Part shown: one piece after another, positions 1 through 46,933 of the stretch
How positions within the stretch are numbered: position 1 is the stretch's first letter
How the letters are laid out: each line of letters begins with the position of its first letter
From: Actinomycetota bacterium
GTDB lineage: Bacteria > Actinomycetota > Actinomycetes > Nanopelagicales > Nanopelagicaceae
Assembly: GCA_947450175.1 (NCBI GenBank)
Contig: CANFUR010000002.1
Location: 1 to 46,933, forward strand
Direction of reading: 5' to 3'
Length of the DNA stretch: 46,933 nt
Notes under the pieces: generated by a model
What the model saw: only the letters and a program-made list of their open reading frames with translations
What the model was told of the DNA's origin: nothing
Databases searched by the model: none
Made by a program: the position numbers and the translations under genes

Positions 1-759
1 ATTCTCCGTTCAATGGAACTAGGAACATTGCCGATTGATTTGCGTGATCACGAAGGTGAATATCCAAAAGTTGATTTTACTTCAATTGTCCCTACCCAGT
101 TATTTCGTGCACTCAATGGCGATGATCGATTACTGCAACATTTGCAACAAGCCCAAGCCGTATTAGTTGGCGGTGCCACATTGTCTGCAACTTTGCGCGA
201 CCAAGCACAGTCCCAAAAAATTAATGTTGTAGAAACCTATGGAATGACAGAAACTTCTGGTGGGTGCATATATGACGGAGAATCTCTAGAAGGTGTCGAG
301 TATTCAATTAATGAACGTGGTTTAGTTCAGATTCGTGGTTCAGTAATGTCGCAAACTTATTTAAATGTGCCAGAGCTTTATCGACTAAGTGATGGTTGGT
401 TTGTAACTAATGATCTGGGTGAAGTAATCAATGGCAAATTAAAGATTCTTGGTCGAGCCGATGATGTAATCATCTCAGGCGGTGAAAATATTTCGCTTAC
501 AGGTATCGAGGCAACACTTTCAATTAGATACCCTGAAATAGAATTTGCGGCTTTTGCGGTTAATGACATTCAATGGGGGCAGGCTCTTCATTTAGCAGTT
601 GTCGGAGAAATAAGTGAAAGTGAAATTTTGCATTACTTAGAGGCAGCGCTTGGTTCAGCGTCAAAACCAAAAGGAATTCACCACTTAGAATCAATTCCTC
701 TGTTAGGTATCGGTAAAACTGATCGTATAGCTCTTGCAAAGTTGGTGGGACATGAATAA
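1..759 (+). CDS. menE: o-succinylbenzoate-CoA ligase / AMP-binding acyl-CoA synthetase, 5' partial
   Basis: Translation has adenylate-forming enzyme motifs (ETYGMTETSGGCIYDG, GRADDVIISGGENIS). The frame is open to the window edge before the ATG at 13 and the protein is shorter than a complete MenE. It overlaps menA. Confidence 0.85.
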   Translation: MLRSMELGTLPIDLRDHEGEYPKVDFTSIVPTQLFRALNGDDRLLQHLQQAQAVLVGGATLSATLRDQAQSQKINVVETYGMTETSGGCIYDGESLEGVEYSINERGLVQIRGSVMSQTYLNVPELYRLSDGWFVTNDLGEVINGKLKILGRADDVIISGGENISLTGIEATLSIRYPEIEFAAFAVNDIQWGQALHLAVVGEISESEILHYLEAALGSASKPKGIHHLESIPLLGIGKTDRIALAKLVGHE

Positions 760-1600
760 GTGGATACTTGGTGCAAGACCTCGCACACTGCCGGCTGCAA
801 TTGCTCCCGTTGTTGTAGCTACGGCTTTAGCTGCAAGTGACTGGAACTGGTTTCGTGCCGCACTTGCATTAAAAGTGGGCATTTGGTTACAGATCGGCGT
901 TAATTACGCCAATGATTATTCAGATGGCATTAAGGGAAGCGATACCAATCGAATTGGTCCCACGCGTTTAGTTGCAAGTGGTTTGGCAACGGCCAAGCAA
1001 GTAAAGAGGGCTGCGCTTATTTCTTTCGCTATCGCTTCAATCGCTGGCCTCTGGTTATCACTTCTGACTTCACCATGGTTGCTCTTGATTGGTGTTGCAG
1101 CAATCGCTGCAGCTTGGGGCTATACGGGTGGAAAAAATCCATACGGATATAGCGGTTTAGGTGAAGTATCAGTTTTCATTTTCTTTGGTTTAACTGCAAC
1201 TGTTGGTACTTATTACACCCAGACAGGGCAAGTCACTTTGGTCAGCGTAATTAGTTCAATACCCATGGGTTCATTGGCATGTGCGTTATTGGCGGTAAAT
1301 AACATCCGAGACAGGGCGCAAGATGAATTAGTCGGTAAGCGAACACTTGCAGTTCGCTTAGGAGATACACGCGCGCGGCAAGGTTTTGTTGCACTTCTTG
1401 CCCTTGCTCACCTATCTGCACTTGCAACTTTAAATCCCTGGGCATTGCTGACATTAGCTGCGCTACCCATCACGATTTCGATTTCACGGTCAGTGCTTGC
1501 AGGTATTAAAGGGCCTGCACTTATTCCGCTCTTGGGGAAAACAGGCAAACTGCAAATGATTTTTGCCACTCTCCTTGCACTAGCTCTAGCGATACACTAA
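734..1600 (+). CDS. menA: 1,4-dihydroxy-2-naphthoate polyprenyltransferase (first ATG may be 752)
   Basis: UbiA-family motifs (GVNYANDYSDGIKGSDTNRIGPTRLVASG, NNIRDRAQDELVGKRTLAVRLG); adjacent to menE. Confidence 0.9.
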   Translation: MQSWWDMNKWILGARPRTLPAAIAPVVVATALAASDWNWFRAALALKVGIWLQIGVNYANDYSDGIKGSDTNRIGPTRLVASGLATAKQVKRAALISFAIASIAGLWLSLLTSPWLLLIGVAAIAAAWGYTGGKNPYGYSGLGEVSVFIFFGLTATVGTYYTQTGQVTLVSVISSIPMGSLACALLAVNNIRDRAQDELVGKRTLAVRLGDTRARQGFVALLALAHLSALATLNPWALLTLAALPITISISRSVLAGIKGPALIPLLGKTGKLQMIFATLLALALAIH

Positions 1601-1604
1601 AGCC

Positions 1605-1859
1605 ATGTCACGCATCCTGCCGATTCTTCTCTTAACTGGTTTTACCATTTATACGTTAATCGATTGCGCACGCACAGATGAAAGCCAAATAAGAAATCTG
1701 CCAAAGTGGGGATGGATCTTAATTATTATTTTAATTGGAACACTGGGACCTATTGCTTACTGGATCGCTGGAAGACCTAAGCGCCCAGGTTTAGGTGGAG
1801 GACCAAAGCGTCGAATCTTGCCTCCAGATGATGATCCAGATTTCTTACGAAAGATCTAA
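1605..1859 (+). CDS. small membrane protein with PLDc_N (phospholipase D nuclease N-terminal) domain
   Basis: 84 aa, two TM helices, pattern LLTGFTIYTLIDCARTDESQIRNLPKWGWILIIILIGTLGPIAYWIAGRP typical of PLDc_N proteins. Confidence 0.75.
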   Translation: MSRILPILLLTGFTIYTLIDCARTDESQIRNLPKWGWILIIILIGTLGPIAYWIAGRPKRPGLGGGPKRRILPPDDDPDFLRKI

Positions 1860-1862
1860 CGC

Positions 1863-2756
1863 CTAAAGTCCTGAATACGTGTGTTTTCCAGTTCCCCAAA
1901 TATTTACGTACACGTAATTAAATAAAAATGTTGATCCAGCAAATAAACACAGCCATGCAGCCTTGCGTCCACGCCAACCAATAGTTACGCGGGCATGTAA
2001 ATATGCGGCATATGCAACCCAAGTAATAAAGGCCCACGTCTCTTTTGGATCCCAACCCCAGTAACGACCCCATGCGCTTTCTGCCCAAATTGCGCCGGCA
2101 ATAACTGCAAAAGTCCATAGTGGAAATACAAAAGCAACTAGTCTGTAAGAGAGTTGATCAAGAACTTCAAGTGAAGGCAAACGTTTAGCCCAAGCCGTTC
2201 TTTCGCCACGTGATTCCATTGCATCTAAATAGAGATACGCAGCCGCGATTGTATTTGCCAATAAAAATACTCCACCAGAAATAATTGCGGCAGAGACGTG
2301 AATGATTAACCACGTAGATTTGAGTGCAGGAACTAAAGGTGCACTCGGGCGGTATAAAACTGCAACCGCAGTTCCGAGTGTCAGCAATACTGCGATAGAA
2401 ACTAATAATCCCAACCAGCGGAGATCATATTTACGAAGTGCGGCAAGGTATGCACCAGAAAAAGCCATGGCACCAGTAATCGAGAATTCATACATATTTC
2501 CCCAAGGCACACGCCCAGCAGAAATACCTCTAGCAACAACGCCTGCAACAAGTAGGAGGAAACCTAAAATCATCATCGCTGTTGCAATACGCGCAACTTT
2601 TTCAGTGCGCTTGTAATCCAAAGTTTTCTTTGAATCCTCAGTTGTGATTCGGACTGCCCATGCAGTTTCAATCGCGTGAGCAAAAAATGACAATGTATAA
2701 ACTGCCATTGATGAATAAATAAGATAGTTAGAGAAGTATGCCCAGGTGCGTGCCAT
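1863..2756 (-). CDS. ccsB: cytochrome c biogenesis protein CcsB/CcsA (System II)
   Basis: Multi-TM protein with WGRYWGWDPKETWAFITWVAYAAYLHAR tryptophan-rich heme handling motif; next to resB. Confidence 0.93.
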   Translation of the reverse strand: MARTWAYFSNYLIYSSMAVYTLSFFAHAIETAWAVRITTEDSKKTLDYKRTEKVARIATAMMILGFLLLVAGVVARGISAGRVPWGNMYEFSITGAMAFSGAYLAALRKYDLRWLGLLVSIAVLLTLGTAVAVLYRPSAPLVPALKSTWLIIHVSAAIISGGVFLLANTIAAAYLYLDAMESRGERTAWAKRLPSLEVLDQLSYRLVAFVFPLWTFAVIAGAIWAESAWGRYWGWDPKETWAFITWVAYAAYLHARVTIGWRGRKAAWLCLFAGSTFLFNYVYVNIWGTGKHTYSGL

Positions 2757-4226
2757 TTAATTCTCTCCCTTAAGCATCGTTACAAACTTTTGCATTTCAA
2801 TATCTAATCCGGGTGCCGCGTTCTTAGCTAATCCAGCTACTTCAATAGACTTTCCAGCACGAATCCAAATTCGACGCCTTCTGGTAAATAACGATGCAAG
2901 TAAACCAAGGATGGCAACGATACCGCCGAGCAGGGCAAAGTTCTTGCCAGGATCATTAACGATCTGAAGATTGACCCACTGCTGGTATCCCTCAAATGTG
3001 ATTGAGCCCTGCGGATAAATAAATGTCTCACCTGGTTTTAAGGATTTAAGTCCCACTTGCTTCATCTTTGAAGTATCAATTCGATAAACCGATTGCGGAA
3101 CTCCACTATCTAAACCTAAATCACCAATCCATGCAGACAATAAAAGCCTGGGATCAAGGGCTTCAGGGAAAACGCTAATTGCCCCGTTGTCTTTACTGCG
3201 CGCATAGGTTGGAACAAAGGAACCAACAAAGCCAATTTGTGGGTCAGCATCAGGAACTTTTATTGCACCGATAGATCGAAGGTTTGCATCTTGCGGCAAG
3301 AAAGGAACGGGGCCTTGCATCGCTACATTTCCCTTTGAATCTCTAACTGTTACCACTGGTGAATATCCATTGGCTTGTAAATAGATATTTGTATTTCCTA
3401 CCTTTAATGGCGAGTTCACTTTAATTACCCGCTTGCTGATTTTTGTTAAGTCCCCTTGTGCAAACGTGACATCGAGGGTGTAGTCCTCTGGTGCGTTGGT
3501 TTCCACATTGTATTTCGCGGTGAATTTATCAATTTTGATTGAAAAATCTGAAAGGTTATTTTCTTTAAAGAGTTTTCCATACTGCAAAGAGTCGTAACTT
3601 GTTGGGGTATTCACAAAACGTTCCCCAACATTGAGTATCGCTTCTCCCCGCATACCGAAAATTGAACTGAAAGAAATTCCTAATAAAACAAGAATTAACG
3701 CTAGATGGAAAAGGAGGTTGCCGGTTTCGCGAGAAAAACCCTTCTCAGCTGATATGGAACCTTCTTTTTCTAAAATTCTAAATCGATTTTTTTTAAACCA
3801 AACTCTTGCTTTGTCCAACTCATCACCTTGTGCAGTCCAAGAAGCATGATGCTCCATGCGATCCAGATTTTTAGGAGTAGCCGGTGGAAGCGCACGAGCT
3901 GCATGAAAATGCTCGATTGTTCGAGGCAAAACACAACCGATGAGGGAAATAAAGAGCAGGATATAAATAGCACTAAACCATGGTGAGCCGTAAACATCAA
4001 AGAGGGAGAGGCGATCCATCCATCTCGAAAGTTCTGGAGAGTTCTTAAAATACTCACTAACTTTCATTGGATTTTGTGTGCGCTGTGGAATCAGAGAACC
4101 TGGAATGGCGGCAACGCCAAGCATTAATAAGAGAATCAAAGCGGTGCGCATACTCGTTAATTGGCGCCAGCTATAGCGCAGTAAACCAACACTGCCTAAT
4201 TCTGGAATCTGTATTTCTTGACTCAT
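2757..4226 (-). CDS. resB: cytochrome c biogenesis protein ResB
   Basis: 489 aa ResB-like protein (WRQLTSMRTALILLLMLGVAAIPGSLIPQR); immediately upstream of ccsB. Confidence 0.92.
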   Translation of the reverse strand: MSQEIQIPELGSVGLLRYSWRQLTSMRTALILLLMLGVAAIPGSLIPQRTQNPMKVSEYFKNSPELSRWMDRLSLFDVYGSPWFSAIYILLFISLIGCVLPRTIEHFHAARALPPATPKNLDRMEHHASWTAQGDELDKARVWFKKNRFRILEKEGSISAEKGFSRETGNLLFHLALILVLLGISFSSIFGMRGEAILNVGERFVNTPTSYDSLQYGKLFKENNLSDFSIKIDKFTAKYNVETNAPEDYTLDVTFAQGDLTKISKRVIKVNSPLKVGNTNIYLQANGYSPVVTVRDSKGNVAMQGPVPFLPQDANLRSIGAIKVPDADPQIGFVGSFVPTYARSKDNGAISVFPEALDPRLLLSAWIGDLGLDSGVPQSVYRIDTSKMKQVGLKSLKPGETFIYPQGSITFEGYQQWVNLQIVNDPGKNFALLGGIVAILGLLASLFTRRRRIWIRAGKSIEVAGLAKNAAPGLDIEMQKFVTMLKGEN

Positions 4227-4952
4227 TTAAACCACCGGTATGAAATCAGATATGAGGGAACGGATTGAATTCATCATCTGACCCCATAAGCCAGTAACTT
4301 CTAAAATACCAATGACAATCAGGAATATTCCACCAATCTTTGAAATTAAATCCCCGCGCTTTACTAAATACTTACGGATCTTTTCTGAGCGATCAAGAAA
4401 CACGCCTGATGCAATAAATGGCAAGCCCAATCCAAAACAATAGGCAAGTGATAACAATGCACCACGAACCGCACTTGATTCCTGAAAAGCTAGCGTTTCA
4501 ACGGCTGCCAACGCAGGACCAATGCAAGGTGTCCAGCCAACCCCAAAGAGAAAACCTAAAACTGGCGCACCAATTAATCCACCAGTTGTTTTAATCGTTG
4601 GTCGAAATGTTGGGGCAAATGGAAATTTGCCCAGAAAAACAAAGCCTAAGAAAATAGTTATCAATCCAAGGATTCGCGAAATCACATCCTCATAAGCTGC
4701 TAAGTGATTTCCAATTCCGCCAAAAATTGCACCGTAGGAGACAAATACCGTGCTGAACCCAAGTACAAATAAAATTGATCCTAAAAGTACTTTGCCACGA
4801 TTTACTGAAAATCCTGCAGCAAAAGAAAGATAGCCCGGTACAAGTGGTAATACGCACGGAGATAAAAATGAAATTACTCCAGCAATAAAAGCTACTGGCA
4901 ACGCAGTAATAAGGAACCCACTCATTATCTGTTCTACGAAGAAATCTTTCAT
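4227..4952 (-). CDS. ccdA: cytochrome c biogenesis protein CcdA
   Basis: FLSPCVLPLVPGYLSF and GVGWTPCIGPALAAV motifs of CcdA/DsbD membrane domain. Confidence 0.95.
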   Translation of the reverse strand: MKDFFVEQIMSGFLITALPVAFIAGVISFLSPCVLPLVPGYLSFAAGFSVNRGKVLLGSILFVLGFSTVFVSYGAIFGGIGNHLAAYEDVISRILGLITIFLGFVFLGKFPFAPTFRPTIKTTGGLIGAPVLGFLFGVGWTPCIGPALAAVETLAFQESSAVRGALLSLAYCFGLGLPFIASGVFLDRSEKIRKYLVKRGDLISKIGGIFLIVIGILEVTGLWGQMMNSIRSLISDFIPVV

Positions 4953-5491
4953 TCGGCGCTCACTCGCTCAATCAAATCAGTCAACGATGCAACTGTCACA
5001 GCACCCGAAATTCGTGCAGCAACTCTTCCCTTTTTATCTATAACTACCGTAGAGGGAATTGCGTTAGCAGGCAGAGAGCCTTTGAAACCAATTAATAATG
5101 AGTCATCGATAAGGGTTGGATAAGGCAGTGCAAAACGTCGTTGGAATGCTTCGGCAGTTGCAGGATTATCGCGAGTCAAGATTCCAATAAATGAAACATT
5201 ACTGTATTTAATTGCAAGGGCTGCAAGGGTTGGGGCTTCGGCTCTGCATGGAGAGCACCATGATGCCCATACATTTACTACCGCAACTTTTCCAGTGGTG
5301 AATTTGTAATTAGTTCCAGACAATGTCAATCCAGCCAATGCTGGAGCTTGTGCTCTATTTTCAGATTTGATAAAACTTACTGAACCATTTCCAGCAACGA
5401 AGCTTTCTTGAGAACTTGAAGTTCCTCCGCCGCATGCAGTTAACAACAGCGCGATAGTAAGCAAGGCAAAAGATTTAACTGCTAATTTCAT
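4949..5491 (-). CDS. TlpA/ResA-like thioredoxin-fold lipoprotein
   Basis: Lipobox-like LLLTAC, thioredoxin motif WASWCSPCRAEAP; overlaps ccdA by 4 nt. Confidence 0.92.
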   Translation of the reverse strand: MKLAVKSFALLTIALLLTACGGGTSSSQESFVAGNGSVSFIKSENRAQAPALAGLTLSGTNYKFTTGKVAVVNVWASWCSPCRAEAPTLAALAIKYSNVSFIGILTRDNPATAEAFQRRFALPYPTLIDDSLLIGFKGSLPANAIPSTVVIDKKGRVAARISGAVTVASLTDLIERVSAE

Positions 5492-6114
5492 TACTTCTTC
5501 TTTGGCAATAAGTGACGAGCAGGTTCAGAATAAGTAAGTCCAGAGATAAAACCTTCATCATCAAAATGAACGCTAGTAACCGACGCTAACGAGCATTCGC
5601 GGCGGCGTGGGTCGTGAATCAATCTGCGATTTTCAATCGCGCTTCGTAGAATCCAAATTGGCAGCTGATGTGAAACAACGATTGCATCTTTTCCTTGTGC
5701 AGCATCTCGGGCGGCAAAGATCGCTGCGAGCATTCGATTAATCTGCTCGTCATATGGTTCACCCCACGATGGTTTCCATGGATTCCACAAATGGCGCCAA
5801 GACGAGGGATGTTTTAAAACTCCATCACCTACGCCAAATGGTTTTCCTTCAAAAATATTTGCGGCTTCAATCAAGCGCTCATCAGTAGTTATAGAAATAT
5901 TGTGTGCCGCTGCTATTGGAGCTGCGGTTTCTTGCGCCCGCTGCAAAGGTGAGACATGGAGTGCGCCAAGATCGATAGTGCGCGACCATTCGCCCAAAGT
6001 TTTTGCCATCTCTTGCCCGCGAACCGAAAGGCTCCAGCCAGGTTGGCGTCCATAGAGAATCTTGTTGGGATTTTCTACCTCACCGTGCCGGACGACATGA
6101 ACTGTTGAACTCAT
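5491..6114 (-). CDS. histidine phosphatase (phosphoglycerate mutase-like) family protein
   Basis: VHVVRHGEVENP RHG motif. Start chosen at MSSTVHVVRHGE (6114) rather than the ORF-track start 6171, supported by a TANNNT-N6-ATG arrangement. Position before tlpA-ccdA-resB-ccsB matches M. tuberculosis Rv0525-Rv0529 as I recall it. Confidence 0.88.
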   Translation of the reverse strand: MSSTVHVVRHGEVENPNKILYGRQPGWSLSVRGQEMAKTLGEWSRTIDLGALHVSPLQRAQETAAPIAAAHNISITTDERLIEAANIFEGKPFGVGDGVLKHPSSWRHLWNPWKPSWGEPYDEQINRMLAAIFAARDAAQGKDAIVVSHQLPIWILRSAIENRRLIHDPRRRECSLASVTSVHFDDEGFISGLTYSEPARHLLPKKK

Positions 6115-6164
6115 TGGTAAAGCATAAAGCGTCCTAATTGAAGCAAGTTCGTTAAGGTAGTGAC

Positions 6165-6932
6165 ATGGCACTCACGGCGAAGCGAGCAGCCTTTTTTGAT
6201 GTAGATAACACCCTGATTCGTGGCTCGACCCTGTATTTCCTGGGAAAGGGCATGTACCAGCGTGGATATTTCACAAAAAAGGATATCTCTAGATTCGTTT
6301 TGGCCAATCTACGTTTTCGCCTTACTGGAAAAGAAAATAAAGAAGAGATTCAACGTTTTCAAAATGCTGCAACAGATTTTATTGGCGGTCATGACGTTGA
6401 AGATATTAGCAAGATTGCTCAAGAAATTTATGACCAATATGTTTCTCCCGCATTATGGCAAGGAACAATTGATATTGCACAAAAACATTTAACTGCTGGT
6501 GAGGAAGTTTGGTTAGTGACTGCAGCACCTGAAGATATGGCAGTGCTCATTGCTAAACGTTTGGGATTTACTGGTGCACTTGGAAGTAAAGCCGAAACTA
6601 AAGATGGCAAATATACCGGCGCAATGTCTGGCGCCCTTCTACATGGAAAAGAAAAAGCAGTTGCGGTTCGTGAGTTAGCAAAACAAAAAGGTCTTAACCT
6701 AGAAATTTGTTACGCGTATTCAGATAGTCATAATGATTTTCCCTTGCTTCAATGTGTTGGTAATCCATCTGCAATTAATCCTGATGCAATCTTGTCATTG
6801 CGCGCCATGACCGAAGGTTGGCCTATCCACGATTTCCGTAGAGCCCGGTATTTGGCCAAAATCGTTTCCCCTGTTGTGGTCCGACTTGCAGCTCTTGGAA
6901 CTTGGCTAACTCCGCGCGGAAAGAATCGTTGA
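6165..6932 (+). CDS. HAD-IB family hydrolase (SerB-like phosphatase)
   Basis: AAFFDVDNTLIRGST (HAD motif I), VTAAPEDMA, YSDSHNDFPLL motif. Confidence 0.9.
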   Translation: MALTAKRAAFFDVDNTLIRGSTLYFLGKGMYQRGYFTKKDISRFVLANLRFRLTGKENKEEIQRFQNAATDFIGGHDVEDISKIAQEIYDQYVSPALWQGTIDIAQKHLTAGEEVWLVTAAPEDMAVLIAKRLGFTGALGSKAETKDGKYTGAMSGALLHGKEKAVAVRELAKQKGLNLEICYAYSDSHNDFPLLQCVGNPSAINPDAILSLRAMTEGWPIHDFRRARYLAKIVSPVVVRLAALGTWLTPRGKNR

Positions 6933-6972
6933 TTAACCCTTAAAGGCGAAATGCCAGTAATGTAAGCAAGTT

Positions 6973-9168
6973 ATGGAAATGCAATCATTCTCCGACTACC
7001 TACGTAGTGTTGATGATGATGCCTTCTTGAAGTTATTTTCTGCCAGACCAGATCTAGTAACTCCAGTTCCACCAGATATCGCATCACTTGCGGTGCGCGC
7101 ATGTTCGTCTCCAAGTTTAGCTCGAGCCATTGATTCTCTTAATCAATGGCAGTTCCAAGTGCTAGAAGCTGCGGCCGCACTTAACGAACCTTTTTCTTTG
7201 AAAAGTATCGTTGCAATTACAGATAAGGCGGCAGCACAAGCTTTAGATCACTTGATTTCGATCGGACTTGTTTATCCTTCTGATGATGGAATGCGTCTTC
7301 CTTCACAATTACGTGATGTTATTGGAAATGAACCTGCCGGGCTCGGCCCGGCATCAATTGCAAAAGTTAAGTTAACTGAAATTGAAAGTGCACCGGCCGA
7401 AGCAAAAAAGGTTCTTGAAAGATTAATTTGGGGACCACCACGTGGAAGTGTCGGCGATATCAAAAATCCTGGTCCTGGAGTCTCCTGGTTACTTGAAAAC
7501 AAATTCCTTGTGCCCCTTGATCAACGAACCGTAATCTTGCCTCGAGAAGTTGCGATTCATTTGCGCGGCGGCAAAGTGCATAAAGAGAGATTTATTGTTC
7601 AACCCAAACTCAATGGCACAAAGCGTGATGAGCGACAGATTGATTTAGCTGCAATTGCTAATATCTCAACGGTCTTACGCTGGGTTGAAGAACTCCTTAA
7701 TTTCTGGGCCGATGAGCCTTCAGATGCACTACGTGCTGGTGGAATTGGTGTTCGCGATTTAAAGATACTTTCTACCCGCCTTGGTGTTGATGAGTCATGT
7801 ACTGCTTTTATTACTGAACTCGCATTTTTATCGTCACTTATTAGTATCGATGCAGAAGATCGAATAATGCCAAGTAATAAATTTGATATCTGGTTAATGC
7901 AAACTCCTTCAGATCGCTGGCAAGTTCTCGCATCACAGTGGTTAATCACTTCTAGAGTAAGCGGACTCGTAGGCCGCGCTGATACAAAAAATGTTGCTGC
8001 CCTTGGCCCAGAACTTGATCGGGTGAATGCAGCCAAAGTGCGCGCTTTAACGCTTTCAATTCTTCAAGAAAATCCGGCTATCGCTCCAGAAATAAATTCA
8101 TTTAATGAGGTAGTTGCTTGGCGTGCACCTGTACGCCGCAATTCATCTCTGCAGGAGGAGTTAGCGAGTTGGACTTTACGTGAAGCTGAATGGCTAGGAA
8201 TTACTGGACAGGGAGCTATTTCTAAATACGGCGTTGAGTTCCTAAAGGGTGAAGATTTAACAGTTATTAACCAAGACTTACCTAAGACTGTAGATCACAT
8301 TTTGATTCAAAGCGATAACACAGCAATTGCACCAGGACCTTTAGAACATGAAATATCTCAGCAGCTTGCAATGATGGCTGAGATTGAAAGTCGCGGTGGC
8401 GCAACGGTTTATAGATTTAGCGAAGCAACGATTCGCCGAGCTTTAGACCATGGCAAAACAGGTGATGAAATTAAAGCTTTCTTAACTAAAACATCTAAAA
8501 CTCCAATGCCTCAACCTTTGGAGTATTTGATTGCTGATGTATCAAAAAAGCATGGCAAGTTGCGAGTAGGCAATACCACCTCATTTATTCGTTGCGAAGA
8601 TACGACTCTGATTTCGCAGATTATGAATGATAAGAGACTGGAAATACTTGCGCTTCGCCGAATTGCACCTGAAGTTGTTATTTGTGATCACGATGCAACA
8701 GACACAATGCGAATTTTACGAGAAGCTGGATATTTACCAGCTGGTGAATCAACTGCTGGCATCATGCTCACCGGTCCTCGATCTAATCGTGCACTCACCA
8801 AGCCAAGGCCGCCGAGAGTAATCGGTGAGATTGAAATTCCTACTGCTGAAAATTTAAGCGCTGCAATTCGAGCAATCCGTACCGGCGAGAAATCAACGCA
8901 CAAACAAACACATTTGCGCCAAATAGCTAACGAAGCATTGGGTGCACTTCCTCGCACCACGGCAAATGAAACTATGGACTTGGTTAATAGATACATCAGC
9001 GAAGAAAAATCACTTTCAATTGGCTACGCCGACAACAATGGCGCTGTTACACATCGAATCATTGATCCCATCCGCGTCAGCGCAGGAGCCTTAATCGCTC
9101 GCGATCACGCAACGGGAGAAGTGCAGTCCTTTAGAATTCCCCGCATCACCGGCGTAGCGCCACTATAG
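6973..9168 (+). CDS. helicase-associated domain protein with C-terminal WYL-like region
   Basis: 731 aa. C-terminus SLSIGYADNNGAVTHRIIDPIRVSAGALIARDHATGEVQSFRIPRI resembles WYL/helicase C-terminal-associated domains. Located near the XPB helicase, as in the Rv0862c-Rv0861c pair of M. tuberculosis. Confidence 0.8.
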   Translation: MEMQSFSDYLRSVDDDAFLKLFSARPDLVTPVPPDIASLAVRACSSPSLARAIDSLNQWQFQVLEAAAALNEPFSLKSIVAITDKAAAQALDHLISIGLVYPSDDGMRLPSQLRDVIGNEPAGLGPASIAKVKLTEIESAPAEAKKVLERLIWGPPRGSVGDIKNPGPGVSWLLENKFLVPLDQRTVILPREVAIHLRGGKVHKERFIVQPKLNGTKRDERQIDLAAIANISTVLRWVEELLNFWADEPSDALRAGGIGVRDLKILSTRLGVDESCTAFITELAFLSSLISIDAEDRIMPSNKFDIWLMQTPSDRWQVLASQWLITSRVSGLVGRADTKNVAALGPELDRVNAAKVRALTLSILQENPAIAPEINSFNEVVAWRAPVRRNSSLQEELASWTLREAEWLGITGQGAISKYGVEFLKGEDLTVINQDLPKTVDHILIQSDNTAIAPGPLEHEISQQLAMMAEIESRGGATVYRFSEATIRRALDHGKTGDEIKAFLTKTSKTPMPQPLEYLIADVSKKHGKLRVGNTTSFIRCEDTTLISQIMNDKRLEILALRRIAPEVVICDHDATDTMRILREAGYLPAGESTAGIMLTGPRSNRALTKPRPPRVIGEIEIPTAENLSAAIRAIRTGEKSTHKQTHLRQIANEALGALPRTTANETMDLVNRYISEEKSLSIGYADNNGAVTHRIIDPIRVSAGALIARDHATGEVQSFRIPRITGVAPL

Positions 9169-9177
9169 GATTGACCC

Positions 9178-10239
9178 ATGTTGGCCGCCCTAGAAGCACT
9201 CGTTAAGTTGGAATCTCCTACAGAGGATCTACAAGCTTGTAACGATGTTGTGCGTTTAGCCAGCGATATCGCAACACGAGTTCTTGGAACTCCAGCAGAA
9301 ATTCGAGAAGTTAATGGTCGCCCAGTTTTTTGGTGGGGGGCTAATAACCCGGATGTAGTAGTTCTTGCTCACTTAGATACTGTTTGGCCTAAAGGATCTT
9401 TTACTCCACTATGGAAAGTTGAAGGCACTAAAGCAACTGGCCCTGGAATCTTTGACATGAAAGCTGGATTTGTTCAAGCTCTTTATGCAATGAAGGGAAT
9501 CGCGGGATCCGTAGCGTTAGTTGCCACCACTGATGAAGAAACTGGCAGTGCAACTAGCAAAGAGTTTATTAAGCAAATTTCAGCAGATGCTAAAGCTGTC
9601 TTAGTTTTAGAAGCATCTCTTAATGGAATGGTAAAGACGGGCCGTAAGGGCACTGCCATGTACCAAATTAAGATTCATGGACGAGCCTCACATGCAGGTC
9701 TTGAACCCGAAAAAGGTGTTAACTCCACGGTTGAAATTGCACATGCAGTTATTGCAGTTGCTGCTTTAGAAAATAAAGAGCACGCAACAACTGTAGTTCC
9801 AACAATGCTGCGTGCCGGAAACTCAACAAACACAGTTCCAGACCTTGCAGTTCTAGATATCGATATCCGTTCATATTCGATGGATGATTTAAAGCGCGTC
9901 GATGCAGCAATAAGGGATTTGAAACCAGTTAATCCACAAACACGTTATGAAATAACTGGCGGGTTTAATCGTCCGCCACTTGAAACTACTTCAACTATGG
10001 CGCTTTATGAGCGTGCAGAAAAAGTTGCTAAAGCATTAGGTATGAAGCCACTAGGTCACGCTTCTGTTGGTGGTGCAAGTGATGGCAATTTTGCAGCAGC
10101 AGCAGGAGCTCAAGTTCTTGATGGTTTAGGTGCTATTGGTGATGGCGCGCACGCAGCGCATGAATGGGTGGACATCAGTACCCTTGACGTTCGAAGCACG
10201 TTCTTGCATGAACTAATTAAGGATTTACTCAATGACTGA
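9178..10239 (+). CDS. M20 family metallopeptidase (carboxypeptidase G2-like)
   Basis: VVLAHLDTVWPKG, GPGIFDMKAGFVQALYA, TDEETGS, GRASHAGLEPEKGVNS motifs. Confidence 0.92.
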   Translation: MLAALEALVKLESPTEDLQACNDVVRLASDIATRVLGTPAEIREVNGRPVFWWGANNPDVVVLAHLDTVWPKGSFTPLWKVEGTKATGPGIFDMKAGFVQALYAMKGIAGSVALVATTDEETGSATSKEFIKQISADAKAVLVLEASLNGMVKTGRKGTAMYQIKIHGRASHAGLEPEKGVNSTVEIAHAVIAVAALENKEHATTVVPTMLRAGNSTNTVPDLAVLDIDIRSYSMDDLKRVDAAIRDLKPVNPQTRYEITGGFNRPPLETTSTMALYERAEKVAKALGMKPLGHASVGGASDGNFAAAAGAQVLDGLGAIGDGAHAAHEWVDISTLDVRSTFLHELIKDLLND

Positions 10240-11881
10240 TGGCCCGTTAATCGTTCAAAGCGATAAAACGCTGCTTTTAGATATTGATCATCCTCTTTCT
10301 ACTGAATGCCGAAGAGCGATTGCGCCCTTTGCTGAATTAGAACGATCTCCAGAACATATACATACATATCGCTTGACTCCCCTTGGATTATGGAATGCAC
10401 GTGCTGCAGGACATGATGCCGAACAAGTTATTGATACCTTAATAAAATATTCACGCTACGCAGTTCCTCATTCAATTTTGATTGACGTTGCCGAAACGAT
10501 GTCTCGCTATGGACGTCTGCGTCTTGAAGCAGATCCCGTTCATGGACTTATTTTGGTCACGACAGATTCTGCAGTGCTCGAAGAAGTTATCCGCGCAAAA
10601 AAGATTCAACCACTTCTTGGCGCTCGTATTGATAAAGAAACTATTGCGGTACTTCCGAGCCAACGAGGACAAATTAAACAATCTCTACTTCGGCTTGGTT
10701 GGCCAGCTGAAGATTTTGCCGGCTATGTCGATGGTCAGGCACACGACATCGCTCTCAAAGAAGATGGTTGGAAGATCCGCCCATACCAAGAGTTAGCTGC
10801 CGAAGGATTTTGGCACGGTGGTTCAGGTGTGGTTGTACTTCCGTGCGGAGCAGGAAAGACAATTGTTGGTGCTGCAGCTATGGCGCATGCAAAGGCCACA
10901 ACATTAATTTTAGTAACTAACACAGTTGCAGCACGCCAATGGCGTGAGGAACTATTAAAGCGAACCAGCCTGAACGAAGATGAAATTGGTGAATATTCCG
11001 GAGCCAAGAAAGAAATTCGCCCTGTAACAATTGCTACTTATCAAGTGATGACCAAGAAAAAGAACGGTGTATACGCCCACCTTGATCTCTTTGATTCATA
11101 CGATTGGGGCTTAATTATTTACGATGAAGTTCACCTTTTACCCGCTCCGATCTTTCGCTTTACCGCTGATATTCAATCTCGCCGACGCTTAGGTTTGACT
11201 GCAACATTGGTGCGAGAAGATGGAATGGAAGGTGAGGTCTTCTCTCTCATCGGCCCAAAGCGCTTTGATGTTCCTTGGAAAGAGATTGAATCACAGGGAT
11301 ACATCGCACCAGCTGAATGTATTGAAGTCCGAGTAAATCTGACTGAGACCGAACGTTTGTCGTATGCAACCGCCGAAGTTGAAAACCGATATCGCTTCTG
11401 TGCGACTACCCGTACAAAACGCGATGTTGTTGAAGCTTTGGTTAAAAAGCACCAAGGCGAACAGATTTTAGTGATCGGTCAATATATTGATCAACTCGAT
11501 GAACTCTCAGAAGTACTTGGAGTACCGGTTATCAAAGGTGAAACACCCGTTAAGGAACGTGAGATTCTTTTCAATAAATTTAGATCTGGCGAGTTAACAA
11601 CACTTGTAGTTTCAAAAGTTGCCAACTTTTCAATTGATTTACCTGATGCAACCATTGCCATTCAAGTCAGTGGTGCATTTGGAAGTCGCCAAGAAGAAGC
11701 ACAACGTTTAGGTCGAATCCTGCGTCCAAAGTCTGATGGACGCACTGCAACTTTTTATTCAGTAGTTTCAAGAGACACGATTGATCAAGATTTTGCGCAA
11801 AATCGTCAACGCTTTTTAGCCGAACAGGGTTACTCTTATAAAATTATTGATGCTGACGATGTTTTTCAAGGGAAAATCTAA
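10232..11881 (+). CDS. XPB/Ssl2-type DNA repair helicase (DEAD/DEAH superfamily 2)
   Basis: Walker A LPCGAGKTIVG, DEVH box (IYDEVHLLP), GLTATLVREDG, QEEAQRLGRILRP motif VI. Confidence 0.94.
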   Translation: MTDGPLIVQSDKTLLLDIDHPLSTECRRAIAPFAELERSPEHIHTYRLTPLGLWNARAAGHDAEQVIDTLIKYSRYAVPHSILIDVAETMSRYGRLRLEADPVHGLILVTTDSAVLEEVIRAKKIQPLLGARIDKETIAVLPSQRGQIKQSLLRLGWPAEDFAGYVDGQAHDIALKEDGWKIRPYQELAAEGFWHGGSGVVVLPCGAGKTIVGAAAMAHAKATTLILVTNTVAARQWREELLKRTSLNEDEIGEYSGAKKEIRPVTIATYQVMTKKKNGVYAHLDLFDSYDWGLIIYDEVHLLPAPIFRFTADIQSRRRLGLTATLVREDGMEGEVFSLIGPKRFDVPWKEIESQGYIAPAECIEVRVNLTETERLSYATAEVENRYRFCATTRTKRDVVEALVKKHQGEQILVIGQYIDQLDELSEVLGVPVIKGETPVKEREILFNKFRSGELTTLVVSKVANFSIDLPDATIAIQVSGAFGSRQEEAQRLGRILRPKSDGRTATFYSVVSRDTIDQDFAQNRQRFLAEQGYSYKIIDADDVFQGKI

Positions 11882-12095
11882 ATCGATCCGGATCAACTTT
11901 AAAGAAATCATGATGTACACCGTCGATGTGAATTACGGGGACTTGTTCACCATACAGCTTTTCTAATTCAGAATTACCATCAATAAATATTTTTTTAATC
12001 TCAAAGTTCAATTCATTATTCATTGTCGAAAGTACATCCACTGCGACATCGCACAAGTGACAACCATGTCGTGAGAAAACGGTTACCACGGTCAT
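11844..12095 (-). CDS. glutaredoxin family protein
   Basis: VVTVFSRHGCHLCDVAVDVL CxxC motif, GEQVPVIHIDG cis-Pro segment. 3' end overlaps the helicase gene antiparallel. Confidence 0.88.
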   Translation of the reverse strand: MTVVTVFSRHGCHLCDVAVDVLSTMNNELNFEIKKIFIDGNSELEKLYGEQVPVIHIDGVHHDFFKVDPDRFRFSLEKHRQHQ

Positions 12096-12186
12096 TACGC
12101 TGGGCCTTTCTGTCAGTTTGCTTAGAGAATGGATTAATTCAACCCTAAGTTATGGGGCAATCATCTCACCTTGATAGTGTGCGCCC

Positions 12187-14565
12187 ATGCGGAAAATTCT
12201 CTCGATGAAGGTGTGGGCTAGTGCAATATCCCTAGCCCTCATAGCTTCGATTTTTTCTGCCCCAACAGCACAAGCGTTATACAAAGTTATCCCTGCAACT
12301 CAGTGGGGAAATATTTATGCGGGAACAGCAACGGGTGCAAAGCCAGAAACTCGTGGCAAGGTCAGCAACGCTGTTGCAAAATCTAAATTTGAAGTCAAGT
12401 ACAACAACTTTCCTGATTGGGCAAAAAAGGAAGTTCAGGCAGCAGTTGATGTGTGGTCTGCTAATTTTTCATCACCAGTAACTATTAGTGTTGATGCAAC
12501 CTGGGGACGCTCAAGTTCCTGGGGAATTTTGGGAAGCGCAAGGCCAACAAATTTCTATTCAGCTTTTGCTGGCGCTCCAGACCCATCACTGTGGTACGCA
12601 TCTGCTCTAGCAAATTCATTGGCTGGTAAAGACTTAGATAAAGCTAATCCCGAAATGATTATCCAAGTGAACTCAGGCGCTGCTTGGAATACACGTGGGG
12701 ATGGTGCTCCAACTGATAATGAATACGATTTAGAATCAGTTTTCTTGCACGAAATTGCCCACGGCCTAGGTTTTCTTTCAAATGATTCTTACGATTCTTT
12801 TTTTGGAATAGCGAGCCTGGATCAACCGACTCCATATGATGCTTATGCACAAACCGCCGACGGTGGACGTTTAGCTGATTTGCCTTCACCGTCACTTGAA
12901 CTTGGAAAAGCTTTAACAACTTCACTTGTTTGGTCTGGCCCACTTGGAATAAAAGCTAACAACGGTGTTAAGCCAAAGCTTTACACTCCATCAACCTACG
13001 AGTCTGGTTCTTCTACGAGCCATTTAGATGAAGCAACATTTTCAAAGACTGGTTTAGATTCAGTAATGACGCCAAACTTAGATCCTGGCGAAATATTTAA
13101 AGAGCCAGGACCTTTGCTATTAGCAATGATGGAAGATATGCGAAATAAACCTCCTGCAGGTGTGGCAGTAGGATTGCCTGAGGTTCCACGAAATGTTCAG
13201 GCATTTATCGCAGACTCAGCAGCTCTTATTACCTTTGATCCCCCAGTAAATATGCGAACTGCTCAAATCAGTGAGTATGTCGTTAAGAACTTGAAAACTG
13301 GTATTGAAAAGAAAGTCCTTTCAAGTCCAGTTTTTATCAGCGGTTTAAAAAACGGTACGTCATACACGTTTTCAGTTGTAGCAAAAAACTCACTCGGCTT
13401 ATCAGATCCCGTCACCAGTAAAGCCGTAACACCACAAGCTGGTTGGAAGAGCTCAGTTTTGGATGCAAATGCAGATGGAAAATCATTAGCTAGCACAACA
13501 TTTAATGGGCAACCGGTAGTGGCATATACAGACTCAAAGAACGGTGATTTGAAACTAGCAACTTATGATGGCAAAACTTGGAAGAAAACAACTGTAGACG
13601 GCGCTGGCGGAACTGGTGGTCGAACATCAAATCCGATCACTGGGCAGATTTCAATGTGCGTTAATGGCAGCGGAACCAAGCAAACTCTTCATATTTTCTA
13701 TAGCGATTCAATAGAAAAAGATCTTCACTACGCCTCGTACACCGCAAAGCGCTTTACTTTTGACATAGTCGATGGAAATGGTGCTTCAGTTAATGATTAT
13801 GCAGATCCTGTGCGTGTGCGAACATCCAGTGATGTCAGTGTCAGCAATGCATGCGTTGCCACAGCCTCAGGAATTCAAGTTTTTTATCGCGATGAAAGTC
13901 AAGGCGTTCTTCTGGGGGCGGTGAAAACCAAGTCAACTCCTTGGACTTACGAAATGGTTGATGGAGATCGTAAAACCGATGGTCGCACGACGGGCGATGT
14001 TGGCTTTCATTTACAAGCAATCTTTGATGGTGCAAAAACTTACGTTGCATACGATTCAGTTGTATCGAAAAACCAGAGGAACGAGATAACTGCTGGAGCA
14101 GTTCGAATCGCCGTTCGAACTGGAAGTGATCCAGATACTTGGAGCTATCAGACTCTTGATATTTCAACTGATGATGCTTCAGTTTTTGGTTTCGACGTGG
14201 CAATGTCAAAAATTAATGGGGATGTATTGGTTTCTTGGCTTGCAACGTCTGTTGCAGCATTTCCTAAGCCCAATCAGATTCGCTGGGCACTATTGAGTAA
14301 GCCGCTTGATATTTCAAAGCTCACGACTGAAAACTTTGGATCTCCAGGGGAACATCTTGCAACTGATGGGAAAACTATTCTCTTTAACTGCCAGGATCGA
14401 TTGTGTTCCCTTGATACAACCAAGAAAGATCTTGGGCAATCTGCAATCCGTTTAATCAGAAGCACCCAAGGCTCTGAACCAACTCAGAGCACCTGGGTGA
14501 CTGTAAATAAAATTAAGTATGTGCTTGCCACTGTTAATGGAAAGCTGGCCTTCCTAAAACCGTAA
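12187..14565 (+). CDS. secreted putative zinc metalloprotease with fibronectin type III region and repeat-rich C-terminus
   Basis: Signal peptide, zincin motif VFLHEIAHGLGF (HExxHxxG/H type), FN3-like segment (VPRNVQAFIADSAALITFDPP...NGTSYTFSVVAKNSLGLSDP). Confidence 0.75.
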   Translation: MRKILSMKVWASAISLALIASIFSAPTAQALYKVIPATQWGNIYAGTATGAKPETRGKVSNAVAKSKFEVKYNNFPDWAKKEVQAAVDVWSANFSSPVTISVDATWGRSSSWGILGSARPTNFYSAFAGAPDPSLWYASALANSLAGKDLDKANPEMIIQVNSGAAWNTRGDGAPTDNEYDLESVFLHEIAHGLGFLSNDSYDSFFGIASLDQPTPYDAYAQTADGGRLADLPSPSLELGKALTTSLVWSGPLGIKANNGVKPKLYTPSTYESGSSTSHLDEATFSKTGLDSVMTPNLDPGEIFKEPGPLLLAMMEDMRNKPPAGVAVGLPEVPRNVQAFIADSAALITFDPPVNMRTAQISEYVVKNLKTGIEKKVLSSPVFISGLKNGTSYTFSVVAKNSLGLSDPVTSKAVTPQAGWKSSVLDANADGKSLASTTFNGQPVVAYTDSKNGDLKLATYDGKTWKKTTVDGAGGTGGRTSNPITGQISMCVNGSGTKQTLHIFYSDSIEKDLHYASYTAKRFTFDIVDGNGASVNDYADPVRVRTSSDVSVSNACVATASGIQVFYRDESQGVLLGAVKTKSTPWTYEMVDGDRKTDGRTTGDVGFHLQAIFDGAKTYVAYDSVVSKNQRNEITAGAVRIAVRTGSDPDTWSYQTLDISTDDASVFGFDVAMSKINGDVLVSWLATSVAAFPKPNQIRWALLSKPLDISKLTTENFGSPGEHLATDGKTILFNCQDRLCSLDTTKKDLGQSAIRLIRSTQGSEPTQSTWVTVNKIKYVLATVNGKLAFLKP

Positions 14566-14568
14566 TTA

Positions 14569-14667
14569 CTATTTAGCGTTACGGCGCTGAATGCGAGTCT
14601 TCTTCAGAAGTTTCTTGTGCTTCTTCTTCGCCATGCGCTTGCGTCGCTTTTTAATTACGGAACCCAT
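14569..14667 (-). CDS. bS22-type small ribosomal protein / AURKAIP1-COX24 domain protein, 32 aa (absent from the ORF track)
   Basis: Hand translation of the minus strand from ATG at 14667 to TAG at 14569: [32 protein letters not shown]. This matches the actinobacterial bS22-like peptide (Rv0500B-type [25 protein letters not shown]). It lies near proC as in mycobacteria. Confidence 0.93.
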
Positions 14668-14718
14668 ATGTCACGCTCTCATTTCTTTCATCGTTGTGCT
14701 TGGGGAGTTAGGTTACCT

Positions 14719-15885
14719 CTAGTTGAGGGTAAAAATCGAAACGGTTTCCGCGCTTGCGCTAATGCACAAAATCCCTAAAGCCTTGGAGAAATACAGCCCG
14801 AGTACCTCTTTCTGTTCTACAGGCGCGCTGTAGCCCCCCGTGATGGCGCCTTTAGCATCAAAGGTTAGGAGTAATGGCGTTGGGCTTTTAGGCGACCAGT
14901 TCGCCAATTGAGTTATGGGCCCTTTTGATTGCAGAAATGCATAGGTCGATCCTGATGTAAATGTTTTTCCGCTAGAAGCAAATCTGTAGGTCCATGTCGG
15001 CACAAATGTGTTAGAAAACTTAGTGACTGCGCTTTCAATTTTATTACCAGTGACAACTTCTCCCCCGAGCAACAGTGAAGTTGAAGCAGAGTTCCAGTTA
15101 CGCAAAGCTTTTGGTGCAGAGCTACGAACAACTGAAATTACTTTACCAATCTTTGAAAGCTTAATGATAACTCCGTCCACTTTGCCGGCTAACTTTTTGC
15201 CACTGAGAGTTTCAGAACTGGAGCCAGCAACTGTCATTGATCCATCGGCCGCTTTCACTACTGCTTCAAAATTTGTTGCGCCGCTACCAATAAATACAGG
15301 CTTTGAAATTTTACCAAGTAAGTCAGAGTTGATGACTGCTCCAGAGCTTCCCACTGCCGTTAAACCGTCCTTATTTACTGCTATGGCGTTAATCAAGATT
15401 GGGGATGCTAGTTGAAGTGAAAACTGAGACAAAGCTTGTGTATTTGGGTTTATTGACCACAGAGTAAAAGCATCTAAGTCGGTAGTAAAAATATCTGGAA
15501 CAGCAGTGATGTTGTCTGGATTCAACGGACTGACACTTGGTGAAGGAGTCGGCATCGCTCGCTGCAATGAGGTTGAACCAGCAATCCAAATAGTTCCCGC
15601 ACTATCAACTGTTGCTGCTGTTGCAATTGATGCCGAAGTGTTATCTAAAGCTATATTCCATATCTCTTTTCCTGTTACGTCTATGCCTTTGGCAAATGAT
15701 TTATCGCCTTTGTTGCCATAGACAACTATTGTTGTGCCACTTGTCACTAAGCCCGCAAACTCATCAACGTTTGAAACCGTCGTAATTAACTTCAATGTCT
15801 TGACCACTGGCTTTTTGGGTACAGCTAAGGCTTGAGAATTAAAAAGAAGCGTTGAAATTACGACAAGTGTAAAAAGGCGTTTCAC
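14719..15885 (-). CDS. secreted protein of unknown function, beta-propeller-like repeats
   Basis: N-terminal signal peptide; repeated GTTIVVYGNKG.../AGTIWIAGS.../MTVAGSSS patterns. Start overlaps proC stop by 4 nt. Confidence 0.6.
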   Translation of the reverse strand: MKRLFTLVVISTLLFNSQALAVPKKPVVKTLKLITTVSNVDEFAGLVTSGTTIVVYGNKGDKSFAKGIDVTGKEIWNIALDNTSASIATAATVDSAGTIWIAGSTSLQRAMPTPSPSVSPLNPDNITAVPDIFTTDLDAFTLWSINPNTQALSQFSLQLASPILINAIAVNKDGLTAVGSSGAVINSDLLGKISKPVFIGSGATNFEAVVKAADGSMTVAGSSSETLSGKKLAGKVDGVIIKLSKIGKVISVVRSSAPKALRNWNSASTSLLLGGEVVTGNKIESAVTKFSNTFVPTWTYRFASSGKTFTSGSTYAFLQSKGPITQLANWSPKSPTPLLLTFDAKGAITGGYSAPVEQKEVLGLYFSKALGILCISASAETVSIFTLN

Positions 15886-16676
15886 GCTAATTCCTGCGAG
15901 CGATTGCGCGCAGCTTTCATAGCGCTGGCAATAACATCACCAATCTGGTCAGATTCAAAAGAAGCTAACGCTGCTGCAGTTGTGCCATTAGGACTTGTTA
16001 CATTTTCACGCAAAGTTGTTGCGCTTTTGCCCGATTCATCAAGCAGCTTTGCTGCTCCAACAATTGTCTGCACCGTTAGTGTTGTCGCATCGGCTTCAGA
16101 TAAGCCAAGTTCCTTTGCCCCAGCAACCATGGCTTCGACAAATCTGAAGAAGTAGGCAGGACCTGATCCGCTGGTTGCAGTAACTGCATCTTGTAGATCT
16201 TCAGAGACCTGAATAACTTTTCCAGTTGCACCAAGGAAGCCCATTACAAAAGCGCTTTGATCTGCAGTAACACCTACGCCCAATGATGCTGCAGCCATTC
16301 CGGCCCCGACCATCGTTGGAGTATTTGGCATAACTCGTACAACAGGATTGCTAGTTCCAAGACCTGCTTCTATAAATGAGATCTTCTTACCTGCCGCAAA
16401 AGTTATTACTACTGCCGACGTATTGATGCTGCCCTTGATTTCTTCAAGCACCGCCGCCATATCTTGTGGCTTAACTACTAAGAGCAGAGCATCAGCTTTT
16501 TCTACGTTGGCTGATAAATCAGCAACACGTATTCCGTAACGGGCAGTTAATTCTTCAGCGCGATCTTTGCGCTTTTCAGAGATAACAATGGATTGTGGCG
16601 AAACGCCATAAGAAATTAGCGCAGCGATGAGGGCTTCACCCATAACGCCAGCCCCAATTACTCCAACTTGTTTCAT
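15882..16676 (-). CDS. proC: pyrroline-5-carboxylate reductase
   Basis: GVIGAGVMGEALIAAL Rossmann motif, VVRVMPNTPTMVGAGM, ATSGSGPAYFFRFVEAM. Confidence 0.95.
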   Translation of the reverse strand: MKQVGVIGAGVMGEALIAALISYGVSPQSIVISEKRKDRAEELTARYGIRVADLSANVEKADALLLVVKPQDMAAVLEEIKGSINTSAVVITFAAGKKISFIEAGLGTSNPVVRVMPNTPTMVGAGMAAASLGVGVTADQSAFVMGFLGATGKVIQVSEDLQDAVTATSGSGPAYFFRFVEAMVAGAKELGLSEADATTLTVQTIVGAAKLLDESGKSATTLRENVTSPNGTTAAALASFESDQIGDVIASAMKAARNRSQELA

Positions 16677-16682
16677 GTAACA

Positions 16683-16706
16683 AGCCTACCTTTATGCCTG
16701 TAGGCT
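16683..16706. promoter_or_regulatory. divergent promoter pair formed by inverted repeat AGCCTAC-N10-GTAGGCT
   Basis: TAGGCT on the minus strand (16683-16688) for proC and TAGGCT on the plus strand (16701-16706) for the 16715 gene. Confidence 0.5.
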
Positions 16707-16714
16707 CTGCGACT

Positions 16715-17527
16715 ATGTCAGAAATAAAACCAGGGTTTGCGCGTGATTGGGTTGAATTTAGCGACCCAAATGACAAAGAAGAAATCTTTAAGTGCGACCT
16801 CACGTGGTTGACCTCATTTTGGACCTGTATTTATGGCGATGGTTGCCAAGGTGTTTTTAAAAATCAGCCATTTAGTGGTTGCTGCACCGAAGGTGCCATG
16901 TACACCGATGAAGCAGATGAGAAGCGCACTGATAAAGCTGCCGCTTACTTAACTCCTGACATGTGGCAGTTTTATTCAGAAGCTCGCCCAAAGAAACCAG
17001 GTGGAGCTTTACGTATTTCAGAAAAAGATGAAGACGGGGATCGCAAAACTCGTCGCGTTGAAGATGGTTGTATTTTCTTAAACCGTAAAGGTTATGAAGC
17101 TGAAGGTTACACAGGTTCATTTGGTTGCGTTCTGCACCATTTAGCAATTAAAGAAAAGAAACACTTTGTTGACACAAAGCCAGATGTTTGCTGGCAATTG
17201 CCATTGCGTCGCAGTTTTGAAACTCGTGAAGTTGGCGAGCGCGAATATTCAGTCACCGTCATCGGTGAATACGAACGTCTTGCATGGGGCGATGGCGGAG
17301 AAGATTTCGATTGGTACTGCACTAGCAATCCTGACGCACATATTGGTACTGAGCCGGTGTATATCTCTAACAAATATGAACTTCAAAAACTTATGGGCGA
17401 AGCCGCTTATGCTGAGCTTGCTCGCTTGTGCGACATACGCGTTGCAGGAATTAAGGATGCCCAGAGCCGTTCGTTGCCGCTCTTTGTTATTCAACACCCA
17501 GCAACACTTGCCGCCCAGAAGAATTAG
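16715..17527 (+). CDS. cysteine-rich conserved protein of unknown function (UPF0153/YkgJ-like Cys cluster pattern)
   Basis: Cysteine arrangement FKCDLTW..CIYGDGCQGV..GCCTEGA..DGCIFLN..FGCVLHHLA..KPDVCWQLP. ATG 16715 (MSEIKPG) preferred over ORF-track 16694 because a TAGGCT -10-like box lies at 16701-16706. Confidence 0.6.
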   Translation: MSEIKPGFARDWVEFSDPNDKEEIFKCDLTWLTSFWTCIYGDGCQGVFKNQPFSGCCTEGAMYTDEADEKRTDKAAAYLTPDMWQFYSEARPKKPGGALRISEKDEDGDRKTRRVEDGCIFLNRKGYEAEGYTGSFGCVLHHLAIKEKKHFVDTKPDVCWQLPLRRSFETREVGEREYSVTVIGEYERLAWGDGGEDFDWYCTSNPDAHIGTEPVYISNKYELQKLMGEAAYAELARLCDIRVAGIKDAQSRSLPLFVIQHPATLAAQKN

Positions 17528-17553
17528 TCAGTCCAACGTTCTAGGCTCTACCC

Positions 17554-18921
17554 ATGGCCAAAGTTGAAAAGGATCCCTTCCGCTGTAGTGAATGCGGTTG
17601 GAGCTCGCAAAAATGGGTTGGCCGCTGCGGTGAATGCCAAGCGTGGGGTTCTGTTGAAGAGTTAGCTGCACCTAAGAAACTCTCACTCGTTCCCGGAAAT
17701 GTAACAAGTAAAGCAACTCCCATCGGCGATGTTGATTTATCTGCAGCTCACGCACGTCCTACAGGAGTATCCGAACTTGATCGCGTACTTGGTGGCGGAT
17801 TAGTTCCAGGGGCGGCAATCTTGTTAGCCGGTGAACCCGGTGTTGGTAAATCTACGTTGCTTCTTTCTGTTGCTGCACAAACTGCCGCTAAAGGAATTCC
17901 TGCACTCTATGTCAGCGGTGAAGAATCTGCATCACAAGTTCGTCTTCGCGCCGAACGTATCAAGGCAATCGATCCACAACTCTTCCTTGCATCCGAAACT
18001 GATTTAGGCGCAGTAATTGCCCACATCGATGCAGTTAAACCACAGTTATTAATTATCGACTCAGTACAAACAATTGGCAGCAGCACTGCCGATGGTTCAC
18101 CCGGCGGAGTAACACAAGTGCGTGAAGTTGCCGGAGCACTTATTAGAATTTGTAAAGATCGCGATATTACGTTGCTGCTTGTTGGTCATGTAACAAAAGA
18201 TGGATCCATTGCTGGGCCTAGACTTCTTGAACATATTGTTGATGTTGTTCTTCAGTTCGAAGGCGAACGTCATTCACGTCTTCGTTTGATTCGCGCAATC
18301 AAAAACCGTTTTGGTGCATCCGATGAAGTTGGTTGCTTTGATTTAAGTGATTCGGGTATCGAATCCGTTCTTGATCCAACAGGTTTATTTACTTCTCGTC
18401 ATGCCGAACCAGTTCCTGGAACATGCGTGACAGTTACTCTAGAAGGTCGACGCCCATTACTAGCTGAAATTCAAGCGTTAGTAAGTCAGGGACGCGAAAA
18501 TGATTTTGGTAATGCCCGTCGAGTGGTTTCAGGTCTAGATTCTGCGCGCACATCAATGACTTTGGCCGTGCTAGAACTTCGTGCGGGTGTTCGCGTTGGC
18601 GGCCGCGATGTTTATGCAGCAACTGTTGGCGGCATGAAAATGTCAGAACCTGCTGCAGATTTAGCTCTAGCTTTAGCTGTTGCATCTGCTGCCAAAGGTT
18701 TAGCGCTGCCTTCTGATTTAGTTGCAATTGGTGAAGTTGGTTTAGCTGGAGAAATCCGTAAAGTCAGTGGTGTAGATCGTCGTCTGCAAGAAGCATTTCG
18801 TTTAGGTTTTAAACGTGCTCTAGTTCCAACTGGATCTGAAACAAAAATCGCCGGAATGGAAATTGTTGAAGTTTCACGCCTTGACCAAGCACTCAAACGG
18901 GTAAAAATAACTGGCGAATGA
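17554..18921 (+). CDS. radA: DNA repair protein RadA
   Basis: N-terminal zinc finger CSECGWSSQKWVGRCGECQAWGS, Walker A GEPGVGKSTLL, KNRFGASDEVG motif. Confidence 0.97.
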   Translation: MAKVEKDPFRCSECGWSSQKWVGRCGECQAWGSVEELAAPKKLSLVPGNVTSKATPIGDVDLSAAHARPTGVSELDRVLGGGLVPGAAILLAGEPGVGKSTLLLSVAAQTAAKGIPALYVSGEESASQVRLRAERIKAIDPQLFLASETDLGAVIAHIDAVKPQLLIIDSVQTIGSSTADGSPGGVTQVREVAGALIRICKDRDITLLLVGHVTKDGSIAGPRLLEHIVDVVLQFEGERHSRLRLIRAIKNRFGASDEVGCFDLSDSGIESVLDPTGLFTSRHAEPVPGTCVTVTLEGRRPLLAEIQALVSQGRENDFGNARRVVSGLDSARTSMTLAVLELRAGVRVGGRDVYAATVGGMKMSEPAADLALALAVASAAKGLALPSDLVAIGEVGLAGEIRKVSGVDRRLQEAFRLGFKRALVPTGSETKIAGMEIVEVSRLDQALKRVKITGE

Positions 18922-19769
18922 ACCAGCTAGAAAAGCCGATAACTTCCTGGTTTAAGAGAAATAAACGCGATTTGCCCTGGCGCACGACAACGCCTTGGGG
19001 TGTCATGGTTAGCGAATATATGTTGCAACAAACCCCAGTTAATCGGGTTCTCCCTAAATGGGATGAATGGATGAATCGTTGGCCAACACCTAAAGATTTA
19101 GCTAAAGCATCACCCGCCCAAGTTATTACGGCGTGGGGGCGTCTTGGTTATCCGCGCCGGGCACTGCGCTTACATGCCGCCGCGCACATTATCGCGGAAG
19201 ATTTTAATAACCAAGTTCCAGAAAATGTTGAAACTCTAAAAACATTGCCTGGAATTGGCGAATACACCGCAGCTGCAATCGCTGCCTTTGCCTTTGAACA
19301 ACAAACGCTAGTGATGGATGTAAATATTCGCAGGTTATTAACCCGCATCATCGATGGCAACGAACACCCAAAGCCTGCACCAACAGCTAAAGAAAAAGCA
19401 TCAAGACTTGCACTTCAACCAACTAAAAATGCACACATCTGGGCCGCCGCAACTATGGAACTAGGCGCACTTGTCTGCACTTCTAAGAATCCAATCTGCG
19501 AACAATGCCCAGTAATTGGTCAATGTAACTGGCGCAAAAATGGTTATCCGAAAACTGATTTAGTGCGCAAATCACAAGATTGGCATGGCACCGATAGAAA
19601 ATGCCGGGGAACCATTATTCAAGCCCTGCGTGATAACGAATCACTTACCGAGAACGCAATTAAGAAACTCTGGCCTGATGAATCACAAATAGAAAAAGCG
19701 CTAAAAACCCTGCAAGAAGATTTACTCATAGAAGCTATCCCCCGCAAGCGTTATAGACTCCCTCAATGA
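18918..19769 (+). CDS. mutY: A/G-specific adenine glycosylase
   Basis: RDLPWRTTTPWGVMVSEYMLQQTPVNRVLP, HhH-GPD LPGIGEYTAAAI, [4Fe-4S] Cys motif CTSKNPICEQCPVIGQC. Confidence 0.95.
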   Translation: MNQLEKPITSWFKRNKRDLPWRTTTPWGVMVSEYMLQQTPVNRVLPKWDEWMNRWPTPKDLAKASPAQVITAWGRLGYPRRALRLHAAAHIIAEDFNNQVPENVETLKTLPGIGEYTAAAIAAFAFEQQTLVMDVNIRRLLTRIIDGNEHPKPAPTAKEKASRLALQPTKNAHIWAAATMELGALVCTSKNPICEQCPVIGQCNWRKNGYPKTDLVRKSQDWHGTDRKCRGTIIQALRDNESLTENAIKKLWPDESQIEKALKTLQEDLLIEAIPRKRYRLPQ

Positions 19770-20251
19770 ATATGTCTGGGATCCGCGTAGCCGTTAAAGA
19801 AGATGGACCACGCATCCTGCAACTCATTAAAGATTTAGCAGAGTATGAAAAAGCACCGCTAGAAGCTAAAGCCACATTGCAACAAATTGAAGAAACAATA
19901 TTTAGCGACAATCCAACCGCCTTTTGCCATGTTGCCGAAGTAGATGGCCAAGTAATCGGAATTGCTATCTGGTTCCTTAATTACTCAACATGGCTTGGTA
20001 AACCCGGAATGTATTTAGAAGATCTCTATGTTGATCCTGATTACCGTGGCAAAGGTTTCGGAATGGGATTTCTAAAGACTCTTGCAAAAATCTGCGTTGA
20101 GCGCGGGTACGAAAGATTCCAATGGTGGGTTCTAGATTGGAATGAACCGTCAATTAAGCTCTATAAATCCATTGGCGCAATACCAATGGATGAATGGACA
20201 GTTTTCCGACTTAGTGGCGATCCATTAAAGGTTTTTGCCGGTGACGCTTAA
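19766..20251 (+). CDS. GNAT family N-acetyltransferase (diamine acetyltransferase-like)
   Basis: GNAT fold motifs MYLEDLYVDPDYRGKGFGMGFLKTLAKIC. Confidence 0.87.
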   Translation: MNMSGIRVAVKEDGPRILQLIKDLAEYEKAPLEAKATLQQIEETIFSDNPTAFCHVAEVDGQVIGIAIWFLNYSTWLGKPGMYLEDLYVDPDYRGKGFGMGFLKTLAKICVERGYERFQWWVLDWNEPSIKLYKSIGAIPMDEWTVFRLSGDPLKVFAGDA

Positions 20252-20769
20252 ATAGTTGGAATCACAATCTCGTTGTACTGCATAAATCCTGGCTTAAATG
20301 GTGGATCAAAGCGGGCAACTCTGGTTTCGTCAGAGAGTGTCACGTTTTCCTTTTCGGCCGCAGCACGAAGTTCGGCAATTTTCTTAGCAGACAACGCGGT
20401 AGTTGCTTTCCCACGAAATGATGCAGCAACACAAATCTCTGCACCAAGTTCACGCAAGACAACACTTGAATTAATTGGAAGGGGCATGTCTGCAAGTGAG
20501 CTTCCTGCGGGCATTACAAATGAGACAAACCACTCATCTTCATTGAGGTTATCGAATCTTTGTGCAGTTATTACAGGAGCAGTCATGGCTATTTTTGCTT
20601 CAGTTTTATTACCTTTTGAAATGTAGCTAAAGAGTGAACCGAAAGCAGAACTTGCTGCATCTGAGTACTTAGATGAAGTTTTAACTTCAGCAATTACACA
20701 AGGCGCATATTCACGAATTTCAAACTCTGAATAAGTTTTTAATATTCGAAATTCTTGTCTTTTAGTCAT
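20248..20769 (-). CDS. SOUL family heme-binding protein
   Basis: FEIREYAPCVIAEV..., IAMTAPVITAQ, FVMPAGSSLADMPLPINSSV pattern of SOUL/HBP proteins. Confidence 0.87.
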   Translation of the reverse strand: MTKRQEFRILKTYSEFEIREYAPCVIAEVKTSSKYSDAASSAFGSLFSYISKGNKTEAKIAMTAPVITAQRFDNLNEDEWFVSFVMPAGSSLADMPLPINSSVVLRELGAEICVAASFRGKATTALSAKKIAELRAAAEKENVTLSDETRVARFDPPFKPGFMQYNEIVIPTI

Positions 20770-20792
20770 AGTTAGAGAATACCCTGCTGTTG

Positions 20793-21860
20793 TTAAATTG
20801 CCTTCACGTTTATTGTATGCCAGCCCTCTGCACCGTTAGGAAGAATGGGCACGTTGGCTTGTGATTGAACCTTGCCATCACCATCGGTTGCGCGAACAGT
20901 AATACGGTGATTGCCTTTGGTGGCATTCCAATCAATCCACCATTGACGCCATGATGTTTTGGCAATCTCTGGTCCAAGAGTTGCGGTGCGCCATGGTTGA
21001 TTATCAATTTGAATTTCGATTTTAGATATTCCTACTAGCGGGGCCCATGCAACTCCTGCTATTGCAACTGGGCCAATTGAAATCTCTCCATTATTTAAAG
21101 GGGTATCGATTCGAGATTGAGTTTTAATTGGACCGCGTTCTGCCCAACCTTGTTCAATCCAGTACCCATGTTTTTGATCAAAGCGAGTTAGTTCAATTCG
21201 CATAAGCCATTTCGTGGCCGATACATAACCATAAAGCCCAGGCACAATAATTCGTGCAGGCCATCCATGTTTATCTGGCAAAGCTTCACCGTTCATCCCA
21301 ATTGCAATCATCGCATCGCGCCCATCTAAGGCTGCAAGTGGAAAGCCCGCCGAAAATCCATCGACGGAATAGCCCATAACTTGATCTGCATCTGCGTGTG
21401 GCTGGGCTTCTTTGATCAAATCATCTAAACGAATTCCTTGCCATCGTGCATTTCCAACTAATGTGCCGCCAACTTCATTAGAAACGCACGAGATTGTGTC
21501 ATCGAGTTCAAAGGTTGGACGAGCAATTAATTGATCGTAAGTAAGTGTTATTGGTTTAGAAACTAGTCCGACAATTTCTAACTTCCAATTATCTAAAGAA
21601 ATCTGCGGAACGGTGAATGCGGTATCGATTCGAAAGAAATCTTGATTAGGTGTAAATAGTGGTGAAAGTCCCGGTGTTTGTAAGGCAGGATCAAGAGGTG
21701 GTGGCGCAAGTGGTTTTAGAGCTTTAGGAATTGCGGCTTTAACTCTGTTTATCTGTACCACTGCTTTGTGGGTGAGAAGTTTTGCACCGGCAGTTGCTGT
21801 AATAGTCACAGCACCAATTGCACCTACCGCTTTAAATAAGTTACGGCGCGAAATCTGCAT
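20793..21860 (-). CDS. molybdopterin-dependent sulfite-oxidase-like oxidoreductase with Tat-like signal
   Basis: N-terminal ISRRNLFKAVGAIGAV (Tat-like), Mo-ligand Cys context DDTISCVSNEVGG, GWPARIIVPGLYGYVSATKWL, C-terminal Mo-co dimerisation-like domain. Confidence 0.85.
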   Translation of the reverse strand: MQISRRNLFKAVGAIGAVTITATAGAKLLTHKAVVQINRVKAAIPKALKPLAPPPLDPALQTPGLSPLFTPNQDFFRIDTAFTVPQISLDNWKLEIVGLVSKPITLTYDQLIARPTFELDDTISCVSNEVGGTLVGNARWQGIRLDDLIKEAQPHADADQVMGYSVDGFSAGFPLAALDGRDAMIAIGMNGEALPDKHGWPARIIVPGLYGYVSATKWLMRIELTRFDQKHGYWIEQGWAERGPIKTQSRIDTPLNNGEISIGPVAIAGVAWAPLVGISKIEIQIDNQPWRTATLGPEIAKTSWRQWWIDWNATKGNHRITVRATDGDGKVQSQANVPILPNGAEGWHTINVKAI

Positions 21861-21937
21861 AGGCGCAACGGTAACCGTGATTACGTGTCTGGGCCATTGG
21901 AAACTTCTTCAAAGTTTATGTGGCGAAAAATTTAGAT

Positions 21938-24439
21938 TTAAGCGGTTGGTGCTTCAGCTAAATTTTCAGGTGAATCAGGCGTCTCGGCCTTTGCTGCACC
22001 TTTGAATGTGAAGATTGCATCAGTGCCTTCGCCCTCTGCATCTACAACAATGATTTCACCTGCCTTAAGTTCACCGAACAAGATGCGCTCTGAAAGCGCA
22101 TCTTCGATCTCGCGCTGAATTGTGCGACGCAATGGACGAGCACCAAGAAGTGGGTCATAACCGCGTGCAGCAAGTAAATCCTTGGCTGCAGGTGTTAATT
22201 CGATACCCATATCTTTTGCTTGCAAACGATCATCAAGGTTTTTGATCATCAAATCAACAATTTGAATAATCTGATCCTTAGTTAATTGGTGGAAGACGAT
22301 TACGTCATCAATACGGTTAAGGAATTCAGGGCGGAAATGAGACTTAAGCTCCTCATTGACCTTGCCCTTCATGCGCTCGTAATTTGTTTGATCGTCATCG
22401 CTGTTAGCAAAACCAAGACCTAGGCTCTTTGAGATGTCGCGAGTACCAAGGTTTGTAGTCATGATGATGACAGTGTTCTTGAAGTCAACGGTGCGACCTT
22501 GTGAATCCGTTAGGCGACCGTCTTCAAGAACCTGCAACAACGAGTTGAAGATATCTGGATGTGCTTTTTCGATTTCATCGAAAAGAACAACAGAGAATGG
22601 TCGGCGGCGAACTTTTTCAGTTAGCTGTCCACCTTCGTCGTAACCAACATATCCTGGAGGTGCACCGAATAAACGTGATGCGGTGTGACGCTCTGAGTAT
22701 TCAGACATATCCAACTGAATCAAGGCATCTTGATCACCAAATAAGAATGATGCAAGTGTGCGAGAAAGTTCAGTCTTACCAACACCTGACGGTCCAGCGA
22801 AGATAAATGAGCCACCAGGACGGCGTGGATCTTTTAGGCCAGCGCGTGTACGGCGGATTGCTTGTGACAAAGCCTTAATTGCTTGATCTTGTCCAATAAC
22901 TCGGTGATGAAGTTCATCTTCCATACGAAGAAGTCGTGCAGTTTCTTCTTCTGTTAACTTAAAGACTGGAATTCCAGTTGATGCAGAAAGAACTTGGGCG
23001 ATGAGTTCTTCATCAACCTCAGTGACCTTATCCAGATCAGTTGCTTTCCAATTCTTCTCAGCTTCATGCTTTTCAGCGATAAGGGTTTTTTCCTTATCGC
23101 GAAGTGATGCTGCCATTTCAAAGTCTTGACCATCGATTGCAGATTCTTTTTCTTTGCGGGCATCTGCGATTTTGTCATCAAATGCGCGGAGTTCTGCAGG
23201 TGCAGTCATGCGCTTAATGCGAAGACGTGAGCCTGCTTCATCAATTAAATCAATTGCCTTATCTGGTAAGAAACGATCTGATACATAACGATCGGCAAGA
23301 TTTGCCGCTGCTGCTAGTGCGCCATCGGTAATAGATACGCGGTGGTGAGTTTCGTAGCGATCGCGAAGACCCTTCAAAATTTCGATTGTGTGAGCAACTG
23401 ATGGTTCTTTTACTTGAATTGGTTGGAAGCGGCGCTCAAGAGCTGCATCCTTCTCAACATGCTTGCGATACTCATCAAGAGTTGTTGCACCGATAGTCTG
23501 TAATTCACCGCGTGCAAGCATTGGCTTCAAGATGCTGGCTGCATCAATTGCACCTTCTGCAGCACCGGCACCAACAAGTGTGTGAATTTCATCAATAAAA
23601 AGAATGATGTCGCCGCGAGTTTTAATCTCTTTGAGAACTTTCTTCAAGCGCTCTTCGAAATCTCCACGGTAGCGGCTGCCAGCAACAAGTGCACCAAGGT
23701 CTAGTGAGTACAGTTGCTTGTCTTTCAGTGTTTCCGGAACATCGTTCTTGTAAATCGCTTGTGCAAGACCTTCAACGACTGCAGTCTTACCTACACCAGG
23801 TTCACCGATTAGAACTGGATTATTTTTTGTGCGACGTGAAAGAACTTGCATCACACGTTCAATTTCATTTTCGCGACCAATAACTGGGTCAAGCTTTCCT
23901 TCGCGGGCAGCTTGAGTCAGGTTGCGACCAAATTGATCAAGTACCAAAGATGTTGAAGGTGTTCCTTCGGCTGGGCCACCTGTTTGTACAGCTTCTTTAC
24001 CTTGGTAACCAGAAAGCAATTGAATAACTTGTTGGCGAACGCGGTTAAGGTCAGCACCAAGCTTTACAAGAACCTGTGCAGCAACACCTTCACCTTCGCG
24101 GATAAGACCAAGCAAAATATGTTCGGTACCAATGTAATTGTGACCAAGTTGCAACGCTTCGCGAAGTGAAAGTTCTAGAACTTTCTTTGCACGCGGTGTA
24201 AATGGGATATGTCCACTTGGTGCTTGCTGACCTTGTCCGATAATTTCTTCAACTTGTGCGCGAACGCCTTCAAGTGAAATACCGAGAGATTCGAGACCCT
24301 TTGCAGCAACGCCTTCACCTTCATGAATTAAGCCGAGCAGAATGTGCTCAGTGCCGATGTAGTTGTGATTGAGCATGCGAGCTTCTTCTTGGGCCAGCAC
24401 AACAACGCGACGGGCTCGATCTGTAAAGCGCTCAAACAT
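21938..24439 (-). CDS. clpC: ATP-dependent Clp protease ATP-binding subunit ClpC
   Basis: Clp-N repeats, Walker [14 protein letters not shown] and [15 protein letters not shown]-like middle domain, [32 protein letters not shown] start. Confidence 0.97.
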
Positions 24440-24565
24440 GGGCGGGGCTCTCTTCCTGTGGTCTTCGCTTTAGCCTAATACCTGCAGGGTCACGCTCGCG
24501 AGGTGGAAAGCTACTGACTTCTACAACCCAAGAGGTGGGCGATTTATGCCCGGCTGTGGCTATAT

Positions 24566-25063
24566 CTAGGCTAGTTTTTTGAGCATTCTGGTGTTGCCCA
24601 AGGTATTTGGCTTCACAGATTCAAGATCCAAGAACTCGGCCACACCAGCATCATATGAGCGCAAAAGTTCGGAATACACCGCAGGGTCAACCGGAGTTCC
24701 TTCAATTACTTCAAAGCCGTGGGAGCCAAAGAACTCGGTTTGAAACGTAAGACAGAAAATCTTCTCTACGCCAACTTCGCTAGCACGTTTAATGATCGCT
24801 TCTAGGATTTTATGGCCGATTCCTTGGCGATTTAATTCTTTCTTGACCGCAACTGTGCGAACTTCAGCTAAATCTTCCCAAAGTATGTGTAGCGCTCCGC
24901 AACCAACAACTGCGCCATCAAGTTCTGCAACTACAAACTCTTGCACGCTTTCATAAAGAGTCACAGTTTCTTTTGCAAGCATTTGTCCGGGTGCAGCATA
25001 TGAATCTACAAGCGCGCGGATAGATTTAACATCCTTTGTTTTTGCTGGACGAACAACAAGCAT
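24566..25063 (-). CDS. argA: amino-acid N-acetyltransferase (short, Rv2747-type ArgA)
   Basis: VTLYESVQEFVVAELDGAVVGCGALHILWEDLAEVRTVAV and ETFFGSHGF-like/SYDAGVAEFLDLESVKPNTLGNTRML, resembling actinobacterial ArgA. Confidence 0.85.
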   Translation of the reverse strand: MLVVRPAKTKDVKSIRALVDSYAAPGQMLAKETVTLYESVQEFVVAELDGAVVGCGALHILWEDLAEVRTVAVKKELNRQGIGHKILEAIIKRASEVGVEKIFCLTFQTEFFGSHGFEVIEGTPVDPAVYSELLRSYDAGVAEFLDLESVKPNTLGNTRMLKKLA

Positions 25064-25065
25064 TC

Positions 25066-26571
25066 TTATTCGACCTCTGGCTTTACTAGTGGGAACAAAA
25101 TTGTTTCGCGAATTCCAAGTCCGGTTAGCGCCATTAGTAAACGATCGACGCCCATTCCCATTCCACCAGTCGGTGGCATTCCGAACTCCATTGCTCGCAA
25201 GAAGTCTTCATCAACTTGCATCGCTTCAAGATCACCTTTTGATCCAAGAGTTGCTTGTTCTACTAAACGATCACGTTGAATCACTGGATCAATTAACTCT
25301 GAATACCCTGTTGCAAGTTCGAAACCATCCACATAAAGATCCCATTTTTCTGCAACTCCAGGAAGTTCACGGTGTGCTCGAACAAGTGGTGATGTGTCTA
25401 CCGGGAAGCCCATAACGAATGTTGGAGCAATCAACTGATCCTTGGCAACGTGCTCAAAGATTTCTTCAGCTAATTTTCCTGTAATCCACTTAGGATCAAT
25501 TTTCATTCCTAGCTTTGTTGCAATTGCTTTTAACTCATCAATCGGAGTCAGCGCAGTTACAGTTTGGCCAACACCTTCAGAGATAGCGTCATACAAGGAT
25601 ATTTCGCGCCAAGTTCCGCCTAAGTCTGCTTGGCGACCATCGTGATGAGTAACAACATGAGAACCTGCAACTGCCATCGCTGCATTTTGAACAAGCTCGC
25701 GCGTTAAGTCCGCGATTGTTCTCCAATCTCCATAGGCCATATAGCTCTCGATCATTGCAAATTCTGGTGAATGTGAGGAGTCGGCACCTTCATTGCGGAA
25801 ATTTCGATTGATTTCAAATACACGTTCAATACCGCCTACTACACAGCGCTTTAAAAATAACTCTGGTGCGATGCGTAGAAAAAGCTCCATGTCATAAGCG
25901 TTTGAGAAAGATTTAAATGGGCGTGCAGCAGCTCCACCATGCATAACCTGCAACATTGGTGTTTCTACTTCGGTGAAGTCTTGGTTATGGAAAGTTTCAC
26001 GTAAAGAGCGCATCACTTGCGGGCGCAATCGTGCATTAGTGCGAGCTTCAGGTCGAACAATTAAATCTACATAACGCATACGTACACGCGTTTCTTCAGA
26101 CATTGGCTTGTGATCGTTAGGCAATGGACGAAGTGATTTGGATGCTAAGGTCCATGAGTTTGCAAGGATAGAAAGTTCTCCACGTTTTGAGGTAATAATT
26201 TCGCCGGTAACAGAAACAATGTCACCCAAATCAATATCTGATTTCCAAGAATCAATAGATTCTTGACCAACTTTGTCCAATGAAAACATTGCTTGAAGTT
26301 CTGTGCCATCGCCCTCACGCAAAGTTGCAAAACAAAGCTTTCCAGTATCACGCTTAAAAATAATACGACCAGTTAAGGATTCAACATCTCCCGTAGCAAC
26401 ATCAATTTCAAGTGCTGAATACTTTTCGCGAACTTCTTTTAAAGTTTTAGTTCGGGGCACAGAAACTGGGTAAGGCTCGGTCCCACCGGCAAGTAGGGCT
26501 ACGCGCTTTTCACGGCGAATACGAAGCTGCTCAGGCAGATCCTCTTCGACAGGTGTGTTTTCTGTGCTCAT
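25066..26571 (-). CDS. lysS: lysyl-tRNA synthetase (class II)
   Basis: Class II aaRS motifs (FRNEGADSSHSPEFAMIESYMAYGD, GMGMGVDRLLMALTG), OB-fold N-terminus. Confidence 0.95.
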   Translation of the reverse strand: MSTENTPVEEDLPEQLRIRREKRVALLAGGTEPYPVSVPRTKTLKEVREKYSALEIDVATGDVESLTGRIIFKRDTGKLCFATLREGDGTELQAMFSLDKVGQESIDSWKSDIDLGDIVSVTGEIITSKRGELSILANSWTLASKSLRPLPNDHKPMSEETRVRMRYVDLIVRPEARTNARLRPQVMRSLRETFHNQDFTEVETPMLQVMHGGAAARPFKSFSNAYDMELFLRIAPELFLKRCVVGGIERVFEINRNFRNEGADSSHSPEFAMIESYMAYGDWRTIADLTRELVQNAAMAVAGSHVVTHHDGRQADLGGTWREISLYDAISEGVGQTVTALTPIDELKAIATKLGMKIDPKWITGKLAEEIFEHVAKDQLIAPTFVMGFPVDTSPLVRAHRELPGVAEKWDLYVDGFELATGYSELIDPVIQRDRLVEQATLGSKGDLEAMQVDEDFLRAMEFGMPPTGGMGMGVDRLLMALTGLGIRETILFPLVKPEVE

Positions 26572-26592
26572 AATGTGCCGAAGTCTACCGAC

Positions 26593-27357
26593 TCAAGCAT
26601 TTCGTTCGTGAATCAGACGTAGGCCTATCAGAGTTAAATCCGGCTCATGATGGTCAATTGTTTCTGAAACACCAATAATCAAAGGGGCCAAGCCGCCCGT
26701 AGCGATAACTGTTGGCGCCGCTGAATAGCTTTCAAGAAGTTCGGCCGAAATTCGATCAACTAATCCATCTACTTGGCCTGCAAATCCAAAGATAGTTCCA
26801 GATTGCAGAGCTTCAACCGTATTTTTACCAATAACATTTTTTGGGCGAACTAGTTCAACTTTGCGCAACTGTGCAGCACGAGCAGCAAGTGCATCAACGG
26901 AGATTTCGATTCCAGGTGCTAGGGCGCCACCTAAAAATTCGCCCTTGGGCGAAACAACATCGAGATTAGTTGAAGTGCCAAAATCAACCACTATTGCAGG
27001 GCCACCATAAAGTGTGTGAGCGGCAAGGGTATTAACGATGCGATCTGCACCGATTTCTTTTGGATTATCGACCAGCAATGGCACTCCTGTTTTGATTCCA
27101 GGTTCCACTATTGTCACTCTGGTATCTGAAAAATAATCATCGATCATTGAGCGAAGTTCGCGAAGTGTTGCAGGCACTGTTGAGCACACTGATAATCCAG
27201 TAATTTCATAGCCCTCTACGAGTGAGCGGTATTGCAACCAAAGTTCATCGGCAGTGCTTCGAGGATCGGTCTTAACGCGCCAGGAACGTGCAAGTTCGGT
27301 GCCATTGAATACTCCAAGCACAGTATTTGTATTACCAACATCGATTGTAAGCAACAT
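26593..27357 (-). CDS. coaX: type III pantothenate kinase
   Basis: MLLTIDVGNTNTVLGVF, GADRIVNTLAAHTLYGGPAIVVDFGTSTNLDVV. Confidence 0.95.
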   Translation of the reverse strand: MLLTIDVGNTNTVLGVFNGTELARSWRVKTDPRSTADELWLQYRSLVEGYEITGLSVCSTVPATLRELRSMIDDYFSDTRVTIVEPGIKTGVPLLVDNPKEIGADRIVNTLAAHTLYGGPAIVVDFGTSTNLDVVSPKGEFLGGALAPGIEISVDALAARAAQLRKVELVRPKNVIGKNTVEALQSGTIFGFAGQVDGLVDRISAELLESYSAAPTVIATGGLAPLIIGVSETIDHHEPDLTLIGLRLIHERNA

Positions 27358-28107
27358 TTAGACTCCCATTTTCATATTGTCAATCAAGCGAACACCATCA
27401 ATCCAGCCAGCGATAATCCCGCGCTTATTGCGAACATCATCTGTGGCAATTTCAAAAGTATCTTCATCAATAATCGTTGCGTAATCTTTTTTAAATCCGG
27501 CTTCAGTTGAAAGCGTTGTATCCATGACTTCTTGCGCAATCGCAATAGTTGGAGCCAGGCGAGCCGCAGCTAATGCACGGTGAATAACGTTTGCACTTAC
27601 CCGGCCTTGTTCGGTTAGGCGCACATTGCGTGACGAAAGAGCAAGACCATCAAATTCGCGCACAGTTGGCACACCAATAATTTCCACGGAACTTTTCATC
27701 GCCTTGATAATTGCAAGCTGTTGAAAATCTTTCTCGCCAAACACGGCCATCGCAGGTTTAACGATTTCAAACAAGCGATTGACGACAGTTACGACACCAT
27801 CAAAATGTTCCGGCCGTGCATGACCTTCAAATAAATTACCTAACGAACCTGCGCTTAACTTCTTGATTTCACCTGGGTAAATCTCTTCATAATCAGGCAT
27901 CCAAACTTCCGTGGCACCAGCCAAAGTTGCTAATTGAATATCTCTCTCAGGGCTGCGCGGATACTTTTCAAGATCATCGATATTTTCAAACTGAAGCGGA
28001 TTTATAAAAATACTTACGACAACTTCTTTGCTCAAACTGCGCGCACGTTTGATCAACGCTTGGTGGCCTTTATGCAAGGCGCCCATTGTCGGCACTAATA
28101 CAGTCAT
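27358..28107 (-). CDS. panC: pantothenate synthetase (N-terminally short)
   Basis: VPTMGALHKGHQALI (HxGH), SIFINPLQFE, GEKDFQQLAIIKAM. Starts right at the VPTMGALH motif. Confidence 0.93.
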   Translation of the reverse strand: MTVLVPTMGALHKGHQALIKRARSLSKEVVVSIFINPLQFENIDDLEKYPRSPERDIQLATLAGATEVWMPDYEEIYPGEIKKLSAGSLGNLFEGHARPEHFDGVVTVVNRLFEIVKPAMAVFGEKDFQQLAIIKAMKSSVEIIGVPTVREFDGLALSSRNVRLTEQGRVSANVIHRALAAARLAPTIAIAQEVMDTTLSTEAGFKKDYATIIDEDTFEIATDDVRNKRGIIAGWIDGVRLIDNMKMGV

Positions 28108-28159
28108 CGTGTGGCTCCAGTCCTTTCAGGTACCGGGCAAGATATGGCTAAGTTTAGGG

Positions 28160-28609
28160 TTACTTAGGTAATTGCTCCAAAAGCTCGGCAATTTTCCCAT
28201 GCGTAATGAGTATCGCATCAGGTTCAATCTCATGCCAAGGCTCTAAAACAAAGCGTCGCTCATGTGCTCGAGGATGTGGGAGTTGGAGCTCGTCACTAGC
28301 ACTAAGCAATGATCCAAATTGAATGAGATCCAGATCAATAGTTCGTGGACCCCATTGCTCAATGCGTTCGCGGCCCATTGATTTTTCGATGCCGTGCAAA
28401 AGTGCTAGTAAATCAACAGCTGGCAAATCACTTTCAACTACACACACAGCATTTAAGTAATCAGGTTGTTCAGGGCCGCCCACTGGAGCCGTTGAGTAAT
28501 AAGAAGATACATCTAGAAACTCTGTGGCTTCTTTTAGTAATGCAACGGCTAAATCTAAATTTTCTTTGGGATCACCGATATTTGCCCCTAGAGCAATAAC
28601 TGCTTTCAT
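28160..28609 (-). CDS. folK: 2-amino-4-hydroxy-6-hydroxymethyldihydropteridine pyrophosphokinase
   Basis: ALGANIGDPKENL, GPRTIDLDLIQFG, LPHPRAHERRFVLEP. Confidence 0.96.
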   Translation of the reverse strand: MKAVIALGANIGDPKENLDLAVALLKEATEFLDVSSYYSTAPVGGPEQPDYLNAVCVVESDLPAVDLLALLHGIEKSMGRERIEQWGPRTIDLDLIQFGSLLSASDELQLPHPRAHERRFVLEPWHEIEPDAILITHGKIAELLEQLPK

Positions 28610-28968
28610 CGCGTGCGAGTGACCTGAACAGCGATATCTTTTAAAACTGCAGTGACCGGTGCTTGTGGTTTATGAACTGTCACAGTTACAGCAGACACTT
28701 TGATATGTGCTTTAAGAATGTTTTCGGCGATTCGGCCAGCTAATTTTTCAATAAGATTTACGGGATCAGAAGTAATATGTGTGAAAACTAAATCTGTTAT
28801 TTCGCCATAGTTCACTGTGTCATCAATTAGATCACTGCGTGAAGCCGGTGCTAAATCAACAGTTAGCGCAACATCAACATAAAAATCCTGTCCATCGCGG
28901 CGTTCATGTTCAAATAATCCGTGATAGCCAAAACCATGTATCCCGGTTAGAAATATCTGATCGCTCAT
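28606..28968 (-). CDS. folB: dihydroneopterin aldolase
   Basis: GIHGFGYHGLFEHERRDGQDFYVDV; overlaps folK and folP by 4 nt. Confidence 0.94.
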   Translation of the reverse strand: MSDQIFLTGIHGFGYHGLFEHERRDGQDFYVDVALTVDLAPASRSDLIDDTVNYGEITDLVFTHITSDPVNLIEKLAGRIAENILKAHIKVSAVTVTVHKPQAPVTAVLKDIAVQVTRTR

Positions 28969-29720
28969 ACTTTTAACGCATCCTTATGTGGCTTCACAGA
29001 ATGAACTCTAACTCCCCAAATGCCAGAAGTAGATAGTCGTTTGGTCAGCCGGATAGTTGCAGCTTCACGTTCATCTGGATTATCTCCTCCTAGAAAACGT
29101 TTGCGCGAAGCCCCGATTAATACGGGATAACCCATAGCCACAAATTTATCGATGGAATCGAGGATGTCCCAGTTGTGTTGAGCATCTTTAGCAAAACCAA
29201 GACCTGGATCAATAATTAATTTGTCTTTAGTAATTCCAGCATATAAGGCTGCACTAATACGCTCTTGGAGTTCGGATATCACATCCTTAACTACATCGTC
29301 ATAAACGGCTAAAGAGTTCATATCTTTTGAATGTCCACGCCAGTGCATTGCAATGTATGGGACCTGCAACTCTGCTGCGGTAGTTAACATCTTTGGATCA
29401 GCTAATCCCCCACTGACATCGTTAATTATTTGAGCACCGGCTTCAATCGCAGCTTTAGCCGTGCTTGCACGCATTGTGTCGATGCTCATCCGCACACCGC
29501 TTTTAGCCAACTCTTTAATGACTGGGATTACACGATCAAACTCTTCTGCTTCTGATACACGTTCGGCACCGGGTTTAGTTGATTCACCACCAATATCAAT
29601 AATGTCAACACCCTCTGCCAACATGTCATGGGCACGACGAACTGCGGCTTCAAAATCATTGTGGCGTCCACCATCGGCAAATGAATCAGGTGTCACATTC
29701 AAAATTCCCATGACAATCAT
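28965..29720 (-). CDS. folP: dihydropteroate synthase
   Basis: MGILNVTPDSFADGGRH, DIGGESTKPGAERV, LIDPGLGFAKD motifs. Confidence 0.96.
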   Translation of the reverse strand: MIVMGILNVTPDSFADGGRHNDFEAAVRRAHDMLAEGVDIIDIGGESTKPGAERVSEAEEFDRVIPVIKELAKSGVRMSIDTMRASTAKAAIEAGAQIINDVSGGLADPKMLTTAAELQVPYIAMHWRGHSKDMNSLAVYDDVVKDVISELQERISAALYAGITKDKLIIDPGLGFAKDAQHNWDILDSIDKFVAMGYPVLIGASRKRFLGGDNPDEREAATIRLTKRLSTSGIWGVRVHSVKPHKDALKV

Positions 29721-29725
29721 GGTGG

Positions 29726-30328
29726 TTACCGATTTGTAATTAAGCTAATCGCTTCAGCACGTGTGACAGTATTTTGTAGGACCCCACGTACCGCACTCGT
29801 TGTTGTGCGAGCATGAGATTTTTTAACTCCACGCATCGACATACATAAGTGCTCACAATCAATGATCACAATTACGCCTAATGGATTTAAAATATTAACC
29901 ATCGCATCAGCAATCTGTGTAGTAAGACGCTCTTGCACTTGTGGCCTGCGTGAATACATATCCACTAAACGCGCAATCTTTGAAAGCCCAGTAATTTTTC
30001 CGCTCGGGATATAACCAACGTGTGCCACACCATGAAAAGGTGTTAAGTGGTGTTCGCAATGGGAAAAAATCTCAATATCGCGCACAATTACTAGTTCTTC
30101 ATGCCCTATATCAAAAGTTGTAGTCAGCACATCTTCAGGTGATTGCCACAAACCTTCAAAATTTTCCTTCATTGCACGTGCGACACGTGCTGGAGTTTCC
30201 TTAAGACCTTCGCGATCTGGATCTTCACCGAGAGCCAATAAGAGTTCACGAACTGCTCTCTCGGCGCGTTCTTGGTCATATGGACCCTTGGCGCGACCAT
30301 CAGTGACGGAAACTTTACTTATCGTCAC
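29726..30328 (-). CDS. folE: GTP cyclohydrolase I
   Basis: [47 protein letters not shown] start at 30328 is my preferred start; the ORF track begins at 30373 inside ftsH. Confidence 0.93.
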
Positions 30329-32369
30329 TTGTTGTCTTCTTCCGGCGAGTTGGCTTCTTAACTTTTTCGGCAACTTCTACGACGCGCTCTGGGACATCAA
30401 CTGGTGGTTGTTCTGACGGAATTCGGGTTGGTGAACCTGTCCAAGCTGGACGTGGTTTTACAGCACGCACCTTCTTAAAGATTGCTTCAATCTCTTCTTT
30501 ATTGAGAGTTTCTTTCTCAAGAAGCACAATCACCATTTCATCGAGAATCTTGCGGTTTGCTACCAAAATATCGAATGCTTCTTGGTGTGCATTTTCAATA
30601 AGAGTTCGGATTTCACGGTCTACAACTGCTGCGATATTTTCTGAGTAATCACGTTGATGTCCGTAATCACGTCCTAAGAACGGTTCTGAACTAGCGCCAC
30701 CTAGTTTGATTGCACCAATTGCCTCTGTCATTCCATATTGTGTGACCATCGCGCGCGCAAGGGCAGTAGCTTTTTCAATATCGTTAGATGCACCTGTTGA
30801 TGGATCATGGAAAATTAACTCTTCAGCAGCTCGCCCACCTAATGAATAGGCTAATTGATCAAGTAATTCGTTTCGCGTAGTTGAGTATTTATCTTCATCG
30901 GGTAGAACCATTGTGTAACCAAGTGCTCGCCCACGCGGCATGATTGTAATTTTGTGAACTGGATCTGTATGTGGCAATGCGTGCGCCACAAGTGCGTGCC
31001 CGGCTTCGTGATAAGCCGTTACGCGGCGCTCAGAATCACTCATAATTCTTGATTTACGCTGTGGTCCAGCCATTACGCGATCAATTGATTCATCTAACTC
31101 TTTATTACCAATGGTTTTCTTTTCTTCACGAGCCGTCAATAAAGCAGCTTCGTTCAAGACGTTAGCAAGATCTGCGCCAGTAAATCCTGGTGTGCGTCGT
31201 GCATAATCAAGTAATTTCACATCTTCGGCAAGTGGTTTGTTCTTTGCGTGAACTGCAAGAATAGCTTCACGTCCCTTGAGATCTGGACGATCAACTGCAA
31301 TTTGGCGATCAAAACGACCAGGTCGTAACAATGCTGGATCTAAAACATCTGGTCGGTTTGTAGCGGCGATTAAAATAACTTTTGTATTTTCTTCAAAGCC
31401 ATCCATCTCAACCAATAACTGGTTAAGCGTTTGTTCGCGCTCATCATGTCCGCCACCCATACCGGCACCGCGTTGACGGCCAACTGCATCAATTTCATCA
31501 ACAAAAACTATTGCTGGCGCATTTTCTTTTGCTTGGTTGAAAAGATCACGAACACGTGCGGCTCCTACACCAACAAACATTTCTACGAAATCAGAACCAG
31601 AAATTGAGTAAAATGGAACATTTGCTTCACCGGCAACTGCGCGCGCAAGAAGAGTCTTACCTGTTCCTGGAGGACCAAAGAGCAATACACCTTTTGGAAT
31701 CTTTGCGCCTAGAACTCCATACTTATCTGGGTTAGCAAGAAAATCCTTAATTTCTTCAAGTTCTGCGATTGCTTCATCGGCTCCGGCAACATCTTTAAAC
31801 GTTGTCTTTGGAACATCATTACTCTGAAGTTTGGCGCGCGAACGCCCAAATTGAAAGACCTTATTTCCGCCTTGGGCTTGGCCCATCATCCAGAAGAAAA
31901 GGAAGCCAATAAGCAAGAAGGGAACAATCGACATTAAGAATGAAACTAATAATGACTGAGATGGAACCCGTACATTCCATCCCTTTGATGGTGGATTACC
32001 TGTTAAAGCATCAACCAGGGTGGGTTCTTGGCGGGCAACGTAAGAAGCTTCAACTTTAGTCCCGCCCTTAATTGTTGAACCCGATTTTAGAATTAATCTA
32101 ATTTTTTGATCTTTATCAACAATCTCGGCTGATTCAACTTTCGATTGTGCGATTGCATCCAAGGCTTGAGAAGTTTCAATCTGCGTATATCGATTTCCTG
32201 CAGCACTAATCTGACCAAAAATTGAAACTGCAAAAATGGCAACGAGAATCCAGAAAAGAGGTCCGCGGAGAATTCGACCAGAACGAGTTGTTGGCTTCTT
32301 AGTTGGAGTTTTGCCAGAAAAACTCTTCTTAATCGGACTAGTCTTTTTTGGTTTCTTAACTTCAGTCAT
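30315..32369 (-). CDS. ftsH: ATP-dependent zinc metalloprotease FtsH
   Basis: Walker [22 protein letters not shown] region, HEAGH zinc motif, N-terminal TM helices. Confidence 0.97.
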
Positions 32370-32404
32370 AACTCAGTTTTCTCGATTCGTTGGGGAATTA
32401 ATTC

Positions 32405-32956
32405 TTATGAATACATGTGCTTGGCAAGCACAGCAATAAATGGAAGGTTGCGGTATTTCTCATCAAAATCAAGACCATAACCGATAACAAAGTCACTTGG
32501 GATTTCAAATCCAACGTATTTAACATCGACATGCACTTTTGCAGCTTCTGGCTTGCGAAGGATTGAAAGAATTTCTACGCTTCCAACACCACGTGATTCA
32601 AGATTTGATTTGAGCCAAGAAAGTGTTAAGCCTGAGTCAACAATATCTTCGACAATCAAAACATTTCGGCCAGTGATATCTCGATCTAAATCTTTGAGAA
32701 TGCGCACCACACCACTTGATTTTGTGCCTGAACCATAAGAAGAAACTGCCATCCAATCCATTTCAACGTGACGTTGTAATGCACGTGAAAGATCGGCAAC
32801 GGCCATTACTGCGCCTTTTAGTACTCCGATAAGAAGTAGATCTTTACCTTCGTAATCTTTATCAATCTGCGCAGCCATTTCTTTGATGCGCGCTTGCAAA
32901 GCTTCTTCGGTGACAATGACACGTTCGATATCGCCTGCGACTGCTGCTAAATCCAC
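32405..32956 (-). CDS. hpt: hypoxanthine phosphoribosyltransferase (GTG start, AAGGAG SD)
   Basis: [41 protein letters not shown]-binding motif; precedes ftsH, follows tilS. Confidence 0.94.
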
Positions 32957-32964
32957 GGTGCTCC

Positions 32965-33915
32965 TTATAGTTGGTGACGTAAGAGCGAAAGTCTGCCCGA
33001 AAATCGCTCAACCTTCACACCGCCGGGCAAATGAGCCGGGCCTTGGCCATTCCACGCACAAATTAGGGCCTCGATCGCCCCTACATGCTCGGCTGTGAGC
33101 GATCCTGAGGGGGCACCGGCGGCATAGATTGCCCGGCGAATAATTCGGGAGCGAATAGCTTTGGGCAGGCCCTGTAAGTACGTGCAATCCAAATCATGAA
33201 GATCTAAACCTAAAATTTCCTGCTCGGCCCATTGATCAAGTGCATCGGCATCATCACGAAGAATCCTTGCACTGCGTACTAATGCATCAGAAATTCCCGG
33301 ACCTATAGTTTCTTCTAAAACTGGAAGTGCTTGTGTTCGAACGCGTACTCTCGCAAATTGTGAATCCTTATTATGTGGATCATTCCAAGGAATCAAACCA
33401 ATTTCAGCACATGCCTGTTCGGTTTGCTCGCGAGTGATTGTAAGAAATGGTCGAATATATTTTCCATTTACGTCTGCCATGCCTGCAAGTGAACGAGTAC
33501 CTGAACCACGAGAGAGTCCTAATAAAACGGTTTCGGCTTGATCATTATGTGTGTGTCCTAAAAAAATAGCATCTGCATTTAATCCATCCAACACTTCGTA
33601 ACGTGCTCTGCGTGCTGAAGATTCTAGGCCGTCAGTTATTTCAACTTTAATTTTTTTGACTGTACATGCAATACCTAAGCTTTCCATCTGTTCAACAACG
33701 GTTGCGGCTTGATCACTTGATTTATCTTGAAGTTGATGATCAATTGTTACTGTCGATGTTTGAAATGCCAATTTCTTAGCCTCCATTGAAACTGCGTAGG
33801 CAAGTGCAAGTGAATCTGCACCACCTGAAACTGCTACAACAATGCGGTCCCCGGCCTCCATTTTTTCTAGGAATGGTCGGACTGCACTGCGAATAGCTGG
33901 CAGCTGTGAACTCAT
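32965..33915 (-). CDS. tilS: tRNA(Ile)-lysidine synthase
   Basis: [18 protein letters not shown]-loop SGGx[22 protein letters not shown]. Confidence 0.95.
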
Positions 33916-33924
33916 GAGGTAAGA

Positions 33925-35127
33925 CTAGACCCGACCACCAAATGGCATTAAGCCCTTAATGCTGTAGATATTCGAGTACAAAAGGCCTTTAGGCGTAGAG
34001 TTGGCTTCCCACATCATTCCATTTCCAGCATAAATGGTGATGTGATGAATTGTAGAAATCGTTCCCTTGTAGGAGTAGAACAAAAGATCTCCAGGTACTA
34101 AGTCATTGAGTGAAACATGCTTGGTGTACCCCGAATACAGCGCCGAGTTAAGGCGATCCCAATCAGGCCAATTCAAACCTGCCGCGCGATAAGCGGCAAA
34201 GACAAGTCCTGAACAGTCAAAAGTACTTGGACCTTGAGTTCCCCATACATATCGCTTGCGAGCAAGAACTTGGGCCTTAGCGTATGCAACGGCTTTATCA
34301 CGTTGCGCTTGTGTCGTTCTTACAGTTGAGCGGCCCTTGAAACCAATGTCTGGCCATATATTTTTTTGGCCAGGAGTGTTATCGGCTTGATTAGCTTGGG
34401 ATTCTTCCAGCAATGCAAGTTGTCGTTGTTGTTCTAAAGTTGTACGTACTTTTCTGGCATTCAGTAGCTCTTTCATTAATGCATCTTGCACCTTTTGTAG
34501 TTTTGCAACTTCTTTAGCTTGTTCAGCTTTTGCATCATCTGCAACCTTTTTTGCTGCGGCAACTTTTTCTGTAGCTTTTTGTTGTGCGATCTTTGCTTCA
34601 TCGGCAGCTTTTTTTGCTGCGCGTGCAACAACTTCTGCTGCCTTAAATCGCTCAAGTGCAATTGAGTTTTTAGTTCCTAAAGTACTCAAAGTGCTAAGTT
34701 GATCAATCAAATCTTGTGGACCATTCGCACTTAATAACGGTTCGATATCGGTCATGCTTCCACCCATAATGTATGCATTTGCAGCAAGTCGGCCAATAAC
34801 ACGACGGGCTTCCTGAACTGCTGCCGCAGTTTCTGATGCATATTTAGCTGCGGAATTTGCCGCTGCAACTGCAACCGCTAACTCTTTTTGAGCTTTTACA
34901 TAAAGTGCAGTTGCTGCGTTTGCTTTTGCAGTTAAGGTTCGCAGAGTTTGATTAGCTGCAGCCAACTTTGCTGCTTGCGCCTCTGCAGCTTTCTTTTTTG
35001 CAGTTTCAACTTTTTTTGCGGCTTCAATCTCTGCCAAGGTTGGTTTTGGGGTCTTTGCCAGAGCCGGCGCTGTTGTCAGCGTCAGTCCAAGAACTAGAGC
35101 GAGTGAAATCGCTCGGTATTTTTTCAA
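33925..35127 (-). CDS. secreted NlpC/P60 (C40) peptidoglycan hydrolase with coiled-coil N-terminus; TTG start
   Basis: Signal peptide, long Ala/Lys coiled coil, C40 catalytic TFDCSGLVFAAYRAAG and HHITIYAGNGMMWEA. Start codon is TTG with GGAGG 7 nt upstream. Confidence 0.92.
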   Translation of the reverse strand: MKKYRAISLALVLGLTLTTAPALAKTPKPTLAEIEAAKKVETAKKKAAEAQAAKLAAANQTLRTLTAKANAATALYVKAQKELAVAVAAANSAAKYASETAAAVQEARRVIGRLAANAYIMGGSMTDIEPLLSANGPQDLIDQLSTLSTLGTKNSIALERFKAAEVVARAAKKAADEAKIAQQKATEKVAAAKKVADDAKAEQAKEVAKLQKVQDALMKELLNARKVRTTLEQQRQLALLEESQANQADNTPGQKNIWPDIGFKGRSTVRTTQAQRDKAVAYAKAQVLARKRYVWGTQGPSTFDCSGLVFAAYRAAGLNWPDWDRLNSALYSGYTKHVSLNDLVPGDLLFYSYKGTISTIHHITIYAGNGMMWEANSTPKGLLYSNIYSIKGLMPFGGRV

Positions 35128-35128
35128 G

Positions 35129-35154
35129 TTAAGACCTCCGGGGGAAGGTCTTAA
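35129..35154. repeat. perfect 9-bp inverted repeat TTAAGACCT-N8-AGGTCTTAA over the SD of the NlpC/P60 gene
   Basis: Arms 35129-35137 and 35146-35154; minus strand reads TTAAGACCTTCCCCCGGAGGTCTTAAC-TTG. Confidence 0.92.
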
Positions 35155-35202
35155 GAATAAATGGCAATCCTTAGAAAACTATGGGTTTAAGTGTTGGTGT
35201 CT

Positions 35203-36009
35203 CTAATTAGCTACATCACGACGAACAAATAGGAACGAAGCTATCGCTGCACCGACGGCAACATAAATTCCACCGACAAGAAGTGCATGCGAATAATCAA
35301 TTCCCGCCAAACGTCCAGTTGAACTTCCACCAGAAGCAATCGCAGTGAGTTGGGCGCCAGGCAACCATTGTTCCCATGAGTTTTTTACTGCAATTAATAG
35401 ATTTTCAACAATCAATAGCCATAGAACACCTAATGAAATTGCGCTAATTGGAGAACGAAGTAATAAGCCAAGCACCATACCGATGGTTCCAAAGCCTACG
35501 ACTGAAATTATGATGTTTATAAAGGTAGTAAATATTGCATGGCGGCCATCGGCACCAAACCAAAGATCAGTAGTAACTTTGGCACCTGGTGCAAGAATGA
35601 CTGATGCACCAATACTTACGATTGCACAGAGCACAATCATTACTAAGGCAAATAAATTCATTGCAATGAATTTTCCGAGCAAAATTCTTAAGCGCCCAGG
35701 TTGGCGAACCAATAAATTGCGAAGGGTTCCATAGGTATATTCCTGTGCGGTTTGCGCAGCGAACACACAAAGCGCAATTATTCCTAAGAATCCACCCACG
35801 CTGCTAAAACCTTGAACTCCGCCAGTTGCAAGACCCAGAACATCACGGCCAACCATGCGGCCGCGATCTGAGTTACCTTGCGGAGAATCAATGAGCAAGA
35901 AAAGCAAAGATGAAAAAAGAGCGCTAAAGAAAATAACGGCTCCCATTGTTCCGAAAAACAAAGTTGGACGGCGAAGTTTACGGAGTTCAGCTAAAGCAAC
36001 ATTCCACAT
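35203..36009 (-). CDS. ABC transporter permease (ABC-2 type)
   Basis: Six hydrophobic segments, EYTYGTLRNLLVRQPGRLRILLGKF motif; overlaps the ATPase gene. Confidence 0.87.
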   Translation of the reverse strand: MWNVALAELRKLRRPTLFFGTMGAVIFFSALFSSLLFLLIDSPQGNSDRGRMVGRDVLGLATGGVQGFSSVGGFLGIIALCVFAAQTAQEYTYGTLRNLLVRQPGRLRILLGKFIAMNLFALVMIVLCAIVSIGASVILAPGAKVTTDLWFGADGRHAIFTTFINIIISVVGFGTIGMVLGLLLRSPISAISLGVLWLLIVENLLIAVKNSWEQWLPGAQLTAIASGGSSTGRLAGIDYSHALLVGGIYVAVGAAIASFLFVRRDVAN

Positions 36010-36914
36010 TATTTGTCACCTGTCATTTCAAAGAAGGTTTCTTCAAGGTTGGGTAGCTGCGGAGTCAACTGGGCCAAGGTAATTCCTGCATCAAAAGCTG
36101 CGCGATTAAAATCAACTGCCCAATCCGCTGGCCCTTGGACATGAACAGCTCCGTCTCGAATAACTGCATGATGTCCAGCTTGTTCTGCAATTGCTAGCAG
36201 TTTAATTAAATCGCTCTCATTAATTCCTTTAGCAATGATTACAGGTTGCTGTGCCAGCATCAAGTCAGTCATTTTTCCAGTGAATACAACTTCACCTTTG
36301 CGAAGCATTACTAAATAATCACTAATTAATTCAAGCTCAGAAAGTAAGTGTGAAGAAACAAATACTGAAGTGCCCTCATTCGCTAGCGACCTAAGTAAGG
36401 AACGAACTTCTTGTATACCTTCTGGATCTAATCCATTTGTTGGCTCATCTAGCATTAATAATTTTGGATTTGGTAGCAAGGCTGCAGCAATACCTAAACG
36501 CTGCTTCATTCCAAGTGAGTAAGTTTTAAACTTTGATTTTCCGCGATCGCCTAGGCCAACTTGTTCTAATAAGCCTTGCACTCGGTCAGTAGAAAATCCA
36601 CCTAACGTTGCCAAAACATTGAGGTTTTCCTTACCGCTCAACGCCGGATAAAAAGCTGGGCCTTCAATCATCGCGCCTACGCGTGGCAGATACTTCTCTG
36701 GGTGCTTAATAGATTCGCCCAATATTTCACCTGTGCCACCGGTTGGAGAGATGAGTCCTAACAACATTCGCATTGTTGTAGTTTTGCCCGATCCATTGGG
36801 CCCAACAAAGCCACAAATAGTTCCAAGCGGGACCTCAAAGGTGGCGTGTGAGACCGCAACTTGATCCCCATATTTCTTGCTTAAATCTGTAACCGAGATT
36901 GCAGTAGTTGACAT
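36009..36914 (-). CDS. ABC transporter ATP-binding protein
   Basis: Walker A GPNGSGKTTTMRML, signature YSLGMKQRLGIA, Walker B LLMLDEPTNGLDPEG. Confidence 0.95.
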   Translation of the reverse strand: MSTTAISVTDLSKKYGDQVAVSHATFEVPLGTICGFVGPNGSGKTTTMRMLLGLISPTGGTGEILGESIKHPEKYLPRVGAMIEGPAFYPALSGKENLNVLATLGGFSTDRVQGLLEQVGLGDRGKSKFKTYSLGMKQRLGIAAALLPNPKLLMLDEPTNGLDPEGIQEVRSLLRSLANEGTSVFVSSHLLSELELISDYLVMLRKGEVVFTGKMTDLMLAQQPVIIAKGINESDLIKLLAIAEQAGHHAVIRDGAVHVQGPADWAVDFNRAAFDAGITLAQLTPQLPNLEETFFEMTGDK

Positions 36915-36940
36915 GGGTGTAACTCTGCCACAATTTAGCC

Positions 36941-38161
36941 ATGAGTAAACGACCTTGGGGCCACCGCCCGCTTAATGAGCGCGAAGAACCGCAGTGGGAG
37001 CTTCACCCACAAACTCATTCAGTGCGTGCAGGTCTTGCGCGCTCAGGTTTTGGCGAAACATCTGAAGCACTCTACTTAAATAGTGGTTTTACTTATTCAT
37101 CTGCTGAAGAAGCGTTCTCTTCTTTTGCTGAAGAAACAGATCACTTTCTATATAGCCGTTTTCATAACCCCACAATCGCAATGTTTGAACAACGCCTGGC
37201 AGCAATTGAAGGCGCTGATTTCTGTGTGGCAACTGGGTCTGGAATGTCTGCAATGTTTGCATCTCTTGCCTGCATTGTTGAGCAAGGTGACCATGTAGTT
37301 GCATCAGCTGCGATGTTTTCTTCTTGCCATGTTGTAATTACCGAATTCTTACCAAAGTGGGGCGTGACTTTCGAATTAGTAAAAGGAAATGACCCAGAAG
37401 TGTGGGCCAAAGCTTTAAGTAAACCAACAAAGGCAGTCTTTATTGAAACGCCAAGTAATCCCCTGCTCGAAATTGTTGATATTCAAATGGTAAGCGACCT
37501 TGCACACAAAGTTGGTGCAACAGTGATTGTTGACAATGTAATGGCATCGCCTATCTTGCAGAAACCCTTACAACTTGGTGCTGATGTTGTTATGTATTCA
37601 GCTACAAAGCACATTGATGGCCAGGGCCGTGTATTAGCCGGTGCATTACTCGGTTCGCGCGAATATATTTTTGAAAAGCTACTGCCTTTTGTGCGCCACA
37701 CGGGTCCAGCACTAAGCGCTTTTAACGCTTGGGTTTTAGTTAAGTCATTAGAAACCATGGAAATGCGTGTTCTGCGTATGACCGAGAATGCGCAAGCTAT
37801 TGCCGAATTTCTTGAGGGCCGCAAGGAAATCAAAACAGTTCGCTTCCCTGGCCTTAAATCTCATCCAGAATACGAGCTTGCTAAAAAGCAGATGTCAGGT
37901 GGCGGAACAACTATTGGTATTGAATTTGCCGCTAATCAGCAAGCCGTTTTTAACTTCATGAACAAGCTCAAAGTCATTGATATTTCTAATAATTTGGGTG
38001 ATAGCAAGTCACTTATTACGCACCCAGCATCGAGTACTCACAGACGTTTGGCTCCAGAGGTTCAGGCCGAGATGGGGATTACAGAATCAGTACTGCGATT
38101 ATCTGTTGGTTTAGAGCATTCAAGTGATTTGATTAAAGATTTAGATCAAGCGCTGAGTTGA
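36941..38161 (+). CDS. metZ: O-succinylhomoserine sulfhydrylase (Cys/Met metabolism PLP enzyme)
   Basis: VMYSATKHIDGQGRVLAGALLGS PLP-Lys region, FIETPSNPLLEIVDI, SLITHPASSTHRRL. Confidence 0.9.
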   Translation: MSKRPWGHRPLNEREEPQWELHPQTHSVRAGLARSGFGETSEALYLNSGFTYSSAEEAFSSFAEETDHFLYSRFHNPTIAMFEQRLAAIEGADFCVATGSGMSAMFASLACIVEQGDHVVASAAMFSSCHVVITEFLPKWGVTFELVKGNDPEVWAKALSKPTKAVFIETPSNPLLEIVDIQMVSDLAHKVGATVIVDNVMASPILQKPLQLGADVVMYSATKHIDGQGRVLAGALLGSREYIFEKLLPFVRHTGPALSAFNAWVLVKSLETMEMRVLRMTENAQAIAEFLEGRKEIKTVRFPGLKSHPEYELAKKQMSGGGTTIGIEFAANQQAVFNFMNKLKVIDISNNLGDSKSLITHPASSTHRRLAPEVQAEMGITESVLRLSVGLEHSSDLIKDLDQALS

Positions 38162-39015
38162 GCAGCTACAAGTACTACGGATAACAAACTTAAATAAGTA
38201 ATAGACCACTGAAAAATCTTGGCAGCAGTTTTACCATAAGTATCTGAACCTTCTTTTAGGGCAACTAGTTCTCGAGCAAACACAAGTCCAAGCAGAACAG
38301 TTACAACCATTGACCACAGTGGTAGACCAGCCGAGCTTATTAACCAAATTGAACACACAATCATCATAATTGTGTGAAACCACATCTCTTTATGAACACG
38401 AGCTTTTGTTGCAACTACCGGCAACATCGGAATTCCGGCTGCTGAATAATCATCTTTGTACTTTATTGCTAACGCCCAGAAGTGAGGTGGTGTCCAAAAG
38501 AAGATAACCATGAAAAATGCAACCGCGGTTGCTGAAAGTGAATTTGTTACCGCTGCCCAACCGATTAGAACAGGCATACATCCAGCCGCGCCACCCCAAA
38601 CAATATTCTGTGAAGTTCTGCGTTTGAGTGCCATCGTATAAATAAGAACATAAAAAGCAATCGCAATTAAAGCAAAGAATGTTGCGAGTGGTGTAGTTAA
38701 AAACCAAAACATACCTAACGAGATAATTCCTATTATCGACGCAAATATTGCTGCATGGGTTTTGCTAATAACACCAGTCACAATTGGTCGCTTTGAAGTA
38801 CGTGCCATTAATTTATCTATATCGCTTTCGATCACCATATTAAATGCGTTGGCGCTTCCAGCAGATAATGTTCCAGCCAATATCGTTGCGGCTACCAGTG
38901 AAAATGAAGGAAGCCCTTTTGCAGCCAAGACCATGGCCGGCAGCGTTGAGACTAGGAGGAGTTCTACGACCCTGAGTTTCATCAGATCCAGGTAGCCTCG
39001 TAAAGTTGTGCTCAC
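38146..39015 (-). CDS. ctaB: protoheme IX farnesyltransferase (heme o synthase), GTG start
   Basis: UbiA-superfamily TM protein; NAFNMVIESDIDKLMARTSKRPIVTG, FWTPPHFWALAIKYKDDYSAAGIPMLPVV. Confidence 0.95.
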   Translation of the reverse strand: MSTTLRGYLDLMKLRVVELLLVSTLPAMVLAAKGLPSFSLVAATILAGTLSAGSANAFNMVIESDIDKLMARTSKRPIVTGVISKTHAAIFASIIGIISLGMFWFLTTPLATFFALIAIAFYVLIYTMALKRRTSQNIVWGGAAGCMPVLIGWAAVTNSLSATAVAFFMVIFFWTPPHFWALAIKYKDDYSAAGIPMLPVVATKARVHKEMWFHTIMMIVCSIWLISSAGLPLWSMVVTVLLGLVFARELVALKEGSDTYGKTAAKIFQWSITYLSLLSVVLVAAQLSA

Positions 39016-39114
39016 CGAGTAAGATTACCCAACAATTCATGCATTATTCTCAAATTTAACTCAGGCCGTTCTCAGTTATAGAGGTTACTTTTTCCTCAAC
39101 GAAAGGATTACCCA

Positions 39115-39642
39115 ATGTCCCCAGACCAGAAGCCTGAATGGTTCCAAATTGCAGATGCCGATAACGCAGCATCGCCCCGCAAGATTTCTAAAGGTCTACC
39201 AATCATGGCAATTGTTGTTGCTGCCGCGATAATCGGTGTTGGGACAGTAGTTGCACAAACACAGGATGAGGCTCCAGCAAACGCTATTGAAACAGTAGCT
39301 CCTGCCGATAATTCAAACCAGAGTTCTATTAAGTCAGAAACAACTGCGCCATCTACACAAGTTTCAAAGACAAAAGATTCAGGTGCATCACTAAGTTCAT
39401 TGACTCCAGCTAAAGGATCTCAGGACAATGAATCTGTTGCTCCCACACCAGCAGTTACAAATTCACCAGCAGTCACAAATTCACCAGTAGCACCTAAGGC
39501 ACCGTCAACACCCGGAGTTGCTAATCCACTTGGAAAAAAGCCTACGGGTGGCGAGCACGAAGGTAATGAGCACCAAGGTAATGAGCATGAAGGTAATGAA
39601 CACCAAGGCGGAGAAAATAACAACGAAGGTGAAGACGACTAA
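39115..39642 (+). CDS. single-pass membrane protein with low-complexity tail ending in His/Glu/Asn-rich repeats
   Basis: TM helix GLPIMAIVVAAAIIGVGTVVAQ, then Ser/Thr/Pro-rich linker, then GGEHEGNEHQGNEHEGNEHQGGENNNEGEDD; AAAGGA SD before ATG. Confidence 0.7.
   Translation: MSPDQKPEWFQIADADNAASPRKISKGLPIMAIVVAAAIIGVGTVVAQTQDEAPANAIETVAPADNSNQSSIKSETTAPSTQVSKTKDSGASLSSLTPAKGSQDNESVAPTPAVTNSPAVTNSPVAPKAPSTPGVANPLGKKPTGGEHEGNEHQGNEHEGNEHQGGENNNEGEDD
39448..39483 (+). repeat. in-gene tandem repeat, 2 x 18 nt (CCAGCAGTYACAAATTCA, PAVTNS)
   Basis: Two consecutive 18-nt units differing at one position, followed by a partial third (CCAGTAGCA). Confidence 0.9.
39547..39606 (+). repeat. in-gene tandem repeat, 4 x 15 nt encoding G(G/N)EH(E/Q)
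   Basis: GGTGGCGAGCACGAA / GGTAATGAGCACCAA / GGTAATGAGCATGAA / GGTAATGAACACCAA. Confidence 0.93.
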
Positions 39643-40818
39643 CTAGGGCGTTGCTGCTGACATCTCAGTAGCAATATTTGGTGCAGCAACTCTTCCTAAT
39701 AATCTATCAATAGCTGCCCGTGCCTTATTCCCAGCTGCGTTTCCACGGGAAATTTCATCTGCCAAAGTTACAAAAACATACTCACGTCCTGTTGATTGCA
39801 CATAACCTGCCAAAGTTATAGTTCCATTAAGTGAACCAGTTTTTGCATGCACTAAACCAATTGCATTTGGTGCAGTTTTTACAAACCGTGTGCGTAAAGT
39901 TCCAGAGAGCCCACCAACTGGCAATGCCTCATACAGAAATGCATATTTGGGGTCTTTGTGAAGTTGATAAAGTAGTTGACCCATCATGGTTGCCGTAATT
40001 CGATTCTCTCGCGACAATCCACTTGCATCTATAGCAACTAATTTGCTGGAATCAATCCCATGTTCCACGAGCAGATCTGCAAAAACTTGGGCAGTACCTT
40101 TATCATCAAATGAATATCCGGCAGCCCGCGCAGAAAGTCGACCCAATCTCTCTGCTAGATTGTTTTCACTCCACAGAAGTGTGTATTTCAAAATCTCAGA
40201 AATTTTTGGTGATTGATCTCCGACTACAAATTCACCTGCATTTAATGTGGATTCTTCACTACTTACTTCCTTAATTACAGGATTAAAGCCGCGCTGCGCC
40301 CAAAAAGCCTTAAAGTTAGCAACGTCTTGGGCATACAAATCTGAATACAACACTGTGAATCCTTTTAAGGAGCCGTGGTTCAACTTTTTCGCAGCATTTA
40401 AAGCGTTAAAACTCAAATAGGGCAATGAAGTGCGATCCATTTTATTTGCCACGGTGTCGTTCAAACTTATCCAAGGATCATAGCTACCCTGAATCACCAG
40501 AGTTTTTTCGTTTACTCCCAATGAAACCGTCGTCGCCAAGCGTGATTGCAGATTAAGGTACTTAATTGCTACAGCTGCAGAAAAGAGTTTCATCACTGAT
40601 GCGGGTCTACGAGGTGAAAGCGCGTTCTTCCCATAAACAACTTCGCCCGTTGTTTCATCAATCAAAATGAATGCTGGATTAGCTAAGACTGGAGTTTGAA
40701 GGAACTCTTCAAAAACAGCTGGAATTGAAGCAGGAGAAAGCACAGCACGTGCTGGTGCTAGAGAAACTGAAGTGACTAGTACAAGAACGAATATAAAAAT
40801 ACGCGTGCGCTTTGACAT
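39643..40818 (-). CDS. dacB: D-alanyl-D-alanine carboxypeptidase / PBP4 family
   Basis: SxxK context RRPASVMKLFSAAVA, SENNLAERLGR (SxN), VHAKTGSLNGTITLAGYV (KTG). Confidence 0.9.
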   Translation of the reverse strand: MSKRTRIFIFVLVLVTSVSLAPARAVLSPASIPAVFEEFLQTPVLANPAFILIDETTGEVVYGKNALSPRRPASVMKLFSAAVAIKYLNLQSRLATTVSLGVNEKTLVIQGSYDPWISLNDTVANKMDRTSLPYLSFNALNAAKKLNHGSLKGFTVLYSDLYAQDVANFKAFWAQRGFNPVIKEVSSEESTLNAGEFVVGDQSPKISEILKYTLLWSENNLAERLGRLSARAAGYSFDDKGTAQVFADLLVEHGIDSSKLVAIDASGLSRENRITATMMGQLLYQLHKDPKYAFLYEALPVGGLSGTLRTRFVKTAPNAIGLVHAKTGSLNGTITLAGYVQSTGREYVFVTLADEISRGNAAGNKARAAIDRLLGRVAAPNIATEMSAATP

Positions 40819-40819
40819 A

Positions 40820-41170
40820 TTACTTCCACATTGAGGCGATAAGAATGTTTGTAACTGTTAGTCCAATAAGTAGCAACCATGTGTTCTTGGCTAACTCAAT
40901 TTTTTTGACATTTTTATAACCAATTACCAAAATAACTATGAGAACTAAAAGTTTGATTCCGTATTTTGTATGGTTAAGCGTTTCATCTGGATGAACGGTA
41001 GAAAACATTCCCACCATCGCTACTCCTGCTATGAGGGCAGTTAACCCTGCATGCAAGATTCCAGGATTAAGTTTTCTTGGGCTCTTATTCCATTGGAGCA
41101 ATAAAAGCGCCAGGATCCCTACTACGCAGAGAATATGGATGACAAGTAGAAGGCTGTTGATTGATGACAT
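40820..41170 (-). CDS. small four-TM integral membrane protein, unknown function
   Basis: 116 aa, about four hydrophobic helices with several His residues in or near helices; upstream of dacB with 1 nt gap. Confidence 0.7.
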   Translation of the reverse strand: MSSINSLLLVIHILCVVGILALLLLQWNKSPRKLNPGILHAGLTALIAGVAMVGMFSTVHPDETLNHTKYGIKLLVLIVILVIGYKNVKKIELAKNTWLLLIGLTVTNILIASMWK

Positions 41171-41192
41171 GGATTCAGTTTAGAGTGCCTCT
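41171..41192. promoter_or_regulatory. symmetric divergent promoter CAT-N6-AGTTTAGAGT-N6-ATG
   Basis: -10-like TAAACT (minus, 41177-41182) and TAGAGT (plus, 41181-41186) share 2 bp and are each exactly 6 nt from their start codons. Confidence 0.6.
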
Positions 41193-41840
41193 ATGTCTTC
41201 TCCAACAACCCCAGCCTCTATTGGACCGGGTGAATTTTTCCCAGTAGTTGGTGTTGGTCCACATGAAAAGCCTTGGCCAGAAGGTCCTCAATATGAAACT
41301 GAGTTATTGCTGAATGGTGATCGCAGAAATGTCCTAGATCATTACCGTTATTGGAGCGTAGAAGCCATCGTTGCGGATTTAGATTCAAAACGACACAAGC
41401 TGCAGATTGCAATTGAAAATTGGCAACATGATTTAAATATTGGTTCTATCGTTAGAACTGCTAACGCGTTTAATGTTTCTGGTGTTCATATAGTCGGAAA
41501 ACGTGATTGGAATAAACGCGGTGCAATGGTGACTGACAGGTACCTCACCGTTCACCACCATCCAACTGTTGAGGATTTTGCGCTTTGGTGTAAAGAAAAC
41601 GAACTACCAATTATCGGAATAGATAACATGCCAGGTTCTAAGCAGCTAGAAAGCGCCCAATTACCTGAAAAGTGCGTACTCTTATTTGGACAAGAAGGCG
41701 CGGGAATGTCGGATGAGGGAATTGCAGTGTGCGAAGTGTTATATGAAATCAATCAATACGGCTCAACGCGTTCTATGAATGCCTCAGCCGCTGGAGCAAT
41801 TGCCATGTACCACTGGGCTTTGCAGCACTTGCCTCGATGA
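41193..41840 (+). CDS. TrmH/SpoU family RNA 2'-O-methyltransferase
   Basis: NIGSIVRTANAFNVSGVHIVG, LLFGQEGAGMSDEGI, RSMNASAAGAIAMYHW (SPOUT motifs 1-3). Confidence 0.93.
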   Translation: MSSPTTPASIGPGEFFPVVGVGPHEKPWPEGPQYETELLLNGDRRNVLDHYRYWSVEAIVADLDSKRHKLQIAIENWQHDLNIGSIVRTANAFNVSGVHIVGKRDWNKRGAMVTDRYLTVHHHPTVEDFALWCKENELPIIGIDNMPGSKQLESAQLPEKCVLLFGQEGAGMSDEGIAVCEVLYEINQYGSTRSMNASAAGAIAMYHWALQHLPR

Positions 41841-43012
41841 TGAAAACTTGGTTAACGCGCAATTTAATTCTTCTCACTCTCGTTTCATTAGCCCAAGACG
41901 CGGCAAGTGAACTTCTTTATCCATTACTGCCAATTTTATTGACTGGCGTTATTGGTGCAGCACCACTGGCCCTTGGGCTCATTGAAGGTTGCGCCGAAGC
42001 TGCAGCGGGATTTACAAAGTTAATTAGTGGTAAATCAAGTGATCGTTTAGGTCGCAAACCTTTTGTTATCTCTGGTTACTCACTGGCAGGTTTTGGTAAA
42101 GCATTAGTTGTTGTTGCAACATCATGGCCATTAGTTTTCTTAGGTCGTGTAACAGATCGAATCGGAAAAGGAATGCGTGGGGCTCCTCGCGATGCATTGA
42201 TTTCAGATTCTGTCGATAAAGTAAATCTGGGCAAGGCTTTTGGCTTCCATCGAACTGGTGACAATATCGGTGCTGTTATCGGGCCTGGAATTGCGCTTAT
42301 CGGTTTAGCGATGCTCAATGGTGATGTTCGCGCGGTTGCTAAGTGGGCATTAATCCCAGCAATAATTTCTGGGCTACTAACGTTGTTTGTTAAAGAAAAT
42401 TTCGTTAAACCTATAAAACCAGAAGTAAAAGTTAAAAAGGATAAGACACCACTACCTGCTCCACTAAAGAAAGCAATTACGGTCCTTGTTCTAATCCAAC
42501 TAACAAATATCCCTGATGTTCTCTTACTCCTTCGCTTACATGACATTGGATTTTCAACCAATGGAGTCGTTCTCTCTTACATGCTCTTTAGCGCAGTAAC
42601 TGTTTTAGCTGCTTTTCCTGGTGGAGCAATTGCAGATAAGTTTTCACCGCGCATTGTTTACGCTGCTGGTTTGGTCGCTTTTGCCGCCACGTATGCAACA
42701 TTGGGATCGACTCAAAATCACACAGTTGCATTAATCGCTCTAGCTCTCTACGGATTATTTCCTGCACTAACCGATGGTGTTGGTAAGGCATGGATTGCGG
42801 GAATAAGCGAAGCCGATCACCGTGGACGCGCACAAGGCGTTTACCAAGCATCAATGAACTTTGCAGTTCTCGGTGCCGGAATTTGGGGTGGTGCTATGTG
42901 GAGTAAGGGTGCAACTCAGTGGCCTTTAATTATTGCTGCGGGCGGTGCCTTAATCGGAGCCCTTGTTCTATTTGTTTCTTACGCTTCAGTTTCATCCTCT
43001 AAAGCATCTTGA
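41837..43012 (+). CDS. major facilitator superfamily transporter
   Basis: 12-TM-like protein with SGKSSDRLGRKPFVISGY MFS loop motif. Confidence 0.9.
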   Translation: MMKTWLTRNLILLTLVSLAQDAASELLYPLLPILLTGVIGAAPLALGLIEGCAEAAAGFTKLISGKSSDRLGRKPFVISGYSLAGFGKALVVVATSWPLVFLGRVTDRIGKGMRGAPRDALISDSVDKVNLGKAFGFHRTGDNIGAVIGPGIALIGLAMLNGDVRAVAKWALIPAIISGLLTLFVKENFVKPIKPEVKVKKDKTPLPAPLKKAITVLVLIQLTNIPDVLLLLRLHDIGFSTNGVVLSYMLFSAVTVLAAFPGGAIADKFSPRIVYAAGLVAFAATYATLGSTQNHTVALIALALYGLFPALTDGVGKAWIAGISEADHRGRAQGVYQASMNFAVLGAGIWGGAMWSKGATQWPLIIAAGGALIGALVLFVSYASVSSSKAS

Positions 43013-43917
43013 ACAGCTTTTAATCGTCGCTCAATTTCATCAGCTTCATCATTTCGGCCTTGCATACGAATAATTTTTGCGATCCGGGTTTCAACATCAA
43101 CTATAAATTCAAAATCTTTGGGCTCATCTTCGCTCACGATAGATAGAACTTGCTCCAGCGTGGCAAGGGCATCATCAAATTTTTCTAGCAAGATTTGGGC
43201 CTTTCCATATTCAAATTGAGCAAAAGTTTCACGGCGGTGATCATGGCCAGTTTCAAAGACATCCATGGCCTTGCGCGCAGTTTCTAAAGCTAATTCGCCT
43301 TCTCCAAGTTCAATCAGGCACGAAGCGATTTTTTGATCACATCGTGCAACGTGAATAACTTCTTTGTTTCGCTTGAATAAGGCGCGCGCTTCTTTAAAAG
43401 AATCAATTGCTTTTTGAAAGTTCTTTAATTCTCGCTCAGCACAACCAATTAAGTGCAAATCATTTGCTGCACCAATTTCATTTCCATCAACTAAGTGCTC
43501 TTGTGCACATTCATTCATGGTGCTGACAACTTTGTCATATTGCTTTGATGTGTACCACCATTCGCCAAGTGTGCACGCAAGTTCAAGAGCAATCGGTGAT
43601 TTGTTCTCACGCAAGATTTCAACTGCCTTGCTCATAGCAGTTGCAGCTTCATCCATGCGCTTTAACTGATTTAAGTTATAACCAATCGCTGAATACGCCT
43701 GTGCTAGACCCTCACTTGGTGCACTTTCTCCAAGTGTTGAATAAATATCACGTGCTGTTTCGGCGAGTGCTAATGCCTCGTCGTATTGTCCACGCGCATA
43801 GATTCTGGCGCTTAATTCGTAATAAGTACTGGCGCGCTCCTCGCCATCAACTTCTGGAATGCGATCCCAGAGCATCTCTTCGGTGATGATTTCTTCCATG
43901 CCGTCATCTTCACTCAC
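42979..43917 (-). CDS. tetratricopeptide repeat protein (GTG start)
   Basis: TPR-like helix pairs (YDEALALAETARDIYSTLGE, AIDSFKEARALFKRNKE, DDALATLEQVLSIV). Confidence 0.83.
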   Translation of the reverse strand: MSEDDGMEEIITEEMLWDRIPEVDGEERASTYYELSARIYARGQYDEALALAETARDIYSTLGESAPSEGLAQAYSAIGYNLNQLKRMDEAATAMSKAVEILRENKSPIALELACTLGEWWYTSKQYDKVVSTMNECAQEHLVDGNEIGAANDLHLIGCAERELKNFQKAIDSFKEARALFKRNKEVIHVARCDQKIASCLIELGEGELALETARKAMDVFETGHDHRRETFAQFEYGKAQILLEKFDDALATLEQVLSIVSEDEPKDFEFIVDVETRIAKIIRMQGRNDEADEIERRLKAVQDALEDETEA

Positions 43918-43941
43918 GAGCCAGACTCTATATGTAAGGAG

Positions 43942-45273
43942 TTAATTTCGAGTGGGAATATCGATGAACGCGGGGCGCCAATTGCCCATCTCTTTTCGCC
44001 CTGCCTGCTTCACAATGGCGGCAGTTACTAGTCGGATTTGTTGCACGCTTTGTGCATCAAATGTATGGCCCCAAGGACAGCGATTAGCCATCGCACAGAC
44101 CCACGCATTTGTGCCCAGATTGAGCACAGCAGCGCCACTGGGGGCCGTGTAATACGTACTCATCGCTACAAAGCCTTTCTCGGTTGGGCTGATACTGGCT
44201 CGTGCCAAAACCTCTACACCAGGGCCTTTAGTGCCCATTGCCGTATCGGCTTCATAGCCATAAATACCTCTAATTACTGCCGTTGTGCCCAAAACGTTGA
44301 AAGGCCATTTGCTATCAACTTGAACTTCTAAATCTTTCTTGATTCCTAGTGAGAAAAACTGGGATCCTATGAACTTTGATTCTGGTTGATTAATATCGCG
44401 ATACGGAATTCTATTATTCATAACTCTGCCTTCAAGTTCAGTCTTAGCGTAAGCCGTATTGCCGCCAAAGATTAAAAGATTTGTTCCTTGGTTGATTTCA
44501 TTTTCAATCACATCACGCATTGATTGAGTCCAAAATTCACTATGGCCACCAAATATAATTGAAGCAGAATCAATCTTTGGCGCCTTATCTAAATCTATAT
44601 CAGTCAAATAATTAACATCTATTCCCAACTGTTCAATCATTTGTACAAGTGGTTGTTCCATGTAACGAAATTGCCCAGCACCATCGCCATCATAAGGTCG
44701 GTCAAATGAAACAGAATTGGCTTTACTCTCACGCATCCCATCAGCGCCTTTATAAAGTGAAGATCCACCCCACTGGTTATATGCTTGCCAAGTTAAGACT
44801 GAAGAGACAAAAGTAATCTCACTCTTTGACGATCCTCTAATCATTAATGGAACAAAGGTTGAAACTCTTCCAGGAGCTTTTAATTTCACTAAATATTGGC
44901 CGGGCGGGGTTGCTTGTGTAGCGGTAATTTGTGTTGCAGATTTAATTCTTTGAATCAAGCGAGCGCCAGCACCGTTGTAGTAACCAATTCGATACAGCGA
45001 AATATCGGCTGATTTTGCTCCAACAAGATTTAAAGATGCACTTTGTCCACAACTAATGCTTGTCTGATCAAAATAACCTTCTACGCGTTGGGCATCTTTG
45101 CGCCGTGAATAATCTGCACTAAAGCGCAACGCAACATCTCTATCCCACCCTTTATTGCCGACCTTTGCATTCTCAACTTTGGCCCAACCCGATTGCCATG
45201 CGCATTGAGCCGCTGGGGCCGCGGCAGGTGTCATCCCCCCAATCACAAGAGCACAGACCAGTGCGAGCTTCAT
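43942..45273 (-). CDS. secreted N,N-dimethylformamidase beta-subunit-like domain protein
   Basis: Signal peptide; YRIGYYNGAGARLIQ, VLTWQAYNQWGGSSLY, SFDRPYDGDGAGQFRYMEQPLVQMIEQLGIDVNYLTDIDLD, GGHSEFWTQSMRD typical of this family. Confidence 0.8.
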   Translation of the reverse strand: MKLALVCALVIGGMTPAAAPAAQCAWQSGWAKVENAKVGNKGWDRDVALRFSADYSRRKDAQRVEGYFDQTSISCGQSASLNLVGAKSADISLYRIGYYNGAGARLIQRIKSATQITATQATPPGQYLVKLKAPGRVSTFVPLMIRGSSKSEITFVSSVLTWQAYNQWGGSSLYKGADGMRESKANSVSFDRPYDGDGAGQFRYMEQPLVQMIEQLGIDVNYLTDIDLDKAPKIDSASIIFGGHSEFWTQSMRDVIENEINQGTNLLIFGGNTAYAKTELEGRVMNNRIPYRDINQPESKFIGSQFFSLGIKKDLEVQVDSKWPFNVLGTTAVIRGIYGYEADTAMGTKGPGVEVLARASISPTEKGFVAMSTYYTAPSGAAVLNLGTNAWVCAMANRCPWGHTFDAQSVQQIRLVTAAIVKQAGRKEMGNWRPAFIDIPTRN

Positions 45274-45298
45274 CTGCCAACCTTAAACGCCTTTCAAA

Positions 45299-45327
45299 TA
45301 GACAGCCCTTTGAGCGTGACTTACCAT
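45299..45327 (+). promoter_or_regulatory. sigma-70-like promoter upstream of the NiCoT gene: TAGACA-N17-TACCAT
   Basis: TAGACA at 45299-45304, 17-nt spacer, TACCAT at 45322-45327. Confidence 0.55.
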
Positions 45328-45333
45328 TTGTAC

Positions 45334-45350
45334 TTGCAAATCATTCGCAT
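45334..45350 (+). promoter_or_regulatory. Nur-like operator TTGCAA-N5-TCGCAT
   Basis: Similar to the Streptomyces Nur box tTGCaa-N5-ttGCAa; lies at the expected transcription start, 14 nt before the NiCoT ATG. Confidence 0.4.
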
Positions 45351-45363
45351 CTAGGGAGCCAGC

Positions 45364-46551
45364 ATGAACGTCGTAGTGAAGCAGGTTGAGCGCACGCCGC
45401 TTCGCCAGATGCTTACTCGAGATGAGTGGCGCCGCATGGGAGCAATGTTTGGCTTCATCCTTTTTCTTCACCTAGCTGGCGCCCTTTTAATGTGGAAAGC
45501 AACTACTGGCAAATACGAGTTAAGTGATGGATCACTTTTCGGTTGGGGAACTGCAGCCCTGGCCTACACATTAGGTATGCGCCACGCATTTGATGCCGAT
45601 CACATTAGCGCTATCGATAACACAACTCGTAAATTAATGTCAGAAGGCAAGCGACCACTTGCTGTTGGTTTCTTTTTCTCCTTAGGTCACTCTTCGGTTG
45701 TTGCTTTTCTTGCAATTTTACTTAACTTTGGAATTAAGGCACTTGGATCCCAGCTCAAAGATAACAACTCACAGCTTCACCACTACACAGGTCTAGTTGG
45801 TACAACTGTCAGTGGAGTTTTCTTAATGCTAATCGCGATTCTCAATTTAATGATTTTAGTATCAATCGTTGGTGTTTTTATTCAAATGCGTAAAGGTACT
45901 TATAACGAGGAAGAGTTAGAAAAGCATTTGAATTCACGTGGCTTGCTTATGCGATTCTTTGGTCCAATTGCTCGTCGAATCGATGCATCATGGAAGATGT
46001 ATCCCTTGGGTATTCTCTTTGGTTTAGGTTTCGATACTGCAACTGAAATTGGTTTGCTCGTACTTGCTGGCTCATCAGTTATAGCAGGTTTGCCTTGGTG
46101 GGCAATTATTTCACTACCATTATTTTTTGCTGGCGGAATGAGCTTGCTAGATACAATCGATGGATCATTTATGAACTTTGCATATGGTTGGGCTTTTTCA
46201 AAACCAGTACGCAAGGTTTACTACAACATAATCATCACTGGACTTTCAGTATCCGTTGCACTCTTTGTTGGTGGTTTAGAACTCTGCCAAGTCTTTGCGC
46301 GTCAGTTAAATCTGACAGGTAGCTTCTGGGATTATGCTTTGGCTTTTAATTTAAATAGTGCTGGGTACTTCATTGTTGGAGCTTTTGTTGTGGTGTGGAC
46401 TGTGGCATTAGTGCTGTGGAAATACGGCAAAATTGAAGAGCGCTGGCATAACAAAGCCCATGCAGCTCAATTAGCACGCGGTGAAGACAGCAATCACACT
46501 GCAGCTGGTATTGATTTAGGACCAATCAAAGATGGATTCAAGATCGATTAA
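45364..46551 (+). CDS. NiCoT family nickel/cobalt permease (HoxN/NixA-like)
   Basis: Signature TLGMRHAFDADHISAIDNTTRK (HX4DH), FSLGHSSVV, LGFDTATEIGLL motifs. Confidence 0.95.
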   Translation: MNVVVKQVERTPLRQMLTRDEWRRMGAMFGFILFLHLAGALLMWKATTGKYELSDGSLFGWGTAALAYTLGMRHAFDADHISAIDNTTRKLMSEGKRPLAVGFFFSLGHSSVVAFLAILLNFGIKALGSQLKDNNSQLHHYTGLVGTTVSGVFLMLIAILNLMILVSIVGVFIQMRKGTYNEEELEKHLNSRGLLMRFFGPIARRIDASWKMYPLGILFGLGFDTATEIGLLVLAGSSVIAGLPWWAIISLPLFFAGGMSLLDTIDGSFMNFAYGWAFSKPVRKVYYNIIITGLSVSVALFVGGLELCQVFARQLNLTGSFWDYALAFNLNSAGYFIVGAFVVVWTVALVLWKYGKIEERWHNKAHAAQLARGEDSNHTAAGIDLGPIKDGFKID

Positions 46552-46933
46552 ATAGCTTTATACGATGCTGGCCAATTGCTGCCCCAAGCAAAACAATCAA
46601 GGCACCAACTGGTTCATTCCAAACAACTGATTCGCCTAAAAAGATAATTCCAACAATTACGGCCACCACAGGTGTCACGTAAGTGACCGTACTGGCGATT
46701 GCACTTCCTGCAGCTTCCATAATCTTAAAGTTCCAAATGTAAGCAAAACCACTGCCAAATACTCCTAGTGCAATCATCGCAAGGACGGGACCCGGGCGAT
46801 ATTCATCTTTTGCTATTCCATCTATTAAATAGAACGGCAACAAAGTTAGTGCGCCAGTTGAAACTTGAGCCGCAGCAATAGCTTCGGGTTTTAATTTATG
46901 GGGTAAAACAAATTTGCGCGAATAAGGAAAGGA
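46538..46933 (-). CDS. EamA/DMT family transporter, 5' partial (runs off window)
   Basis: GSGFAYIWNFKIMEAAGSAIASTVTYVTPVVAVIVGIIFLGE motif. The ORF-track start at 46843 is TTG and the frame stays open to the window edge. Confidence 0.9.
   Translation of the reverse strand, partial: SFPYSRKFVLPHKLKPEAIAAAQVSTGALTLLPFYLIDGIAKDEYRPGPVLAMIALGVFGSGFAYIWNFKIMEAAGSAIASTVTYVTPVVAVIVGIIFLGESVVWNEPVGALIVLLGAAIGQHRIKLFNRS

Follow-up and report, generated by a model that had tools for sequence, protein, structure and literature searches.

The dyad at the ribosome-binding site of a freshwater actinobacterial NlpC/P60 gene: the favoured reading is an ordinary promoter beside an ordinary ribosome site

In Actinobacteria, TANNNT signals situated about 10–12 nt before start codons are a mark of leaderless genes (PMC3160421), and mapped transcription starts in M. 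tuberculosis lie 7–12 nt from the TANNNT centre, without a −35 motif (PMC3898074). A different arrangement is described for gene e of phage T4, where a long early RNA hides the ribosome site of the lysozyme gene and late promoters located in the 5′ strand of the structure give rise to a translatable RNA (PMC3014915, PMC2988022). For Planktophila or Nanopelagicales, our literature search found no work on start sites. The locus that we compare with these systems lies in a 46,933-nucleotide stretch of DNA (the window), which is contig C2 of a 125-contig, 1.28-Mb genome that, among named taxa, is closest to Ca. Planktophila and other freshwater acI actinobacteria. On the minus strand, the gene order is ABC ATPase, ABC-2 permease, NlpC/P60, tilS-like, hpt-like, and ftsH-like (the last three named from their translated sequences). 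The permease stop, at 35203, is separated from the NlpC/P60 start codon by 75 nt, and no terminator-like site lies on the minus strand between these two genes. The NlpC/P60 gene begins with TTG, its earliest in-frame start, and encodes an N terminus resembling a signal peptide; orthologs begin with TTG, GTG, or ATG at the same place. The features on which the argument depends are as follows.

33925–35127, minus strand: NlpC/P60 peptidoglycan hydrolase gene, 400 aa (Pfam NLPC_P60, E 1.3e-18)
35129–35137, minus strand: 3′ arm of the dyad, AGGTCTTAA (from the sequence as read and the dyad listing)
35135–35139, minus strand: Shine-Dalgarno (SD) sequence GGAGG, without variation in the aligned clade
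35142–35148, minus strand: pyrimidine tract CCTTCCC, the probable mRNA 5′ end, able to pair with the SD; CTTCCC is kept in several SD-bearing clades
35146–35154, minus strand: 5′ arm of the dyad, TTAAGACCT, the outer part of which overlaps the −10 and discriminator
35147, minus strand: probable transcription start (±2 nt), the 7th nt past the −10, placed from leaderless orthologs and genome-wide spacing
35154–35159, minus strand: TATTCT, the TANNNT −10 box of the gene's own promoter, conserved in orthologs
35203–36009, minus strand: ABC-2 permease gene (Pfam ABC2_membrane_2/4), candidate source of read-through RNA

The dyad, TTAAGACCT-N8-AGGTCTTAA, runs from 35154 to 35129 on the minus strand and encloses GGAGG; its 9-nt arms are 100% complementary and spaced by 8 nt, the TTG follows at 35127–35125 with an SD-to-start spacing of 7 nt, and the whole leader region reads TATTCTTAAGACCTTCCCCCGGAGGTCTTAACTTG on the minus strand. 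The sequence and the dyad listing thus contain the dyad, SD, TTG, TATTCT box, and 7-nt spacing just as the original prediction had described them. In RNA the stem grows to 11 bp by one U-G and one C-G pair, with a CCCC loop. This stem is predicted at −14.7 kcal/mol (z −3.7). The full hairpin as carried by read-through RNA is predicted at −13.7 kcal/mol with the SD paired at 0.99, and its z of −3.7 against shuffles of both spacers (0/200 equally stable) sets it apart from them. Perfect dyads with stems of 9 bp or longer and loops of 3–20 number seven in the window, compared to 1–7 (mean 3.8) in ten first-order Markov sequences of the window's dinucleotide content. A 9-bp dyad as such is expected by chance, and this one is unusual only in its position on the ribosome site. 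Elsewhere in the window we observed two perfect 10-bp dyads, GCCATTGATT-N5-AATCAATGGC at 7126–7150 and AAGATGCGCT-N5-AGCGCATCTT at 22080–22104, and, within the beginning of the NlpC/P60 gene but in antisense, a terminator-like hairpin with a T-run (GAGCGAGTGAAATCGCTC GGTATTTTTT) at 35097–35115 on the plus strand. An intrinsic terminator at the dyad itself was ruled out, there being no T-run past the stem and none listed there. A riboswitch or other known RNA was likewise ruled out by an Rfam 15 search of the window, which gave 0 matches at the gathering score.

To place the promoter we used 89 distinct ortholog leaders, in 88 of which both a box and a start codon could be positioned. A TANNNT box (TATTCT, TATCCT, TATTAT, TATCAT, or TAGCAT) stands at a clade-constant distance in 88/88 scored leaders; this count is partly built in, since the search pattern was restricted to such hexamers, although neither the constant position nor the flanks were demanded. 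In 12 orthologs that lack an SD, an ATG or GTG stands exactly 6 nt past the box, making these genes leaderless, and they occupy two to three separate lineages on the protein tree. The complete genome of a relative (G015) has the same habit: over 1243 ORF starts, counted at the first start codon, the spacing from the end of TANNNT to the start peaks at 6 nt (171) and 7 nt (72), against ~10 at other spacings. Because the leaderless orthologs and the G015 peak give a spacing of 6–7 nt, we infer that transcription of the window gene starts near 35147, inside the 5′ arm, and the native RNA would therefore lack the pairs from 35154:35129 to 35148:35135 or have them only at its very edge. That TATTCT might be the −10, leaving the native transcript without most of the 5′ arm, had been raised in the original prediction, and the comparative data support it strongly.

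Several further observations concern the promoter region and the ortholog set. Clades A and C and the L082-type leaderless clade (TTTTCYAAGG) have in common a conserved TTTTCTAAGG block, located at 35170–35180 on the minus strand and 11–20 nt before the −10. A normal −35 would lie farther from the −10, and the block may represent an activator site or an unusual −35 site. GACAC at 35197–35201 on the minus strand, just past the permease stop, is kept in most ortholog loci, distant ones too. A weight-matrix scan of G015 with the conserved promoter block ranked the NlpC/P60 gene first (19.7) and returned no coherent second set, ruling out a shared regulon based on this block. Eight loci (L045, L046, L055, L062, L076, L099, L101, and L107) come from MAGs titled Bifidobacterium breve or Streptomyces griseus, yet their NlpC/P60 genes nest inside the Planktophila-type set, and the titles look mislabelled. 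Tandem NlpC/P60 paralogs occur at G015:C1:409727-411969 (in L132), one of them 58% identical to the window protein.

The arms of the dyad are conserved unequally. The perfect 9-bp dyad is present in 2/89 leaders, that of the window and that of L032, a relative with a protein 96% identical to the window's. Absence of the dyad from orthologous leaders, which the original prediction had named as evidence against itself, is thus what we found outside the near relatives, while the window and L032 have it perfect. We aligned 25 clade A leaders of equal length (group A on the protein tree includes L071 only via a loose text pattern). The alignment shows hardly any variation in the left TTAAG, in CCTTC, or in the SD. 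All four bases occur at position 35149 (A in the window), the most variable arm column, although the SD holds its partner constant, and 9/25 leaders do not form the pair 35149:35134. Outer bases of the right arm drift (A15 G7 C2 T1 at one position) with the left arm unchanged, and the U-rich spacer past the SD is found also in clades without the dyad. Counting pairs over the 22 distinct rows, we obtained 90.9% paired compared to 90.7% in shuffles, and a covariation of 0.131 compared to 0.122. Sliding the partner cuts pairing to 29–68%, a control that favours the structure because the structure was derived from one row.

These patterns bear directly on the suggestion, made in the original prediction, that the dyad is a repressor's DNA operator, in this case one that overlaps the promoter. 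The palindrome does overlap the −10 and the start site, but a perfect dyad in only 2/89 leaders, symmetric partner positions that change independently, and the place of 35149 among the least conserved columns contradict a repressor site. The search of the genome for further copies gave none that were exact, and 3-mismatch matches occurred at the level of the reversed control; a lone copy is still compatible with a single-site regulator. We consider an operator very improbable. The leader alignment, proposed as a way to tell compensatory change in RNA from strict conservation of a DNA site, gave neither covariation beyond shuffles nor strict symmetry, and these sequence comparisons give no support to a conserved operator or to a covarying helix.

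With a start near 35147, the native mRNA could form only a 5-bp hairpin at its extreme 5′ end (CUUCC-CCC-GGAGG), which might lower translation, with small start-site shifts tuning its strength. The SD is predicted to be paired at 0.97–0.99 in most of clade A, a level reached ~1 in 100 times or more rarely with a random head, and the left CTTC and the SD are invariant while the loop varies. The hairpin is weak, however, at −3.6 kcal/mol, and shuffling the head matches the SD pairing at P 0.07–0.33 in most clade A leaders, indicating that the pairing is mainly a matter of composition: shuffles of the same pyrimidine-rich head pair the SD at ~0.8 on average compared to 0.97 for the native order, so that order adds little. 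In other clades the native hairpin is mostly weaker and no better than chance (native-length folds of 0 to about −3 in most, with a few longer leaders stronger, not beyond shuffles), and its U-G pair is never upgraded among the leaders. Such a device we regard as improbable. We conclude, as far as sequence comparison reaches, that the RNA gate on the native message proposed in the original prediction is not conserved, its 5 bp being weak and its pairing explained by base composition.

The pyrimidine tract itself deserves separate description. In clades A, B, C, and E, as well as in L103/L109, the SD is closely preceded by CTTCCC, whose distance from the start site varies, and SD pairing is no full explanation of its retention. 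Among 256 SD-led G015 genes, the NlpC/P60 leader is the top case of an all-pyrimidine octamer directly before the SD. The exact CTTCCC-SD pattern precedes only two G015 ORFs, the NlpC/P60 gene and a PII-like gene (named from the gene's first residues), and a CTTCCC-SD leader as a genome-wide device was ruled out on these two matches.

The main rival to an incidental dyad, a hairpin limited to read-through RNA, was not considered in the original prediction, and we hold it to be possible though unlikely. RNA reading through from the ABC genes would fold the 11-bp hairpin, hide the SD, and yield no hydrolase, while RNA from the gene's own promoter, without the 5′ arm, would be translated. The geometry is suitable: the −10 overlaps the 5′ arm, same-strand genes lie 75 nt upstream, and no terminator intervenes. 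The predicted hairpin of −13.7 kcal/mol keeps the SD paired at 0.99 in a long RNA, and clade A members, with the whole region transcribed, mostly fold at −8 to −14 kcal/mol with SD pairing of 0.77–1.0. Of 30 clade A leaders, 16 fold better than spacer shuffles (P <0.05) and the SD stays paired in almost every one, these being relatives and not independent cases. There is also a precedent in the lysozyme gene e of T4, whose promoters lie within the structure's 5′ strand and where the effect is about 100-fold (PMC3014915). In the small clade C, long pairings are kept with different sequences (L031 pairs CUAGAGACCUU with AAGGUUUUUAG, and one U-A pair of clade A is A-U here), and the clade's own arms give more stable folds than swapped arms (P 0.006), although this is one of six tests on related rows. 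The same arm swap gave no sign of coevolution in the main clade A (P 0.38), in A and C jointly (P 0.77), or in B, D, and E. Long-RNA folds of most other clades are no better than shuffles, and leader L052 has lost the hairpin. Occlusion of the SD to a similar degree was found in 12/400 SD-led G015 genes, the NlpC/P60 gene and 11 others, and such folds therefore also arise by chance. Most leaders of the window's clade could hide the SD in read-through RNA; selection for this is putative. The stronger statement, that the T4 lysozyme trick is at work on the chromosome of a free-living freshwater actinobacterium, with read-through RNA silent and own transcripts alone translated, we find a little more doubtful still. 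The outcome would be the same in leaderless orthologs, because their internal start codon has no SD.

On balance we favour, with limited confidence, an incidental dyad: an ordinary promoter beside an ordinary ribosome site, not a conserved switch. The NlpC/P60 gene would be driven by its own actinobacterial TANNNT promoter, with RNA polymerase starting near 35147 to give a leader of ~20 nt with a good SD before the TTG start. The dyad would then be the junction of two separately constrained stretches, the −10/discriminator and CU-tract on the left and the SD and U-rich spacer on the right, and the perfect 9-bp match would be a recent, lineage-specific accident that is probably no regulatory site itself. 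Counting against an incidental dyad are the 16/30 clade folds that beat spacer shuffles, the retention of CTTCCC, and the relative's leader, which ranks 3rd of 332 SD-led genes for fold stability around the SD. From the interpretation first offered, TATTCT as the −10 stands, while the RNA gate on the native mRNA and the repressor site find no support. Reading the promoter as ordinary fixes the mRNA start and removes a false lead on a repressor or riboregulator. Were the read-through model true instead, the locus would show on a chromosome a promoter-in-the-arm layout, known best from T4-like phages, controlling a cell-wall hydrolase.

Among described systems, cis-acting RNAs curated in Rfam 15, for example the riboswitches that precede hydrolase genes, share with the window a hairpin ahead of a cell-wall hydrolase gene, but the probable leader of ~20 nt is too short for a known aptamer. 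The T4 gene e, soc, and I-TevI leaders (PMC3014915, PMC2988022) resemble it in having the gene's own promoter in the 5′ arm of an SD-hiding hairpin, and for gene e the product is likewise a cell-wall hydrolase; in the window, too, same-strand upstream genes could supply a long RNA. Unlike the T4 leaders, the window locus is chromosomal and has no known early/late switch, its read-through and translation effect are putative, and its pairing is not clearly under selection. The actinobacterial TANNNT promoters (PMC3160421, PMC3898074) are alike in their TANNNT box, a probable fixed 6–7 nt to the transcript start, no clear −35, and orthologs split between leaderless and SD-led starts; the window gene differs in being SD-led with a TTG start, its transcription start being placed by inference.
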